A stretch of 64,000 nt of DNA from Acidimicrobiia bacterium (GTDB taxonomy: Bacteria; Actinomycetota; Acidimicrobiia; Spongiisociales; UBA5794). Positions 1 through 64,000 of this stretch are shown piece by piece. The notes beneath the pieces were generated by a model. The model was not told where the DNA came from, did no database searches, and worked only from the letters and a program-made list of their open reading frames with translations. Where the stretch lies: the NCBI GenBank assembly GCA_036396535.1, contig DASWKR010000048.1, positions 1-64,000 of the forward strand, written 5' to 3'. A program made the translations under genes and the position numbers. How positions within the stretch are numbered: position 1 is the first letter of the stretch; every line of letters begins with the position of its first letter.

Positions 1-620
1 CGGATTCACCCTGCTCGACCTTTCCTTGCTCGGTGTGGCACTGGTCAGGTCGAGCAGGGTGAACAAAGCACCGCAGGCCGAGCCGAGGGGGTGTCTTACG
101 AGCGGTGGATGCTCACTTGCGCTGTCTCCCGCTTTGTGGGGGAGCGGATTCACCCTGCTTGACCTCTCCTTGCTCGGCGTGGCACCCGTCAGGTCGAGCA
201 GGGTGAACAAAGCGCCGTAGGCCGAGCCGAGGGGGTGTCTGGCGCCGCGTGGTCTTCACTGTTGGGGCCCCCTCGACTCGGTCCCTGGCGGGACGCTCGT
301 CGATCCTCCGGCGCTCGCCGGGGGATTGCGTATGGGGCGGGCGCTCGCCGGGGGATTGCGCGTGGGGGCTCTCGCCGCCTCACACTGTTTCCCGCTCCTC
401 TTACGCAGTCTCCCGCTTTGCGGGGGAGCGGATTCACCCTGCTTGACCTTTCCTTGCTCGGTGTGGCACTGGTCAGGTCGAGCAGGGTGAACAAAGTGCC
501 GCAGGCCGAGCCGAGGGGGTGTCTGGCGTCGGGTTGCCGCGACTGGTGGGCCCTCTCGACTCGGTCCCTGGCGGGACGCTCGTCGATTCCCCGGCTCTCG
601 CCGGGGGACTGCGTGGTGGG
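1..620. repeat. Hairpin-bearing repeat array (96-bp unit x3)
   Basis: This stretch has no convincing gene. A 96-bp unit occurs at 1-96, 145-240 and 429-524. Each unit holds a long inverted repeat; in the first copy 16 bases (5-20, TTCACCCTGCTCGACC) pair perfectly with 48-63 around a 27-nt loop. A second small hairpin (TCCCGC/GCGGGA type) precedes copies two and three. A further block (about 271-330 and 553-613, containing GCTCGCCGGGGGA) is also repeated, so copies two and three belong to a tandem duplication of about 284 bp. The array lies just beyond the 3' end of the leftward gene at 627. Short reading frames here are by-products of the repeats. Confidence 0.85.
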
Positions 621-626
621 GTGAGC

Positions 627-1688
627 TCAGATCGTGTTGTGGTCTCCGGCGAGGTGGGGGATGAAGCCCTTGAAGTGGATCTTCGTGCCGCTGTCGACAT
701 CGAGCAGGTACCAGCCGGCCTTGGAGTCCCGGACGTAGCCCACCCTTCCCCTGGCGGCACTGAAGAAGACGATGTCGCTGGCGTTGACGAGCTTTTCCTT
801 GTGGCCGGTGAGCACGTCGATCTTGAAGATCCTCGTCTTGAAGTCCGCGCCGTCGTACGTCGTCTTGTACACGACGATCTCGTGATTGTTGATCCAACGA
901 GCGTTGCTGTACCAGGCGTCGCAGGTGCCGGCGGCGAGCAGGTGGCGTTGCGTTGCGTTCGGCTTGACGACCATGAGCTTGGCCGCCCTCACGTACGCCA
1001 GGCCTGCGCACACCTCCTCGTCCCGCTGGTAGACGACGAGCTCGCCGTTCGGGGAGATCGACGGCCAGCGCGACTCCTTGCCGGACGTGAGCCTGGTCAC
1101 CTGCTTCGTCGCACGGTCGACTGCGAACACGTCGTAGATGAACAGGTCGACGTCATTGCCTTGCCCGAGGACGATCGTGTTGCCCGAGTTGTCGATCGAA
1201 GTCGAGAGCAGCCCTCCATCGCCATCGAACCCGGAGTCGTAGCCGGGGAGGCCCGGCCCGTTCGAGAACTGAACGACCTTGCGCACCTTTTCGTTACGGC
1301 CGCGCATCCAAAGCGAGTTCACCTGCGGATCGCGCACACCTCCCGGGTCCGGCCAGAACAGGACGCGGCGCCCCGAGTCGGTGACGATCGGTTGGTGGAC
1401 GTTGGGTACACCGTCCCAGAGCTCGTCTCCCGTCTTGGCGTCGTACGCCTCGAGGCCGGAGGCGCCCACACCGACCACGACCCCGGAGTCGATCGAGAAC
1501 GTGGCGAGCGGTGGCAGCCTCTCACCAGCCCCCGCAGTCGAGGCGACGACGATCGAGCCGTTGTTGGCGATGTACGCCGCGATCGGCTTGGCGGAGGTGG
1601 CGGCCCCGGTCGCCGGGGCGACGAGGACGGCAGCGAGAGCTGCTGCGATTGCGGCGAGCGAGCGTCGACGGATCCGGCGTGCGGGCAT
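627..1688 (-). CDS. Secreted beta-propeller-like (TolB/WD40-type) protein
   Basis: This is a 353-residue protein starting MPARRIRRR, with an Ala-rich hydrophobic stretch (residues about 9-30) that looks like a Sec signal peptide ending near ATGAA. The rest alternates short beta-type segments such as AYDAKTGDELW, WPSISPNGELVVY and KTRIFKIDVLTG, which resemble TolB/WD40-like propeller blades. The start at 1688 is chosen because GGAAGG lies about 9 nt upstream and the signal peptide begins there; the longer frame to 1817 adds only low-complexity sequence. Function is unknown; a cell-surface or exported binding propeller is an inference. Its 3' end abuts the repeat array. Confidence 0.75.
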   Translation of the reverse strand: MPARRIRRRSLAAIAAALAAVLVAPATGAATSAKPIAAYIANNGSIVVASTAGAGERLPPLATFSIDSGVVVGVGASGLEAYDAKTGDELWDGVPNVHQPIVTDSGRRVLFWPDPGGVRDPQVNSLWMRGRNEKVRKVVQFSNGPGLPGYDSGFDGDGGLLSTSIDNSGNTIVLGQGNDVDLFIYDVFAVDRATKQVTRLTSGKESRWPSISPNGELVVYQRDEEVCAGLAYVRAAKLMVVKPNATQRHLLAAGTCDAWYSNARWINNHEIVVYKTTYDGADFKTRIFKIDVLTGHKEKLVNASDIVFFSAARGRVGYVRDSKAGWYLLDVDSGTKIHFKGFIPHLAGDHNTI

Positions 1689-1943
1689 GGCGGCAATCCT
1701 TCCATGGATCGGCGGACTCGGGGCGGGGTGCGGCGCGCCACGTCGCTGTGCCCCGGACCCGCACTCTATCCCCATGCATCGCCGGCCGCGGCCGGAGTTG
1801 AGCCGCCCGACTGGCACTCCCGCGTCACCCCGAGGCTCGGACGGTTCCGGCCACCTTGCTGCTCGCCCCTTGCGGTGAGCATCACACCTTCCAGGACGGG
1901 TACCGCTCCGGCAATGACAGGCCGCCCTCCGGGCAGGAGGGGC
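1689..1943. other. Intergenic region
   Basis: These 255 bases separate two leftward genes. They contain the ribosome binding site of the propeller gene near 1695-1701. No further gene, hairpin or RNA was recognised. Confidence 0.5.
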
Positions 1944-2360
1944 TCAGTGGAGTGGACTCTCGGGCACGTCGTCCGGCTCGGGCCCCGACGTGAGGCGCAA
2001 TGTGCCGACGTTCTTCACGTTCCAGCACAAGGTCGATCCCTTGGCGACGGTGAGCCGGAACGGTCCTCCGACCGGCAAAGGACCGTCGCCGATGGCGAAC
2101 GCCAGCCACCCACCCTCCACCAGGTCGGCGAGGGGGATCGATGCCCGGTAGGTCTCATCGGCCGAGATCACCGTGCAATGGGTGGCCTGCTCGAGCGGAT
2201 CGGCCGCCTCGATGAGTTTGCCGACTGCGACCGCTCGGCCGGCTGCGCCGCCGGCGACCTCGCCCGCATCCTCGCCGACGCCTCCGAGCGATTCGAGATC
2301 GCCGGCGGTGAGGTCGGCTCGATGGGTGACGAGTCCTTCGACGGTCACGTAGGCGGTCAC
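1944..2360 (-). CDS. Small sulfite-oxidase-fold (oxidoreductase molybdopterin-binding-like) protein
   Basis: This is a 138-residue protein with a GTG start. Its C-terminal half (YRASIPLADLVEGGWLAFAI, then a GGPFRLTV segment and a WNVKNVGTLRLT segment) resembles the end of the sulfite-oxidase/MsrP molybdopterin-binding domain. It is much shorter than the usual enzymes (200-400 residues) and I see no conserved molybdenum-ligating cysteine, so it may be a degenerate or non-catalytic relative. The GTG at 2360 follows a TATCCT box at a 7-nt distance, which suggests a leaderless message. It is divergent from glgB. Confidence 0.6.
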   Translation of the reverse strand: MTAYVTVEGLVTHRADLTAGDLESLGGVGEDAGEVAGGAAGRAVAVGKLIEAADPLEQATHCTVISADETYRASIPLADLVEGGWLAFAIGDGPLPVGGPFRLTVAKGSTLCWNVKNVGTLRLTSGPEPDDVPESPLH

Positions 2361-2367
2361 TGTCGCG

Positions 2368-2373
2368 AGGATA
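2368..2373 (-). promoter_or_regulatory. -10 box (TATCCT), leaderless-type
   Basis: TATCCT on the minus strand lies 7 nt before the GTG at 2360. This spacing places the transcription start at or next to the start codon. Confidence 0.45.
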
Positions 2374-2423
2374 CGGCTCGGCCGGTTGTGGCCGTCGGCA
2401 CCTCATGCCAGGCTCGTGAGCAA

Positions 2424-4304
2424 ATGCCTTCCCAGAGTCGTCGCCTCATAGACGACACCGTTCGCTATCTCTTCGCGCAGGGGACGCTCGCCCGCGGTTT
2501 CGACCACTTCGGCGGTCACCTCGACGAGCACGGTGCTCGATTCGCGGTCTGGGCGCCGCATGCACTCAGCGTGAGCGTCATCGGCGACTGGAACTACTGG
2601 AGCGCCGGGGCCGACCCGCTCGAACCCGTCGACGGGGGGATCTGGACCGGCCGGGTCTCGGGTGTCGTGGAGGGCAACACTTACAAGTACGCCATCCAAG
2701 GCCCGGACGGTGTCGTCCACGAGAGATCAGACCCGTATGCCTTTGCGGCCGAGGTGGCGCCGAAGACGGCATCGGTCCTGTGGAACCTCGACTACGAGTG
2801 GCGCGACCAGACGTGGATGAGCGACCGGGGCGATCGCAACGGCATCTCGTCGCCGATGTCCGTCTACGAGATGCATCTCGGGTCCTGGCGGCGCGGCACG
2901 GACGGGCTCTCGATGTCGTATCGATCGATCGCGGATCCGCTCATCGGCTACCTCACCGACCTCGGATTCACCCACGTCGAGTTCATGCCGCTCACCGAAC
3001 ACCCGTACTTCCCGTCGTGGGGCTACCAGACCACCGGGTACTTCGCGCCGACGTCGCGGTTCGGGACGCCACAGGACCTCATGTACCTGGTCGATCGGCT
3101 CCATCAGGCGGGCATCGGGGTGATCCTCGACTGGGTGCCCTCCCACTTCGCCACGGACGAGCACGGTCTCGGGTGGTTCGACGGCGCCGCCCTGTATGAG
3201 CACCCGGACTGGCGGCGCGGCTGGCACCCGGACTGGAACAGCGCGGTGTTCGACTACGGGAGGCCCGAGGTGATGAGCTTCCTCCTCTCGAGCGCCAACT
3301 TGTGGCTCGACCGCTATCACATCGACGGGATCAGGGTCGACGCGGTGGCGTCGATGCTGTACCTCGATTACTCGAGGGAGCCGGGTGAGTGGCTCCCGAA
3401 CGATCACGGCGGCAACGAGCACCTCGAGGCGATCGAGTTCCTGCGCCGTCTCAACGTCATGGTCTACCGGACCCACCCAGGGACCTTCACCGTCGCCGAG
3501 GAGTCGACGGCGTGGCCCGGCGTCACCCGGCCGCCCGACCACGGCGGGCTCGGATTCGGGTTCAAATGGGACATGGGGTGGATGCACGACACCCTCGATT
3601 ACTTCAGTCGGGATCCGCTCTACCGGTCGTACCACCAGGATCAGCTCACGTTCCGCATGATCTACGCCAACACCGAGAGCTTCGTGCTCCCGCTCTCCCA
3701 CGACGAGGTGGTCCACGGCAAGGGGTCGATGGCTCGCAAGATGCCCGGTGACGAGTGGCAGCGCTTCGCCAACCTGAGGGCGCTCTACGGGTACATGTTC
3801 GGCATGGTCGGCAAGAAGCTGCTCTTCATGGGCAGCGAGATCGGGCAGTGGTCGGAGTGGGCGCACGACGGTTCGCTCGACTGGGCTGAAGTCACGCCCG
3901 GGTCGCGCCACGAGGGTCTTCAGCGGTGGGTGACCTCGCTCAACGAGGCATACCGGGCCCTTTCTCCCCTCTTCGCAGCCGACGCCCATGCAGAGTCGTT
4001 CCGCTGGATCGACGTCGGAGACGCCGCCCACTCGGTGGTGTCGTTCGAGCGTGACGACCTCGACGGCAACGTCGTCATCGTCGTCGGACACTTCTCGGGC
4101 GGCGACATCTCCGGCTACCGCATCGGTGTGGCAGGCGCCCACCCGTGGCGAGTTCTCCTCAACTCGAACGCCGAGCGATTCGGAGGGGCCGGCACGGGAA
4201 CCGAGGGGGTCGTCCAACCTGACGAGGTCCCGATGCATGGCTACTCCCACTCGATCGAGCTATACCTGCCTGCCCTCTCCGTGATGTATCTCGTGCCGGC
4301 CTGA
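2424..4304 (+). CDS. glgB: 1,4-alpha-glucan (glycogen) branching enzyme
   Basis: GlgB cuts alpha-1,4-glucan and re-attaches the fragment by an alpha-1,6 bond to make branched glycogen in the cytoplasm. The 626-residue protein has an N-terminal CBM48-like domain (residues about 25-130), then a GH13 barrel. Motifs are DWVPSHF, GIRVDAVASMLY (nucleophile Asp306), AEEST (acid/base Glu359) and LSHDEVVHGKG (transition-state Asp). The length matches the shorter GlgB class lacking the extra N1 module. The ATG at 2424 is the best start, although no strong Shine-Dalgarno site is visible; the open frame runs to 519 but upstream sequence is not protein-like. No other glycogen genes adjoin it. Confidence 0.95.
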   Translation: MPSQSRRLIDDTVRYLFAQGTLARGFDHFGGHLDEHGARFAVWAPHALSVSVIGDWNYWSAGADPLEPVDGGIWTGRVSGVVEGNTYKYAIQGPDGVVHERSDPYAFAAEVAPKTASVLWNLDYEWRDQTWMSDRGDRNGISSPMSVYEMHLGSWRRGTDGLSMSYRSIADPLIGYLTDLGFTHVEFMPLTEHPYFPSWGYQTTGYFAPTSRFGTPQDLMYLVDRLHQAGIGVILDWVPSHFATDEHGLGWFDGAALYEHPDWRRGWHPDWNSAVFDYGRPEVMSFLLSSANLWLDRYHIDGIRVDAVASMLYLDYSREPGEWLPNDHGGNEHLEAIEFLRRLNVMVYRTHPGTFTVAEESTAWPGVTRPPDHGGLGFGFKWDMGWMHDTLDYFSRDPLYRSYHQDQLTFRMIYANTESFVLPLSHDEVVHGKGSMARKMPGDEWQRFANLRALYGYMFGMVGKKLLFMGSEIGQWSEWAHDGSLDWAEVTPGSRHEGLQRWVTSLNEAYRALSPLFAADAHAESFRWIDVGDAAHSVVSFERDDLDGNVVIVVGHFSGGDISGYRIGVAGAHPWRVLLNSNAERFGGAGTGTEGVVQPDEVPMHGYSHSIELYLPALSVMYLVPA

Positions 4305-4312
4305 TCGAATCC

Positions 4313-4360
4313 GTTCCGGCGTCCCACCATCGCAGTGGTGCGACCCAGGGACGCACGAAC
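4313..4360. repeat. 48-bp palindromic element, copy 1
   Basis: The arms start GTTCCGGCGTCCC and end GGGACGCACGAAC, with an inner TCGCA-GTGG-TGCGA hairpin tip. It begins 8 nt after the glgB stop, a position suited to a terminator or 3'-end stabiliser. Confidence 0.85.
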
Positions 4361-4424
4361 GAGGGCGGGAACCCGCTCGACCACTCTCTGCGTCCGACGG
4401 CCACGCGACCGAGGGAGTGATCTC

Positions 4425-5528
4425 ATGATCCGCCGCCTGGCCACCACGCTCTCGACCATGGCCATCGTCCTCCTGATCGGTGCCGGACCGGCCGCCGCCT
4501 GTGGCTTTCTGGTCGCCGAGAACGGAACGGTTCAGCTCCTGCGCACGACGACGCTGGCTGCGTACTTCGACGGCGTCGAGCACTACATAACCTCGTTCGA
4601 ATACGCCGCCGGCGTCGAGGAGTTCGGGTCGATCGTGCCGCTGCCGGACGTGCCGACGAGCGTGGAGCGCGGCGGTGACTGGACGCTGCAGCGACTCAAT
4701 CTCGAGTTCGCGCCGCCGGAGCGGTCGTTCTTCGCTCTCAGCGCAGCAGATGCCTCTACGGCGGAAGTGATCCTCGAAACCCAGATCGACGCCCTCGACA
4801 TCGCAGTGCTGCGAGGAGGCGCCGACGAGGTCGTCGACTGGGCGAACGACAATGGCTACGACCTTCCCGATGACGCGGCTGCCATGCTCGCCTTCTACGC
4901 AGACCGCAGCCCGATCTTCATGGCCGCCCGCTTCGACGCGGATCGCGCCGAGGAACTCGGCCAGAACGCGGGCGACAGCACGCCGATCCACGTGACCATC
5001 CCGACCGACTCACCCTGGGTGCCCCTGGCGATCCTCGGAATGGGAAAACAGGGCGACGCCCGCGCCGAGGCCGACCTGTACCTGCTCACGGATTCCGAGC
5101 CGCTGCTGATGCACGGCACCGGCCGGGGCGTGGAGGTCGAGGTCTCCGCTCGGACGACGCCGCTCCTCCTCGATGACCTGCGTTCGGACGAAGGGATGGA
5201 GTGGGTTCCGGAGCGCGGATGGGTGACGAAGGTGGTGATCGACGAGGCCGCCGGCAAGCTCGACTACGACCTGGCGATCTCGGTGGACGGAACGTTGCCC
5301 GCTCGCACCGACACGGGGCTCGATGCCGCCCAGGCAGCCGTCGTCACCCGGGGCGGATTCATCGCCGGGTTCGATGTGGGGACGCTGGCAGCGCCACCCG
5401 TGGCGGCGCCGTCGAACGGGACCGGCCAGGAGAGCGTGTGGCTGCTCGTCCCGCTGCTGGCGTTCTCGGTGGTAGGCGTGGCCACGATGGTGGCCGGCCC
5501 GCTGCTGATCGCCAGAAACGCTCGTTGA
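4425..5528 (+). CDS. DUF2330 family membrane-anchored exported protein
   Basis: This is a 367-residue protein with a signal peptide (residues 1-25, ending PAAA) followed at once by the CGF motif typical of DUF2330 proteins. The domain continues with FEYAAGVEEFGSIVPLPDVP. A C-terminal hydrophobic helix (about 340-362) and a short basic tail suggest anchoring in the membrane with the bulk outside. The ATG at 4425 follows GAGGGAG about 7 nt upstream. The family's biochemical role is unknown. It is separated from glgB by a palindromic element, so it is probably transcribed on its own. Confidence 0.85.
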   Translation: MIRRLATTLSTMAIVLLIGAGPAAACGFLVAENGTVQLLRTTTLAAYFDGVEHYITSFEYAAGVEEFGSIVPLPDVPTSVERGGDWTLQRLNLEFAPPERSFFALSAADASTAEVILETQIDALDIAVLRGGADEVVDWANDNGYDLPDDAAAMLAFYADRSPIFMAARFDADRAEELGQNAGDSTPIHVTIPTDSPWVPLAILGMGKQGDARAEADLYLLTDSEPLLMHGTGRGVEVEVSARTTPLLLDDLRSDEGMEWVPERGWVTKVVIDEAAGKLDYDLAISVDGTLPARTDTGLDAAQAAVVTRGGFIAGFDVGTLAAPPVAAPSNGTGQESVWLLVPLLAFSVVGVATMVAGPLLIARNAR

Positions 5529-5529
5529 C

Positions 5530-6240
5530 TCAAGGAGCGGGGACGAGCTCGATGTCGTGCGAACCGCACGTCCTGCACCGGAGGGTCGGTCCGGTCGCCG
5601 TCGGCCTCGAGACGGGCGTTGCCTGGGTGGTTGCGACCACCTGGCCGGGCCGCGGCTTGGGGCCCGGCTGAACGGGCGCCAAGACGACCCTGGCATCCAT
5701 GTCGACCCCGCACGAGGCGCAGTATCTCGCCTTGCGGTGGTTCTCGGTGCCGCAGTTCGGGCACGCCAGCCACGGATCGTCTTCTGGAGGTGTGTGCGTC
5801 TCCTCCGGGTGCCCGGCGGAGACACCCTCCTGCTCATCGTCCTCGAACATGAAGTCGTGGAATGCCGGACCGAGCGGCTCGCTCGGCATCATCGCCCGGG
5901 CGCGCACGCTCACGCCGATGACCTCGCCCTCGATCGTCAGGTCGAAGAGCGCGATCTTCCTGCTGTTGGCGAAGGCGACCGCCCCCTCACTGAACCCCAT
6001 CGGGCAGAACAGCAACGCCTCGAGGTCGGGGTAGCCCTCCAGGGCACGCAACAGGGCGATGACCGCCGTCTGCGTCACCGGGTTCTCGTCGATGCGCACC
6101 CTGGCGAGATACCCGCCGCCCAGCAGCTCGACCACCCCGTCGGTCGGCTCCTGGATGCGTTCCGGCGTGGCGCCGATGTGCACCATGAACCGGTGCACGG
6201 CGTGATACGCCTCCATCAAACCAAGTCTTCTGACTGCCAT
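5530..6240 (-). CDS. Zinc-ribbon protein with nuclease-fold-like N-terminal region
   Basis: This protein has 236 residues when started at MAVRRLGLMEAYH. The middle (YLARVRIDENPVTQ through an ALEGYPDLEALLFCPMGF-like segment) has the alternating pattern of a restriction-endonuclease-like or Mrr-type fold, but I see no complete catalytic motif. The C-terminal part carries a zinc ribbon (CPNCG, then YCASCG) and a further CRTCG at the very end. It ends one base after the convergent DUF2330 gene. The frame stays open upstream to 6381 and would then overlap the aminotransferase gene end, so the true start is uncertain. Function is unknown. Confidence 0.6.
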   Translation of the reverse strand: MAVRRLGLMEAYHAVHRFMVHIGATPERIQEPTDGVVELLGGGYLARVRIDENPVTQTAVIALLRALEGYPDLEALLFCPMGFSEGAVAFANSRKIALFDLTIEGEVIGVSVRARAMMPSEPLGPAFHDFMFEDDEQEGVSAGHPEETHTPPEDDPWLACPNCGTENHRKARYCASCGVDMDARVVLAPVQPGPKPRPGQVVATTQATPVSRPTATGPTLRCRTCGSHDIELVPAP

Positions 6241-6341
6241 CGTCCAGTTCCGCTGCGTGGCCCGCCGTCCGTTACCTGTGCGCGTATCGGCACGGTTCAG
6301 GTACGCCTGGAGAGTATCGCGAGCCTGCCGCAGTCGTTCGG

Positions 6342-8039
6342 CTACGCCTCGGCTCCGATCTCGTCCGGCAGCGGGAACCACCGCAGATGCTCGAAGTCGG
6401 GGCTCACGTCCGGCATGCCGAACGGCACCGGAGGACCACTCTCCTCAGCCGACTTCACGATCCGGCGCGCCATGTCGAGGTAGCCGCCCAGCCCCGTCTC
6501 CTCCTCGGTGTGGCGCTTGCGGCGGTACACCATCGAGCCGTCGCCGTACTCGACGTCGAAGAGGCTCATCGGTGGCTCTGCGAGCGGATCACGGTGACGC
6601 CACAGCCCGCTCATCGGCTCGAACCGGTAGTACGGCAGGAGCCGCCAGCCGTCTGTCGCCACGACGTCGACGGCGTCGAGGATGTACTCGAACACCGCGT
6701 CCGAGATGAAGTAGTTGAAGTTGACCCGCACCCACCCCGGCTTGATGCCCTCGCATCCCTTGGCGATCTCCCGCTCGAACTCGTGCGAACGCTCGATATC
6801 GATCCCGAGGAGGCGATGCCCGTACGGCCCGGCGCAGGAGCAGCCGCCGCGAGCCTGAATCCCGAAGAGGTCGTTGAGGAGGGCGACGACGAAGTTGTGG
6901 TGCAGATAGCGGTCCCGGTGGCGGATCACGAACGAGACGATCGAGAGCCGATCGGCGTCGTGGTTGCCGAGGACCTCGACGTTCGGGTTGGCCGACCACC
7001 GGTCGATGGCGGCTCCGATGAACGCCTCCTCCCGGGCCGCGATGGTCTCCGTGCCCACCGCCGCCTTCAGTTGAAAGACGAGGCCTGCCCTGATCGAACC
7101 GATGATCTCCGGGGTCCCGCCTTCCTCGCGGTGCTCGATCTCGTCGATGTAGCGGTGCTCCGACGGGTTCACGTACGACACGGTGCCCCCGCCCGGCACG
7201 TCCGGCACCCGATTGCGGAACAGCTCGCGACGGGCGACGAGAACCCCCGGCGTCCCGGGTCCGCCGATGAGCTTGTGCGGCGAGAGGAAGATGGCGTCCT
7301 TGTACGCCAACCCGGCGTCATCGCCGTCACCCCGGAGGTCCATGTCGATGTCGACGTACGGAGCGGCGGCGGCGAAGTCCCAGAACGAGAGGGCTCCGTT
7401 ACGGTGGAGCAGCGATGCGACCGCCTTCGTGTCCGTGATGATCCCGGTTACGTTGGATGCCGCCGAGAACGATCCGATCTTGAGTGGCCTGCCGGCATGC
7501 TCGACGAGTTCGTGCTCGAGGTGCGCCAGGTCGACATGGCCGTCGGCGTCCTCATCGATCGTGATGACGTCGGCGATCGACTCGCGCCATGGCAGCTCGT
7601 TCGAATGGTGCTCGAACGGGCCGATGAACACGACCGGGCGCTCGGCCGGCGGAATGCTCTCGAGCAGTCGGTAGCGGTCTGAGAGCTCGGCAGGCAACCG
7701 GATCCCGAGCACGCCGATCAGCTTGTCGACGGCTCCCGTCGAGCCCGATCCGCAGAAGATGACCGCGTGGCCGTCGGTGGCGCCGACGCAACGCTTGATG
7801 ATCGTCCTCGCCTCCTCCCTGAAGCGGGTGGTCTGCAGTCCGGTGCCCGACGACTCCGTGTGCGTGTTGGCGTACAGGGGGAGGACGGCATCGCGGATGT
7901 AGTCCTCGATGAAGGAGAGCGCCCGCCCGCTCGCGGTGTAGTCGGCGTACGTGACCCGCCTCGGCCCATACGGGCCGGCGACGACCTCGGAGTCGCCGAT
8001 GACCGACGACCGGATGTACTCGACGAGCTCTTCACCCAC
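6342..8039 (-). CDS. Class V aminotransferase (cysteine desulfurase/selenocysteine lyase-like)
   Basis: This is a 565-residue PLP enzyme. The PLP lysine lies in LSPHKLIGGPGTPG, and an Asp-containing WDFAAAAPYVD segment precedes it. A cysteine-bearing loop, ARGGCSCAGPYG, lies where cysteine desulfurases carry their catalytic Cys. It is longer than IscS/SufS (about 400 residues), with a C-terminal extension of about 100 residues (YYRFEPMSGLW onward) of unknown role. The GTG start follows TACCAT by 7 nt. No Fe-S assembly gene adjoins it, so its substrate is unclear. A link to selenium supply for the selenoprotein at 15.1 kb is only a speculation. Confidence 0.85.
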   Translation of the reverse strand: MGEELVEYIRSSVIGDSEVVAGPYGPRRVTYADYTASGRALSFIEDYIRDAVLPLYANTHTESSGTGLQTTRFREEARTIIKRCVGATDGHAVIFCGSGSTGAVDKLIGVLGIRLPAELSDRYRLLESIPPAERPVVFIGPFEHHSNELPWRESIADVITIDEDADGHVDLAHLEHELVEHAGRPLKIGSFSAASNVTGIITDTKAVASLLHRNGALSFWDFAAAAPYVDIDMDLRGDGDDAGLAYKDAIFLSPHKLIGGPGTPGVLVARRELFRNRVPDVPGGGTVSYVNPSEHRYIDEIEHREEGGTPEIIGSIRAGLVFQLKAAVGTETIAAREEAFIGAAIDRWSANPNVEVLGNHDADRLSIVSFVIRHRDRYLHHNFVVALLNDLFGIQARGGCSCAGPYGHRLLGIDIERSHEFEREIAKGCEGIKPGWVRVNFNYFISDAVFEYILDAVDVVATDGWRLLPYYRFEPMSGLWRHRDPLAEPPMSLFDVEYGDGSMVYRRKRHTEEETGLGGYLDMARRIVKSAEESGPPVPFGMPDVSPDFEHLRWFPLPDEIGAEA

Positions 8040-8046
8040 GGCACAG

Positions 8047-8052
8047 ATGGTA
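8047..8052 (-). promoter_or_regulatory. -10 box (TACCAT), leaderless-type
   Basis: TACCAT on the minus strand lies 7 nt before the GTG at 8039, with no Shine-Dalgarno site between. Confidence 0.45.
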
Positions 8053-8083
8053 GGGAATGGTCGGCGGTGAGGCCGTCCAACGG

Positions 8084-8131
8084 GTTCCTGCGTCCCGGTG
8101 TCGCAGGTGTGCGATGCCGGGACGCAGGAAC
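8084..8131. repeat. 48-bp palindromic element, copy 2
   Basis: This is the most regular copy. GTTCCTGCGTCCCGG pairs with CCGGGACGCAGGAAC, and TCGCA pairs with TGCGA around a GGTG loop. As RNA it folds into an uninterrupted 22-bp stem if two G-U pairs are counted. It lies 5 nt beyond the 3' end of the leftward repair gene ending at 8137. Confidence 0.9.
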
Positions 8132-8136
8132 GGATC

Positions 8137-8901
8137 TCATGCCGCCGGGCGGCACACCTTGCATCCTCGATAGCCCGCCGCCTCCGCAGTCTCCCGGGAG
8201 GGGAACCGCACCTCGTGGCGGCTCATGACCCGCCTGGCGTGGCGGCACGTCGGGAAGCAGTAGATCTTCGTGGTGTCGGAACCGACGAAGCGGACGCCCT
8301 GGTGTGCGAGTTCCTCATAGCCCGGCTCGAGGCCCTCGCTCTCCAGGAGCTTGCGCTTCATCGCCTCGCCGAAGGCGTACTCGCCGATCGTGCCGTCGCC
8401 GCGGCTCACCCGGTGACAGGGGATCACGACGGGCACCGGGTTCTTGTTGAGCGCGCTGCCGACGGCGCGGACGGCCCCAGGCTTGCCGATCTCTCTGGCG
8501 ACCCAGCCGTACGGCCGAACCTGTCCCGCCGGGATCTCTGCCGTCTTGCGGAGGACGGCCTGCTGGAACTCGGTGAGAGCCCCGAGGTCGACCGGAAGGT
8601 CCCCGAGACGCCCGGTCTCGACGGCCTTCCTGAGACGCCGTGCGAGCAGCGTGGGAAGCTCCCCCTTCACGACGTCGCCCCCGACCCGCTCCTCGTAGTG
8701 GGAGCGGAAGGCGGCTTCGTCGGCGAGGGGCACCACCGCCGAGATGCCGCGGCGGTTGAACGCCACGAACATCGGGCCGATGGGCCCGTCGACCCTCGTG
8801 TACCTGTCGATGAGGTCGAGCTCCGCCAGCACCCGGGGGACGAGCCCTCCGGGAGCAGTCGTCCTGAGCGTGGCGAGCCCGGCCGTGACCATGTCGTTCA
8901 T
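8137..8901 (-). CDS. O6-alkylguanine-DNA methyltransferase fused to a C-terminal Ada zinc domain
   Basis: This 254-residue protein should repair O6-alkylguanine by irreversible transfer of the alkyl group to its own cysteine. The MGMT domain (about residues 20-200) carries the active site IPCHRV and the DNA-binding helix region GAVRAVGSALNKNP. It is followed by a short Ada-type zinc domain (about 205-254) with all four zinc cysteines visible (YCFPTC and GCKVC). In classical Ada this domain is at the N-terminus, so the order here is reversed. GAGGAGG precedes the ATG. The start overlaps the sigma factor stop as ATGA, so the two genes are translationally coupled. Confidence 0.9.
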   Translation of the reverse strand: MNDMVTAGLATLRTTAPGGLVPRVLAELDLIDRYTRVDGPIGPMFVAFNRRGISAVVPLADEAAFRSHYEERVGGDVVKGELPTLLARRLRKAVETGRLGDLPVDLGALTEFQQAVLRKTAEIPAGQVRPYGWVAREIGKPGAVRAVGSALNKNPVPVVIPCHRVSRGDGTIGEYAFGEAMKRKLLESEGLEPGYEELAHQGVRFVGSDTTKIYCFPTCRHARRVMSRHEVRFPSRETAEAAGYRGCKVCRPAA

Positions 8902-9479
8902 CGTGATGCGACCTCCTCTTCGATGATGCGGCGCAGCGTGTGGATCCCTCGATTGACATCCGACTTGACCGTTCCGATCGGCCTGTCGGTGGCCTCGGCG
9001 ATGTCGCGATACGGCATGTCGACCACGTGCCGGAGCACGACGGCCGTCCGCTGCTCCGTCGACAGGGCTTCGAGCCTTCGCCGCCACTCAGCCGTGGCGA
9101 CGTCTGCCTCGTCCTCTGCCGACGGTCTCGAGTCGCCCCCGTCGCCGGCCAGTTCGACCTCGGCGACTCTTCGGGAAGCCGACCGGGCGCGATTGCGAAC
9201 GACGTTGAGCGCGATCGTCCACAGCCAGCCGAGCAGCTCGAGCTGCTCGATCCGGTCCGGGTCGTACCCCGCCAGGGCCCGGTACGCTCGCAGGAAGGTC
9301 TCCTGGGCGGCGTCCTCGGCGTCTGCGTGGTTGCGGCTCATCGATCGCAGCCCCGAATAGAGTCGATCCTGCGTTACGCGGACCAGGTCGGGGAAGGCGG
9401 CGTCGAGATCACGCGCCATGCGGCGCGTGAGCGATCGCTCTTGGGGGGTCACGTCGTTGTCACCTCGTGTGGTCTCCAC
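8898..9479 (-). CDS. ECF sigma factor
   Basis: This is a 193-residue sigma-70 family protein with region 2 (residues about 30-100, including HADAEDAAQETFLRAYRAL) and region 4 (about 130-185, LSTEQRTAVVLRHVV and RDIAEATDRPIGTVKSDVNR). It would direct RNA polymerase to a small regulon. It overlaps the MGMT-Ada gene by four bases, so that gene is co-transcribed and is an obvious candidate target. No anti-sigma factor is recognisable beside it. The GTG at 9479 is a provisional start. Confidence 0.9.
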   Translation of the reverse strand: METTRGDNDVTPQERSLTRRMARDLDAAFPDLVRVTQDRLYSGLRSMSRNHADAEDAAQETFLRAYRALAGYDPDRIEQLELLGWLWTIALNVVRNRARSASRRVAEVELAGDGGDSRPSAEDEADVATAEWRRRLEALSTEQRTAVVLRHVVDMPYRDIAEATDRPIGTVKSDVNRGIHTLRRIIEEEVASR

Positions 9480-9521
9480 CGATGAGAACCCCGAGGGGCG
9501 CGGCCCGGTTGCATGCCCGAC

Positions 9522-10400
9522 TCAGTGGCGTCTGCGGAACCAGCCGTGGCCGCCCTCGTCCTCTCCTGCCGGCAGCTCATCGAGCATGGCGCCGAACTCG
9601 CCGGACGGCTCGAAGACGACCTCGCCTCCTGCGACACTGCCGTCGATCCTGTTAAGCCCCGTCGGGCGCCACCAGAAGACATCGGGGACGATCGCCCCGG
9701 GACCGGCCTCCCACAGGCGTGCCGACTCGGCGATCAGCGCCCTCGTCGAGGCGATCGCTCCCCTGTCGAGTATCGGGTGGTACAGGACGACCTCCTCGTT
9801 GGGGATTGCAACGGCGGCGCCGTATGGCGCCTCGTCCCATCTCCGGTCGAGCACGAGGAGGTGCGCCGACGTGAACGGCCCGCCCCGCAGGACGTGCACC
9901 TCGGCCCCGTCGATCGTCGTCGTCTCCTCGCGCACGTCGTCGGCCGTCTCGGTGGTGTTCCGCAGAGCCCGATCGAAGGCGATCTCGACCTTGATCGCCC
10001 AGGTCGTCAGCGTGCTGTGGGTGACCACGGATGGCTGCTCGGATCCTGCAACCATCAGTACGGCGACGAGACCCTCGTCGACGTCCCACTTGACGGCGTC
10101 CGTGGTGGCTGAGGCCGCCGCACTCGTGTGGATCCGGAGCCTGACGGCAGGGGCCGCCTCCTCCCAGGACGCCGGCATGCCGGGCGATGCGTCGAGGGTC
10201 GCGAAGTGGTCGGCGATGGCGGTCGCCCACCCGCTCGGCGAGCCGAGGGCAAGGGATTGGATGAGGGCAGCGAGGCTGTGGCGGCCACCGTCGTCTCGCT
10301 CGAGGACCATGTTCTCGACCGAGACGTCCTCGCCCCGCTCGCGGAAGTACGCCACCACGAGGTCGATAATCTGACTCACGTCTGGCTGCGAGTGCTCCAC
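9522..10400 (-). CDS. Hypothetical protein, 292 aa
   Basis: I do not recognise this protein. It has no signal peptide or membrane helix and is acidic and soluble-looking. It starts VEHSQPDVSQIIDLV and ends in a Gly/His/Arg-rich tail. The GTG at 10400 is supported by TACCCT 6 nt upstream; the longer open frame to 10913 would run through the haemoglobin gene in another frame and is not credible. Confidence 0.6.
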   Translation of the reverse strand: MEHSQPDVSQIIDLVVAYFRERGEDVSVENMVLERDDGGRHSLAALIQSLALGSPSGWATAIADHFATLDASPGMPASWEEAAPAVRLRIHTSAAASATTDAVKWDVDEGLVAVLMVAGSEQPSVVTHSTLTTWAIKVEIAFDRALRNTTETADDVREETTTIDGAEVHVLRGGPFTSAHLLVLDRRWDEAPYGAAVAIPNEEVVLYHPILDRGAIASTRALIAESARLWEAGPGAIVPDVFWWRPTGLNRIDGSVAGGEVVFEPSGEFGAMLDELPAGEDEGGHGWFRRRH

Positions 10401-10406
10401 ACCGCA

Positions 10407-10412
10407 AGGGTA
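10407..10412 (-). promoter_or_regulatory. -10 box (TACCCT), leaderless-type
   Basis: TACCCT on the minus strand lies 6 nt before the GTG at 10400 and decides that start. Confidence 0.4.
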
Positions 10413-10438
10413 TCGACCCGGGCGCCCGATGGCCGGGA

Positions 10439-10843
10439 TCAGTCCGGCTGGTTGCGGACGTGCATGGCGCTCATCTCGAGGCGCTCGTCGAGGAACGCCC
10501 GCAACGGCTCGCCGACCCCGGCCTCGTCCATGGCCAGCCGCATGCACCGCATCCACTCCTGAGCCTCCGGCGTGCCGATCGGGAACGGGAGGTGCCGCAT
10601 CCGGAGACGAGGGTGGCCTCGCTTCTCGACGTAGAGGGGAGGGCCGCCGAGCCACCCGGACAGGAACTCGTAGAGCTTCTGGCGTGACGTCGACGTGTCG
10701 CGGGGGAGCATGGCACGGATGCCGGGCGACTCGGCTTCGATGGTGTCGTAGAACGCCTCGACGAGTCGACGGACTCCATCGTCGCCGCCGATGGCCTCGT
10801 ACGGGGTCTGGAACGGCCCCCAGTCGCTGCTGTGCACCTGCAT
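10439..10843 (-). CDS. glbO: Group II truncated haemoglobin
   Basis: This is a 134-residue globin starting MQVHSSDW. It shows TPYEAIGGDDGVRRLVEAFYD, the LYEFLSGWLGGPPLY segment and GHPRLRMRHLPFPIG, which carries the proximal-histidine region of group II truncated haemoglobins. Such proteins bind oxygen or NO in the cytoplasm. A start at 10843 gives the usual family length and places TATCCT 10 nt upstream; an in-frame ATG at 10885 would add 14 atypical residues. Confidence 0.88.
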   Translation of the reverse strand: MQVHSSDWGPFQTPYEAIGGDDGVRRLVEAFYDTIEAESPGIRAMLPRDTSTSRQKLYEFLSGWLGGPPLYVEKRGHPRLRMRHLPFPIGTPEAQEWMRCMRLAMDEAGVGEPLRAFLDERLEMSAMHVRNQPD

Positions 10844-10967
10844 GGCGTCGCCAAGGATACGGCTGCCGGCCGCGGCACTCCCCATGTGGTGGAACCGATG
10901 ACGGATTGATCACACCGTGACGGGTGAGCTGCGTATGCTCGCCACGAGACGGGAAAGGGGTGAGGGC

Positions 10968-11747
10968 GTGAGGCAGTCAGATTCGGCCTCTGTCGTTGAC
11001 CGTGTGGTGAGGGCGGCGTTCGTCGCCTGCCTCGTCATCGGTTGGATCATCGTCGTCGGCGCGGACGCCGACGCCAGCATCGAGGGCCCCTGCGAGGGGG
11101 AGGCGACCGTCGACGGCGTCACGTACGACGACACGTACGACACCAAGGACAACGCCATCCGGTTTCCTGAGAACCCTGGTGGCATGGTGATCCCGTACCG
11201 GGGCGCCATCACCGCCGAGAACATGGACTACGACGGCAGCGTCGGCGTGGTGATCGGTCCGGCCGTCGTGGCGATCGCCGACTGGGGGCCCGACGAGAAT
11301 CCGCAGGACACGCGTGAGAAGCAAGGCGACTACACGCTCGGCACCGAGCTCGACAACCTCGTCGGGATCTACGAGGTACGCGCCGTGCACAACGTCGGCG
11401 GCGCCGAGGCATGCTCGGCAACCGTGTACATCAAGATCGAAGGAAGCCCGCTGTCCACGCCGATCGGGCTCGCCGCAGTCATCGGCGCCGCCATCTTCCT
11501 GATCCTCATGCTGCTCGCAGCGATGAAGAAGAGCGGTGAGCTGCGGGGCAGACCCGTCCTCGGGCTCATCATGGGCCTGCTGTTCGGTCTGTTCCTCGCG
11601 CTCGTGCTCCAGCAGTTCTGCATCTGGCCTCTCGACAACCTGACCGTGATCGGCCTTCCGCTCCTCATGGCTCTCGCCGGGCTCGGCCTCGGCGTGTGGG
11701 GACCGTTCGGGAAAGCGCCTCCGACCTCGATCGAACGCGCCGTGTGA
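10968..11747 (+). CDS. Membrane protein with extracytoplasmic domain, unknown function
   Basis: This protein has 259 residues from the GTG at 10968, which follows a GGGAAAGGGG tract 8 nt upstream; in-frame ATGs at 10917 and 10935 are alternatives. It has an N-terminal signal-like helix (residues about 12-30), an acidic external domain of about 130 residues with two cysteines (PCEGEA, EACSATV), and three C-terminal hydrophobic segments. The domain is not recognised. It is convergent with the DUF427 gene across palindromic element copy 3. Confidence 0.75.
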   Translation: MRQSDSASVVDRVVRAAFVACLVIGWIIVVGADADASIEGPCEGEATVDGVTYDDTYDTKDNAIRFPENPGGMVIPYRGAITAENMDYDGSVGVVIGPAVVAIADWGPDENPQDTREKQGDYTLGTELDNLVGIYEVRAVHNVGGAEACSATVYIKIEGSPLSTPIGLAAVIGAAIFLILMLLAAMKKSGELRGRPVLGLIMGLLFGLFLALVLQQFCIWPLDNLTVIGLPLLMALAGLGLGVWGPFGKAPPTSIERAV

Positions 11748-11763
11748 GCGGCGTCCCCCATCC

Positions 11764-11811
11764 GGTCTGGCGTCCCCCTGTCCCGTTGATGCGACGGAGG
11801 GACGCAGGAAC
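11764..11811. repeat. 48-bp palindromic element, copy 3
   Basis: This is a diverged copy with GGCGTCCCC on the left and GGGACGCAGGAAC on the right. It lies between two convergent genes (stops at 11747 and 11823), where a two-way terminator is expected. Confidence 0.75.
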
Positions 11812-11822
11812 GGGAAGGGAAC

Positions 11823-12575
11823 TCAGCTGAAAGGCGTCTCGGGGGGTTGCTCGGGGACGCCGTCGACGTGGATCTCGACACGCTCGTTGTAGAAGCTCAC
11901 GTATCCGGCGATGTCGGCGGCCTCGCCGATGGGGTGCCGGTACCACCACACGACGTTCTCGAAGGACTCGCCACCGGCGTCCACCGTGTAGTAGTTGGCC
12001 ATCCCCTTGTACGGGCAGTACGTCTCGAGATCGGTCACTGTCAAGAGGTCCATGCGCACGTCGGTCTTGGGGAGGTAGTAGCGGGTCGGGAGGCCCGTCT
12101 CGAACAGGAGCTTCGGCTGTCGTGAGTCTGCGACCTTCTCTCCGCCGATGAACACCTCGACGTGCCTGCTCGACTGGAGAACGTCGACCCTCGTGTACGG
12201 GTCCCGGGGATGCACGTAGATCTGCTCGTCTTCCTCGAACCACGACTCCATCTGGCCGAAGTCGATCCTCACGTGGTCTGCGATCTCGTCGATAGGTGAC
12301 TGGCGGTACCACAAGGCGGCCCCAAGAGCCTCCGCCTTGTCGGTCTTCACGTCGTACACCTCGGAGTCTCCGCGGCTGGGTGAGCGGTTCGTGTCACCGC
12401 TGGCGACCAGGAACTCGATGTTCACGTCGGATGCCGGGATGTAGTACGTCGGGTAGTAGGGCTTCTCCCACACCATCTTCACGTTGACACTATCGGCTAT
12501 GAGGCGACCTCCCAGGTAGGTCCTCACCCGCTTCGCCGTCGGCTCGACGCGTACTCTCCCTCTGGTCGTCGTCAT
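11823..12575 (-). CDS. Tandem DUF427 protein
   Basis: This is a 250-residue cytoplasmic protein with two DUF427 (NTP_transf_9-like) modules. Residues about 1-110 end in a WYRQSP segment, and residues about 115-240 include TYCPYKGMANYYTVDAGG and WWYRHP. The family's biochemical role is unknown. The ATG at 12575 follows GGAGGG 8 nt upstream. It is divergent from serA. Confidence 0.85.
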   Translation of the reverse strand: MTTTRGRVRVEPTAKRVRTYLGGRLIADSVNVKMVWEKPYYPTYYIPASDVNIEFLVASGDTNRSPSRGDSEVYDVKTDKAEALGAALWYRQSPIDEIADHVRIDFGQMESWFEEDEQIYVHPRDPYTRVDVLQSSRHVEVFIGGEKVADSRQPKLLFETGLPTRYYLPKTDVRMDLLTVTDLETYCPYKGMANYYTVDAGGESFENVVWWYRHPIGEAADIAGYVSFYNERVEIHVDGVPEQPPETPFS

Positions 12576-12654
12576 GTGATGTCCCTCCGCTCGGCGCCAT
12601 GTGGTCAAGCCAACGGACGCCCGCAGACGAGCATTCCCACCCGCAGCCGCCCGC

Positions 12655-12660
12655 TAGCTT
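12655..12660 (+). promoter_or_regulatory. -10 box (TAGCTT) of serA, leaderless-type
   Basis: TAGCTT ends 7 nt before the GTG at 12668, and no Shine-Dalgarno site is present. It supports that start. Confidence 0.45.
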
Positions 12661-12667
12661 CCAGGTC

Positions 12668-13870
12668 GTGGACATCCTCATCGCCGACAACTTTCCCGTA
12701 GGCGCCGTCGCCGAGCTGCGCGGCGCCGGCCACACCGTCCGGCACGAGCCCGGCCTCGGCGCCGACGACATCGCCGGCGCGATCGGCGATGCCTCCGCCC
12801 TCGTCGTGAGGGGAACCAATGTGGGCGCCGCCGTCTTCGATGCGGGCAAGGCGCTCCGGCTCGTCATCCGAGCGGGCGCGGGAGTGAACACGATCGACGT
12901 GCCGGCCGCCTCGCAGGCCGGAGTCCTCGTCGCCAACACGCCGGGCAGGAACGCCATAGCCGTCGCCGAGCTCGTCCTGGGGCTGATCACCGCGATAGAC
13001 CGGCGCATCCCGGACGCCGTCGCCGACCTGCGGGCCGGCAGATGGGACAAGGGCCGCTACTCGAAGGCCGAGGGGCTCGCCGGCAAGACGCTGGGAATCG
13101 TCGGCGTCGGGGAGATCGGCCTCGAAGTCGCCAAGCGGGCGACGTCGTTCGACATGCATGTCATCGCGGTGCAGAAGGCGGGACGTCCTCCCGGTGTCCT
13201 CAGGCGCATCGGCGAGATCGGCATCGGGCTGGTTTCCGACGACGACGCCCTCCTCACCACAGCCGATGTGGTCTCGATCCACGTGCCGGCGACCCAGGAG
13301 ACGGCCGGTCTCGTCGACGAGAGGTTCCTCGCCACGATGAAGGAAGGGGCGATCCTCATCAACACCTCGCGGGGCGATGTCGTGGACGAGGAGGCCCTCG
13401 TCGCCGCGATGGACACGAGAGGCATCAGGGCGGGGCTCGACGTCTTCAGGGACGAGCCATCGGGCTCCGAGGGGGACTTCACGTCTCGCCTCGCCGCCCA
13501 TCCGTCGGTGTACGGCACGCACCACATCGGTGCATCGACCGAGCAGGCGCAGCGGGCGATCGCGGCCGAGGTCGTCGAGATCGTCGCCGCTTTCACGAGG
13601 GGCGCCCTCCGAAACTGCGTCAACCTCGCCGACCAGCCGGCCGGGGATGTCCTCACCGTCCAACACGTGAACCGCGTCGGTGTGCTGGCCGGCGTTCTCG
13701 GCGTCCTCCGTGACGCCGGCATCAACGTGACGACCATGGAGAACCGTCTGTTCACCGGCGGCCACACGGCAACGGCGTCGATCAGGGTCGACGGGGAGCT
13801 CGGCGAAGACATCGCAGCCACGGTCGAGGCGCTCGACACGGTCGTTTCCGTGACCGTGGTCCGGACGTGA
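12668..13870 (+). CDS. serA: D-3-phosphoglycerate dehydrogenase
   Basis: SerA oxidises 3-phosphoglycerate with NAD+ as the first step of serine synthesis. The 400-residue protein has the 2-hydroxyacid dehydrogenase core with NAD-binding GIVGVGEIGLEVAKR, substrate-side segments VRGTNVG and INTSRGDVVDEEAL, and a C-terminal ACT domain (about 325-400, HVNRVGVLAGVLGVLRDAGI). It lacks the extra ASB domain of the mycobacterial long form. Its stop overlaps the next start as GTGA, so it is coupled to the DUF1015 gene. Confidence 0.93.
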   Translation: MDILIADNFPVGAVAELRGAGHTVRHEPGLGADDIAGAIGDASALVVRGTNVGAAVFDAGKALRLVIRAGAGVNTIDVPAASQAGVLVANTPGRNAIAVAELVLGLITAIDRRIPDAVADLRAGRWDKGRYSKAEGLAGKTLGIVGVGEIGLEVAKRATSFDMHVIAVQKAGRPPGVLRRIGEIGIGLVSDDDALLTTADVVSIHVPATQETAGLVDERFLATMKEGAILINTSRGDVVDEEALVAAMDTRGIRAGLDVFRDEPSGSEGDFTSRLAAHPSVYGTHHIGASTEQAQRAIAAEVVEIVAAFTRGALRNCVNLADQPAGDVLTVQHVNRVGVLAGVLGVLRDAGINVTTMENRLFTGGHTATASIRVDGELGEDIAATVEALDTVVSVTVVRT

Positions 13871-15111
13871 CCCCGCTGTTCCGTCCGTTCGCCGCCTACC
13901 TGGCCAGCCCGGAGAAGGCGGCCGAGGTGGCCATGCCACCCGTCTCGTCGGTGACGAGCGAGCAGTGGGAGCGCCTCACGCAAGAGAAGCCGAACAGCTT
14001 CCTCCACGTGATGCGGTCGGCCATCGACAGTGACGGCACCGAGACGGTCGAGGTCCCAGGCATCACGGACGGGCGAGCCCGGCTCGACGAGATGATCTCC
14101 TCGGGGGTCTTCGTCCCCCACCCCGAGAAGGCGTACTACCTCCACCGACTGGCTTCTGACGACGTCGCGAAGACGGGGGTGGTCGCAGAGATCGCAGTTG
14201 CCGGCATCGCGGACGGGCGGGTGAGGCGCCACGAGGCGACCCGCGTCGAGACCGAGGAACGCATCGCCGTACACCTCCGCGAGGTCGGGGCCCACGCCAA
14301 TCCTGTCGCCCTCACCTACAGGGTCGATCGGGACCTCGCCCATCTCGTCGACCGCCTGACGCGGGGCACGCCCGTCATCGACTTCCTGGCGGACGACGAC
14401 GTGCAGCAGACGATCTGGATCGTCGACGAACCGGGCGACGTCGCCGCGCTCGACGAGGCCCTTGCGAAGATCGACCGGCTCTACATCACGGACGGGCACC
14501 ACCGCTGCGCCGCTGCCGCCCGCCTCGCCGCCGAGGAGGCCGATCTGTCGGCAGGCTTCGTCGGCGTGGTCTTTCCCGACGACGAGATCCGTCTCGTCGA
14601 GTACAACCGGTGCGTGCTCGATCTCGGCGGGATTTCCGAGGCGTCCGTGATCGCGGCGCTCGAGGCCAGGATGCAGGTCGACGAGCTCCACATCGGCTGG
14701 GCGGAGGAGGCCCGCCCGAAGCGGCGGGGAACCGTCTCGATGTGGATGGGAGCCAAGTGGTATCGCCTCATCCTGCCGGACGCGGCACTGGGCGATCCGG
14801 TCGCCGAGCTCGACGTGGCGCGCCTCCAGAGTGAGGTGCTCGCCCCGGTGTTCGGCATTGCCGATCCTCGAACCGACCCACGGCTCGTCTACGTTCCGGG
14901 CACTGTCGGTATGAGCGGGCTCGAGCGGCGAAGCGGCGCGGCGTGCTTCGCACTCCATCCGACGAGCCCTGCCCAGGTGATGGCCGTCGCCGACGCCGAG
15001 CTCGTCATGCCGCCGAAGTCGACGTGGTTCGAGCCGAAGGTCCACGGCGGGCTGATCGTCAAGGTCGACCGGATGTTCGACGAGTCCGGACGTTCCCCCG
15101 GGGCGGTATAA
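13867..15111 (+). CDS. DUF1015 family protein
   Basis: This 414-residue protein starts with GTG overlapping the serA stop. It carries the family hallmark YITDGHHRCAAA (about residue 205) and an N-terminal LFRPFAAYLASPEKAAEVAMPP segment. DUF1015 proteins are frequently found next to serA; a role in serine or phosphorylated-intermediate metabolism is inferred from that and is not proven. Thirty-five bases separate it from the formate dehydrogenase gene, so co-transcription is possible. Confidence 0.88.
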   Translation: MTPLFRPFAAYLASPEKAAEVAMPPVSSVTSEQWERLTQEKPNSFLHVMRSAIDSDGTETVEVPGITDGRARLDEMISSGVFVPHPEKAYYLHRLASDDVAKTGVVAEIAVAGIADGRVRRHEATRVETEERIAVHLREVGAHANPVALTYRVDRDLAHLVDRLTRGTPVIDFLADDDVQQTIWIVDEPGDVAALDEALAKIDRLYITDGHHRCAAAARLAAEEADLSAGFVGVVFPDDEIRLVEYNRCVLDLGGISEASVIAALEARMQVDELHIGWAEEARPKRRGTVSMWMGAKWYRLILPDAALGDPVAELDVARLQSEVLAPVFGIADPRTDPRLVYVPGTVGMSGLERRSGAACFALHPTSPAQVMAVADAELVMPPKSTWFEPKVHGGLIVKVDRMFDESGRSPGAV

Positions 15112-15146
15112 GCTCGACGCGAAGACTCGGGGAGGAGGTGACCAGG

Positions 15147-17024
15147 GTGCAGAAGAAGTACACCCGGCTGACGACCCCACTCGTTCGCGACGGCGCCGTG
15201 CTGCGCCAGGCCTCGTGGGACGAGGCGCTCGATAGGGCCGCGGCGGGCCTCTCGGCCCACAAGGGCAGCACATACGGGATGTTCTCGTGCTCGAAGGCGA
15301 CGAACGAGATGAACTTCATGGCGCAGAAGTTCTCGCGCATCGTCCTCCAATCGAACAACATCGACAGCTGCAACCGCACCTGACACGCTCCATCCGTCGC
15401 CGGTCTGGCGGCAGTGCTCGGAGCGGGGGGCGGTACCTCTTCGTACGAAGAGATCGAGACGGCAGACGTCATCCTGTTGTGGGGATCGAACGCGCGTGAG
15501 GCGCACCCGATCTTCTTCCATCACCTCATCAAGGGCGTCCGCAACGGGGCCAAGATGTACGCAATCGACCCGCGGCGGACCTCGTCGTCGGAATGGGCAG
15601 ACGCCTGGCTCGGGATCGACGTCGGCTCCGACATCGCGCTGGCGAACGCCGTGGGGCGCGAGATCATCTCGGCGGGGCTCGCCGACATGGCGTTCATCGA
15701 GCGTGCAACGACCGGGTTCGAGGAGTACGAGCGAACCGTCGAGCCGTACACACTCGAGCGAGGCGAGCAGATCACCGGTGTGCCGGCAGAAGTCATCCGC
15801 CAAATGGCACACGATTACGCCACTGCGCCGACCGCCCAGATCTGCTGGACGCTCGGCATCACCGAACACCACAACGCCACCGACAACGTCCTGGCGCTGA
15901 TCAGCCTCGCCCTCCTCACCGGCCACGTCGGGCGCTACGGATCCGGGCTCGTCCCGATTCGCGGTCAGAACAACGTCCAGGGCGGTGGCGACATGGGAGC
16001 CCTGCCCAACAAGCTGCCCGGCTTCCAGGACATCACGGATCCGGTGGCGCGCGGCAAGTTCGAGGCGCTGTGGGGAGTCGACGTCCCGGCAGAGCCCGGG
16101 TGGCACATCTCGCTCATGTTCGAGGCGATGGAGCGAGGTGACATGCGGGCGCTGTACGTGATCGGCGAGAACCCAGCCCAGTCGGAGGCAGACGTGTCGC
16201 ACACGATCGGGCTGCTCGAGGGGCTCGACTTCCTCGTGGTCCAGGACCTCGTCCTCACGAAGACCGCCGAGATGGCCGACGTGGTGTTCCCTTCCGCCGC
16301 CTCGTGGGCCGAGAGCGAAGGCACTGTGACGTCGAGCGAGCGCAGGGTGCAGCGGGTGCGCAAGGCGCTCGAGCCACCGGGCGAGGCCAAGGACGACATC
16401 GAGATCCTCAGCCTGCTCGCCGACCGGCTCGGCCACCCCTGGGGCATCCCGACCGCAGAGGAGGCGTGGGACGAGCTGCGCTCGTTGTCACCGATGCACG
16501 CCGGCATGTCGTATCGCCGTCTCGAGGACAACGGCGGGCTGCAATGGCCGTGCTACGACGAGGACGACCCGGGAAGCCAGTTCCTCCATGCCTGGCTGTG
16601 GGACGACCCGATGCAGCGTGATCCTGCCCCCTTCATCCCGACGGAGTGGCTGCCTCCCGTCGACGAGCTCACCGACGAGTACCCGATCCGCATGACGACC
16701 GGTCGGCGCCTCGACTCGTACAACACAGGCGTGCAGTCCGGTGGCTTCGACTCGCCGATCCGCAAGGGTGGGCGCATCGAGCTGTCTCCTGAAGATGGCC
16801 TGGCTCTCGGGATCGACGAAGGCGACATGGTGCGGGTGTCTTCGCGGCGCGGTGCCATCGACGTGCCTGCGTTCTTCCACGCCAGCCTGCGCCCCGGGCT
16901 CGCCTTCATGCCCATCCATTTCCCCGACGAGGTCGACGTGAACCAGCTCACGATCGACCACTGGGACCCGAAGTCGGGCACCGCCGAGTTCAAGGCCACC
17001 GCCATCCGCGTCGACTCGGTGTGA
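15147..17024 (+). CDS. Selenocysteine-containing formate dehydrogenase catalytic chain, lacking the N-terminal 4Fe-4S domain
   Basis: This bis-MGD molybdenum/tungsten oxidoreductase chain should oxidise formate to CO2. The frame is uninterrupted except for TGA at 15381-15383, at exactly the selenocysteine position of FdhF-type enzymes (NNIDSCNRT-U-HAPSVAGL; Sec79, then the catalytic His). The conserved Arg lies in VPIRGQNNVQGGGDMGALP, and the cofactor domain ends the protein (ELSPEDGLALGIDEGDMV). Total length is 625 residues. It begins at LTTPLVRDG-ASWDEAL, so the usual CxxCxxxC 4Fe-4S domain is absent; that domain sits at the end of the protein at 21502-22422. The GTG at 15147 has a strong GGAGGAGG site 9 nt upstream. 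A GTG at 15138 is in frame but too close to that site. Confidence 0.93.
15381..15425 (+). promoter_or_regulatory. UGA selenocysteine codon with SECIS-like hairpin
   Basis: Just after the in-frame TGA, bases 15386-15391 (CGCTCC) pair with 15420-15425, and 15396-15401 pair with 15407-15412 (five Watson-Crick pairs and one U-G), leaving a GGUCU apical loop at 15402-15406. The GGUCU loop matches the SelB-binding core of the E. coli fdhF SECIS, and it lies 18 nt after the UGA. This supports selenocysteine insertion over termination. Confidence 0.85.
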
Positions 17025-18319
17025 TGACGCGCTGGTTTCCCGGCGCGGCGATCGTGCTCGTCGTCTCGATGGCGGCGGCGTCCTGCAGCGAGACGACGCC
17101 CGACGCCGCAGGATCCAGCACGACGGGCGAGCCGCCGAACGGCACCACGAGCGAATCCTCCGAGCCGCCGGCCACGACCGGTGGCGGTCCTGGCGCGTCG
17201 TCCACGACGGTGGCGACGTCCACGACCACCGCGCTTCCCGAGCTGCCGCTCCGAGGACTCGACCTCGAGCTCATCGGCGAAGGATTCCATCAGCCAACCG
17301 TCGTCGCTTCACCGCCGGGTGACCTGCGGCTCTTCGTCGTGGAGCGGCAGGGCACCATCGAAATCATCGATCCCGAAGGCGGTCCGCTCGAAGGCCACTT
17401 CCTCGATCTGCGGGATCGGGTCGGGTCGAACGGCATCGAGCAGGGGCTGCTCGGGCTGGCGTTCCATCCCGACTACGAGGCCAACGGGCGGCTGTTCGTC
17501 TACTACGTCACGACGGTGGGCAACCGTCGCCTCGCCGAGTACCGCGTCGGCGACGACCCGAACCAAGCGGACGTCTCGACCGAGCGCGTGCTGTTGGAGC
17601 GGGAGCAGCCTCCGGACTCGTCGGACATCCGCCACTACGCGGGCAACGTCCTGTTCGGACCAGACGGATACCTCTACGTGTCCCTCGGAGACGGCGCCGA
17701 CTTCCGCAACCAGGGACAGGACCCGAACACCGTGTTCGCCTCGATCATCAGGATCGATGTCGACGGGGGTGAGCCCTATGCCATCCCAGCGGACAACCCG
17801 TTCGTCGACGGCGGGGGGGCACCCGAGGTTTGGGCCTACGGGCTGCGCAACCCGTGGCGTTTCACGATCGACCCCGTCGAGCGCCTCCTCTACGTCGCCG
17901 ACGTCGGCCAGGCGGACTACGAAGAGGTGAACATCGTCTCGATCGACGAGGGCGGCTACAACTTCGGATGGCCCATCACCGAAGGCAAGCATTGCTTTTC
18001 GCCCGCGGACTGCGACATGGCCGGCTTGACGCTTCCGGTGATCGAGTACGACCACGAATCAGGCTGCTCGGTGACTGGAGGGCACGTGTACCGCGGCGCC
18101 GCCATTGCGGAGCTGGACGGTCATTACTTCTATGCGGACTGGTGCAACGGCTGGGTGCGCAGCCTCAACTACACGGCGGGGCCGGCCACGACGCTGCGCG
18201 ACTGGACCGCGGACCTGGCCGGCGTTGGCCAGCCGAACACGTTCGGCATCGGTGGGGACGGCGAGCTCTACGTCGCCAACTACGAGGGCCAGGTGTTTCG
18301 AATCGTTCCCGTCCGCTGA
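17024..18319 (+). CDS. PQQ-dependent sugar dehydrogenase-type lipoprotein
   Basis: This 431-residue protein has a lipoprotein signal (AAASC, Cys about residue 22), a Ser/Thr/Pro/Gly-rich linker to about residue 75, then a soluble glucose/sorbosone dehydrogenase-type propeller. Motifs include GLLGLAFHPDYEANGRLFVYY, HYAGNVLFGPDGYLYVSLGDG, YGLRNPWRFTIDP and GYNFGWP. Members oxidise sugars with PQQ in the periplasm-equivalent space; whether this one binds PQQ is not shown. Its start overlaps the FDH stop (TGATG; an in-frame GTG at 17021 is possible), so it is translationally linked to the formate dehydrogenase chain, which is unusual. Confidence 0.88.
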   Translation: MTRWFPGAAIVLVVSMAAASCSETTPDAAGSSTTGEPPNGTTSESSEPPATTGGGPGASSTTVATSTTTALPELPLRGLDLELIGEGFHQPTVVASPPGDLRLFVVERQGTIEIIDPEGGPLEGHFLDLRDRVGSNGIEQGLLGLAFHPDYEANGRLFVYYVTTVGNRRLAEYRVGDDPNQADVSTERVLLEREQPPDSSDIRHYAGNVLFGPDGYLYVSLGDGADFRNQGQDPNTVFASIIRIDVDGGEPYAIPADNPFVDGGGAPEVWAYGLRNPWRFTIDPVERLLYVADVGQADYEEVNIVSIDEGGYNFGWPITEGKHCFSPADCDMAGLTLPVIEYDHESGCSVTGGHVYRGAAIAELDGHYFYADWCNGWVRSLNYTAGPATTLRDWTADLAGVGQPNTFGIGGDGELYVANYEGQVFRIVPVR

Positions 18320-18325
18320 GAATCC

Positions 18326-18515
18326 GTTCATGCGTACCTCTGTCGCGCATGTGCGATGTGGGGACGCCGGAACCGAGGGGGCGCCGGGTGCGTTCCGTTC
18401 ATGCGTACCTCTGTCGCGTATGTGCGATGTGGGGACGCCGGAACCGAGGGGGCGCCGGGTGCCTTCCGCTCTTGCGTCCCTCTGTCGCGTATGTGCGATG
18501 TGGGGACGCCGGAAC
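18326..18515. repeat. 48-bp palindromic element, copies 4-6 in tandem (71-bp period)
   Basis: Copies lie at 18326-18373, 18397-18444 and 18468-18515. Each contains TCTGTCGC, a short tip and GTGCGATGTGGGGACGCCGG, and they are separated by a conserved GC-rich 23-bp spacer. The first begins 6 nt after the sugar dehydrogenase stop. The array is the whole non-coding content between that gene and the AbiEi gene. Confidence 0.9.
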
Positions 18516-18571
18516 CGAAGGGGGGCGCCGGGCAACCGTCGCTGTCACACCCCATGCTCATGATCGGATGG

Positions 18572-19573
18572 ATGAGCAGAGACACAACACTGGCACACCT
18601 CGCCGCGGGTCAGCACGGCGTGTTCACCCTCGAGCAGGCTCGAGAGATAGGAATCGATGGACGCCTCGTCTTCCAGCGGGTTCGGCGCGGGGTCTACGAG
18701 GCCGTCGCGCCCGGCGTCTACGGCATCGGCGGCGCGCCGTCGAGTCGATCGAAGGACATCGTCGTCGCTGCGATGTCCATCGGCCCCGAGGCGGTCGCCT
18801 CGCATGGGACGGCGGTAGACCTGTGGGGCATCGGACCGAGCTGCGATCGCATCCACGTCGTGGTCCGACGGTGGCGGCGGCGCAGGAGGACCGACTTCTC
18901 GGTTCACGAGTCCCTCGATCTGGAGGATTCCGATCGAACCGTGCTGAACGGTATTCCGGTCACGACCGCCGTCCGCTCCGTCGTCGACATCGGTGCGACT
19001 GCGCCATGGCTGACAGAGCGGGCGCTCGATGCAGGCGTGCGCAGAGGGCTGTTCACCGTCGCCGACGCGGTGCGGCTCGTTGCTCGGGTTGGAAGGAGCG
19101 GCCGACGGGGGGTCGGGGTGATCCGACCGCTGCTGGACGAGCGACTGTCCTGGGTCGGGGCGTCCGAGAGCGCCTTGGAGGACAGCTTCCGGGGCATCAT
19201 CTCGAAATCCGGGCTGCCCATGCCGGTGTCGCAGTACGAGGTGTATGACGCCCTCGGCGACTTCGTGTGCCGCGCCGACTTCGCCTATCCCCAGGATCGG
19301 CTTCTCATCGAGCTCGACGGCTCGGCCTATCACACCGATCGCGTCGACTTCCAGCGGGACAGGTCACGCCAGAACAGGGCAGCGCTGCAGGGTTGGCGAT
19401 TCCTGAGGTACACGTGGTTCGACGTCACCGAGCGAAGGCAGGTGATGGTTTGGCAGATTCGCTCGGCCCTCGCCGACGAGACCGCCTTTCTTGCGTCTCT
19501 CGATCGCACCATTGCGACGCCGGGACGCCAGAACGGCTCAGGTGGAGCGCTCGAGAGCTCCGGCGTCCCGTGA
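18572..19573 (+). CDS. AbiEi-type antitoxin domain protein with DUF559 nuclease-like domain
   Basis: This is a 333-residue protein. The N-terminal part (about 1-90, GVFTLEQAREIGI and RGVYEAVAPGVYGI) resembles the winged-helix AbiEi antitoxin domain. The C-terminal part (about 215-310) resembles DUF559, a Vsr-like restriction-endonuclease fold, with DFAYPQDRLLIELDGSAYH followed by RDRSRQNRAALQGW and FLRYTWFDV. No AbiEii toxin gene adjoins it. Palindromic elements lie directly upstream (three) and at its 3' end (two), and the first of the latter encodes its last 25-30 residues. In-frame ATGs at 18554 and 18560 are alternative starts. Confidence 0.8.
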   Translation: MSRDTTLAHLAAGQHGVFTLEQAREIGIDGRLVFQRVRRGVYEAVAPGVYGIGGAPSSRSKDIVVAAMSIGPEAVASHGTAVDLWGIGPSCDRIHVVVRRWRRRRRTDFSVHESLDLEDSDRTVLNGIPVTTAVRSVVDIGATAPWLTERALDAGVRRGLFTVADAVRLVARVGRSGRRGVGVIRPLLDERLSWVGASESALEDSFRGIISKSGLPMPVSQYEVYDALGDFVCRADFAYPQDRLLIELDGSAYHTDRVDFQRDRSRQNRAALQGWRFLRYTWFDVTERRQVMVWQIRSALADETAFLASLDRTIATPGRQNGSGGALESSGVP

Positions 19574-19604
19574 TCGCATATGTGCGATGCAGGGACGCAC
19601 GAAC
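19487..19604. repeat. 48-bp palindromic element, copies 7-8
   Basis: Copies lie at 19487-19534 and 19557-19604. The first is wholly inside the reading frame of the AbiEi/DUF559 gene and the second spans its stop codon (19571-19573). The second has TCGCA-TATG-TGCGA at its tip. The period is about 70 bp, as in copies 4-6. Confidence 0.88.
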
Positions 19605-19684
19605 GGGAGGGGGAGTCCGCAGGCGGCGTTCCGTTAGTCTGCACGTGCCCGCGATCAGGGGAGCCGGCCATAGATCTGAAGCTC

Positions 19685-21505
19685 ATGTCGGCCGTCCCGA
19701 CGGCGCAGGAGCGCGCCGCGGTCGACTCCGTGCTCGGGCTTCCCGAGTCGGGATGGGCAGGAGGGATGAGGCGCCCGATCGACGGTCACGTTGCTTTCGG
19801 CGGCTTCCATCGGTCCCAGGATCTCCGTGACCAACTCCTCCCCGTCCTCCACTCGGTTCAGTCGGCTCTCGGCTGGATCTCTCCAGGCGCCCTCAACTAC
19901 GTGTGCGAGCGGCTGATCGTGCAGCCGGCCGAGGCGTACGGCGTGGCCACGTTCTACTCGCTGTTCGCAACGGAGCCGCGCCCTCCTCGCGTCGCCCACC
20001 TCTGCGACGACATCGCCTGCAAGCTGGCGGGTGCCGACGACATCGCGCTGCTCTTGGAAACCGAGCTCGGGCCGTCCGGATCCAATCCGGACTCCACCTG
20101 GATGCCGAGTCCCTGTCTCGGGCAGTGTGACCGGGCCGTGGCTGCGCTGCTCCAGCTCGCCGGCGATGATGACACGGTCCTCGCCCCGGCCACTGCGGAG
20201 GGGATCGTCGCCGCGCTGGCCGGCCAGAAGTCCCCGCAGCTGCCGCCGATCCCATCGCCGACGCCGCAAACCGAGTCGGACCCGGGGGAGCTGCGGATCC
20301 TGCGGAGGATCGGGGTCGTCGACCCCGAGAGCCTCGTCGACTACCGGTCCGCCGGAGGGTACGACGCCCTGGCGCAAGCGATCACGCTGGGAGCGGACGC
20401 GGTGATAGGCGAGGTGAGGGCAGCGAATCTGCGAGGCAGGGGCGGGGCCGCTTTCCCGACGGGCGTGAAGTGGGAGGCGGTGGCGGCCGGGTCGGCGACG
20501 CCGAAGTACGTGGTCTGCAACGCCGACGAGTCGGAGCCCGGCACGTTCAAGGACAGGGTGCTCCTGGAGGGCGATCCGTTCGCCGTCATCGAGGCGTTGA
20601 CCATCGCCGGGTTCGCAACCGGCGCAGTGCGGGGATTCGTCTACATCAGAGGCGAGTACCCGTTGGCCACCCACCGAGTCGAGACGGCGATCGCAGCCGC
20701 CCGATCGGCGGGGCTGCTCGGAGAGGATGTCATGGGGGCGGGATTCGCCTTCGACGTCGAACTGCGAAGAGGCGCAGGCGCATACATCTGTGGCGAGGAG
20801 ACGGCGCTCTTCAACTCCATCGAGGGCCACCGGGGGGAGCCCCGCCAGAAACCGCCATTTCCCACCCAGGCCGGCCTCTTCGGCAAGCCGACGGTCGTCA
20901 ACAACGTTGAGACGCTGGCCAATGTGCCTTCGATCGTCATCGGGGGCGGGGAAGCGTTCGCGGCGATCGGCACCGCCGAATCGACCGGCACCCGCCTGTT
21001 CTGCCTCGCCGGGCACGTCGGGACACCGGGGGTCTACGAGGTGCCGTTCGGAACGACGCTGCGCCGGCTCGTCGACCTGGCAGGCGGTTTCGTAGGCGAC
21101 GTGAAGGCGATCCTCCTGGGAGGCGCCGCCGGCTCGTTCGCCTCGCCCGAGGTGCTCGACCTGCCGCTCACGTTCGAGGACACGAGCGCTGCAAACGTGT
21201 CGCTCGGGTCCGGCGTGGTGATGCCGTTCAACGAAACCACCGACTTCATGGCGATCGCCCATCGAATGGCGGGATTCTTCCGCGACGAGTCGTGTGGGCA
21301 ATGCGTGCCGTGCCGGGTGGGGACCGTCCGTCAGGAGGAGGCGCTCTTCCGGCTGTCGAGCGGTACCGGCGACGACACAGAGCTCGAGCTGTTGCGCCAG
21401 ATCGACCAGGTGATGAAGGATGCGTCGATCTGCGGGCTCGGTCACACGGCGGGGTCTGCGATCCAGTCGGCGATCGGCCTCGGCCTCATCGGAGGTGCGG
21501 CGTGA
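19685..21505 (+). CDS. Fused FdsG-FdsB (NuoE-NuoF-like) NAD-dependent formate dehydrogenase diaphorase subunit
   Basis: This is a 606-residue electron-transfer subunit. Residues about 30-160 are NuoE-like, with a 2Fe-2S set CDDIAC and CLGQC. Residues about 200-600 are NuoF-like, with the NADH-binding GRGGAAFPTGVKWE, FMN-side CNADESEPGTFKDR and the 4Fe-4S motif ESCGQCVPCRVGT. In FdsGBA enzymes these pass electrons from formate to NAD+. The two subunits, usually separate, are one chain here. The ATG at 19685 is the first plausible start; the frame upstream is made by the palindromic repeat. Its stop overlaps the next GTG. Confidence 0.92.
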   Translation: MSAVPTAQERAAVDSVLGLPESGWAGGMRRPIDGHVAFGGFHRSQDLRDQLLPVLHSVQSALGWISPGALNYVCERLIVQPAEAYGVATFYSLFATEPRPPRVAHLCDDIACKLAGADDIALLLETELGPSGSNPDSTWMPSPCLGQCDRAVAALLQLAGDDDTVLAPATAEGIVAALAGQKSPQLPPIPSPTPQTESDPGELRILRRIGVVDPESLVDYRSAGGYDALAQAITLGADAVIGEVRAANLRGRGGAAFPTGVKWEAVAAGSATPKYVVCNADESEPGTFKDRVLLEGDPFAVIEALTIAGFATGAVRGFVYIRGEYPLATHRVETAIAAARSAGLLGEDVMGAGFAFDVELRRGAGAYICGEETALFNSIEGHRGEPRQKPPFPTQAGLFGKPTVVNNVETLANVPSIVIGGGEAFAAIGTAESTGTRLFCLAGHVGTPGVYEVPFGTTLRRLVDLAGGFVGDVKAILLGGAAGSFASPEVLDLPLTFEDTSAANVSLGSGVVMPFNETTDFMAIAHRMAGFFRDESCGQCVPCRVGTVRQEEALFRLSSGTGDDTELELLRQIDQVMKDASICGLGHTAGSAIQSAIGLGLIGGAA

Positions 21506-22422
21506 TCGAGTCGAGGATCGATCCGCCGCGACGACTTGTCGAGATCACCCTCGATGGTGAGCAGCTGCGTGCTCCGGAGGGCAGCACCATCCTCCAGGCG
21601 CTCCGCTCGGCCGGAAAGCCGCAGCCGACGTTGTGCTACCTCGAGAACCTCACTCCCGTGAACACCTGCCGGGTGTGCGTCGTCGATGTCGCCGGCTCGC
21701 GCACCCTCGTGCCGGCGTGCTCCCGCTCTGTCGAGGATGGCATGCAGATCGCAACGGACACCGACCGCGTGCGGCACAGCCGAAGGATGGTGTACGAGTT
21801 CCTCGCCTCTTCCGTCGACCTGAGCCTCGTCGACGACGCGACGCGAGCATGGATGACCGAATACGACGTCGACCCGGGACGATACGGTCCGGCGGCCGCG
21901 CCTCACGTCACTGCACCGCATGCCGGCCACCACGAGCCGCCGGTCGGCAGCACCGCGGCCACCGTCGCCCAGCCCGTGAAGATCCACGACGACCTCTACA
22001 TCAGGGATTACTCCAAGTGCATCCTCTGCTACAAGTGCGTCGAGGCGTGCGGCGAGGACGCCCAGAACACCTTCGCCATCGAGGTTGCCGGCCGTGGTTT
22101 CGACGCCAGGATCTCCACAGAGTTCGACATCGAGCTGAACGAGTCTTCGTGCGTGTACTGCGGCAACTGCATCGGGGTCTGCCCGACCGGTGCCCTCATG
22201 TTCAAGTCCGAGTTCGACCTGCGGCAGGACGGGACGTGGGACGAGGGCCGCCAGACGATCACCACGACGATCTGCCCGTACTGCGGTGTCGGCTGCAATC
22301 TCGAGCTGCACGTCCAGGACAACGAGATCGTGAAGGTGACCTCGCCGCTCGACCACAGTGTCACGAATGGCCACCTCTGCATCAAGGGCCGCTTCGGTTT
22401 CCAGCACGTCCAGAATCGCTGA
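21502..22422 (+). CDS. FdsA N-terminal half: NuoG-like ferredoxin plus FDH 4Fe-4S domain
   Basis: This 306-residue protein is a chain of Fe-S domains. It has a 2Fe-2S ferredoxin (about 10-95, TLCYLENLTPVNTCRVCVV with a later PACSR), then a two-cluster ferredoxin (about 165-235, CILCYKCVEAC and CVYCGNCIGVC). The last 50 residues (ICPYCGVGCNLELHV and HLCIKGRFGF) are the entry domain of an FDH catalytic chain. That domain normally continues into the polypeptide encoded at 15147-17024. Together the two make 931 residues, the usual size of FdsA. The GTG start overlaps the FdsGB stop as GTGA. Confidence 0.9.
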   Translation: MIESRIDPPRRLVEITLDGEQLRAPEGSTILQALRSAGKPQPTLCYLENLTPVNTCRVCVVDVAGSRTLVPACSRSVEDGMQIATDTDRVRHSRRMVYEFLASSVDLSLVDDATRAWMTEYDVDPGRYGPAAAPHVTAPHAGHHEPPVGSTAATVAQPVKIHDDLYIRDYSKCILCYKCVEACGEDAQNTFAIEVAGRGFDARISTEFDIELNESSCVYCGNCIGVCPTGALMFKSEFDLRQDGTWDEGRQTITTTICPYCGVGCNLELHVQDNEIVKVTSPLDHSVTNGHLCIKGRFGFQHVQNR

Positions 22423-22465
22423 TCGGAGAGCCGGGAACGAACGGCGCCCGTGGGGTGTCTATCGG

Positions 22466-22954
22466 ATGATGAAGGACCTGGAACAGGCGCCGGTCGCGTC
22501 GCTGCGCACCTTCGACTTCGACGCTTTCTACAAGGCGACTTGGAGCGACGTGTATCGAGCCTTGTGGGTCACGTTCCGCGACAGCGATCTGGCGCAAGAG
22601 GCGACCGACGAGGCGATGACGAGGGCCTATCAGCACTGGAGCAGGGTCCGCTCATACAGGAATCCGGCGGGGTGGGTGTACCGCGTTGGTGCGAATTGGG
22701 CACACAACCGGCTGAGGAGGAGACGGCTGGAGCGCGACCGGCGCGAACCGGCGCCCACCGCTCGCCCTCCCGAGCCGTCCGGTGTCGCCGAAGCGGTCAG
22801 GAGGCTCCCACTACCTCAGCGTCAGGTGGTGGTGATGCGCCTCCTCCTCGATTGGTCGGAGCTCGATACTGCTGAAGCGCTCGACATCAAGCCGGGAACG
22901 GTGAAGAGCCGCTTGAGCCGCGCCGTGGCACGACTGAGAGAGGAGTTGGAATGA
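22466..22954 (+). CDS. ECF sigma factor (SigE-family-like)
   Basis: This 162-residue sigma factor has region 2 (about 15-75, DAFYKATWSDVYRALWVTF and LAQEATDEAMTRAYQHW) and region 4 (about 105-160, LPLPQRQVVVMRLLLDWS and ALDIKPGTVKSRLSR). Two adjacent ATGs (22466, 22469) are possible. It overlaps the following gene by ATGA, a typical sigma/anti-sigma arrangement. It lies between the Fds genes and fdhD, so it may control part of this region; that is an inference. Confidence 0.9.
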   Translation: MMKDLEQAPVASLRTFDFDAFYKATWSDVYRALWVTFRDSDLAQEATDEAMTRAYQHWSRVRSYRNPAGWVYRVGANWAHNRLRRRRLERDRREPAPTARPPEPSGVAEAVRRLPLPQRQVVVMRLLLDWSELDTAEALDIKPGTVKSRLSRAVARLREELE

Positions 22955-24015
22955 TCACCGAGCAGGAGATCCGAGTGGAGCTCGAGCTCGACGCCGCGGG
23001 AGCACCGCTGAATGCAGGAGATCTCGAGGCCGTCGTGCGGCGCGGGCGCCGGCGCCGGTTCGTCAGGAGGGGCGCCGCGGTGGCGGCGATGTCGATCGCA
23101 ACCGCGGTGGTGGCCCTGACTGCGATCGCATTCGTCACGCCCGACCGCGCGGCCGCGCCGCCGCCGTCCGATGATGGCGCCTACTTTCCGATCCCGCGAT
23201 GGCTACCGCCTGGCGCTCAGGCGGAGGGACACATGTCGACTCCTGATTCCCCAGGGCGATCGACCGTACACGCCGCCCTTGCAGCGGTGACCGGCGGCTC
23301 GATCAGCCGCGCGGTCACATTGACGGTTTGGCTCGCGTCAGCCGATGAGAAACTGCCTCCCGGCGTCGACGTCCCGGTGCGGACCGGGTCGACTGTCGAT
23401 GATCAGGTGCGAATCGTGCGGATCGCTGACTTCAGCGAGGTCGACCCGTCATACGGAGGAGCCGTCGTCGAATGGATCGAGAGCGGCCGGCGCGTGAGCG
23501 TCGTCTCGGCCGAAGGGGACGTCGAAGCGACACTTGCAGTCGCGCGCCGCGTGACCATCGACTCATCGGGCGAGCTGACCGCGGCGGCGGTCGGGCTGGA
23601 TGTGACATCGTCTGACCTCGATCTCCTCGTGGCGCCGCTCGTGACCTCCTCGAGACCGATGCCGTACGTACTCGTTACGTTCGACGGGGATCCCTCGCCA
23701 CACGTCTCGATCGAGGTCTCGCAGGAGCCGGCCGGCACCATTGCCGCCTCGGCAGGAAGCGCAGGGCGGACCGTCGTGCGCGGCCTCGATGCCTACATCG
23801 TCACAACGCTCGACGCACGCATGATCGTCTTCTCCTTGCCGTCGGGCCGGGCAGTGTCGGTCTCCAGTCATGGCCTCAACAGCGATCAGCTGCTTCCGAT
23901 CGACCAACTCCGTCGCATCGCCGAAGGTCTCGACCTGGTCGACCGCCCCGGGTGGGTGGCGGAGCTCGGCGTCGACGATGCGGGGGTCCTGCCCACCACC
24001 ACGATGTCGCCCTGA
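22951..24015 (+). CDS. Membrane-anchored putative anti-sigma/sensor protein
   Basis: This 354-residue protein has a cytoplasmic N-terminus of about 40 residues ending in an Arg-rich stretch (VVRRGRRRRFVRRG), one membrane helix (about 42-64) and an external domain of about 290 residues that I do not recognise. Being translationally coupled to the sigma gene suggests an anti-sigma role. No HxxxCxxC zinc motif is present, so it is not a ZAS-type anti-sigma factor. Confidence 0.7.
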   Translation: MITEQEIRVELELDAAGAPLNAGDLEAVVRRGRRRRFVRRGAAVAAMSIATAVVALTAIAFVTPDRAAAPPPSDDGAYFPIPRWLPPGAQAEGHMSTPDSPGRSTVHAALAAVTGGSISRAVTLTVWLASADEKLPPGVDVPVRTGSTVDDQVRIVRIADFSEVDPSYGGAVVEWIESGRRVSVVSAEGDVEATLAVARRVTIDSSGELTAAAVGLDVTSSDLDLLVAPLVTSSRPMPYVLVTFDGDPSPHVSIEVSQEPAGTIAASAGSAGRTVVRGLDAYIVTTLDARMIVFSLPSGRAVSVSSHGLNSDQLLPIDQLRRIAEGLDLVDRPGWVAELGVDDAGVLPTTTMSP

Positions 24016-24052
24016 ACAGCGCCCCTCCGGCGAGCGAGACGACTCCCCCTTC

Positions 24053-24058
24053 TAGTCT
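24053..24058 (+). promoter_or_regulatory. -10 box (TAGTCT) of fdhD, leaderless-type
   Basis: TAGTCT ends 7 nt before the fdhD ATG. It indicates that fdhD has its own promoter apart from the sigma operon. Confidence 0.45.
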
Positions 24059-24065
24059 CCGGCCC

Positions 24066-24854
24066 ATGGACGCCACCACGACCCGCCGGATCCGCCGGTG
24101 GACCCGCGGTCATGTCACCGAGGCGACCGACGTCCTCGTCTCCGAGGAGCCCGTCGAGTTCAGGCTGGGGGGTGTCCCGATCGCAGTGCTCATGCGGACG
24201 CCGGGCGACGAGGCGGAGCTCGGTCTCGGCTTTGCCATCACCGAGGGGATCGTGCTCGGGCCTGAGGAGGTGGCGGCCGTCGAGCCCGCCACCGAGCTCG
24301 GTGACCGGTACGACATCGTCCTCTCCGAGGGTGTGACCGTCGATCCGGAGCAGTTCCGCCGCAACCTGTACACGACGTCGTCCTGCGGTGTGTGCGGCAA
24401 GGCCTCGATCGACGCGGTGCGGGTCACTGCGCGCCGGCCACCGTCGGGTCCCGTCGTGTCACCCGAGCTGTTGCTGTCGCTGCCGAGCCGGATGCGGGAC
24501 ACCCAAGACGCCTTCGACGCGACCGGCGGCTTGCACGCCGCGGCGCTCTTCGATCCACCCGGATCCCTGCTGGCCGTCTGCGAGGACATCGGCCGTCACA
24601 ACGCCGTCGACAAGCTGGTCGGCAAGGTGGCGAGAGCTCGCTGGCCGATCGGCGAGGCGATCCTCGTCGTTTCCGGAAGGGTGAGCTTCGAGATGGTCCA
24701 GAAGGCGGCGGTGGCAGGAATCCCGGTCGTCTGCGGTGTGTCGGCGGCGTCGTCGCTGGCCGTCGAGCTCGGCGAGGAGCTCGGCCTGACGGTGGTCGGG
24801 TTCCTCCGCGAAGGTGGCTTCAACGTCTACGCCGGGGCCCACCGGGTGTCGTGA
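24066..24854 (+). CDS. fdhD: Formate dehydrogenase sulfurtransferase FdhD
   Basis: FdhD transfers sulfur from a cysteine desulfurase to the bis-MGD cofactor, a step formate dehydrogenase needs for activity. The 262-residue protein shows TPGDEAELGLGFAITEGI, the active-site loop TTSSCGVCGKAS and DIGRHNAVDKLVG. Both loop cysteines are present. Its nearness to the two FDH chains supports an active formate dehydrogenase. Confidence 0.95.
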   Translation: MDATTTRRIRRWTRGHVTEATDVLVSEEPVEFRLGGVPIAVLMRTPGDEAELGLGFAITEGIVLGPEEVAAVEPATELGDRYDIVLSEGVTVDPEQFRRNLYTTSSCGVCGKASIDAVRVTARRPPSGPVVSPELLLSLPSRMRDTQDAFDATGGLHAAALFDPPGSLLAVCEDIGRHNAVDKLVGKVARARWPIGEAILVVSGRVSFEMVQKAAVAGIPVVCGVSAASSLAVELGEELGLTVVGFLREGGFNVYAGAHRVS

Positions 24855-24867
24855 CACAGCCGCCTTG

Positions 24868-24873
24868 TACCAT
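24868..24873 (+). promoter_or_regulatory. -10 box (TACCAT), leaderless-type
   Basis: TACCAT ends 6 nt before the ATG at 24880; no Shine-Dalgarno site is visible. Confidence 0.4.
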
Positions 24874-24879
24874 TCGGGC

Positions 24880-25461
24880 ATGGCGATCGACATCGCAGGC
24901 TTCATCACATACCTGAAGGACCACGCCGTCGAGCACGGCTTCCACGTCCACGACGAGCGGCACTTCATCGAGACCTACTCGCTTCGCCAAGCATGGGAGG
25001 TCGACCTCCATCCCGAATCGGCGTGCGACGGTCCGCTCGACCTCAATCTCGCCTTCGACGTCGAGCCGCGGATCGTGCTCGCTCTCGAGGACCAGATGGA
25101 CCGCCTCGACGACGACTACGAGGAGCCGGAAGGCGACTTCCAGCTCCCCCTCATCTTCAATTGGGGCCTTCCCCCGCTGGCGGCACCTCCGGATCTCATC
25201 ATCCTGGCGGCCGAGCTGTCGGGCATCGGCGGCCACGACCTGCCGATCGAGGTATCGGCGATCGACTCGTCAGGGGCGCTCGCCCAGAGCCCCGATCGGC
25301 GCCTGTCGCTCGTCGGGAAGGTGCAAGTCTCACTCGTCGACGTCATGTTGGGCCGTGAGAAGCTGTGCGACCTCCTCGACCGGTGTCGGGATGTCAGCGA
25401 GTACCTCGTCAAGGAGTCCGACAACTGGGACGTCCGGTGGCCGGAAGACAACGAGGCGTGA
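24880..25461 (+). CDS. Hypothetical protein, 193 aa
   Basis: I do not recognise this acidic, soluble-looking protein (starts MAIDIAGFITYLKDHAV). No membrane segment, cysteine cluster or nucleotide-binding motif is visible. Its stop overlaps the GTG of the first SDR gene as GTGA, so it heads a three-gene operon with two dehydrogenases. Confidence 0.7.
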   Translation: MAIDIAGFITYLKDHAVEHGFHVHDERHFIETYSLRQAWEVDLHPESACDGPLDLNLAFDVEPRIVLALEDQMDRLDDDYEEPEGDFQLPLIFNWGLPPLAAPPDLIILAAELSGIGGHDLPIEVSAIDSSGALAQSPDRRLSLVGKVQVSLVDVMLGREKLCDLLDRCRDVSEYLVKESDNWDVRWPEDNEA

Positions 25462-26210
25462 CGGGACTCGACGGCAAGGTCGCCATGGTCACCGGCGGTG
25501 CCTCGGGCATGGGCGCCGCCACGGTCGAAAAGCTCGCAGAGCGCGGCTGCGCCGTCGTCGCGCTCGACCGCAACGCCGCCGGGCTCATCGCGCTGTCGAG
25601 AGAGGTCTCGGGTATTTCGACGATGGCCGGGGACGTCACATCCTCCACGTTCTGCGATCGGGCCGTCGACGCAGTGGTCGTCGAGCACGGGACGGTCGAC
25701 ATCCTCGTGAACGCGGCCGGCATCATCGTCAGGGCGACGGCGCACGACACATCGGACGACGACTGGCGTCGGATCTTCGCCGTCAACGTCGACGGGCTGT
25801 TCTACATGAGTCGGGCGGCGGTACGTGTCATGCGTCAGCAGGGGAGCGGCGTCATCGTCAATTTCGGATCCGTCTGGGGCGCGGTCGGCAACGCCGGGCA
25901 CGCCGCATACGCGGCCACCAAGGGGGCCGTCCACCAGCTCACGAGGTCGATGGCGCTCGAGCACGCCCGGGACGGCATCAGGGTCAACGCGGTGTGCCCA
26001 GGCGAGATCCGCACGCCGATGCTCGAATCGGAGCGCCCCGCGCCGCCCACCGAGGAGGACCTGCTGCGCATCGCAGACGAGACGGTGCCGATGGGCCGGT
26101 TGGGTCGTCCCGAGGAAGTCGCCGAGGTGGTTGCCTTCCTGGCATCCGAATCGGCCTCGTACATGACGGGCTCGCTCGTCACCGTCGACGGCGGCTACGT
26201 CGCCCGATGA
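25458..26210 (+). CDS. Short-chain dehydrogenase/reductase (SDR)
   Basis: This 250-residue classical SDR has the NAD(P)-binding TGGASGMGAA, the NAAGI motif, a catalytic Ser in FGSVWG, the YAATK Tyr-Lys pair and the C-terminal ASYMTGSLVTVDGGY. Asp after the second strand (VVALDRN) favours NAD(H). The substrate is unknown. It overlaps both neighbours by four bases. The second SDR is similar in kind, so the pair may act on related substrates. Confidence 0.9.
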   Translation: MTGLDGKVAMVTGGASGMGAATVEKLAERGCAVVALDRNAAGLIALSREVSGISTMAGDVTSSTFCDRAVDAVVVEHGTVDILVNAAGIIVRATAHDTSDDDWRRIFAVNVDGLFYMSRAAVRVMRQQGSGVIVNFGSVWGAVGNAGHAAYAATKGAVHQLTRSMALEHARDGIRVNAVCPGEIRTPMLESERPAPPTEEDLLRIADETVPMGRLGRPEEVAEVVAFLASESASYMTGSLVTVDGGYVAR

Positions 26211-26971
26211 GGTTCGCCGGCAAGTCCGTCCTGATCACCGGCGGCGGCTCCGGCATCGGGGCGGCAGCGGCGAGGCTCTTCGCCACCGAGGGCGCCGCGG
26301 TGGCGCTCGCGGCGCGCTCCGTCGACAAGATCGAGGCACTGGCTGACGAGATCACGGCTGCGGGCGCCGTCGCATCGGCATACCGGTGCGACGTCACTGT
26401 GCCGCAGGACTGCGCGGCGGTCGTCTCGTCGGTGGTCGCCGACCTCGGGTCGCTCGATGTCGTGTTCAACAACGCCGGGATCATCTTCAGAGAGAGGACG
26501 GTGCCGGAGACGTCGGTCGACGAGTGGGACGCCACCTTCGACGTCAACGTGCGCGGCACATTCCTCGTCTCACGCGCTGCGATCCCGGTGATGGTCGGGG
26601 GCGGAGGCGGTGTCATCGTCAACAACGCCTCCTACTTCGGTCTCGTCGGCGGAAGGGGTACGGCGGCGTACTCCGCCTCGAAGGCCGCCGTCGTGCTGCT
26701 CACCAAGTCGATGGCGCTCGACCATGCCAGGCAGGGAATACGTGTCAACTGTGTCTGCGCCGGCTCGGTCGACACGCCGATGTTGCGAAACGAGATGGAT
26801 GAGATGGGCGGCGCCGAGCAGGTGCGCCACATCTTCGAGGAGAAGCATCCCATCGGGCGGATCGCCTCGCCGGACGAGATCGCCAAGGCTGTCTTGTTCC
26901 TGGCGTCGGACGACGCGTCCTTCGTCACGGGCGTTGCCCTTCCAGTCGACGGAGGTATCACGGCCGCCTGA
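26207..26971 (+). CDS. Short-chain dehydrogenase/reductase (SDR)
   Basis: This 254-residue classical SDR has ITGGGSGIGAA, FNNAGI, a catalytic Ser in NNASYFG, YSASKAA and the end SFVTGVALPVDGG. LAARS after the second strand suggests NADP(H). It is the last gene of the operon; palindromic elements follow 19 nt later. Confidence 0.9.
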   Translation: MRFAGKSVLITGGGSGIGAAAARLFATEGAAVALAARSVDKIEALADEITAAGAVASAYRCDVTVPQDCAAVVSSVVADLGSLDVVFNNAGIIFRERTVPETSVDEWDATFDVNVRGTFLVSRAAIPVMVGGGGGVIVNNASYFGLVGGRGTAAYSASKAAVVLLTKSMALDHARQGIRVNCVCAGSVDTPMLRNEMDEMGGAEQVRHIFEEKHPIGRIASPDEIAKAVLFLASDDASFVTGVALPVDGGITAA

Positions 26972-26990
26972 GAGCAGGATGGCGTCGCCG

Positions 26991-27098
26991 TTCTGGCGTC
27001 CCCTCATCGCATATGTGCGACGGTGGTACGCAAGTGCGGATCCGTCGCCGTTCTGGCGTCCCCTCATCGCCCATGTGCGACGGTGGTACGCAGGAACG
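26991..27098. repeat. 48-bp palindromic element, copies 9-10 in tandem (60-bp period)
   Basis: Copies lie at 26991-27038 and 27051-27098, nearly identical (GTTCTGGCGTCCCCTCATCG on the left). They fill the gap between convergent genes ending at 26971 and 27108, consistent with two-way termination. Confidence 0.9.
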
Positions 27099-27107
27099 GA
27101 AGGCGGA

Positions 27108-28100
27108 TCAGAGCGTCCGCCGCATGTGGTCGCCGGCCTGCTCGTAGCCGAGGCGGGCGAAGAAGGCACTCGCCGCCTCGTCACCCGTTCCGAGCTCGAC
27201 TCGCACCGCGGCGCACCGGTTGCGGCGGGCCCACTCCTCGAGCTCGTCGACGGCGGCCGAGCCGAGGCCGACGCCGCGGTGCGGTCCGAACACGACGAAG
27301 TCGCGCAGCACACACTCATCGCCGGCGACCGCGAACCACATCCACCCAATCGGACGCTCGTCCGGGCCGACGCGCAGCGTGACGAGGTGGTTGCCTGCGG
27401 TCGCCTCGCCTCTCGGGAGGCGCGTCGCCAGGGCGGTCTGGGCCCTCCGAGCGGCCTCGTCGAGGGTGACTCCCAGCGATGAGACGAACGCCGCCGACCT
27501 GCTCGACACCCAACGTTCCGCGAAGGCGTCGAACTCCGCTGCAGACATAGGTACGAGCTCGACGTACCCGCCCGGCAGGCGCCCCGGCGGGCCTTCGAGG
27601 CTCATGCGCATGAGCGTCTCGATCACATGAGGGCGGCCCGGCAGCGGCTGGCGAAGCTCCGTTCCCTCGAAGCCGACTCGCTCGTACAGGCGGCGGGCGG
27701 CGCCGTTGCCGTCCACGACCCACAAGGTCAGGAGGTCGGCGTCACTCGAGCTCGCCCACTCCATGACCGCGCGGGTCAGCGCCAGGCCGACGCCGGCCCG
27801 CCTCGCGGAGGGGGCCACCCACATCGAGACGAGGTGCAGCGTCCTCGGGTCGTCTCGCCGGCGGTACGCCCCGGCCAAGCCAACGAGAGCGCCCGCACGC
27901 TCCGCCAAGTACACGCACGCATCACCACCTTCCGAAGCGGCCGCCGCCCATGTCTCCCACCACTCGGCGGGGCGCCCTACCTCGGCTTCGTGCGTAGATC
28001 CGAACGAGCCCGGGTCGTCGCGCAGCGCGTCGAGTCGGATGTCTCGGAGGGCGGTTCCCTCACCCGGCCGGATGCGCCGGACGCTCGCCACCTCACCCAT
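27108..28100 (-). CDS. Tandem GNAT acetyltransferase
   Basis: This 330-residue protein contains two GNAT domains. The first (about 5-165) has VAPSARRAGVGLALTRAVMEWA and GFEGTELRQPL; the second (about 180-330) has FVVFGPHRGVGLGSAAVDELEEWA and FFARLGYEQAG. Both have the acetyl-CoA pyrophosphate loop pattern. The substrate is unknown. It overlaps the hydrolase gene by 8 bases and is the last gene of a three-gene leftward operon. Confidence 0.88.
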   Translation of the reverse strand: MGEVASVRRIRPGEGTALRDIRLDALRDDPGSFGSTHEAEVGRPAEWWETWAAAASEGGDACVYLAERAGALVGLAGAYRRRDDPRTLHLVSMWVAPSARRAGVGLALTRAVMEWASSSDADLLTLWVVDGNGAARRLYERVGFEGTELRQPLPGRPHVIETLMRMSLEGPPGRLPGGYVELVPMSAAEFDAFAERWVSSRSAAFVSSLGVTLDEAARRAQTALATRLPRGEATAGNHLVTLRVGPDERPIGWMWFAVAGDECVLRDFVVFGPHRGVGLGSAAVDELEEWARRNRCAAVRVELGTGDEAASAFFARLGYEQAGDHMRRTL

Positions 28101-28893
28101 GAGCTGCGAGGAAGCCGGCGACGGCGTCGATGAACCGGTCGGGTTGCTCGACCATGAGCACGTGCCCGGTACGGGGGAACGTGACGGCCTCGGCTCGGTC
28201 GATCGCGGCGGCGATGTGTCGTGCCGATGTCGCCGGCGTCATCCTGTCGTCGTCGCCCGACACGACGAGGGTGGGGCAGTGCACCCGTGACGCAGTCTCG
28301 AGGGCGCTTCGGTAGCCGTCGCAGACCGTCAGATCGCGGGCAAGTACGTCGAGCGTCACCCGCCCGACGAGTCGCCGGCCGGCGCCGAGCATCCAGAGCC
28401 CAGGCGTGCGATGGCCTCCCACATGGGCTGCCCTCCCGAAGCTCCAAGCCGTGACCAGGTCGAACGCCAGCGGGTCACCCGACCGAGCGGCTGCAAGCAG
28501 GTCCGGATGGACCGGCATCTCAGCCGCGGTGCCGACGAGCACGATGGCGTGCGCAACCGAGGAGTGACGCGCCGCGAACTCGAGCGCCGCGTACGAGCCC
28601 ATCGAGTGTCCGACGATCGACGCCTCGGCGAACCCGAGGGACTCGATGGTCGCAGCCAGCCAGTCGGCAAGGGCTGGGATGCTCTCCAGCGGCGGGCCAT
28701 CCGAACCGCCGTGGCCCGGCAAGTCGACCGCGAGGGCCGAGTACCCGTGGTTGGCGAACCAGCGGGTCTGGAGCGACCACACGGTCTTGTCGAACCCGGC
28801 ACCGTGGACGAACACCACCAGGGGAGCGTCCTCGTCGAGGGCGCGCCCGCCGCATGTCGCTGATACGTGACGCCCTTCGACCTGGAGATCCAT
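28093..28893 (-). CDS. Alpha/beta-fold hydrolase
   Basis: This 266-residue protein has the oxyanion region VFVHGAGFDKTVW, nucleophile elbow GHSMGS, acid in SGDDDRMTP and His in RTGHVLMVEQP. The fold is typical of esterases and related hydrolases; the substrate is unknown. Its start meets the metY-like stop as TGATG, so it is coupled to that gene. Confidence 0.9.
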   Translation of the reverse strand: MDLQVEGRHVSATCGGRALDEDAPLVVFVHGAGFDKTVWSLQTRWFANHGYSALAVDLPGHGGSDGPPLESIPALADWLAATIESLGFAEASIVGHSMGSYAALEFAARHSSVAHAIVLVGTAAEMPVHPDLLAAARSGDPLAFDLVTAWSFGRAAHVGGHRTPGLWMLGAGRRLVGRVTLDVLARDLTVCDGYRSALETASRVHCPTLVVSGDDDRMTPATSARHIAAAIDRAEAVTFPRTGHVLMVEQPDRFIDAVAGFLAAHG

Positions 28894-30188
28894 CAGGGCC
28901 GCTGCGACGCCCGCAGGGCCTGGCGCAGGTCTGCGATCAGGTCGTCGACCGACTCGAGTCCGATGGAGAGGCGCACGAGGTCCTCTGCGATCCCAGCAGA
29001 GTCCAATTGGTCCGGTGACATCGTTGCGTGGGTCGTCGACGCAGGATGGATCACGAGTGACTTGGCGTCCCCGACGTTGGCGAGGTGTGAGAACAGCGTG
29101 AGACGTTCGATGAAGCGCTTGCCCGCCTCGCGTCCGCCCTCGATGCCGAAGCTGAAGATGGACCCGGCGCCGCGCGGGAACAGCTTGCGCGCCAGCTCGT
29201 GGTCGGCGTGTGTCGGCAGGTCTGGGTGATTCACCCAGGCCACCTCGGCAGAGCCGGCCAGGAAGTCGACGATTGCCCTGGTATTGGCTACATGGCGCTC
29301 CATTCGCACGGGAAGCGTCTCGATCCCTTGGAGCAGGTAGAAGGCGTTGGCCGGGCTCAGTGCCGCCCCGAAGTCGCGCAGGCCCTCGACCCGGGCTCGA
29401 GTGATGAACGCCTGTGTGCCGAACTCCTCGAAGAAGCGCAGGCCGTGGTAGCTGGGGTACGGCTCGGTCAGCGTCGGGAACTTCCCCGAGGCCTCCCAGT
29501 CGAACGAGCCTCCGTCGACGAGCACCCCGCCCAGTGCGACGCCGTGGCCTCCCAGGAACTTCGTCGCCGAGTGGTAGACGAGATCGGCACCCCAGTCGAA
29601 AGGCTTGAACAGCCAGGGCGATGCGAACGTGTTGTCGACGAGCAGCGGGATCCCCGCCTCGTGGGCGATGGCTGCTACGGCGGGAACGTCCATGATCTCC
29701 AGGCCCGGATTGCCGAGCGACTCTCCGATGATGAGGCGAGTCTCATGCCCGATGGCGCCGCGAATCGCATCGAGGTCGCGGGGAGAGACCATCGTCGCCT
29801 CGATGCCGAAGCGGGGCAGGGTCTGCGTGAGGAGGTTGTTCGTGCCGCCGTAGACGTTGCGCGAGCACACGACGTGCTCCCCCGCTCCAAGAAGCGTCGC
29901 GATGGCGAGCCACAGGGCCGCCTGCCCACTGGCGGTGGCAACCGCGCCGACGCCGCCCTCGAGCGCCGCCACCCGCTCCTCGAACACCGCAACCGTCGGA
30001 TTGGAGATCCTGCTGTAGATGTGGCCGTGCCGTTCGAGGTTGAAGAGCGATGCTGCGTGGTCGACGTCACGGAACACGTACGAGGTGGTCTGGTAGATCG
30101 GCACCGCCCTGGCACCGTGATCGGTGTCCGGCACCTGGCCTGCATGGAGCGCCAGAGTCTCGAAGTCGAAGAAGTCCGGCTCGACCAT
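28893..30188 (-). CDS. O-acetylhomoserine sulfhydrylase-like PLP enzyme
   Basis: This 431-residue member of the Cys/Met-metabolism PLP family resembles MetY, which makes homocysteine from O-acetylhomoserine and sulfide. It shows the N-terminal TLALHAGQVPD, YSRISNPTVAVFEERVAALEGG, the PLP lysine in HSATKFLGGHG and the end STTHATMSPDQLDSAGI. A MetZ or gamma-synthase role cannot be excluded. The ATG follows TAACGT by 6 nt. Confidence 0.9.
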   Translation of the reverse strand: MVEPDFFDFETLALHAGQVPDTDHGARAVPIYQTTSYVFRDVDHAASLFNLERHGHIYSRISNPTVAVFEERVAALEGGVGAVATASGQAALWLAIATLLGAGEHVVCSRNVYGGTNNLLTQTLPRFGIEATMVSPRDLDAIRGAIGHETRLIIGESLGNPGLEIMDVPAVAAIAHEAGIPLLVDNTFASPWLFKPFDWGADLVYHSATKFLGGHGVALGGVLVDGGSFDWEASGKFPTLTEPYPSYHGLRFFEEFGTQAFITRARVEGLRDFGAALSPANAFYLLQGIETLPVRMERHVANTRAIVDFLAGSAEVAWVNHPDLPTHADHELARKLFPRGAGSIFSFGIEGGREAGKRFIERLTLFSHLANVGDAKSLVIHPASTTHATMSPDQLDSAGIAEDLVRLSIGLESVDDLIADLRQALRASQRP

Positions 30189-30194
30189 GGCGGC

Positions 30195-30200
30195 ACGTTA
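30195..30200 (-). promoter_or_regulatory. -10 box (TAACGT), leaderless-type
   Basis: TAACGT on the minus strand lies 6 nt before the ATG at 30188 and should drive the metY-like operon. Confidence 0.45.
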
Positions 30201-30260
30201 GTGACGGGGGATGGGGTCGGCGCGTGCCGGCCCACGTCCGGGTGGCGCCGCCTCCTGACC

Positions 30261-30308
30261 GTTCCTGCGTCCGGGCGTCGCAGGTATGCGATGGAGGGAC
30301 GCACGAAC
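30261..30308. repeat. 48-bp palindromic element, copy 11
   Basis: The left arm is GTTCCTGCGTCCGGG, the right arm ends GAGGGACGCACGAAC, and the tip is TCGCA-GGTA-TGCGA. It lies 8 nt beyond the 3' end of the leftward ppsR gene and is the rightmost copy in the window. Confidence 0.88.
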
Positions 30309-30316
30309 GGATCCGG

Positions 30317-31129
30317 TCAGAGCCGACGCTGCAATTCCCTGGCTCGGATGATGTTGACTGCGATCTCCTCGACAGACTGGGAGGTCGTGTCGAGCACCGG
30401 GATGTCGTGGCGGGAGAAGATGCGATCGGCCGCCGCCAGCTCCTCGGTGCACGTGTCGAGCGTCGCGTAGGGAGAGTTCGGCCGGCGCCGCTTCCTGATC
30501 TCGCTGAGTCTCTTGGGCTCGATCGTGAGTCCGAACAGCCGGTCCTCGTGTCCACGCAACGCAGGGGGCAGCACGAGGTCGCCGAGGTCCTCCTGGGTGA
30601 GGGGATAGTTGGCGGCCCTGATCCCGAAGTTCATCGAGAGGTAGAGGCACGTCGGGGTCTTCCCGACGCGAGAGACCCCGAGCACGATGACGTCTGCAGA
30701 CGGGTAGCGGGCGAGCCCGACGCCGTCATCGGTCGAGAGGGTGAAGTCGACGGCGTCGAGCCGCACCTGGTACTCGTGCATGTCGCGAATGCCGTGGTAG
30801 CCGCCGACGCGCCTCCCCGGTTCCATGGCGAGCGCTTCGCCGACCTGTGCGACCACCTCGTCGTAGACGCCCACGACGAACCCCTTCGATTCGTCGAGGA
30901 CCCTGCGGGTCTCGACGTCCACGATCGTCGTGAACACGATCGGCCTCCGCCCTTCCTCCGCCATGGCATCGATCTCGGCTGCGATCTCGGCAGCCTGCTC
31001 GGTGGTGGTCACGAACGGTTTCACGATGTAGCGGGGCGTCACGCCCTCGAAGCGAACCATGACAGAGTGGGCGAGCCCCTCCGCCGTCAGGCCCGTGTGA
31101 TCCGAGACACAGAAGACGGGCTGGGTCAC
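30317..31129 (-). CDS. ppsR: PEP synthase regulatory kinase/phosphorylase (PSRP, DUF299)
   Basis: This bifunctional enzyme adds phosphate to PEP synthase from ADP (inactivation) and removes it with inorganic phosphate. The 270-residue protein has [19 protein letters not shown] and the P-loop [16 protein letters not shown]. The GTG at 31129 overlaps the ppsA stop as GTGA, giving the family length; the frame continuing to 31474 is shadow sequence in ppsA. Coupling to ppsA fits its job exactly. Confidence 0.92.
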
Positions 31130-33477
31130 GGGGTCGGATGCTCCGCCAGCCTCAGCCACGTCTCGACGACGGCATCCGGGTTGAGGGACATCGAGTCGAT
31201 TCCGATGTCGACGAGCCACCTGGCGAACTCGGGATCGTCCGAAGGGCCCTGCCCGCAGATCCCGATGTACTTGCCGGCCCTCTTGGCGGCGGTCACCGCC
31301 TTCTCGATGAGCCACTTCACGGCGGGGTCGCGTTCCGAGAACAGCGAGGCGACGAGGCCTGAGTCCCTGTCGAGGGCGAGTGTGAGCTGTGTGAGATCGT
31401 TCGACCCGATAGAGAAGCCGTCGAAGCGCTCCAGGAACTCCTCGGCGAGCACGGCGTTCGACGGTACCTCGCACATCATGATGACGCGCAGGCCGTCCTT
31501 GCCGCGCTCCAACCCGTTGCGTCGCAGCGCCTCGAGGACGCCGTCCGCCTCACCGAGGGTGCGCACGAACGGGATCATCACCTCGATGTTGCCGAGCCCG
31601 ATCTCCTCGCGGACGAGCCGGAGCGCCCGGCACTCGAGATCGAAGGCGGGGGCGAACGACTCCGACGTATAGCGGGAGGCGCCGCGGAAGCCGATCATCG
31701 GGTTCTCTTCCTTGGGCTCGTAAGCGACGCCCCCGACGAGGTGGGCGTACTCGTTCGTCTTGAAGTCGGACATCCTGACGATGACCGGCTCGGGGGCGAA
31801 GGCGGCTCCGATCGTGGCGATGCCCTCGGCGAGCTTCTGGACGAAGAACTCGACGGGATCGCCGTAGGCAGCGGACCTCTCGGCGATCTCTCGGGCGACG
31901 TCCTCCGGCTGGGCGCCGACGTCGAGCAGCGCCTGAGGGTGGATCCCGATGACGTTGTTGATGACGAACTCGAGCCTCGCCAGACCGACTCCCCGGTTCG
32001 GGATCGACGCGAACGTGAAGGCCCTGTCAGGGCTGGCGACGTTCATCATGATCTTCGTCGAGATCTCGGGCATCCGGTCGAGCTCGGCGCGGTGAACGCG
32101 GAACGGGACGGCGCCCGGATATACGAAGCCGGTATCGCCTTCGGCGCACGAGACCGTGACCGTGGCTCCGTCCTCGACCTTGCCCGTCGCCTCTCCAGTG
32201 CCGACGACGGCAGGGATGCCCATCTCTCTGGCGATGATGGCGGCGTGGCACGTCCGGCCTCCGCGGTTCGTCACGATCGCCGACGCCATCTTCATGATCG
32301 GCTCCCAGTCGGGGTCCGTCATGTCGGCGATGAGCACCGCGCCATCCGTGAACCGCTCCATCTCACGCGGCGACTCGATCACCATCGCCCTGCCGGTGCC
32401 CACCTTGCCGCCAACGGATCGTCCGGTGATCAGCGGCGCAGGGGTGTCCCGGATCTCGTATCGCTCCAGGACCCTCTTGGCGCTGCTCTGCACCGTCTCC
32501 GGGCGCGCCTGGACGATGTGGATCCCTCCATCGATGGCGCTCTTGGCCCACTCGATGTCCATGGGTCGTCCGTAGTGCTCCTCGATCGCCAGAGCATGCC
32601 GCCCGAGTGTCTCCACGTCGTCGTCCGTGAGCGACAGCATCCTGCGGTCCCCATCAGGTACGTCTTCGGTATCGACCCCTTCGCCTGCATAGACCATGCG
32701 CTGTCGCTTCGATCCGACGTGGCGGCTGAGGACCGCCTTGCGCCCGGCCCGCAGCGACGGCTTGTAGACGTAGAACTCGTCCGGGTCGATGGCGCCCTGG
32801 ACGACGAGCTCGCCGAGCCCGTATGCCGACGTCACGAAGACGGCGTCGGCGAACCCCGTCTCGGTGTCGACGGTGAACATCACGCCGCTGCAGGCAGACT
32901 CGACCATGCGCTGCACTCCGACTGAGATGGCGACGTCGCCGTGGTCGAACCCGCGGTTGATCCTGTACGAGATCGCCCTGTCGGTGAACAGCGAGGCATA
33001 CACGTCGCGCACTCGCTGGAGCACCGCCTCGATGCCGCGGACGTTGAGGAACGTCTCCTGTTGGCCGGCGAACGAGGCGTCTTCGAGGTCCTCTGCCGTC
33101 GCCGACGAGCGAACCGCAACGGGGCAGCGCTCGCCCGACTCCGCCTCGACGGCCCGGTACGCCTCCGTGATGGCGCGCTCCAGCTCCCCACCGAGCGGTG
33201 CCTGGGAGATCCATGACCGGATCTCCGCTCCGGCGTCGGCGAGGGCGGCGACGGTTGCGCCGTCGATGCCCTCGAGGCGTTCGGCGATGCGCCCGGCCAG
33301 GTCGTTGGCGTCGAGGAAGGACCGATAGGCGGCGGCCGTGGTGGCGAACCCGCCGGGCACCGACACACCGGCGCCGGCCAGGTTGCGGATCATCTCTCCG
33401 AGCGACGAGTTCTTGCCGCCGACGACGGCGACGTCGTCCCTCCCGACGGAGTCGAGCAGGACCACCAGGTCATCCAT
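31126..33477 (-). CDS. ppsA: Phosphoenolpyruvate synthase
   Basis: PpsA converts pyruvate and ATP to PEP, AMP and phosphate in gluconeogenesis. The 783-residue protein has an N-terminal ATP-grasp domain ([35 protein letters not shown]), the phosphohistidine domain ([20 protein letters not shown]) and a C-terminal TIM barrel with the catalytic [10 protein letters not shown] cysteine. A GGGAGG site lies about 12 nt upstream of the ATG. With AceE in the same window it marks the pyruvate/PEP junction. Confidence 0.95.
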
Positions 33478-33567
33478 GGTTCGTGGCCTCCCACGGAGGG
33501 TCGCGTTCGGCGACCATACCGCAGCTGCGTGAGCTCACACGACCGCCGAGAGTTCGACGCGCCGACC

Positions 33568-36120
33568 TCACTCGTAGGAGATGGCCTCCAGCACGTTGAG
33601 GCGCGCCGCCTTCCTGGCAGGCCAGATGGCAGCCACCATCCCTGCCAGCGCGGCGAGGACGAGTGACAGGACGATCTGGAACACCGGGATCGTGAAGGCG
33701 CCGAACCCTTGCTCGCGCAGCGCACGGATGACGGCCCAGCCGAAGAAGATCCCCATGACGATGCCGAGGATGGCGCCGAAGACCGACGTGATCACCGCCT
33801 CCCAGCGGATCATCCTGCGCACCTGCGGCCGCACCATCCCGATCGCCCTGAGCAGCCCGATCTCACGGGTTCGCTCGTAGACGGACAGGGTGAGCGTGTT
33901 GACGATGCCGAGCACCGCGATCACGACGGCGAACAGGAGCAGCACGGTGAAGAGGGCGAGCGCCTGGTCGATCTGCGTCTCCGCCTCCGCCACGATCTCC
34001 GACTTCGTCTGCACCTTGAGGTTGGCGTAGTTCTCGGCGACGCCGGCGACGGCCACCTGAGCGCCTTCGATCGTCGATCCCTCGGCCGCATTGGCGAACA
34101 CGACGTTGTCGCTGGCGATCGAGAAGTTCTCCTCGTACGTCTGTCGAGAAACGTAGAAGTTGCCGAAGTCGTTCGTCTCGAACGTGCCGACGATGGGGGA
34201 CTCGATGCCGCCGGTGGTGGCGTAATCGATCGTCACGGTGTCGCCGACGGCCCAGCCCCGTTTCTCGAGCTCCGTCTCGGAGACGAGCACCGCGTTCTCC
34301 TCCCCGACCCGTTCCAGTGCGTCGCCGACCGGTTTCAGCGAGAAGACCTCGGGGAACGTCTCGCCATCCATGCCGGCGATGAGCGTGTCGACCCCGTCGA
34401 CCTGCACCGAGCCGATCTGCAGCGGAGAGACCACGCCGACCTCGGGGAGCGCTGCGAGCTCGTCGGCGAACGCCGGGCTGATCGGGCCGGGCCCGCCCGT
34501 ATCCGAGAAGTTCTGTGACTGCACGGTGACGTCGGCGGCGAACAGGTCGAAGATCGCCTCCTCGACGGTCGCCTTCGCCGAGGCGCCGAAGACCGCGAAG
34601 AAGGCGACGAGGGCGACGCCGATCATCAGCGCCGAGGCGTTCGACGCGGTCCGGCGTGGCTGACGCTTCGTGTTCTCCTTGGCGAGTTGCCCGCTGACGC
34701 CGTAGATGCGCTGCAGCGGCGCTCCGATGAGGTCTGCGATCGGGCGTGCCGCGAGAGGCGCCAGCACCGACACGCCGATGAACATGACGGCCGCGCCCGC
34801 GCCGACGTACGCCACGGCGTTGTCGATGCCGGCGAAGAGCCCAACCAGCAGGAGCACGGCGCCGAGCGCCGTGAGGGCAGTGCCGGCGAGGGCTCGCCGC
34901 CTGAGATCCCGGCGCGTGCCGTGGGCGAGCTCCTCTCGCATCGCGGCGACCGGGGGCACACGCGACGCCCGCCTCGCCGGTAGCACGGCGGAGCTCAGCG
35001 TCAGGACGATGCCCACCGTGAGTGCCACGAAGACGGTCCTCGGGGCGAGAACCAGCGATTCGCCCGGTATGCCGAAGCCGACGGCGTTCATCAACGCCCT
35101 GATGCCTACCGCCATGCCGATTCCGACGGCGATGCCGATGAGCGACGCGACGATGGCGGTGATGAGTGCCTCGATGAGCACCAACCAGATCACCTGCCTG
35201 CGGGTCGCCCCGATCGCCCTCATGAGGGCCAGCTCGCGGGTGCGCTGACTGATGATGATCCGGAACGTGTTCTGGATGATGAAGGCCCCGACGAAGACCG
35301 CCACGCCCGCGAACGCCAGCAGCCCGATGTTCAGGAAGCTGAGCGCCTCCGTGATCTGATCCTCCTGCTCGCTCTGCTGGGCCTCGCCGGTGATCGCCTC
35401 CAGGTCGGAAGGGATGGCCGCCGCAACCCGGTCCCGCAGTGTCTCCGAGTCGGCGGAGCCATCTCCCACCACGGTGATGTCCGTGAACTGGTCGGCATAA
35501 CCGAACAGGCGGCGCGCCTCCTGCAGCTCGAACGACACGAGGGTGGCGCCGAGGAGCGAATCCGATTCGCCGAAGCTGACGATGCCGACGAGATCGAACT
35601 CCTCGGGGCCGACGTTCGTCACGATCCGGACACGGTCGCCGACCGCGAACTCGGCGTTCTTGGCCGTGTTGGCGTCGATCACCACCTCGCCGGGACCCTG
35701 CGGCCCCCGACCGTTGCCTTCCTTGATCCGCAGCGGGTTGACGGCCGCCTCGTCCGACCACGAGAAACCGAGCGTCGGCGGGCCTTGGCCACCGAGCGGT
35801 TCGCCGTCCTTGCCGATGACCTGCGCCAGGCTCGTCGTGACGCCGCCCTCGGCGACGCTCACCCCCTCGACCGACTTCACGTCTTCGAGCACGGCCGCGT
35901 CGAACGGCTCCTCGAGGGCGCTGAAGTCGCCCCCCGCCTTGCGGACGGTGACGTCGATGCCGGAGTAGATGTCGTCGAAAAGGGTGTCGAACTGGCGATC
36001 GATCGTGTCGGTGAACACGAACGTGCCGACGACCATGCTGACCCCGAGCACGATCGCCAGCGCCGTCAAGGCCAACCGCACCTTGTGCGCCAGAACGCTC
36101 TTGACCGCAGCTCTGAACAC
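33568..36120 (-). CDS. MacB/FtsX-type ABC transporter permease
   Basis: This 850-residue membrane protein has two FtsX-like halves, each with an extracytoplasmic MacB_PCD-type domain. The N-terminal helix is at about 18-40, three helices lie at about 265-390, then two at about 410-460, a helix near 490 and three at about 725-845. The motif QRTRELALMRAIGATRRQVIWLV and the later ERTREIGLLRAIGMVRPQVRR mark the two FtsX cores. Such permeases work as mechanotransmitters or lipoprotein/peptide exporters. The GTG start lies one base after the ATPase stop. Confidence 0.92.
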   Translation of the reverse strand: MFRAAVKSVLAHKVRLALTALAIVLGVSMVVGTFVFTDTIDRQFDTLFDDIYSGIDVTVRKAGGDFSALEEPFDAAVLEDVKSVEGVSVAEGGVTTSLAQVIGKDGEPLGGQGPPTLGFSWSDEAAVNPLRIKEGNGRGPQGPGEVVIDANTAKNAEFAVGDRVRIVTNVGPEEFDLVGIVSFGESDSLLGATLVSFELQEARRLFGYADQFTDITVVGDGSADSETLRDRVAAAIPSDLEAITGEAQQSEQEDQITEALSFLNIGLLAFAGVAVFVGAFIIQNTFRIIISQRTRELALMRAIGATRRQVIWLVLIEALITAIVASLIGIAVGIGMAVGIRALMNAVGFGIPGESLVLAPRTVFVALTVGIVLTLSSAVLPARRASRVPPVAAMREELAHGTRRDLRRRALAGTALTALGAVLLLVGLFAGIDNAVAYVGAGAAVMFIGVSVLAPLAARPIADLIGAPLQRIYGVSGQLAKENTKRQPRRTASNASALMIGVALVAFFAVFGASAKATVEEAIFDLFAADVTVQSQNFSDTGGPGPISPAFADELAALPEVGVVSPLQIGSVQVDGVDTLIAGMDGETFPEVFSLKPVGDALERVGEENAVLVSETELEKRGWAVGDTVTIDYATTGGIESPIVGTFETNDFGNFYVSRQTYEENFSIASDNVVFANAAEGSTIEGAQVAVAGVAENYANLKVQTKSEIVAEAETQIDQALALFTVLLLFAVVIAVLGIVNTLTLSVYERTREIGLLRAIGMVRPQVRRMIRWEAVITSVFGAILGIVMGIFFGWAVIRALREQGFGAFTIPVFQIVLSLVLAALAGMVAAIWPARKAARLNVLEAISYE

Positions 36121-36121
36121 G

Positions 36122-36865
36122 TCAGGCCCCCATGCCCTTCATGCGTTCGAGCACCAAGTCTGCCGTCGGCTGCCGCATCTCGTCGATGACCCGTCCATCG
36201 TCGAGGAAGACGATCCGGTCCGCGTAGCTGGCCGCATTCGGGTCGTGGGTGACCATGACGATCGTCTGGCCGTGGTCACGAACGGCGCTTCGCATGAATT
36301 CGAGGAGCTCTGCTCCGGACGTCGAGTCGAGGTTGCCGCTCGGCTCGTCTGCGAAGACGATGGCGGGGCGTGTCACCAGGGCACGGGCCGCCGCGACTCG
36401 CTGCTGCTGGCCGCCCGACAGCTCGGCCGGCCGATGGGTCAGCCGATCTCCGATCCCGACGGTCGTGACGACGGTGTCGAACCATTCCCCGTCCGGTGCC
36501 TTTCCTGCGATCGAGAGCGGGAGGGCGATGTTCTCGCTGGCGGTGAGCGTCGGCACCAGGTTGTACGCCTGGAAGATGAACCCGACCTTCTCGCGCCTGA
36601 GCGTGGTGAGCTGCTTGTCGCTGAGCGAGCCGAGCTCGACGTCGCCGATGTACACGGACCCGCTGGTCAACGTGTCGAGCCCGGCGATGCAGTGGAGGAG
36701 CGTCGACTTGCCGGAACCGGACGGGCCCATGATCGCCGTGAAGACGCCGCTCTCGAACGACTCGGTGACGTCGCGCAGCGCCGTGACCTGCGTGTCGCCC
36801 TGCCCGTATGTCTTGGTCCCGTTCTCGATCCGGGCGGCAGCCCGCCCGTTGGTCGTCGTGACCAC
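36122..36865 (-). CDS. MacB/LolD-type ABC transporter ATP-binding protein
   Basis: This 247-residue ATPase has Walker A GPSGSGKST, Q-loop IFQAYNLVPTLTA, signature LSGGQQQRVA and Walker B AIVFADEPSGNLDS, typical of the MacB/LolD class. It powers the permease encoded one base downstream. The GTG at 36865 is preferred because GAGGGAGGA lies about 10 nt upstream; the frame runs open to 36961. Confidence 0.92.
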   Translation of the reverse strand: MVTTTNGRAAARIENGTKTYGQGDTQVTALRDVTESFESGVFTAIMGPSGSGKSTLLHCIAGLDTLTSGSVYIGDVELGSLSDKQLTTLRREKVGFIFQAYNLVPTLTASENIALPLSIAGKAPDGEWFDTVVTTVGIGDRLTHRPAELSGGQQQRVAAARALVTRPAIVFADEPSGNLDSTSGAELLEFMRSAVRDHGQTIVMVTHDPNAASYADRIVFLDDGRVIDEMRQPTADLVLERMKGMGA

Positions 36866-37010
36866 TTCGTCGTCCTCCCTCTGATCGTCCTTCGTGCGGC
36901 CACCACCGAAGACTCTTCGTGAGGCGGTCGAGTGCGGCTCATCGTGCTCGGCGCGGGCCACGTTACGCCGTCACCCGAGGTAGAGGTCAAATCGGCAGGG
37001 TCGCCCTCCC

Positions 37011-37670
37011 TCAGTCCGGGACCATGGCGAACGCCCTGACTGGAAACGTACCCATGCCCGCCACCCTCGGGGGCACCGCGAAGAAGGTGAAGCCGTCCAC
37101 CGGAAGCTCCTCGAGGGCGGTCAGGTGCTCGACGATGGGGATCCCTGCAGCGAGGAGCACCGTGTGCGCATGGCGCGTGCCGTCGTCCGTTGCGTCGATG
37201 TTCAGCGAGTCGATGCCGACGAGCGCCGCGCCCGCAGAAGCCAAGGCGGTGGCGCACGACTCGTCGATGTGAGGGTGGCCCGAGAAGTATGCGTCCGTCC
37301 CCCAACGGCGCGACCACCCTGTCCTGACGAGCACGGCCCGCCCGGTGAGGGGGAGCCCTGCGAGCGCAGCCGCGCCGATCGGGCCACCACCCCCGCCGGG
37401 AGCGTCGACGACGATGCCGTCGAGGAACGCCACCGAGCTCAGAGCCAGACCGGCCAGGTCGAAGCCCTCCCGGTGTCGGTGGGCCGGAGTGTCGAGGTAC
37501 GTGCCGGTGTTGGCCGCCAGCTGGATCGATGCGATCTGGAACTCTGTGCCCGGTGCGTAACGCGCCGCCGAATCGTCGAAGCTCAAGATTTCGGAGATGG
37601 TGGGAGCAGGGATCCCGGGATAGGTCACCAACCCGTCCCTGATCTCGTGGCTGAGGTCGATCAGGCGCAT
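37011..37670 (-). CDS. Cyclase-family (kynurenine formamidase-like) metal hydrolase
   Basis: This 219-residue protein starts MRLIDLSHEIRDGLVTYPG and carries the family motif as NTGTYLDTPAHRHREG, followed by GHPHIDESCA and VGIDSLNID. The first motif position, usually His, is Asn here (NTGTYLD instead of HxGTHxD) and the second His is Tyr, so metal binding or activity may differ from the kynurenine formamidases. The substrate is unknown. Confidence 0.85.
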   Translation of the reverse strand: MRLIDLSHEIRDGLVTYPGIPAPTISEILSFDDSAARYAPGTEFQIASIQLAANTGTYLDTPAHRHREGFDLAGLALSSVAFLDGIVVDAPGGGGGPIGAAALAGLPLTGRAVLVRTGWSRRWGTDAYFSGHPHIDESCATALASAGAALVGIDSLNIDATDDGTRHAHTVLLAAGIPIVEHLTALEELPVDGFTFFAVPPRVAGMGTFPVRAFAMVPD

Positions 37671-37759
37671 GCGAACGTCACGCTACCCGGCCAGTGGTGG
37701 CGGCCGAACGCGGAAGGTAACGTTGCCGATGGACTGTGAGAGGGAACGAGGAGGTTGCC

Positions 37760-38947
<1,188 letters not shown>

Positions 38948-38971
38948 CCGGTAGGCTCCCTCGAGAACGAG

Positions 38972-40567
38972 TCAGGCAGGCTCGAGTATGACGGCTGTTT
39001 GCGCCGGGACCTGAATGGAACCGGTCGCCTCGGTCTCCCCGAGCGCACGTGAGGCGAAGCCGAGGGACCACAGGCCGGGCGGCAGCTCGACGGTGACGGT
39101 CTCGTCAGCGAGGTTGGCGATCGTGACCGCGCCGTGGCGACGCAGCGCGCCGACCGCGCCCGATGGGGTGTCCATCCACGTAGCCTCCCCCGTCCAGAGA
39201 GCCGGCGTAGCCTTTCGGTACGCCACGAGCGCTCGATACCTGTGCAACCAGGACGCCGGGTCGGCGATCTGGCCGGCCACGGTCTCTTCGAGAGGCCGGT
39301 CCTCGGCAGGCAGCCAGCAGTCCGAGGTGGTGCTGAACCCGTTGGCGATGCCGTCGTTCCACGGCATCACCGTGCGGCACCCGTCTCTGCCGGCAGCACC
39401 CACGTTTCGGGTCGCCACGGGGTCCGCCAGGTGCTCCGGGGCGATGATCCCGTCTCCGATGCCGAGCTCCTGACCTTGGTAGAGGAACGGCATGCCACCG
39501 AGCGACGCCATGAGCGTGAAGACCGCCATGGAGCGATGGGCGCCGACCTCACCTCCACCGAACCTCGACACGGATCGGCTGGAGTCGTGGTTGTCGACGA
39601 CCCACGAGATCCGTTCCGGGTTGAGCTCGTGCACGGCACGCAGCCTGTCGAGCAGGACCAACGGCTGCCACGTCATCCACACCGGTTTGAGGTAGAACAG
39701 GGTGTCGAGGGCGCCGTCGGCGACGTAGCGCGAGATGCGGACCGGGTCGGACGTGCCGACCTCACCGACGAGGATTCCTTGGTACGGCGCCACGATCCGC
39801 TTCCAACGCCGGTACACGTCGACGGTCTCGTCTTGGTCGAGGTCGTAGCGGTGCTCGAACGACTGGAAGATCTCCCCTGGATCTGTGAGCTGCTCGGGCT
39901 CTCGGATGAGCGGGTTGTCGCGGAACTGCTCGTCCTTGTACAGGGCGTGAGCGACGTCGATGCGAAACCCATCCGCCCCCCTGTCGCACCAGAATCTCAG
40001 AATCGCATCGAACTCGTCCGCCACGCTCGGGTTGCGCCAGTTGAGGTCGGGCTGTTCTGGGAGGAAGAGGTGGCAGTAGTACTGCCCGGAGACGGGGTCG
40101 AGCGTCCAGGCGGGCCCGCCGAAATGGCTCACCCAATTGTTCGGGTGCCCGCCGCCCGGTGCCGGGTCACGCCAGATGTAGTAGTCGCGGTAGGGGCCGT
40201 GCGGGTCGCTGAGGGCGGCCAGGAACCACGGATGCAATGACGACGTGTGGTTCGGGACGACGTCGACGATCACCTTGATACCCACGCCGTGCGCCGCGGC
40301 GACGAGGGTGTCGAAGTCGTCGAGCGTGCCGTGGATCGGGTCGACGTCGGTGTAGTCGCTGACGTCGTAGCCGTGGTCGAAGCCGGGCGATCGGAAGAAT
40401 GGCGTGATCCACAGGGCGTCGACGCCGAGCCAGGCGAGGTGGCCGACGTGGGCTGCGATGCCGGCCAGGTCTCCGATGCCGTCGCCGTCGCCGTCGGCGA
40501 ACGAGCGGGCGTAAGCCTCGTATCCCATCGTTCCGTGCCACCACGGGGCGGCAGCTGCTGAGGTCAT
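38972..40567 (-). CDS. GH13 alpha-glucosidase-type enzyme
   Basis: This 531-residue cytoplasmic GH13 enzyme shows VIVDVVPNHTSSLHPWF, GFRIDVAHALY (nucleophile Asp), LVGEVGTSDP (acid/base Glu) and WVVDNHDSSRSVSRFG (transition-state Asp). The short GYEAYARSFADGDGDGIGDLAGI start and DYYIWRDP are typical of oligo-1,6-/alpha-glucosidases. The exact linkage is not predictable. GAGGAG lies 5-6 nt before the ATG and TACAGT further upstream. With the neighbouring ATPase it suggests malto-oligosaccharide or sucrose-type sugar use. Confidence 0.93.
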   Translation of the reverse strand: MTSAAAAPWWHGTMGYEAYARSFADGDGDGIGDLAGIAAHVGHLAWLGVDALWITPFFRSPGFDHGYDVSDYTDVDPIHGTLDDFDTLVAAAHGVGIKVIVDVVPNHTSSLHPWFLAALSDPHGPYRDYYIWRDPAPGGGHPNNWVSHFGGPAWTLDPVSGQYYCHLFLPEQPDLNWRNPSVADEFDAILRFWCDRGADGFRIDVAHALYKDEQFRDNPLIREPEQLTDPGEIFQSFEHRYDLDQDETVDVYRRWKRIVAPYQGILVGEVGTSDPVRISRYVADGALDTLFYLKPVWMTWQPLVLLDRLRAVHELNPERISWVVDNHDSSRSVSRFGGGEVGAHRSMAVFTLMASLGGMPFLYQGQELGIGDGIIAPEHLADPVATRNVGAAGRDGCRTVMPWNDGIANGFSTTSDCWLPAEDRPLEETVAGQIADPASWLHRYRALVAYRKATPALWTGEATWMDTPSGAVGALRRHGAVTIANLADETVTVELPPGLWSLGFASRALGETEATGSIQVPAQTAVILEPA

Positions 40568-40645
40568 GCTCTCCTCGTCGGGGCGCGACGAGCGACTGTA
40601 GTGAGGGCGAGGAGGCGGAGGATCTCACCGGGGGACGGGGTGACG

Positions 40646-40651
40646 TATCGT
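40646..40651 (+). promoter_or_regulatory. -10 box (TATCGT), leaderless-type
   Basis: TATCGT ends 6 nt before the ATG at 40658 and supports that start. Confidence 0.45.
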
Positions 40652-40657
40652 CCTGGC

Positions 40658-41194
40658 ATGACGCGGGTCTCTTTCGGGATCGCCGTCCTCGTGGTGTCGG
40701 CCGTGGCTTGCGCCTCCGCCGAGGAACCCGACACGGACTGTGAGGTCGGGGCGTCCCCGGTCGACCGGATCAGGCTCCAGTCGACTCTCTTCAGAGGGCT
40801 CGTGGAGTCCTGGGACGGGACAACGGCCGTCGTGCTGGTCACCGAGGTGTGGCGCGGGCCGGATCTCGCGGACCGCGTCGACGTGCGCCCCGAAGCCGGG
40901 AGGCGATTCACGGTTGGAGCCGACTACCTCTTCTTCCCCGAGAACAACTCGCCGCCCTTCGTCGACCGGCGGTGTTCCGCCACGGCGAGGTGGAACGACA
41001 CGTTCGGCGACCTGAGGCCCGCCAACTACAGGTCGTTCGCCAGGCCGCGGAGCGTCCCGGTGGGTTGGCTCGCCCTGGCGGCCCTTGCGGCGATCATCGC
41101 CGCGTCATGGATCGCTGCCGGTCGGCGATCGCGAATGCCCGAGTCGGTGTGGAATCCCGATCATCGCATTGCAGACGAGGAAGACCCACGATGA
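40658..41194 (+). CDS. Membrane-anchored exported protein, unknown function
   Basis: This 178-residue protein has an N-terminal signal (VLVVSAVACASA) whose AVAC could act as a lipobox, an external domain with cysteines (DTDCEVG, DRRCSATARW), and a C-terminal helix (about 134-153) followed by a basic, then acidic tail. The VVLVTEVWRGPD and GADYLFFPE pattern resembles small NTR/TIMP-like folds, but only weakly. Confidence 0.65.
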   Translation: MTRVSFGIAVLVVSAVACASAEEPDTDCEVGASPVDRIRLQSTLFRGLVESWDGTTAVVLVTEVWRGPDLADRVDVRPEAGRRFTVGADYLFFPENNSPPFVDRRCSATARWNDTFGDLRPANYRSFARPRSVPVGWLALAALAAIIAASWIAAGRRSRMPESVWNPDHRIADEEDPR

Positions 41195-41208
41195 GAGGCC
41201 CGCGGCCC

Positions 41209-41910
41209 TCAGGCGGTGTCGATGGTCCGCAGCTCGTCCCACGATCCTGCCGGGAAGGGCGTCTTCGTCCTGGCGTCGAGCCTGGCGGCGTACGCCGCGG
41301 CCTCAGATCTGCGTGACATGCCCATCTTGGCGAGCATGTTCGAGACGTAGTTCTTGACCGTCTTCTCGGCCAGGAACAGATCCTCTCCGATCTCACGATT
41401 GGTCTTGCCCTGCTCGATGAGCCGCAGGACTCTGCGTTCCTGGGCGCTGAGGCGGCCGATGATCGGGTCGTCGCCGTCCAGGCCGACGTCGGCGATCACG
41501 GAGAGAGACGGATCGATGAGCGACTCGCCCCGACCCGCCTTGCGCACGCCCTCGACGAGCTCGCGAGACCGGATCCGCTTCAACAGGTAGCCGGAGGCGC
41601 CCGCGGCAACGGCCCGCTGCAACGCGTCACTGTCAGCGAACGAGCTGAGCATCACGACGACGATGCCGGGCCACCTGGACTTGATCTCACGGCAGGCGTC
41701 GACGCCGGAGCCGTCCGGGAGTTGCACGTCCATCACGACGAGGTCCGGCTCGTCGAGGCCGGCGCGCCGCACCGCCTCCTCGACCGAGGCAGCCTCGGAA
41801 ACGACCTCGAGGTCGCTCTCCGCCTCGAGGAGGGCCCTCAAGCCCTCGCGGACGACGGAGTGGTCGTCGACGAGAAGGATGCGTAGGTGATCGGAAGGCA
41901 TGTCACCCAT
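41209..41910 (-). CDS. NarL/LuxR-type response regulator
   Basis: This 233-residue regulator has a receiver domain (acidic pair VDDH, phospho-acceptor Asp61 in VVMDVQLPDGSG, Lys in LLKRI) and a LuxR HTH (about 155-215, LSAQERRVLRLIEQGKTNREIGE). It is divergent from the histidine kinase gene, and the pair forms a two-component system. TACCGT 6 nt upstream favours the ATG at 41910; the ATG at 41901 is possible. Confidence 0.93.
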   Translation of the reverse strand: MGDMPSDHLRILLVDDHSVVREGLRALLEAESDLEVVSEAASVEEAVRRAGLDEPDLVVMDVQLPDGSGVDACREIKSRWPGIVVVMLSSFADSDALQRAVAAGASGYLLKRIRSRELVEGVRKAGRGESLIDPSLSVIADVGLDGDDPIIGRLSAQERRVLRLIEQGKTNREIGEDLFLAEKTVKNYVSNMLAKMGMSRRSEAAAYAARLDARTKTPFPAGSWDELRTIDTA

Positions 41911-41999
41911 GTCAGCACGGTAGGCGATTCGATGCCAGGGGCTTTCGGCCCGCTGGGTGAACGGGCGAATCTGGTGCGCCGCGACGTACGATTGCCGGT
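41911..41999. promoter_or_regulatory. Divergent promoter region of the two-component pair
   Basis: Two -10 boxes face away from each other: TACCGT (41917-41922, minus strand) 6 nt from the regulator ATG, and TACGAT (41987-41992, plus strand) 7 nt from the kinase ATG. Both genes thus appear leaderless and share 89 bp of control region. Confidence 0.5.
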
Positions 42000-42995
42000 A
42001 TGCCAGCACCCACGACGGTCCTCGATGCCGTGCCGGACGCCGTCCTCGTCGTCGAGGAGGATGGGACGATCTCGTACGCCAACGACAGCGCCTCTGCGTT
42101 GTTTCGGGCGCCCACCAGCCAGATCATGTCGATGACGGTCGAAGACCTCATGCCGAGCCACCTACGGTCGGTCCATCGCAGCCATCGAGCCGGCTATGCG
42201 GCGGCGCCGACTCGACGCCAGATGGGCAGCGGTCTCGAGCTCGTCGCCACGAGAGTCGACGGGTCAACGGTCCCGGTCGACATCGCGCTGAGCCCCGTCG
42301 AGCTCGAAGGCAGGCGATGCACGATCGCATCGATCAGGGACGTCACGATGCGGAGGCAATCAGAGGCCGAGCTCGCAAGTGCCAGGGAGCGGCTCGCCAT
42401 CCTCGACGACAGAGAACGGATTGCTCGCGATCTGCACGATTCGATCATCCAGGAGCTGTTCGCAGCCGGGCTCGGCTTACAGACGATCATCGGGCGCGTC
42501 GACGACCCGGACGTCGTAGCCAGGATCGAGACGAGCATCGATCGGCTCGAGGCGACGATCACTCGCCTCCGCAATGTGATCTTCGACCTCCGCAGACCTA
42601 TCGAGGCCGGTCATCTGGGATCGGCGCTCGAGGAGGTCCTGCGTTCGGCGGCGATCGAGCTCGGGTTCGACGCCAAGCTCGACGTCGAAGGCGACCTCGA
42701 CGCAGTGCCGCCCCGCGTCCGGGAACACCTCGTCCCGACGGTCCGCGAGGCCGTGATGAACGTTGCCAAACACGCCGATGCATCTCGTATCACGGTTGCG
42801 ATCGACGTCGGTGCAGAACTCACCTTGACCGTCCTCGACGATGGTCGCGGCCTCGTGCCGGCGGCCGGATCCGGGTTCGGGCTCGCCAACATGCGCGACA
42901 GGGCGCGGACGCTCGGTGGGACCTTCACGATCGAGGATCGTGACGGCGGAGGCACCGCGGTGGTGTGGAGCGTGCCTCTCATCCACGGCGGATGA
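42000..42995 (+). CDS. PAS-domain sensor histidine kinase (NarL-partner type)
   Basis: This 331-residue kinase has a PAS domain (about 5-115), a HisKA_3 dimerisation domain with phospho-acceptor His146 (RERIARDLHDSIIQELF) and a HATPase domain (about 225-328, REAVMNVAKHADASRI and VLDDGRGLVP). It has no membrane helix, so it senses a cytoplasmic signal; no haem- or flavin-binding residue can be assigned from sequence alone. Its partner is the divergent regulator. Confidence 0.93.
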   Translation: MPAPTTVLDAVPDAVLVVEEDGTISYANDSASALFRAPTSQIMSMTVEDLMPSHLRSVHRSHRAGYAAAPTRRQMGSGLELVATRVDGSTVPVDIALSPVELEGRRCTIASIRDVTMRRQSEAELASARERLAILDDRERIARDLHDSIIQELFAAGLGLQTIIGRVDDPDVVARIETSIDRLEATITRLRNVIFDLRRPIEAGHLGSALEEVLRSAAIELGFDAKLDVEGDLDAVPPRVREHLVPTVREAVMNVAKHADASRITVAIDVGAELTLTVLDDGRGLVPAAGSGFGLANMRDRARTLGGTFTIEDRDGGGTAVVWSVPLIHGG

Positions 42996-43036
42996 ACGTC
43001 GTGACGTTCGCCCCTACACCGGCGCGGTCTTAGCCG

Positions 43037-43042
43037 TAGTGT
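43037..43042 (+). promoter_or_regulatory. -10 box (TAGTGT), leaderless-type
   Basis: TAGTGT ends 7 nt before the ATG at 43050. Confidence 0.42.
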
Positions 43043-43049
43043 GCCGGTC

Positions 43050-43508
43050 ATGGAGGATCTGACGCCCACGGAGCGCGACTGGGTGCTCGCCTCGGGGCGG
43101 GTCGCCCATCTCGGCGTGGTCGACGGCGACGCCCCGTACGTGACGGCGGTGTCCTACGTGATCATGGGCGACCGTCTCGTCTTCCGATCGCTGGAGGGTC
43201 GACGGATGCGGGCGATTCGCTCCAACCCGAATGTGAGCGTGCTCGTCGCAGAGGTCGACGGCAAGTCGGGGGACTGGCGCAGCGTCAGCTGCGCCGGCAA
43301 GGGTGAGGTCATCACCGACCCGATCATGGAGGGCGACGCCATCACGAAGCTGCTGCAGAAGTACGCCTCGTCGTACGACGTGCTGCTCGGCATCTCGGAC
43401 CGGATGCCGCTCCAGGCGGCGTATGTGGTGGCCGTTGCCCTCGACGAGGTCACCGGGCGACGATCCGGCAGCCCCCTGGGACCGAAGACGAGACCGGGGC
43501 GCCTCTGA
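43050..43508 (+). CDS. PPOX-class flavin/F420-dependent oxidoreductase-like protein
   Basis: This 152-residue split-barrel protein is of the pyridoxamine-5'-phosphate-oxidase class (LTPTERDWVLASGRVAHLGVV, YVTAVSYVIMGDRLVFRS). Actinobacterial members bind FMN, F420 or haem; the cofactor cannot be told here. Cytoplasmic. Confidence 0.82.
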   Translation: MEDLTPTERDWVLASGRVAHLGVVDGDAPYVTAVSYVIMGDRLVFRSLEGRRMRAIRSNPNVSVLVAEVDGKSGDWRSVSCAGKGEVITDPIMEGDAITKLLQKYASSYDVLLGISDRMPLQAAYVVAVALDEVTGRRSGSPLGPKTRPGRL

Positions 43509-43686
43509 CCTCGGCCCGAAGGCTCAACCCAACGCAGCTCACATGGAAGGCGCGTCGCGCCTGGTGCGCCGGGCCGCCACGGAATGAGTGCAGTGCGGGC
43601 CATTTCTGCCGATCGTAACCCCGTGGGTCTTGGTGGCCACGCCCCTGGTTCTGAGGTGAACGATCGTGCTGAAGGAGACGGTTCAG

Positions 43687-46600
43687 ATGCCGGTTCAGGC
43701 GTCGCGGTCGGACACGTTCCGATCGGTCTACAACCGCGCCATGCCCCGGGTCTACTCGTATCTCCATCATCGGGTCGGAGCGGATGAGACGAGAGCCCTC
43801 GAGCTCACGCGGGCCACGTTCGTAGCCCTGGCGGATGAGTGGCCCCTCGCGGAGGCGGTCGCGCCCGTCGAGCACATTCTCGCCCTCGCTCGCCGCCAGT
43901 TCGTCGTGTCCGAGCTGAAGCAAGGGCACCGGCGGCTCCGCGCCGGAAAGGGCGCCGTCCGCACCGATGGCGATGTCGACACGCTCGGCGAGGACACCAT
44001 GCAGCACTCGCTGTGCTCGCTCGACCCGGCCGAGCGGGTCGTGGTCGTGCTCCGCCACGGCGACGGCAGGAGCGCGGCAGCGGTGGCAGGGGACCTGGCG
44101 AAGCCGGAGGCGTGGGTAACCGCCAGGCACGCGGCGGGCATCGCCAAGCTCGCGGCTGCTCAGGGCGCTCGTGAAGACAGGGTGATTCGCCGCCTCGCCG
44201 AGCTCGACCGGCCGGTCATCGTTCCGGAGGGGGCTTCCAGCCAGGTCTACCGGGACGCCTCGGACCTCGTGGCGACGAGAGAGGGAAGGGTGCGCGCCGA
44301 CCTCTTCGACGAGATCGCCGGATTCAGCCCCGTTGAGGCTGCCGAGATACCCCGCTGGCGCCCCGTGGTCGCCCTCCTCTGGCTTGGCGTGATGGCGGCC
44401 GCCGTGCTGACGACGGTGTTCGTGCTGCGCACCGAGGAGTCACCCTCTGAGGAGACCAGTGCCTCGGTTGCCGCTCCGACGACCACGGCAGCGCCCGCGG
44501 CGTTGCTCGAGGCAACTCCTCCTCCGCCCCGCCAGACCGCAGACCTGCCTGTGGGGCCGCCCGGGTGGGTGGCGCTCGATCCCGGGCCGCTCGGACGCTC
44601 CGTCGCGCCGAGCGCCAGCGTGGCGACGGATCGCGACCTCTTCGTCTGGGGCCCGGACGGGATCGCCTCGTACAGCCCGACCACGGCAGCGTGGCAGACC
44701 GTCGATTCGCCCCCTGTGACGTGGGGGGAGCAGGCGCGGCTCGTCTGGATCGGCGACGGTCTCGTCGCCGTGGCTCCCGGCGCGGTCCCGGCGACACTCA
44801 ACTCCCAAGGAGTCTGGGTCTCGTCGTGGCAGGACGCTGCTCCGCTCGACTCGTTGGTCGACGCCGTGTGGACCGGCACCGAGCTCATCACGGTCGGCAC
44901 CAGGCTCGGGACGCCCGCGGCGGTCGCCTACTCGCCCGCTGCAGAGACGTGGCGCGAGCTCTCGCCTCCTCCCTCCGCCCCCGAGCGCGCCGATCTCTCC
45001 TGGACCGGCAGCCATGTGATGCTTCTCGGGGCATCGGCGGGCGGCGAAGGCCTGGCCGTAGGCCTGGTGTACAGCCCGGACTCGGATGAGTGGCGTGAGA
45101 TGCCTCCCGCCTCGATTCGCGGCGAAGGCGTCGTGTCGGGCTGGGTGGCGGGCAGGCTCGTCGCCGTCGACGCAGCTCGTGCCGCCGCCTCGTTCACCGT
45201 CGAGTCCGGGTGGATCCAGCTCGATCCAGTCCCTCTCGCGACCGACGGATGCATGCCGAGCACCGATGTCGCCGGCATCGCCCTCGTCGCTTGGTTCTGC
45301 GGCGAGGCCGCCGTCTTCGACTCAACGCAGCTCCGATGGACGCGCATCGCCACGCCGGTCGACCAGGACGGCGTCGCCGCGGTTGGCGACCGGCCGACGG
45401 CCCTGGGCAACGTCGTGTACTTCTGGGGGACCGGGCCCGACGGCTCGTCGTTCTGGTCTTTGCTGCCCGGCGAAGCCATCCCGGGCGGGTCGGAGACTGG
45501 AGTCGACGGCTGGTCGGTTCTCCCTCCGTCCCAGATCGACGCCCGCGCCGCTCAGGTGCACTCCCTTGGAGGCGGCGACCTGCTGGCGTGGTCGCCGGGC
45601 GCCGATGTGCCGGTGACCCGCTATTCCACCGAGCGCGACGAGTGGGATGCGCTCCCGGCCCCGCCGGGCGCGGCTGCCGGACGGCACGCCGTGTGGACCG
45701 GGTCGGAGTTGATCGTCTGGGGGGGTACCAGGGCACTCGGCGCGGCCGCCCTCGATGGAGCCGTCCTCGACCCGCAAGCCGGGCTGTGGCGTCCGACGAC
45801 GCAAGCGCCTCCTGCGGTCGGGTACGCGGCACACGCCGTGTGGGCGGGCGCCGAGATGATCGTGTGGGGTGCTGGCGCGGCAGCTTTCGATCCTGCCGCG
45901 GGAGAGTGGCGGAGCTTGCCGGAGCCGCCGCTCTCCGGCGACGCGGCTCTCGTGTGGTCCGGTTCCGAGCTCCTCGGCTTCGGTCGGGACGTCGCCGGCA
46001 CGTCGACCGTCGCCGCCTACGACCCGTCGGTCGAGTCGTGGCGGTCGGCCGAGCTGCCGGATGACGTCGCCGACCCTGTGGTCGTGTGGACGGGGCACGA
46101 GGCCCTGGTCCTGTGGGCCGGGGCCCTCGAGCAGGACGCCATGCTGCTGGCGGCCTACGTCCCGGCAACGGGGGAGTGGAGGCGGATGGCCGCAGCTCCC
46201 TTCTCGGCGGTTCCACAGGCGGCGGTCACCTGGACGGGGAGCCGGCTCGCAGCCTGGGACGGAGACAGCCGCGACCCTGTCGTGTGGCTGTACAACCCGC
46301 TCTCGGATGAGTGGTCGACGACGGCCGTCGCCCCATACGGTGCCGAGGCAGGGGCCATCGCTTGGGCCGAGGATCGCATCGTCGTGACAGGGGCCGATCG
46401 TGTGATGTCGTTCGAGCTTGGAACGAACGGCGCCACCCTCCCGCGGCTCCCCGGCTTCGAGGTCCCGCTCGAGATCGGCGAGTCGATCCCGCTCACGCTG
46501 TTCGCCTTCGATCCGACGTCTGACGAGGGAGGCATTGCAGCGGTGGTCGACCTGCATCGCGGCGTCAGGGTCGAGTACACGCCGGGCGAGCACCATGTCA

Positions 46601-47472
46601 TCCCTCCGGATCGCGCCTCGTTGCTGCCATCCGGGTCATTCGTGACAGCACGTGGCGGCGTTCTCGCCGCCTACGACGCCGCCCTCTACAGAGCCCCACG
46701 TGTGGTGTGGGAAACCGAAGGCAAGCCGGATCTCGTCGTCTTCGGGACGGCCGACGAGGAGGGAGAAGAGGCCGTGTGGCTGTTCGAGGGGGCGCGCTCG
46801 TCAGGAGCCCGTCGCACCGCCAACCTGCGTCTCGTGCGGGTGTCGGACGGCGAGGTGGAGCTGAATGCAGACATGGCGCAGAACACCACTCCCGTCCAGG
46901 CGACGCCCCAAGGGCTGCTCGTGAACTTCGTCGACTACCTGGACACTGCGAACGGCCGGGTACCCGACCCGGAAACGGCGGAGATGGGACTCGTGGAGCC
47001 AGGCGGCCGCGTGCTCCCGCTCGGCGACGGGATCGGTCTGGCGATGGCGGGAGAGACGATCGTCAGGCTCCTCTGTCCCGGACTCGTCGAGCTCGACTGC
47101 ACGCTGCGCCTGACGGTGCCTGGTGGCTCCAACGACGCCGTCGCAGAGCCGGGAGGGGCGCACTGGGTGCCTCACACGCAGCCCGGCGCCTCATTGGCGT
47201 CGCCCGACGGGCGCTGGGCGATCGCCGCCGCAGTCAGGGTCAACGACATCGATCGGATCCCGGTGCCGGTCCTCGTCGAGGTCGGCAGGGCATCGGCAGA
47301 GATCCTGCCCTTCGGAACGCTCCACGACGGCGTGTCCGTCGCGTGGTCGGCCGACAGCCGCTGGCTCGTGACCCTCGGCGCCGAACCGATGGCGTTCAAC
47401 GTGACCCAGGGCCGCTGGGTGTCGCTCGCCGGAGTCGTTCCGGAGGGATTGGTCGTCTATGCGGCTGGCTGA
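43687..47472 (+). CDS. ECF-sigma-like domain fused through one membrane helix to a Kelch-like propeller ectodomain
   Basis: This is a 1261-residue protein. Residues 8-60 look like sigma region 2 (FRSVYNRAMPRVYSYLHHRV) and 108-158 like region 4 (LDPAERVVVVLRHGDGRSAAAVAG, AWVTARHAAGIAKLA), although the recognition helix is poorly kept. After a linker, one membrane helix (about 226-248) is followed by a Thr/Ala/Pro-rich stalk and about 1000 residues of repeated Kelch-type blades (AVWTGSELIVWGG, YDPSVESWRSAELP, AVTWTGSRLAAWDGD). Topology would place the sigma-like part inside and the propellers outside. The ATG at 43687 has AAGGAG 9 nt upstream. Function is unknown; a membrane-tethered regulator is an inference. 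Confidence 0.85.
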   Translation: MPVQASRSDTFRSVYNRAMPRVYSYLHHRVGADETRALELTRATFVALADEWPLAEAVAPVEHILALARRQFVVSELKQGHRRLRAGKGAVRTDGDVDTLGEDTMQHSLCSLDPAERVVVVLRHGDGRSAAAVAGDLAKPEAWVTARHAAGIAKLAAAQGAREDRVIRRLAELDRPVIVPEGASSQVYRDASDLVATREGRVRADLFDEIAGFSPVEAAEIPRWRPVVALLWLGVMAAAVLTTVFVLRTEESPSEETSASVAAPTTTAAPAALLEATPPPPRQTADLPVGPPGWVALDPGPLGRSVAPSASVATDRDLFVWGPDGIASYSPTTAAWQTVDSPPVTWGEQARLVWIGDGLVAVAPGAVPATLNSQGVWVSSWQDAAPLDSLVDAVWTGTELITVGTRLGTPAAVAYSPAAETWRELSPPPSAPERADLSWTGSHVMLLGASAGGEGLAVGLVYSPDSDEWREMPPASIRGEGVVSGWVAGRLVAVDAARAAASFTVESGWIQLDPVPLATDGCMPSTDVAGIALVAWFCGEAAVFDSTQLRWTRIATPVDQDGVAAVGDRPTALGNVVYFWGTGPDGSSFWSLLPGEAIPGGSETGVDGWSVLPPSQIDARAAQVHSLGGGDLLAWSPGADVPVTRYSTERDEWDALPAPPGAAAGRHAVWTGSELIVWGGTRALGAAALDGAVLDPQAGLWRPTTQAPPAVGYAAHAVWAGAEMIVWGAGAAAFDPAAGEWRSLPEPPLSGDAALVWSGSELLGFGRDVAGTSTVAAYDPSVESWRSAELPDDVADPVVVWTGHEALVLWAGALEQDAMLLAAYVPATGEWRRMAAAPFSAVPQAAVTWTGSRLAAWDGDSRDPVVWLYNPLSDEWSTTAVAPYGAEAGAIAWAEDRIVVTGADRVMSFELGTNGATLPRLPGFEVPLEIGESIPLTLFAFDPTSDEGGIAAVVDLHRGVRVEYTPGEHHVIPPDRASLLPSGSFVTARGGVLAAYDAALYRAPRVVWETEGKPDLVVFGTADEEGEEAVWLFEGARSSGARRTANLRLVRVSDGEVELNADMAQNTTPVQATPQGLLVNFVDYLDTANGRVPDPETAEMGLVEPGGRVLPLGDGIGLAMAGETIVRLLCPGLVELDCTLRLTVPGGSNDAVAEPGGAHWVPHTQPGASLASPDGRWAIAAAVRVNDIDRIPVPVLVEVGRASAEILPFGTLHDGVSVAWSADSRWLVTLGAEPMAFNVTQGRWVSLAGVVPEGLVVYAAG

Positions 47473-47478
47473 GCGCCC

Positions 47479-48690
47479 TCACAGCTCGGCGGAGCGCCAC
47501 GCCTCCCTCAGCTTCACCCGTGCCCCGATGCGCAGGATGGCGCCCGAGTACACCCTGCCCGCCAGCCGGACGAGGGCGTACGCGGCAGCCATGGTCAGGG
47601 CCGCCGATGCTGCTATCTCCCATAGCGGGATCGCATCGAACGCCGTCCTGATCGGGACGACGTAGGGCGCGGTCGGAGGCAGGAACGTGAACAGCGTCGC
47701 CGCGCCGCCGTCCGGGTTCTCGAGCACCTGGAAACTGACGAAGAACCCGACGACGGAGATGATCGTCATCGGTGCCGCCGCCGTCTGGGCGTCTTCCATG
47801 CGCGACACCAGAGCCCCGGCAGCCCCGAACGCCACGCTGTAGAGACCGAAGCCGAGCACGAACCACAGCAACAGGGACACGACGGATCCGATCGGCAGGG
47901 TCGGCAGGTCGACGCTACCTGCGAATCGCACCGCCGCCAGCCCGGCACCGACGGTCACCACCAGCTGGGCCAGTCCGAGCAGCCCGATCCCGATGATCTT
48001 GCCGGACAGGAGCTGGTACGGCCGAAGGGCCGCCAGCAGCAGCTCGACGACTCGATTCGACTTCTCCTCGGTCACCCCGGTGAGCGTCCAGGAGCCGTAC
48101 GTCAGTATCGCCATGTACATGAGGATGAGCCCGGCGTATGCGATGAACGCCCGCGTCGGATCGTCGGTGCTCTCGCCTGTGAGGGTGTCGACCGCCAAGG
48201 GATCGGAAGCCAGGATCGCAGCGATCTCCGACGCGTCGGCGTTATCTGCCGTCAGTGCCCTGAGTCGCTCCGACCCAGCCGCCTGCTGCATCAGCTCCTC
48301 GAGGGCCGAGTTGCCGAAGACGTTCGAGGACTTGGCGATGAGTCGCTGCCCATCGACCACGATCAGCTCCACTTCGCCCTCTCGCAGGCCGGCTTCAGCA
48401 GATGTCGTGTCGGCGTAGGTGGTGGTGGCGATCCGCACGGTCTCGTCCTCACCAGCCCTAGCCGCCGCGAGGAGTTGGGCCGATTGGAGGAGTGAGGCGT
48501 TCCCCTCTCCGACCAGGCCGAGCTCGAAAGTCGTCGAGCCGTCGTCGAGACGCGAGACGATCGCCGGCACCACGATGAGGCCGACGAGCAGAACCGTCGT
48601 GAAGATGGCGCTGATGAGGTAGGCCTTCGATCGGCCCCGCTGCACGAACTCGCGCTGCGCCACGAGCCAGACACGTCTCCACGTGCTCAC
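47479..48690 (-). CDS. ABC-2 type transporter permease (NatB-like)
   Basis: This 403-residue membrane protein has an N-terminal helix (about 24-45), an external domain of about 130 residues, and five to six C-terminal helices (about 180-385), a pattern typical of NatB/ABC-2 permeases. The start of its gene overlaps the ATPase stop as ATGA, so the two form one exporter, possibly for sodium or a drug. Confidence 0.9.
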   Translation of the reverse strand: MSTWRRVWLVAQREFVQRGRSKAYLISAIFTTVLLVGLIVVPAIVSRLDDGSTTFELGLVGEGNASLLQSAQLLAAARAGEDETVRIATTTYADTTSAEAGLREGEVELIVVDGQRLIAKSSNVFGNSALEELMQQAAGSERLRALTADNADASEIAAILASDPLAVDTLTGESTDDPTRAFIAYAGLILMYMAILTYGSWTLTGVTEEKSNRVVELLLAALRPYQLLSGKIIGIGLLGLAQLVVTVGAGLAAVRFAGSVDLPTLPIGSVVSLLLWFVLGFGLYSVAFGAAGALVSRMEDAQTAAAPMTIISVVGFFVSFQVLENPDGGAATLFTFLPPTAPYVVPIRTAFDAIPLWEIAASAALTMAAAYALVRLAGRVYSGAILRIGARVKLREAWRSAEL

Positions 48691-49574
48691 GAGACCGCCT
48701 CCCTGAACAGGTCGGACAGGCTGGGGGTGGTGAAGACGAAGTGCCGCAGCTCGCCTGCGCGGCGCGCCCTCTCCAGGAGAGCATCGAGGTCCGTGTCGGC
48801 ACCGACGAGGAGAGTGTGGCGATGGCCGTCGAAGCTCGCGGAGACGACGCCGTCGATCGAGTCGATCAGCGCCGCGTCCCCGTTCGCCAGCTCGATCTCG
48901 AGCCGCCGAATCGGCGCAGCGGCCTTCAGCTCACGGACGCCTCCGGCGAGCACGACGCGGCCGCGGTGGATGACGACCACGTCCTCGCACAGGTCCTCGA
49001 CGACGTCGAGTTGGTGGCTGGAGAACACCACGGCAACGCCGTCCTCGGCTCGGGCGCGCAGCACGCTCGCCATCGTCTCGGCGCCCATCGGGTCGAGGCC
49101 TGCGAACGGCTCGTCGAGAACCAGGAGGTCGGGGTGGTGGACCAACGCCGCCGCCAGCTGGACACGCTGCTGGTTGCCGTGCGAGAGCTGCTCGATGGGG
49201 TCTCCGAGCCGATCTTCCAGGCCGAGCTCGGTGAGCAGATCCCTAGCGGCGCGCTGCGCTGCTCTTGCGTCGAGGCCGTGGAGGCGGCCTATGTACACGA
49301 GGTGGTCGAGGGCTTTCATCCTCGGATAGAGCCCTCGCTCCTCGGGCATGTATCCGAACGCGAGCCGCTCGGATGGTGTGACGGGCCTCCCCTTCCACTC
49401 CACCGATCCCGCATCGAGCGTGATCAGCCCGAAGATGGCTCGCATCGTCGTCGTCTTTCCCGCCCCGTTCGGGCCGAGGAAACCGAGCATGCGACCAGGG
49501 GTGACGTCGAACGAGCAGTCGTCCAGCGCCTGGATGTCGCCGTAGCGCTTCGACAGGCCTCTCATCTCGAGCAT
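48687..49574 (-). CDS. ABC-2 exporter ATP-binding protein (NatA-like)
   Basis: This 295-residue ATPase has Walker A GPNGAGKTTTMRAI, an MPEERGLYPRM segment at the Q-loop site, signature LSHGNQQRVQLAAAL and Walker B LLVLDEPFAGLDPMG. The signature LSHGN replaces LSGGQ, as is common in NatA-type proteins, and there is a C-terminal DUF4162-like tail. TAGCAT lies 8 nt before the ATG. It pairs with the overlapping permease. Confidence 0.92.
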   Translation of the reverse strand: MLEMRGLSKRYGDIQALDDCSFDVTPGRMLGFLGPNGAGKTTTMRAIFGLITLDAGSVEWKGRPVTPSERLAFGYMPEERGLYPRMKALDHLVYIGRLHGLDARAAQRAARDLLTELGLEDRLGDPIEQLSHGNQQRVQLAAALVHHPDLLVLDEPFAGLDPMGAETMASVLRARAEDGVAVVFSSHQLDVVEDLCEDVVVIHRGRVVLAGGVRELKAAAPIRRLEIELANGDAALIDSIDGVVSASFDGHRHTLLVGADTDLDALLERARRAGELRHFVFTTPSLSDLFREAVS

Positions 49575-49654
49575 GGCGCCGGATGCTACGCCTTGTCGCT
49601 CCGCAGACCCATCCCGAGCCGGCTCTGTGGGGTCGGGTGGCCGGGGAGTGCGAG

Positions 49655-50929
49655 TCAGCCCCGGGCGACCGCCGGAACCTCGCTCGCCGTGTCGGCCCGG
49701 TGTGCCTCCGTCGGGGACATGCGGAGGATCTTGCGCAAGGCCCATACCGCAGCTACTCCCGTCGCCACAGCTCCGATCCCGACTCCGGCGCGCGCCCCGA
49801 TGTGCTCGGCTGCCGCGCCCACGACCGGACCGCCGATGGGCGTGCTTCCCAGGAAAACCACGGTCGTGAGAGCCAACGCCCTGCCGCGCATCGATGGATC
49901 GGCTTCGAGCTGGATGAGGGCGTTCGACCCTGAGACGAGGAGCACCGACGTCAGGCCGATAGGGATGACGGCGGCCAGAGCCACCCAGATGTTCGGCGCC
50001 AGGGTGAGCACGGCCATGAATCCCGCCATCCACAGCGCCGACCTGGCGAGGAACGGCGCATCCACCGAGCTGCGGTGCGCCATGACGAGTCCGCCGGCGA
50101 CGGCACCGACGCTGAGCGACGAATAGAGCAGCGTGAACGTGCCGGCTCCTCCTCCGAACGTCCGGTCCGCAAGCAACGGGAGGGTGACCTGGAACTCGAA
50201 TGCCAGTGTCCCGACGACCGCGAGCAGCACCAGCGTGTACCGCAACACACCGGTGTCCCATACATATCGCAGTCCGGCTCGCAGCTGCCCGGCCGCCCTC
50301 GGCACCCGTGGAGGGGTCCGCAGCGCGGTCCGGTCCATCGCCAAGAGGGCGCCGAGCACGGCGAAGTAGGTGAGGACGTTGCCTGCGAAGCACCAGGCCA
50401 CGCCGACGGTCGTGATCAGCACGCCTGCGAGCGCCGGTCCGAGGACGCGCGAACCCGTCATCAGCGTGCTGTTGAGGCCGACTGCGTTAGGGACGTTCTC
50501 CTCGCTGACCATCTCGACGACGAAGGCACGGCGGGTCGGGTTGTCGATGGCCGTGACGAGGCCGAAGGCGGTCGACAGGGCATAGATGAGCGGCATGTTG
50601 ATGACGTCGGAGAACGTGAGGATCGTGAAGGCCACCGCCACCATCGTGTACAGCGACTGCGTCACCAACAGGATCCGGTGGCGATCGAGGCGGTCCGAGA
50701 GGACGCCTCCCCACGCGCCGAGCACGAGTACCGGGAGGAACTGGGCGGCAGTTGCGAGCCCGAGGGCGACTCCGTCGTCTGTGAGCCGGAGGACGACCCA
50801 GATGATCGCGATCGACTGCATCCACGTTCCCGCCTGGCTGATGAGCTGCCCAACGAAGAACAGCCTGAAGTTCCTCGTGTGGAGCGAGCGGAACGTCGTC
50901 GCGGCTGCTTCGAGGAATCGTCGCCTCAC
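49655..50929 (-). CDS. MFS transporter (enterobactin/macrolide exporter-like)
   Basis: This 424-residue MFS protein (starts VRRRFLEAAATTFRSL) has about 11-12 hydrophobic segments, the FRLFFVGQLISQAGTWMQSIAI start and GVLSDRLDRHRILL between helices 2 and 3, typical of the MFS_3/EntS group. The GTG overlaps the marR stop as GTGA. A drug or metabolite efflux role under MarR control is inferred from the operon. Confidence 0.9.
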   Translation of the reverse strand: MRRRFLEAAATTFRSLHTRNFRLFFVGQLISQAGTWMQSIAIIWVVLRLTDDGVALGLATAAQFLPVLVLGAWGGVLSDRLDRHRILLVTQSLYTMVAVAFTILTFSDVINMPLIYALSTAFGLVTAIDNPTRRAFVVEMVSEENVPNAVGLNSTLMTGSRVLGPALAGVLITTVGVAWCFAGNVLTYFAVLGALLAMDRTALRTPPRVPRAAGQLRAGLRYVWDTGVLRYTLVLLAVVGTLAFEFQVTLPLLADRTFGGGAGTFTLLYSSLSVGAVAGGLVMAHRSSVDAPFLARSALWMAGFMAVLTLAPNIWVALAAVIPIGLTSVLLVSGSNALIQLEADPSMRGRALALTTVVFLGSTPIGGPVVGAAAEHIGARAGVGIGAVATGVAAVWALRKILRMSPTEAHRADTASEVPAVARG

Positions 50930-51381
50930 CGGGGTTCCTCCGGCCTGGCGAGCACCTCGAGCACGTCGGTCGCCGCCAGCAGGCGCTCCAGCTCGTCCGG
51001 CGCCAGCTCGGCGAGGCGGACTGCCAGCCATGCGGCCCGCCTGCTGCGCGACTCCTCGAGGCGCCGCCTGCCCTCCCGTGAGCACGAGACGAGGGTGACC
51101 CGACCGTCGAGCGGATCGACACTCCGATCGACGAGGCCGTCCTCCTCGAGCTTGCCCAGGATCTTCGTCACCGTTGGGGGAGCGACCTGCTCGATGGCGG
51201 CCACCTCGGACAGACTGATCGGCCCGTGCATCTCGATCGTGGCCAGGGCCGACTGCTGCGAAAGGGTCAGACCGGTCCCCGACTGCTGGCGCAGCTGTCG
51301 ATGGAGGCGCGCGATGGCGAGCCGCAACCTGGATGCGAGCCCTGCGGTGACCACGCTTTCGATCGTCGAGCCGTCCGTCAC
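50926..51381 (-). CDS. MarR family transcriptional regulator
   Basis: This 151-residue winged-helix repressor (LTLSQQSALATIEMHG, IEQVAPPTVTKILGKLEEDGLV, DPLDGRVTLVSCSREG) most likely represses itself and the coupled MFS exporter. The GTG at 51381 starts 4 nt after a 33-bp perfect palindrome that is the probable operator. A TTG at 51390 also opens the frame. Confidence 0.92.
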   Translation of the reverse strand: MTDGSTIESVVTAGLASRLRLAIARLHRQLRQQSGTGLTLSQQSALATIEMHGPISLSEVAAIEQVAPPTVTKILGKLEEDGLVDRSVDPLDGRVTLVSCSREGRRRLEESRSRRAAWLAVRLAELAPDELERLLAATDVLEVLARPEEPR

Positions 51382-51385
51382 GACG

Positions 51386-51418
51386 GCCAATTTACTTCAC
51401 CTGGTGAAGTAAATTGGC
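51386..51418. promoter_or_regulatory. MarR operator: 33-bp perfect palindrome
   Basis: The arm GCCAATTTACTTCACC is followed by one T and its exact complement. It is strikingly A/T-rich for this GC-rich region, lies just upstream of marR and probably overlaps its promoter and transcription start, fitting an autorepressor site. Confidence 0.88.
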
Positions 51419-51735
51419 GTCGGGACGACTGACAACTTGCCTCGCGGCGATCGATGGAGGCCTTCGCCCGGCTCGACCACATGACGTGCGAGATGGGAGG
51501 AGCTTTCGCTCCTCCCGGTCGCACTCCCCCCATGCGGTCGAGGTTCCCCCAGCCCCCGAGCGACTCGACCACGAGGAGGTGCCTCAGTCGTCACCGCGCC
51601 GCCGGCGCCCCGTGGCAACCGGTGGGGTGGGTGTCGCCTGACAACCTCCCGGAGCGTCGGGAAGCCCTGGCCCGATTCACGCTCCGGTGATGAGAGGCCG
51701 CGCCCCGGCGCGTGATACGAGGTTCTGAGGGACCG
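51419..51735. other. Intergenic region with one strong hairpin
   Basis: These 317 bases lie between marR and the 3' end of the leftward subtilase gene. GGGAGGAGC (51495-51503) and GCTCCTCCC (51508-51516) form a perfect 9-bp stem with a TTTC loop, without a T-run; it may end subtilase transcription. Short frames here are not convincing. I see no known riboswitch. Confidence 0.5.
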
Positions 51736-53043
51736 TCAGCCGGAGAACACCACGAAGGGCCGGTCGGAGCGAATCCTGGCCCACGCCTCCTTCGGGGACA
51801 CACCGTTGTCGGCGGCGTAGCGGGCGATCTCGGCAGCCACGAACGGCGCTGCGAACGACGTGCCGCTCCACCTCGCCATGCCGTCCGGAAACGGCACGGT
51901 TCCGGCAGGCCGACCGGCCGGATCGTGGTAGAGGAAGCGGAGGTCCCTGGGGTAATGGCTCACGACGTCGACCCCGGGTGCCCAGGCCGTCACCCACCGC
52001 CCGTAGTTGGAGAAGTCGGCGGGCCGCGAGTGGATTCCGGGCCCGAGCGGAGACACGTCCTCGAGCGCTCCAACCGAGACGACACAATCGGCGTAGCGCC
52101 GGTCGGCGGCGTACGCAGCCGGATAGAAGCGCTGCCGGGCACCGTCGTTGCCCGCCGCGGCGACGATCAGGGTGTCGGTCTGCGACCATCGCTGCACGGC
52201 TTCGTCCAGGAAGACGAGGTCGGCGCCGAACTGCTCGTCCTTGTACGACCCGAGAGATAGGTTCAGCACGAGGATCCCGTGCTTCCCGATCACCTCGTCG
52301 ACCTGCGTCACGACGCTCAGCTCGGTGAGCCCGTCGGCGCCGAAGGCGTTCTCGACGAAGACGGGCAGGGTGGCGACTCTCCCGCGAACGACGCCGGCGA
52401 TGAATCCGCCATGGGCGCCGCCGTACCAGTCGACGACACCATCCGCCGGGGCAGTGTCGAGCGGGTCCTCATCGCCGCCACTCTGCTCCGGCTCGAGTCC
52501 TGGGGCCTCAGGCTTCTTCCATATCCCGGTGTCGACGACTGCGACGCCGACTCCCTCGGATCGAGTCTTCGGGCCCGGCTCCCATCGGTCTGCCGTCGGG
52601 ACGGGATCGCCTCCTGGGCCGATCCGCGGCTTGGGTGTCAACGTCAACACGTGGTGGGGCCCGACACGCAGGTCCTTCGGAAGCCCCGCCTTGCGCTTCC
52701 TGGAGAGCCGCTTCAGCTCGCGGGCAACGGTGAGGGCGTCTCCGTTGACGAGAAAGATCACCGCCTCGGACCGCCCCGTGTCGCGCTCGTCCTGCTCCCC
52801 ACCCCCGAGGCGGGGCAGAACCTCGGCGACCGCTCGAGCTTGCTCACGAGGAACGACGAGCTCGTGGCGCCGGTAGAAGACGGGGAGGGGTCCCGCATGC
52901 TCCTCTCCCGGCGTGAAGGTCGGGCAGGAGGCAACGCCGTCGATGCCTGCCATGTACCTGACGCGCGGTGGGACGTAGGCCGTCGGCGTCGCAGCCAGCC
53001 GCTCGGCCTCCTCGATCGAAAGCTCGTCCTCGTGCGCTGACAC
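51736..53043 (-). CDS. Cytoplasmic S8 (subtilisin-like) serine protease
   Basis: This 435-residue protein has the full catalytic triad: Asp171 (AVVDTGIW), His211 (GGAHGGFIAG) and Ser396 (WSGTSFAAP), with oxyanion Asn299 (AAAGND). There is no signal peptide or membrane helix, so it acts inside the cell, which is unusual for S8 enzymes. The first 160 residues may be a prodomain or recognition region. GGGAGGGG precedes the GTG. It is divergent from the CHAT gene with 49 bp between, so the two may be controlled together. Confidence 0.92.
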   Translation of the reverse strand: MSAHEDELSIEEAERLAATPTAYVPPRVRYMAGIDGVASCPTFTPGEEHAGPLPVFYRRHELVVPREQARAVAEVLPRLGGGEQDERDTGRSEAVIFLVNGDALTVARELKRLSRKRKAGLPKDLRVGPHHVLTLTPKPRIGPGGDPVPTADRWEPGPKTRSEGVGVAVVDTGIWKKPEAPGLEPEQSGGDEDPLDTAPADGVVDWYGGAHGGFIAGVVRGRVATLPVFVENAFGADGLTELSVVTQVDEVIGKHGILVLNLSLGSYKDEQFGADLVFLDEAVQRWSQTDTLIVAAAGNDGARQRFYPAAYAADRRYADCVVSVGALEDVSPLGPGIHSRPADFSNYGRWVTAWAPGVDVVSHYPRDLRFLYHDPAGRPAGTVPFPDGMARWSGTSFAAPFVAAEIARYAADNGVSPKEAWARIRSDRPFVVFSG

Positions 53044-53092
53044 GATCCCCTCCCTTGGCGCTGGGCGTCCTTGAGTCAAGTTACCGCATGCG

Positions 53093-55756
53093 ATGATGCG
53101 TGGCGTGGGCGCCGAACGCGATCTGTTGTCGCAGGCTGAGGACCTGGTCGTCCTGGCGGCGTCCGATCCGGCCGCCGCCATCCGCCTCGCCGAGGACGTC
53201 CACGCTCGGGCCCAGGAGGCGGGACACGATGCGGCCCGGGCTGTCGCCCTGCGTGCACGCGGTCTCGGCCAGGCCGCTCTCTACGACCTCGGGGCGGCGG
53301 TCGAGTCGCTCGATTCGGCCCGTCTGATCGCCGGCAACGTCGACGACGCAACCGTGACGGGCCAGATCGAGATGACATACGCCGCCGTGCTGGCGTGGGC
53401 GGGCCGCCATCGTGAGGCTTCCGATGCGATCGACAGGGCGCTGGCCGCTCTCGACGGTGCTCTCGAAGCGCGGGCACTCGTGCAGCGCGGGACGATGCGA
53501 TACCGCGCCGGCGACCTGCACGGCAGCCTCGCCGACCTCGAAACCGCCCGACCGGCCCTCGAGGGGTCGGATGACGTCGACTGGCTGGCGAGGCTGCACA
53601 ACAACCGCGGTCTCGTCCTCGGTTTCATGGGTGACATCGCAGGCGCCGAGCGAGATCTGCTGCAAGCTCTCGACTACGTGCGGGTCGTCGGTCAGGAGAA
53701 CGCCACGGCCGAGACGCTGCAGAACCTCGGCTGGGTGACGGCGGTGCGAGGAGATATCCCTGCGGCCCTCGGGTACTTCGACGAGGCCGAGGAGCTGTTC
53801 CGCCGCCTGGACTACCCGCTCGCAGAGCTGCTCGGCGACAGGTGCGATGCATTGATCACGGCTCACCTGGTCGACGACGCCGTCGGATTGGCGACCGCAG
53901 CCGTCTCCGAGCTGCGCAGTGCCGACCATCCTGCGGCGCTTGCCGAAGCGCTGCTGAGGCTGGCTATGGCAGGCGAGCTCGCCGGCAAGCACCCCGAGGC
54001 ACGGGAGGCGGCCCGCGAGGCCGGAGCCCTACTGCGCGCACAGGGTCGCGAGACTTGGGCGGCGTTCGCCGACTTCCTGGAGCTCCAAGCCGTCCTCGGG
54101 CTCGAGGACGTCGACCGGCCGACGGCGTCTGCCGTCGACCGGCCGACGGCAGACGGCATCGCCTTGATCGCCGCCGAACTGCACGGCGCGGGTTTCGAGC
54201 GGCAGTCGCTGCACGCCCGTCTGCTGGCCGGCAAGGTGGCGATCGCAGCCGGCCAGCTCGACCAGGGAAGGGAGCACCTCGAGCTGGCGGCCCGTGCCAG
54301 GGAGAGCGGGCCCGCCGATCTGCGGATCCAGGCGTGGCTGGCCGAAGCCGTCCTGAGGCAGGCGGAGGGAGACGGCCGTGGCGTCGATCGTGCAGCGCGC
54401 GCCGGGCTTTCCGTCGTCGACGCCTACCAGGCGATGCTGGGAGCCTCGGACGCCCGAGCAGCGGTCGCGGGTCACGCAGCCGAGCTCGCATCGATGGGGT
54501 TGCGACAAGCCGCGTCGGCACGGGACGCGAGGCGCCTGTTCACGTGGATGGAGCGGACGAGGGCCGGCTCGCTGCGCTTCGCTCCTGCCCGTCCTCCAGA
54601 CGACCGAGCTCTGGCGTCCGAGCTTGCGGCGCTCCGTGACGTCGAGGCTCGGCTGCGCGACGCCGAGACCCACCCCGACGAGATTCGAGAGCTGCAGAGG
54701 CGCAGGCAAGCGGCTCAGGAGGGCATCAGGAGACGGAGCCTCCGCACGACGGGTGCCCTCTCCGAGATCCCGTCGGCACCGCGCGCCGGCGACGTCCTCG
54801 ATCAGCTCGGCGACAGGTGCCTCGTCGAGGTGAGCCGCATAGGTGGACGGCTCGAAGCGGTCGTCCTCCACCGCGGCACGGTGCGGCGCCGCCGGCTGGG
54901 CGACGCCGCCGCGACATCGGGTGAGCTGGACAGCCTGCGCTTCGCGGTGCGCCGCATCATGTCGGGCACCGGCAGCGATGCCTCGATCGAGGCCGCCGGG
55001 CGGTTGGCAGAGGCGGCCGCCGCCGAGCTCGATGCGATGCTGGTGGCACCTCTGAGACTCGACACGGGCGAGCTCGTGATCGTACCGCCCGCCGAGCTGC
55101 ACGCCGTGCCGTGGGGCGTGCTCGGCGGCCTGCGGGACATGGCGGTTTCCGTCGCCCCGTCGGCGGCGCTGTGGATGACCCGCGGAGACCGGGAAACAGA
55201 TGGCCCGGTGGTGCTCGCAGCGGGGCCCCGGCTGGCGGAGTCGGACGCAGAGGTGGTGAGGCTGGGCACCGTGTACGCCCGAGCCGTGTCGCTGTCGTCG
55301 CGCCAGGCGACCGTGGAGGCGGTCCTCTCCGCCATGGAGGGTGCTGCGCTCGCCCACGTAGCCTCACACGGCCGGTTCAGGGCAGACAACCCCCTCTTCT
55401 CGTCGCTCGAGCTGGCAGACGGGGCGCTCACCGTGTACGACATCGAGCGCCTCCGTCGGGTCCCGCGTACGATGGTCCTCTCGGCGTGCGATGCCGGTCT
55501 GCCGGCGGCGCGCCCCGGCAACGAGATCATGGGGCTCGTTGCCGCATTGCTCGCCGCGGGCACGAGGACGGTCCTCGCCTCGACGGGCCTCGTACCGGAC
55601 ACGGTGAGCACCCTCGATCTCATGACCGACTTCCACTCGAGGCTCGTGGCAGGGGAGCGGCCGGCGGGCGCCTTGGCGGCCGCCCAGTCGAGGTTCGAGC
55701 CTCTCAGTCCCGAGGGCCTTGCCGCCTGCTCCTTCGTCTGCTTCGGGAGAAGCTGA
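53093..55756 (+). CDS. TPR-repeat CHAT-domain (caspase-like) protease
   Basis: This is an 887-residue protein. About 500 N-terminal residues are helical TPR-like repeats (LVQRGTMRYRAGDLHGSLAD, NAWVG-like turns such as AETLQNLGWVTAVRGD). The C-terminal third is a CHAT domain with the catalytic His759 (AHVASHGRF) and Cys799 (VLSACDAG). CHAT proteins are caspase-clan proteases used in bacterial defence and signalling; TPRs usually sense the trigger. It sits between a divergent subtilase and an ECF sigma factor gene. The substrate is unknown. The ATG at 53093 is the first plausible start. Confidence 0.92.
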   Translation: MMRGVGAERDLLSQAEDLVVLAASDPAAAIRLAEDVHARAQEAGHDAARAVALRARGLGQAALYDLGAAVESLDSARLIAGNVDDATVTGQIEMTYAAVLAWAGRHREASDAIDRALAALDGALEARALVQRGTMRYRAGDLHGSLADLETARPALEGSDDVDWLARLHNNRGLVLGFMGDIAGAERDLLQALDYVRVVGQENATAETLQNLGWVTAVRGDIPAALGYFDEAEELFRRLDYPLAELLGDRCDALITAHLVDDAVGLATAAVSELRSADHPAALAEALLRLAMAGELAGKHPEAREAAREAGALLRAQGRETWAAFADFLELQAVLGLEDVDRPTASAVDRPTADGIALIAAELHGAGFERQSLHARLLAGKVAIAAGQLDQGREHLELAARARESGPADLRIQAWLAEAVLRQAEGDGRGVDRAARAGLSVVDAYQAMLGASDARAAVAGHAAELASMGLRQAASARDARRLFTWMERTRAGSLRFAPARPPDDRALASELAALRDVEARLRDAETHPDEIRELQRRRQAAQEGIRRRSLRTTGALSEIPSAPRAGDVLDQLGDRCLVEVSRIGGRLEAVVLHRGTVRRRRLGDAAATSGELDSLRFAVRRIMSGTGSDASIEAAGRLAEAAAAELDAMLVAPLRLDTGELVIVPPAELHAVPWGVLGGLRDMAVSVAPSAALWMTRGDRETDGPVVLAAGPRLAESDAEVVRLGTVYARAVSLSSRQATVEAVLSAMEGAALAHVASHGRFRADNPLFSSLELADGALTVYDIERLRRVPRTMVLSACDAGLPAARPGNEIMGLVAALLAAGTRTVLASTGLVPDTVSTLDLMTDFHSRLVAGERPAGALAAAQSRFEPLSPEGLAACSFVCFGRS

Positions 55757-55882
55757 GGAGATGCGCGTATCAGCCTCGGTCTCGTCTGCTCTCGTGGTGG
55801 TGCAGATGCAGTCGAGAGGCAGGTCCTGCGCGACATGAGAGCGGCGATTGCGGTGGAAAGCTCGAAACTAGGGTTCTCGACG
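55757..55882. promoter_or_regulatory. Intergenic region with sigma gene -10 box
   Basis: TAGGGT at 55869-55874 ends 8 nt before the sigma factor ATG at 55883. Nothing else was recognised in these 126 bases. Confidence 0.4.
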
Positions 55883-56464
55883 ATGACCACGGAACGCAGC
55901 GTCGCCGAGCTGCTCGGAGCGGCAGGGGATGGCGACCAGGGAGCCTGGAACGCCCTCGTCGACCGGTACGGGCGTCTCGTGTGGTCCGTGATCAGAGGGT
56001 TCCGGCTCGACGCGGCCTCAGCGGCTGATGTCAGCCAGACCGTGTGGTTGCGGCTCGTGGAGAACTGCCACAAGATCCGCGATCCGGAGCGGCTGCCGGC
56101 ATGGCTGGCCACGACGGCGAAGAACGAGTCGATCAGGACGTTGCGACTGCACAAGCGGTCGGTCCCGACAGAGTTCGAGTTCGACATCGTCGATGATCGG
56201 TCGCCGGCCATCGACGAAGGTCTGCTCACGACGGAGAGAAACGCACAAGTGCTGGCGGCCTTCCGGAAACTGCCACCAGCCGACCAGCAGCTCCTCGAGC
56301 TGCTCACCGCCGACCCGGCGCTCGATTACGAGACGATCTCGTCGATTATCGGCCGCCCGATCGGCAGCATCGGGCCCACGAGGGCGCGGTGTCTCGAGCG
56401 GCTCAAGAAGCTCTTGCAGCTCGAAGAGCTCGGTGTCGACGACACCGAGGACGAACGGGGATGA
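55883..56464 (+). CDS. ECF sigma factor of the CHAT island
   Basis: This 193-residue sigma factor has region 2 (about 10-85, WNALVDRYGRLVWSVIRGF and VSQTVWLRLVENCHKI) and region 4 (about 125-185, LPPADQQLLELLTADPALDYETI and GSIGPTRARCLERLK). It is coupled to the next gene by ATGA. The ATG at 55883 gives a typical length; one at 55835 is possible. Confidence 0.9.
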   Translation: MTTERSVAELLGAAGDGDQGAWNALVDRYGRLVWSVIRGFRLDAASAADVSQTVWLRLVENCHKIRDPERLPAWLATTAKNESIRTLRLHKRSVPTEFEFDIVDDRSPAIDEGLLTTERNAQVLAAFRKLPPADQQLLELLTADPALDYETISSIIGRPIGSIGPTRARCLERLKKLLQLEELGVDDTEDERG

Positions 56465-56931
56465 ATGAAGTGAGCAACCACGACCACACCACCGAAGATC
56501 GGCTGTTGGCCGAGCTCGCGGGGGCGCTCCACGACGTCGATCCGGTACCGGACGCCGTCATCGAGGCGGCCAAGGTGAGCTACACGTGGCGCACGGTGGA
56601 CGCCGAGCTCGCCGAACTCGTCTACGACTCGGCAGCGGCCGACCTGGCCGGGGTCAGGGGCGGAGAGGGAACGCGCCAGGTGACGTTCCGGGCTCCGGGC
56701 ATCGAGATAGAGGTCGCAGTCGTCGCAGAAGGAGCGCGCCGGATCATCGGTCAGCTCGTGCCGCCACAGAGGGCGTCGGTCGAGCTCCGCTTCCAGTCGG
56801 ACTCCGTGACGACCGAGTCGGACGACCTCGGCAGGTTCACGTTCGACGAAGTGCCCATCGGGCCTATCAGCCTCCGCTGCACGCTCGGCGATGGCGAGAG
56901 CGTCGTCCAGACGGACTGGATGCTGCTCTGA
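56461..56931 (+). CDS. Small partner protein with sigma-linked N-terminus and Ig-like C-terminus
   Basis: This 156-residue protein is coupled to the sigma gene. The N-terminal part (DPVPDAVIEAAKVSYTWRTV, then LAELVYDSAAADLAGVRG) is a helical motif; the C-terminal part (QRASVELRFQSDSVTTESDD through FTFDEVPIGPISLRC) resembles a carboxypeptidase-regulatory beta-sandwich. There is no membrane helix. It may bind or restrain the sigma factor or be a substrate of the CHAT or S8 protease; both are inferences. Confidence 0.7.
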   Translation: MNEVSNHDHTTEDRLLAELAGALHDVDPVPDAVIEAAKVSYTWRTVDAELAELVYDSAAADLAGVRGGEGTRQVTFRAPGIEIEVAVVAEGARRIIGQLVPPQRASVELRFQSDSVTTESDDLGRFTFDEVPIGPISLRCTLGDGESVVQTDWMLL

Positions 56932-56949
56932 GGGTCAGCGGTGCGGGCG

Positions 56950-57603
56950 TCATGCCGACTCGGCTTCCCTGGCGGTGATCCACGCCGACAGCGGCGGCTC
57001 GATCTGCTCGAAAGGCATGTAGCCCCTCGTCACGACCGCCATCTCCTCTCCGATCCTCAGCAGCAGTGTCGGGAAGCCACCGACGCCGAGACGGCGAGCA
57101 GAGGCGAAATCCGCCCACGCCCGTTGCCTCGCCTCGGCGGTCCCGATCTCGGCGACGAATGCCACAGGGTCCACGCCGAATCCATCCACGAGGTCGTGAT
57201 ACGCCGACAGGTCCGTGATGTCTGTCCCCTCGGCGTAGAACGCCCGCTGCAGCCTCGAGAAGAACGTCAGCGTCGATGCGGGCTCGTGCTCGCGCATCGT
57301 GGTGACTGCGATGGCGGGCAGCTCGGTGTCGTAGATCCAGGCTTCCCTCTGAAGTGAGGCCTCCGAGAACGGCTGCCCCGTCGTCGCCGCGATGCGTTGC
57401 CATTCGTGTGAGAGGAAGCCACGCAGCCGCTCGTCGAGAGGCTGGGCGGCGTCGCCCGGCCGAAGGCCGCCGACGATGGTCGCAACCGACGTCTCGTAGT
57501 GGGACTCGAGCTCGTCGAGGACGGGGGCGAAACCCCAGCACCAGGAGCACATGGGATCGCCGACGTAGATGAGCTCGAGATCGAGCCCGACCGGCAAGCT
57601 CAT
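56950..57603 (-). CDS. DsbA/FrnE-like thioredoxin-fold protein
   Basis: This 217-residue protein has an N-terminal CSWCWGFAP active site (CxxC) and the GVGGFPTLLLRIG cis-Pro segment of the DsbA family, close to FrnE-type disulfide isomerases. No signal peptide is present, so it is cytoplasmic. Its start overlaps the aceE stop as ATGA (an ATG at 57612 is also in frame), making it the second gene of an aceE operon. Confidence 0.87.
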   Translation of the reverse strand: MSLPVGLDLELIYVGDPMCSWCWGFAPVLDELESHYETSVATIVGGLRPGDAAQPLDERLRGFLSHEWQRIAATTGQPFSEASLQREAWIYDTELPAIAVTTMREHEPASTLTFFSRLQRAFYAEGTDITDLSAYHDLVDGFGVDPVAFVAEIGTAEARQRAWADFASARRLGVGGFPTLLLRIGEEMAVVTRGYMPFEQIEPPLSAWITAREAESA

Positions 57604-60293
57604 CGCTTCCACGGGGGGGACACGTCAGGCTCGATGCCATAGCGCTCGATCGCATGCTGGACGACGGAGGCGCCAACCAACCCGTCGCGGGCGAGCAGAG
57701 CGAGGACGCCGACCACGATGTGCCCGGTGTCGATCTCGAAGAAGCGGCGCAGCGCTTCTCTCGTGTCGCTTCGACCGAAGCCGTCCGTGCCGAGGGAGCC
57801 GAATGTGCGCGGCACCCAAGGCGCCACCTGGTCCGGGACCATTCGCATGTAGTCGGTGACCGCCAGAACCGGTCCCCCGACGTCTGCGAGCTTGCGGGTG
57901 ACGTACGGCACCCGCGGCTGTGACGACGGGTGGAGCCTGTTCCAACGGTCTGCCTCGAGGGCGTCCTCCCTCAGCTTCTTGTACGACGTGGCGCTCCACA
58001 ACTCGGCTGCGACGTCGTAATGCTCGGCGAGGTCGTCCCGTGCTTGCCGCGCCGCCGAGTGGGCCGAACCCGAGAACAGGATGGCCGCACGCTGCCCTGG
58101 ACCGTCCGGCGCGGCGGCGAAGCGGTAGAGGCCGGCCATGATCCCGTCGTCGACACCCCCCGGCTTCGGCGGTTGCTTGTAGTTCTCGTTGTAGATCGTG
58201 ATGTAGTAGAAGACATCCGTCCCCTCACCGTACATCTTGTGGAGCCCGCGCTCGATGACGGTTGCGAGCTCGTAGGCGAACGCCGGGTCGTATGCCTCGC
58301 AGACGGGGACCGTCGAGGCGAGAACGTGGCTGTGGCCGTCCTGGTGCTGCAGTCCCTCGCCGAGCAGCGTCGTGCGCCCCGCCGTCCCTCCGAGTAGGAA
58401 CCCCCTGCTCCGGGCGTCGCCGGCCGCCCAGATGAGGTCGCCGACCCGCTGGAAGCCGAACATCGAGTAGAACGCGAAGAATGGCACCATCGGGACGCCG
58501 CGGGTGGCGTACGACGTCGCAGCCGCGATCCAGCTGGCGAGTGACCCCGCCTCGGTGATCCCCTCCTCGAGGATCTGCCCGTCCTTGCTCTCGGTGTACG
58601 ACAGCAGCATGGCGTGGTCCACCGGTTCGTAGAGCTGCCCCTGCGACGCGTAGATCTTGAGCTCCTTGAACAGGGCATCCATGCCGAACGTCCTGCCCTC
58701 GTCCGGGATGATCGGCACGACCCGCTGCCCGATGTTCTTGTCGCGAGCCAAGCTGCGCAACAAGCGCGTGAACACCCCCGTGGTCGACACCTCGGTGTCG
58801 CCGGAACCCGCCTCGAACTCGGCGAATGGAGCATGGTCGGGGAGCGTCAGTGGTGCGCGGATGCCGAGCGTCCTGCTCGGCAGCGGACCGTTGAGGGCCT
58901 TGCGCCTCTCGAACAGGTACTGCGTCTCGGGTGAGTCGATCGGCGGGCGGTAGTACGGGGGCTCGTCGTCACCCTCGAGGGCTTCCGCCGGGATCTCGTC
59001 GTGCAGCTCGAGGCGATCCCGCAGTTCGAGCAACTGCTCGTTCGTGAGCTTCTTGACCTGGTGCGTCGTCATCCCGCCTTGGATCCCTTGGCCGAGCTGC
59101 CAACCCTTGATCGTCTTGGCGAGGATCACGGTTGGGGCGCCCTTGAGCTCGGACGCCGCCTTGTAGGCGCTGTACACCTTCTGGTAGTCGAGGCCGCCCC
59201 TGCGAAGGGCCCACACATCGTCGTCGGTCATGTGCTCGACGAGCTTGCCGAGCCGAGGGTCGGGTCCGAAGAAGTGCTCGCGGACGAACGCCCCGTTCTC
59301 TGCCTTGTATCGCTGGTACTCGCCGTCGACCGTCGTGTTCATCTTGTTGACGAGCACCCCGTCGACGTCGCGGGCCAGCAGCGGATCCCAATTCGTCCCC
59401 CAGATCACCTTGATCACGTTCCAGCCGGCCCCCCGGAACATCGCCTCGAGCTCTTGGATGATCTTCCCGTTGCCTCGCACCGGGCCGTCGAGGCGCTGCA
59501 GGTTGCAGTTGACGACCCACGTGAGGTTGTCGAGCTTCTCCCGCCCTGCGAGTGATATCGACCCGAGCGTCTCCGGTTCGTCGCACTCCCCGTCGCCCAC
59601 GAAGCACCAGACCCGCGAGTCCGTGGTGTCGTCGACGCCGCGACTGTTGAGGTATCGCAGGAAGCGAGCGTGATAGATCGAGTTGATCGGCCCGAGCCCC
59701 ATCGAGACGGTCGGGTACTCCCAGAACTCGGGCATCAGCCGGGGATGCGGGTAGCTCGACAGGCCTCCGCCGTCGATCTCGCGCCTGAACCCGTCGAGCT
59801 GCCCCTCGTCGATGCGGTGCTCGAGGAACGCCCGGGCGTAGACGCCGGGCGCCGCATGACCCTGGATGTACACGTGGTCACCGGGTTCGCCGTCTGCCTT
59901 GCCCCTGAAGAAGTGGTTGAAACCGACCTCGTAGAGCACCGCGGACGACGCGAACGTCGAGAGGTGTCCGCCGATGCCCTCGGCGGCGTGGTTGGCCTTG
60001 ATGACCATGACTGCCGCGTTCCATCGGATCATCGTCCGGATCCTCGACTCGAGGTACTCGTCGCCGGGGAACCACGCGTCTTTCTCCGCCGGGATCGTGT
60101 TGACGTAAGGCGTGCTCACGGATGCGGGGACGCCGACATTCTGTTCCCTGGCATATTGAATGAGCCGCGCCATGAGGAACTGCGCCCTTGCTGCGCCGTC
60201 CTGGCCGATGACGTCGTCGAGCGCCTCGAGCCACTCCTCGGTCTCATCGGGGCGGATGTCGGGAAGATGGTGCGCGAAGCCGTCGATGATCAC
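57600..60293 (-). CDS. aceE: Pyruvate dehydrogenase E1 component, homodimeric
   Basis: AceE decarboxylates pyruvate with thiamine diphosphate and hands the acetyl group to E2 of the pyruvate dehydrogenase complex. The 897-residue protein shows HLSTFASSAVLYEVGFNHFF, the TPP/Mg motif CFVGDGECDEPETLGSI to WVVNCNLQ, and IPDEGRTFGMDALF. Length matches actinobacterial AceE (about 900). No E2 or E3 genes adjoin it. A TAGGAT box near 60331-60336 (minus strand) and a GTG start are seen. Confidence 0.95.
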   Translation of the reverse strand: MIIDGFAHHLPDIRPDETEEWLEALDDVIGQDGAARAQFLMARLIQYAREQNVGVPASVSTPYVNTIPAEKDAWFPGDEYLESRIRTMIRWNAAVMVIKANHAAEGIGGHLSTFASSAVLYEVGFNHFFRGKADGEPGDHVYIQGHAAPGVYARAFLEHRIDEGQLDGFRREIDGGGLSSYPHPRLMPEFWEYPTVSMGLGPINSIYHARFLRYLNSRGVDDTTDSRVWCFVGDGECDEPETLGSISLAGREKLDNLTWVVNCNLQRLDGPVRGNGKIIQELEAMFRGAGWNVIKVIWGTNWDPLLARDVDGVLVNKMNTTVDGEYQRYKAENGAFVREHFFGPDPRLGKLVEHMTDDDVWALRRGGLDYQKVYSAYKAASELKGAPTVILAKTIKGWQLGQGIQGGMTTHQVKKLTNEQLLELRDRLELHDEIPAEALEGDDEPPYYRPPIDSPETQYLFERRKALNGPLPSRTLGIRAPLTLPDHAPFAEFEAGSGDTEVSTTGVFTRLLRSLARDKNIGQRVVPIIPDEGRTFGMDALFKELKIYASQGQLYEPVDHAMLLSYTESKDGQILEEGITEAGSLASWIAAATSYATRGVPMVPFFAFYSMFGFQRVGDLIWAAGDARSRGFLLGGTAGRTTLLGEGLQHQDGHSHVLASTVPVCEAYDPAFAYELATVIERGLHKMYGEGTDVFYYITIYNENYKQPPKPGGVDDGIMAGLYRFAAAPDGPGQRAAILFSGSAHSAARQARDDLAEHYDVAAELWSATSYKKLREDALEADRWNRLHPSSQPRVPYVTRKLADVGGPVLAVTDYMRMVPDQVAPWVPRTFGSLGTDGFGRSDTREALRRFFEIDTGHIVVGVLALLARDGLVGASVVQHAIERYGIEPDVSPPWKR

Positions 60294-60511
60294 TGGAGGC
60301 GCCTCCCGAAGCGGTTGCCGTCCCAGTCGATCCTACCGGGACACGGAAACGTCGCCCACGGCGCGGCGGCGACGACGCCACTGGAGCTACTGACCGATTT
60401 CGGGCTAGCCACAGTGGGTGGTCGTCTGATACACTTTCCGTAGTCCCCCGCACCGCCGTTTCGGCGCGCGCGTCGACAGACGGTGGCCACCAGCCACGGA
60501 GGACGAACATC
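60294..60511. other. Divergent intergenic region
   Basis: These 218 bases separate aceE from the rightward repeat-protein gene. They hold a possible aceE -10 (TAGGAT, minus) and a TACACT on the plus strand near 60430, plus the GGAGGA ribosome site near 60497-60502. No RNA gene was recognised. Confidence 0.4.
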
Positions 60512-61204
60512 GTGAAGCGACTCGCAGTACTGATCTCCGGCTTCGTGCTTGCAGGAACCGTCGCAGGCGCCGCAGGAGCCGCCGAGGGAGATCCCGACGA
60601 CCTCATCACCGGCGGCAACGGAACGACCGTCGTGTGGACATACGATGCCGAGGAGGGAACGCTCGTCATCGCAGTCGCCGGGCCAGACGGAGAGCTTCCC
60701 GAGTGCTCCACCGACGAGGACGATCCTGATGTCGGCGGTCTCGGCCCGGCGTCGTTCGACGACGACGAGCTTCCCGACGGATGCTTCGTGATCGACATCG
60801 AAGCCGAGGGCGCCAACCACGGAGCATTCGTCTCCGCGGTGGCGACCGGCCTGCATCCTTCGTTGCTACCGGATGGCGTCAAGAAGGGCGAGATCATGCG
60901 CGAGATCGCCAAGTCGAGCCTCGGCAAGGGCGACACCGTCGGCGAAGACGACGAGCTGGGCGACGACGAGCCGGGAGACGAGGAGCCTTCCGACGACGAG
61001 GCGAAAGCGGAGCGCAAGGCGGCTCGGGACGAGTTGAAGGCGGAGCGCAAGGCGGCTCGGGACGAGTTGAAGGCGGAGCGCAAGGCGGCTCGGGACGAGT
61101 TGAAGGCGGAGCGCAAGGCGGCTCGGGACGAGTTGAAGGCGCACCATGGCAGGGGTTCGGGACGAGGCGGAAGCGCACCGGGAGCCGCCGGAGGACGGCG
61201 CTGA
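60512..61204 (+). CDS. Exported protein with four 11-residue charged repeats
   Basis: This 230-residue protein has a signal peptide (1-23, ending AAGAA), a domain of about 110 residues with two cysteines (ELPECSTDED, LPDGCFVIDI), an acidic stretch (about 145-163, rich in Asp/Glu) and four exact or near-exact KAERKAARDEL repeats (165-208), predicted helical or coiled-coil. It ends in a Gly/Arg-rich tail. The first domain, Glu/Asp-rich and Gly-containing, is not recognised. GGAGGA precedes the GTG. Confidence 0.8.
   Translation: MKRLAVLISGFVLAGTVAGAAGAAEGDPDDLITGGNGTTVVWTYDAEEGTLVIAVAGPDGELPECSTDEDDPDVGGLGPASFDDDELPDGCFVIDIEAEGANHGAFVSAVATGLHPSLLPDGVKKGEIMREIAKSSLGKGDTVGEDDELGDDEPGDEEPSDDEAKAERKAARDELKAERKAARDELKAERKAARDELKAERKAARDELKAHHGRGSGRGGSAPGAAGGRR
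61004..61135 (+). repeat. 33-bp tandem repeat x4
   Basis: Four copies of a 33-bp unit (starting AARGCGGAGCGCAAGGCGG) encode KAERKAARDEL. Only one base differs between the copies, so the expansion is recent and copy number may vary between strains. Confidence 0.95.
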
Positions 61205-61363
61205 GGGCAGCTTCCCGGCCCAATCGACCTTTAGGAGCTCTTCACCCGATCCAAATGGCGTCTCAAGGTCCGTCGCGGTAGCGTCGCATCGCTCTCCGGG
61301 AACCACTCGGAGTAGCGACGCACACCTCGAGTGTGACCGTTCCCCCCAGATGAAGAGCCATAC
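61205..61363. other. Intergenic region
   Basis: These 159 bases lie between two rightward exported-protein genes. AGATGAAG about 10 nt before the ATG at 61364 may serve as a weak ribosome site. Nothing else was recognised. Confidence 0.4.
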
Positions 61364-62773
61364 ATGATCATCCGTACCCTCGTGGTCCGGGCGGCGACAG
61401 CGTTTCTCGTCATGCTCGGCCTCCTCGCCGCTCCCGGTCCTGCGGTGGCGGCAGCCCAGAAGTGCCCGACGTTCGGCGAGCGCGATACGACCGGCAACCT
61501 CACGAACTCGAGCATCATCGAGGCGTCCGGGCTCGTCGCTTCCCGCACCCATGACAACGTGTACTGGACGCACAACGACAGCGGTGGCACGAACCGCATC
61601 TATGCCATCAACCAGAAGGGCAAGAACCTGGGCTCCTTCCGGTTCGGCAACGTGAGCGTCTCGGATCTCGAGGACATCGCCATCGGCCCGGGGCCCGGCA
61701 AGAGGGACCACATCTACGTCGCCGACATCGGAGACAACGGTCGCAAGCGCCCGTACGTGCGCATCTACCGTTTCCCCGAGCCGAAGATCAGGGACTCGCA
61801 CGGCGACGTTCAGCTTCCGGACTCCGCCGTCGACGTCTTCTACTACAGGTACGAGAACCCGTCGGGCGGAACGTGGTCGCGCGACGCAGAGGGCCTGGCG
61901 GTCGATCCCCAGACGGGCGACGTCGTCGTGATGGAGAAGGAGCTCGGCACCTACCAGGGTATCGACAGGGCGAGCTGGGTGTACCGCATCAAGAAGAAGG
62001 AGCTCGTCGACGGCCGGACGACCACCGCCAAGGCGATGGTGGCTGTGCGTGCCCGATTCGAGCGCACGACCGTCGGGCCGGTCACAGCACTCGACATCTC
62101 ATCGAACGGACGCCTCATCATGGCGAAGAACGGATATGAGGTGTTCTCGTGGATCCGCGCCACGGGCGACAGTGTCTTCCAGACGCTCGCGGCGCGGCCG
62201 GTGACCGGATGCGTCTGGGAGGGCGTCGGCAGCGAGGCCCTCGCCATCAAGCGCGGGATGGGCGCCTTCCTGTCCGTCCCCGAGGGAAGGCATGCTCCGG
62301 TGAGCCGCATCGACTTGAAGGTTCCGGGCGGTGGCGGAGGCGGAGGTGGCAACGGCAGCGGCAAAGGCGAGTGCAACTACCTCGATGCGACGATCGTGGG
62401 GACGAGCGGCAACGACGTGATCGTCGGAACCTCCGGGCGTGACATCATCGACGCCAAGGGCGGCAACGACGTGATCACAGGGCTCGGCGGGCGCGACGTG
62501 ATTTGCGGCGGCAAGGGCGATGACGTGATTCGCGGAAACTCCGGTAGCGACATGCTGCGCGGCGGCCCAGGGCGTGACAAGATCATCGGTGGTGGCGGAT
62601 ACGACAACCTCGTCGGTGGAAGGCACGACGACGTGCTCAAGGGCAGGAACGACAACGACCGTCTCTGGGGCAACCGTGGGGACGACACCCTGCGAGGTGG
62701 AGCGGGCACCGACTGGCTGTACGGGGGAAGCGGCAACGACGATTGCTCGGGGGGCGAGAAGTCAGGCTGCTGA
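61364..62773 (+). CDS. Secreted propeller-like protein with RTX calcium-binding repeats
   Basis: This 469-residue protein has a signal peptide (1-30, ending AVAA), a domain of about 290 residues with beta-propeller-like blades (ASRTHDNVYWTHNDSGG, DLEDIAIGPGPGKRDHIYVAD, SRDAEGLAVDPQTGDVVV), a Gly-rich linker and about ten RTX nonapeptides (GGNDVITGLGG, GGKGDDVIRG, GGAGTDWLYGG). The RTX part should fold on calcium outside the cell. Repeats of this type often go with secretion, but no type I exporter is visible here. The role is unknown. Confidence 0.88.
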   Translation: MIIRTLVVRAATAFLVMLGLLAAPGPAVAAAQKCPTFGERDTTGNLTNSSIIEASGLVASRTHDNVYWTHNDSGGTNRIYAINQKGKNLGSFRFGNVSVSDLEDIAIGPGPGKRDHIYVADIGDNGRKRPYVRIYRFPEPKIRDSHGDVQLPDSAVDVFYYRYENPSGGTWSRDAEGLAVDPQTGDVVVMEKELGTYQGIDRASWVYRIKKKELVDGRTTTAKAMVAVRARFERTTVGPVTALDISSNGRLIMAKNGYEVFSWIRATGDSVFQTLAARPVTGCVWEGVGSEALAIKRGMGAFLSVPEGRHAPVSRIDLKVPGGGGGGGGNGSGKGECNYLDATIVGTSGNDVIVGTSGRDIIDAKGGNDVITGLGGRDVICGGKGDDVIRGNSGSDMLRGGPGRDKIIGGGGYDNLVGGRHDDVLKGRNDNDRLWGNRGDDTLRGGAGTDWLYGGSGNDDCSGGEKSGC

Positions 62774-62784
62774 GCCGGCGACGA

Positions 62785-63216
62785 TCAGTCGAGCCGCATG
62801 CGGACCTCGACCTGACCGGTCTCGTCGTGGACGTGCTCGCCCACGACCCTGAACCCGTACTCCTCGTAGAAGCGGCGTCCCGCCATGTTGGCCTCGAACA
62901 CGTCGAGCTCGAGGTGCGGACGGGCGGCCCTGGCTCGGTCCATCAGTGAGCGGCCTATGCCGCGCCGCTGGAATGCAGGATGGACGAAGATGGCTCCCAC
63001 CTCGTTTCCGAGCAGCGACAGGAAGCCGACGAGGCGCCCATCCACGTCGCAGACCATCGTCTCCGCGATGACGATCCACTCCTCCTCGATCCGCCGTCGC
63101 TCCGCAGCGAGGAATTCGCTCGAAAGGAAGGGGTGGGCGACGAGGGATGCCTCGTACCACACCTCGAGGAGGTCGCCGAGGTCGTCGGCGACGTACGGGC
63201 GGATCGTGCCGGTCAC
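62785..63216 (-). CDS. GNAT acetyltransferase
   Basis: This 143-residue protein resembles the PhnO/YjaB-like GNAT group: acetyl-CoA loop HPAFQRRGIGRSLMDRARAA, then DVFEANMAGRRFYEEYGFRVVG. The substrate is unknown. Its start overlaps the LigD stop as ATGA, so it is co-transcribed with the ligase-polymerase gene. Confidence 0.9.
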   Translation of the reverse strand: MTGTIRPYVADDLGDLLEVWYEASLVAHPFLSSEFLAAERRRIEEEWIVIAETMVCDVDGRLVGFLSLLGNEVGAIFVHPAFQRRGIGRSLMDRARAARPHLELDVFEANMAGRRFYEEYGFRVVGEHVHDETGQVEVRMRLD

Positions 63217-64000
63217 GACCTGAACCTGTCGAATCCCTCATCGACAGTGATGTCCAACTCGGCGAGGCGCGCCGGAATGGCGGCGATCGCCCCATCGAGC
63301 GACACGGCGTGCAGCCCGAGGATCGAGTCGACGCCGAGGCGCGCTTCGACGGTTCCGAGGTTCCATGCATCGGGGGCCACTTCGTCGAGCTCGTCCCAGG
63401 CGATGGGCACGGCAACGGTGGCGTCGGGCCTCGGCCGTAGCGACCACGGGGCGACCCCCGTTTGCCCGTACCTGTTGCGGAGCCAGTCGACGAAAGCGCG
63501 CCCCCGGCGTTTCTCGATGGAGAACTCGGTCGTGAGCACATCCGGCTCGAGGGTGGCGGCGATGGACGCGACCGCCCTGGCGAATGCCCCGACATCCTCG
63601 ACGCCGAGGCTGGGCTCGATCGAGCTCACGACGTGGTAACCCTTCGATCCGGTCGCCATCGGCGCCGACGGGATGTGGAGCGATTCGAGGATGTCGCGCA
63701 CCACCGTGGCGCCCTTCCTGGCAGATGCGGTGTCCCCAGTCTCGGGGTCGATGTCGAGGATCAATCGATCCGGGGTGTCGAGGTGCGGGACCTTGCTCGT
63801 CCACGCGTGGAACGTGACGGTCCCCTGGTTGGCCAGATATGCGATCCCTTCCTCGGTCGACACGGTTGGATAGATCGTCGTTCCGTCCTGTTTGGGCATC
63901 TCGACTCGGCCGATGAAGTCTGGGAAGTGCTTCGATGCGTTCTTCTGCATGAAGCCCTTCTCGGCCACGCCGTTCGGGAAACGTTGCAGCGTGAGCGGTC
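63213..64000 (-). CDS. LigD-type polymerase (primase-like) domain protein, cut by the window edge
   Basis: This is the C-terminal 262 or so residues of a LigD polymerase, which fills and primes ends in non-homologous end joining. Visible motifs are LTLQRFPNG (in the last 30 bases), MQKNASKHFPDFIGRV, the metal-binding LILDIDPETGD and ATGSKGYHVVSSIEP. The reading frame continues past 64000, so the N-terminus (and any ligase or nuclease domain before it) is missing. The apparent GTG at 63968 is internal. Confidence 0.92.
   Translation of the reverse strand, partial: PLTLQRFPNGVAEKGFMQKNASKHFPDFIGRVEMPKQDGTTIYPTVSTEEGIAYLANQGTVTFHAWTSKVPHLDTPDRLILDIDPETGDTASARKGATVVRDILESLHIPSAPMATGSKGYHVVSSIEPSLGVEDVGAFARAVASIAATLEPDVLTTEFSIEKRRGRAFVDWLRNRYGQTGVAPWSLRPRPDATVAVPIAWDELDEVAPDAWNLGTVEARLGVDSILGLHAVSLDGAIAAIPARLAELDITVDEGFDRFRS

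Follow-up and report, generated by a model that had tools for sequence, protein, structure and literature searches.

What becomes of a sigma factor that is tied permanently to its membrane partner: does it remain an activator, turn into a mimic or end up as an anchor? This question is raised by a gene in the 64,000-nucleotide stretch of DNA of a soil-type actinobacterium analysed here (the window), the single product of which combines regions resembling an ECF sigma factor with a membrane helix and a large Kelch-type ectodomain. Fusions of a sigma factor to a membrane anti-sigma factor are already known, namely in ECF48, ECF52, ECF53 and IutY (PMC8999054); the transition from a gene pair to a single gene, however, can rarely be seen. 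In one genus related to the source of the window, two species have the syntenic locus split and two have it fused, and the split and fused forms together constitute a natural test of the three outcomes. The original prediction had set the arrangement against the usual one with a separate anti-sigma factor at the membrane: sensor and sigma do reside in one chain, the frame being open from 43687 to 47472, and the arrangement has precedents in ECF48, ECF52, ECF53 and IutY.

The explanation regarded here as probable, judging from sequence comparison, is that the window protein is a membrane receptor derived from the fusion of an ECF sigma gene with the overlapping gene of its partner. The sigma part would have kept its fold and lost its contacts to polymerase and promoter, most likely making it a pseudo-sigma. 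The evidence comprises the domain order, the comparison of split with fused loci, the contact residues that have gone and the core that has been retained.

Architecture of the window protein

It is confirmed that the open reading frame encodes ECF-type sigma2 and sigma4 folds, a membrane helix and a Kelch ectodomain (Table 1). The ATG start is preferred over an in-frame GTG at 43666 because a ribosome-binding-site-like AAGGAG lies upstream of the ATG. Across the entire frame the codon-position GC is coding-like, and the N-terminal part of the protein is therefore not a read-through artefact.

Table 1. Features of the fused gene and its product, in window coordinates
Feature	Position	Strand	Remarks
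Fused gene: pseudo-sigma, linker, one membrane helix, Kelch/beta-propeller ectodomain (the pseudo-sigma assignment is probable)	43687..47472	+	1261 aa
AAGGAG, ribosome-binding-site-like	43670..43675	+	11 nt before ATG 43687; read from sequence
Sigma2-like domain, three helices, residues 7-87	43705..43947	+	55.4 bits alone; pLDDT mostly 90-97; Foldseek
Region 2.2 equivalent RALELTRATF, residues 36-45	43792..43821	+	acidic signature AED.T[QSA]E.F of split relatives damaged
Sigma4-like domain, residues 100-166	43984..44184	+	pLDDT mostly 92-98; TM-score ~0.8 to sigma4 chains; sequence score weak
Degenerate recognition helix PEAWVTARHAAGIAKL, residues 140-155	44104..44151	+	split relatives: ATE[SAV]LL.R[AG]..A[FL]
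Linker RRLAELDRPVIVPEGASSQVY, residues 168-188	44188..44250	+	place of partner motif DPf..L...d.PV.P...F...L...L; vestigial only in window
Membrane helix, residues 227-245	44365..44421	+	N-terminus inside by positive-inside rule; structure model
Pro/Thr/Ala-rich stalk, residues 248-292	44428..44562	+	sequence
First Kelch cluster, about residues 295-560	44569..45366	+	Kelch models, motif scan, low-confidence structure model
Second Kelch cluster, about six blades, residues 610-915	45514..46431	+	PF24681 at 643-787, motif scan, DNA repeats
C-terminal all-beta part, perhaps third propeller, residues 930-1261	46474..47469	+	low-confidence model and structural hits; conserved in G011

The sigma assignment rests on several lines of evidence. 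TIGR02983 (SigE-fam_strep) matches residues 6-159 with E = 1.1e-8; the score of 35.2 bits lies below the curated cut-off of 141.55, under which intact SigE-family members of the same genome likewise score. A profile built from 13 separate sigma relatives, with the window protein left out, assigns 71.7 bits to residues 1-166 (E = 6.5e-21 in a test set of 2,003 sequences), compared with 11.0 bits for the best of 1,980 scored shuffles; most of this signal comes from sigma2, sigma4 by itself being weak (15.5 bits). In an AlphaFold2 model of residues 1-255, the helices of sigma2 and sigma4 mostly have pLDDT values above 90, with the relative orientation of the two domains unsure (pTM 0.42). The best 25 Foldseek matches in the PDB are without exception ECF sigma factors, in complex with polymerase or with anti-sigma factors. 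The original prediction of ECF-sigma-like regions 2 and 4 is thus borne out by TIGR02983, the split-sigma profile, AlphaFold2 and Foldseek, and it survives the test that it had set itself, since similarity of residues 1-160 to sigma domains was found.

The predicted single membrane helix was recovered as well, preceded by the basic stretch RWRP. For the outside part, Kelch and related propeller models support the predicted Kelch-type ectodomain. Its structure model is all-beta and of low confidence (mean pLDDT 58), too poor for the propellers to be counted; structural matches of the model are mostly multi-propeller proteins. No carbohydrate-binding module was matched in the ectodomain, a motif scan of the protein found no HxxxCxxC zinc-finger anti-sigma domain, and there was no Response_reg match, that is, no receiver domain. 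ECF52 (e.g. SCO4117 of Streptomyces coelicolor), like ECF48 and ECF53, also has an ECF sigma factor coupled to a membrane segment with a large portion outside the cell, occurs in Actinobacteria and has a Pro-rich stalk after the membrane helix. ECF52 differs in possessing a zinc-finger domain of the anti-sigma type as well as one that binds carbohydrate, and the window protein, which has neither, is therefore not a member; Kelch blades and damaged sigma contacts set it apart further.

From two overlapping genes to one

Across the phylum, the nearest relatives of the sigma part are encoded in two-gene operons, the sigma gene being followed by a partner gene that overlaps it, by 4 to 14 bases in nearly all cases read. 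Within their first 40 residues the partners share the pattern DPf..L...d.PV.P...F...LR.RL, a short N-terminal motif common to partners of this sigma group which the comparison brings to light and over which no Pfam or NCBIfam model was found in the partners scanned. Beyond the motif the partners vary: several have one membrane helix, followed by Kelch blades in some and by thioredoxin-like or other domains elsewhere, and still others carry soluble glyoxalase-like domains. The DPf..L pattern is putatively the sigma-binding part. Literature searches for Kelch or beta-propeller anti-sigma factors returned nothing relevant.

A search of relatives revealed two further proteins with the domain order of the window protein, the kind of orthologue that the original prediction had called for. 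They belong to the genomes G011 and G101 of uncultured Acidimicrobiaceae, both from one sister genus, of which G099 and G100 are further species. At the syntenic locus, G099 and G100 have two overlapping genes, and G011 and G101 a single open reading frame; a homoserine-kinase-like gene lies upstream in split and fused species alike. The split sigma factor has 169-170 residues and its partner, which contains Kelch repeats and a single membrane helix, 850; the partner ATG sits within the final codons of the sigma gene. The split junction reads GATGTCTGAGTTCGAT, in which TGA ends the sigma gene and ATG starts the partner, and the fused junction reads GATGGATTTGAC or GATGGCTTCGAT. The change from GATGTCTGAGTTC to GATGG[AC]TT[TC] amounts to a net loss of 4 nt, which removes the sigma stop and joins the two frames. 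As read from these junctions, the single gene of the sister genus is a fusion of the sigma gene to the overlapping partner gene, and an origin of the window gene by fusion follows by homology. The genome of the window itself retains a split pair on another contig (C22), where a sigma gene overlaps the gene of an 882-residue membrane-Kelch protein.

An error of assembly or sequencing that merged two overlapping genes would produce the same picture, and the genome is indeed a draft of 94 contigs in whose relatives the two genes stand separate. Such an error is nevertheless highly improbable: the same fusion occurs in the independent genomes G011 and G101 with the junction exactly in frame, and in the window the frame is open over sigma part, linker and membrane helix with a continuous codon-position bias.

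A GTDB scan with strict seed patterns puts the number of fused proteins besides that of the window at two at least, those of G011 and G101. In the class, a scan of 395 genomes yielded no other confirmed fusion among the long-frame matches opened; sigma matches in long open frames of C76, G406 and G744 proved to be separate sigma genes. The sigma part of the window protein has a branch of 2.97, the longest among the 16 rows of the tree, and because of this length the tree does not separate one fusion event from two, in the window lineage and in the sister genus. A conserved GATAGGGT, which resembles an ordinary -10 element, precedes the split and the fused genes of the sister genus; no obvious copy of it was seen upstream of the window gene. 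The partner motif is plain in the fused proteins of G011 and G101 (about 1e-12). On the linker of the window protein the motif profile scores 1.4 bits, not above shuffles, LDRPV alone remaining at the matching place, and retention of an anti-sigma motif is therefore not claimed for the window protein.

Lost contacts and kept core of the sigma part

The acidic motif of region 2.2 (DAED-type) is described as an essential contact to beta' for formation of the holoenzyme (PMC8103513). In the 13 split sigma factors it reads AED or AEE (VED in one), followed by [LV][TS][QSA]E. The fused proteins have RALELTRATF (window), RAEAATREAF (G011) and RAARAAREAF (G101) instead: the acidic motif is replaced by RALE, RAEA and RAAR, respectively, and the Q, S or A that precedes the Glu in split sigma factors is Arg in all three. 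Fused forms from two genera thus share damage at the same polymerase contact. In the window protein the region 4.2 recognition helix is gone as well (PEAWVTARHAAGIAKL vs ATE[SAV]LL.R[AG]..A[FL] in relatives), which agrees with the degenerate helix originally described, and so are the Asp and the aromatic residues of regions 2.3/2.4. Conserved polar columns are kept at 7 of 23 positions in the window protein and at 14 of 23 in both G011 and G101, compared with 18-23 in split sigma factors. Hydrophobic columns, by contrast, are kept at 21 of 30 in the window protein (p = 1.8e-6) and at 27 of 30 in each of the sister proteins, where split sigma factors keep 27-30. Region 4 is better retained in G011 and G101 than in the window protein.

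Taken at face value, these residues suggest that the fused sigma parts retained the fold and gave up the set of contacts, the window protein being the extreme case. Since region 2.2 and the recognition helix are damaged and the hydrophobic core is kept, the sigma part of the window protein is probably a pseudo-sigma; its sigma activity appears to be lost, and binding to polymerase would be absent. The original prediction had offered three uses for the domain. A decoy for core polymerase is disfavoured, since the contact with the core is the very thing that has gone; the damage to region 2.2 in the window protein and in both sister proteins weakens release of an active sigma factor by intramembrane cleavage and favours a DNA-free signalling or mimic domain. 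Replacement of the acidic sigma2 motif that contacts polymerase is also known from EcfP/ECF43, where the replacement contains Ser/Thr and is phosphorylated by a kinase; a switch of this type was rejected for the window protein, RALE being devoid of Ser/Thr. As a caution, a sigma factor that is fused to a membrane sensor should not be assumed to work before its region 2.2 has been checked.

The same residues bear on a tethered sigma factor that is still active: the propellers would sense a ligand, proteases would cut at the membrane, and the freed sigma factor would join polymerase at altered promoters. The overall architecture is as in ECF48/52/53 and IutY, release by proteolysis having been proposed for ECF52 and shown for IutY (PMC8999054, PMC5826349). 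Both sigma folds are predicted to be intact, the fused sister pair has a dN/dS of 0.25, and a site-2 protease gene is present, although such proteases are nearly universal. Set against the damaged acidic motif in three of three fused proteins, the missing recognition helix and region 2.3/2.4 Asp and aromatics of the window protein and the absence of an HxxxCxxC zinc-finger anti-sigma domain, these points leave an active tethered sigma factor unlikely. Proteolytic release of a working sigma factor is easier to envisage for the sister proteins than for the window protein.

Selection was measured in the fused pair G011/G101, which is not closely related to the window protein. The dN/dS of about 0.25 in the sigma part equals that in the remainder of the protein; therefore, something in the sigma domain of the sister genus is still selected, which is compatible with a mimic and with a working sigma factor alike. 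At columns conserved in the other split sigma factors, the fused pair differs at 13 of 38 positions, compared with 42 of 129 elsewhere, and the split pair of the same genus at 4 of 38, compared with 43 of 131 (p = 0.004), all of these being small counts. The split pair thus appears constrained at the conserved sigma columns, whereas the fused pair seems to differ there as often as elsewhere.

It is also conceivable, if rather unlikely, that the sigma part is an inert leftover: the outside propellers alone would be used, and the cytoplasmic part would be an anchor kept in frame before the membrane helix. The very long sigma branch of the window protein fits this reading, and so does the fact that most conserved polar positions have gone, together with the partner motif of the linker. 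However, the hydrophobic core pattern survives about three changes per site (21/30, p = 1.8e-6), the fold is predicted with high confidence, and the sister pair is under purifying selection.

Possible modes of action and known systems

The preferred explanation, a receptor with a pseudo-sigma, could be reached in the following manner: An ECF sigma gene fuses with the overlapping downstream gene of its membrane partner, a putative anti-sigma factor in which a short motif on the sigma side and a single membrane helix would be combined with a Kelch beta-propeller sensor outside the cell. Once fused, the sigma domain would keep its fold and lose the contacts to RNA polymerase and promoter, and the cytoplasmic pseudo-sigma would no longer initiate transcription. 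Upon binding of a ligand to the propellers, the pseudo-sigma, if it signals, may then act by protein contact, possibly by binding the anti-sigma factor of a working sigma factor. We infer the sensing of a ligand by the propellers, and any output of the window protein, from this arrangement; a partner, a ligand or a regulon of the protein was not found.

In its logic, the window protein is probably closer to the sigma mimicry of PhyR than to a sigma factor released by cleavage, as far as sequence features allow a comparison. The sigma-like domain of PhyR, from the alphaproteobacterial general stress response, likewise has an ECF fold in which the regions for promoter and polymerase are degenerate; PhyR differs in being a soluble response regulator, whereas the window protein sits in the membrane as a receptor. 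A strict mimic of the PhyR type is a sub-case of the preferred explanation, in which the window protein would capture the anti-sigma factor of a paralogous split system, e.g. the C22 pair, and thereby free its sigma factor. A preserved fold in which the contacts to polymerase and promoter have degenerated matches the description of the PhyR domain (PMC8103513), and a paralogous split pair of sigma factor and membrane-Kelch protein is at hand in the same genome. Nevertheless, this sub-case is doubtful: the anti-sigma contact of the window protein is putative, the sigma4 surface has changed too, and PhyR works in the cytoplasm under the control of a receiver domain, which is absent here. Carried across the membrane, mimicry would give a propeller receptor with a single output inside the cell, a dead sigma factor by which an anti-sigma factor is captured or released. 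Partners would be switched directly across the membrane with neither kinase nor protease; this design, too, is improbable.

Two further systems resemble the window protein in part. IutY of Pseudomonas putida (ECF243) likewise joins a sigma factor and a membrane anti-sigma factor in a single chain; it is cleaved, active and engaged in cell-surface signalling for iron uptake, whereas the window protein has no such context and a degenerate sigma part. ECF57 with WD40 extensions also has a repeat of the beta-propeller type fused to a sigma factor; it belongs to another lineage, its repeats are described as possible protein-interaction repeats, and any kinship to the window protein is putative. Within the genome of the window, a protein encoded on another contig (C42) provides a contrast: it combines an intact sigma motif with an HxxxCxxC zinc finger (residue 229), a membrane helix and an Ig/cadherin-like ectodomain.

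Overlapping pairs and a second fusion in the same genome

The genome carries about a dozen pairs in which a sigma gene overlaps the gene of a one-helix partner, one of them, with an overlap of 4 nt, lying in the window (Table). A second fused sigma is encoded on another contig, C42; in this protein the sigma motif, DVAQDTF, is intact and is accompanied by an HxxxCxxC zinc finger at residue 229, a membrane helix and a Big_9/cadherin-like ectodomain. It looks like an ECF48/52/53-type fusion carrying an adhesin-like outer part.

Table. Coordinates of the features discussed
Feature	Location	Strand	Remark
Further sigma gene	window 22358-22954	+	3' end overlaps next gene
One-helix membrane protein gene	window 22951-24015	+	partner of sigma gene 22358-22954
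LuxR-type response regulator gene	window 41209-42009	-	divergent
PAS histidine kinase gene	window 42000-42995	+	divergent
Fused sigma, 1017 aa	contig C42, L051:1934-4984	-	sigma motif, zinc finger, membrane helix, ectodomain
Frameshifted Kelch part, fused gene of relative G101	contig C383, L102:3200-3950	+	frame break near 3235

Sigma genes of the sister genus

Comparison of four stretches (L022, L100, L101, L102) revealed an element, GGATAGGGT[TC]TG, conserved ~25-40 nt 5' of the sigma genes, split and fused alike; L101 has the variant AGATAGGGTTTG. In the fused gene of G101, the Kelch part remaining past the frameshift lies in another frame, reflecting either real loss or an assembly error.

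Further gene arrangements

Widespread in Actinomycetota is an operon with a sigma gene overlapping a glyoxalase-like (VOC) gene (loci L141, L142, L143, L144, L145, L147, L167, L168, L169, L171 and L172). The first 40 residues of the VOC partner contain the motif DPf..L..P..P...F...LR.RL, which no Pfam or NCBIfam model matched in the partners scanned. In the window, the start regions of the divergent regulator and kinase genes overlap by ten bases.
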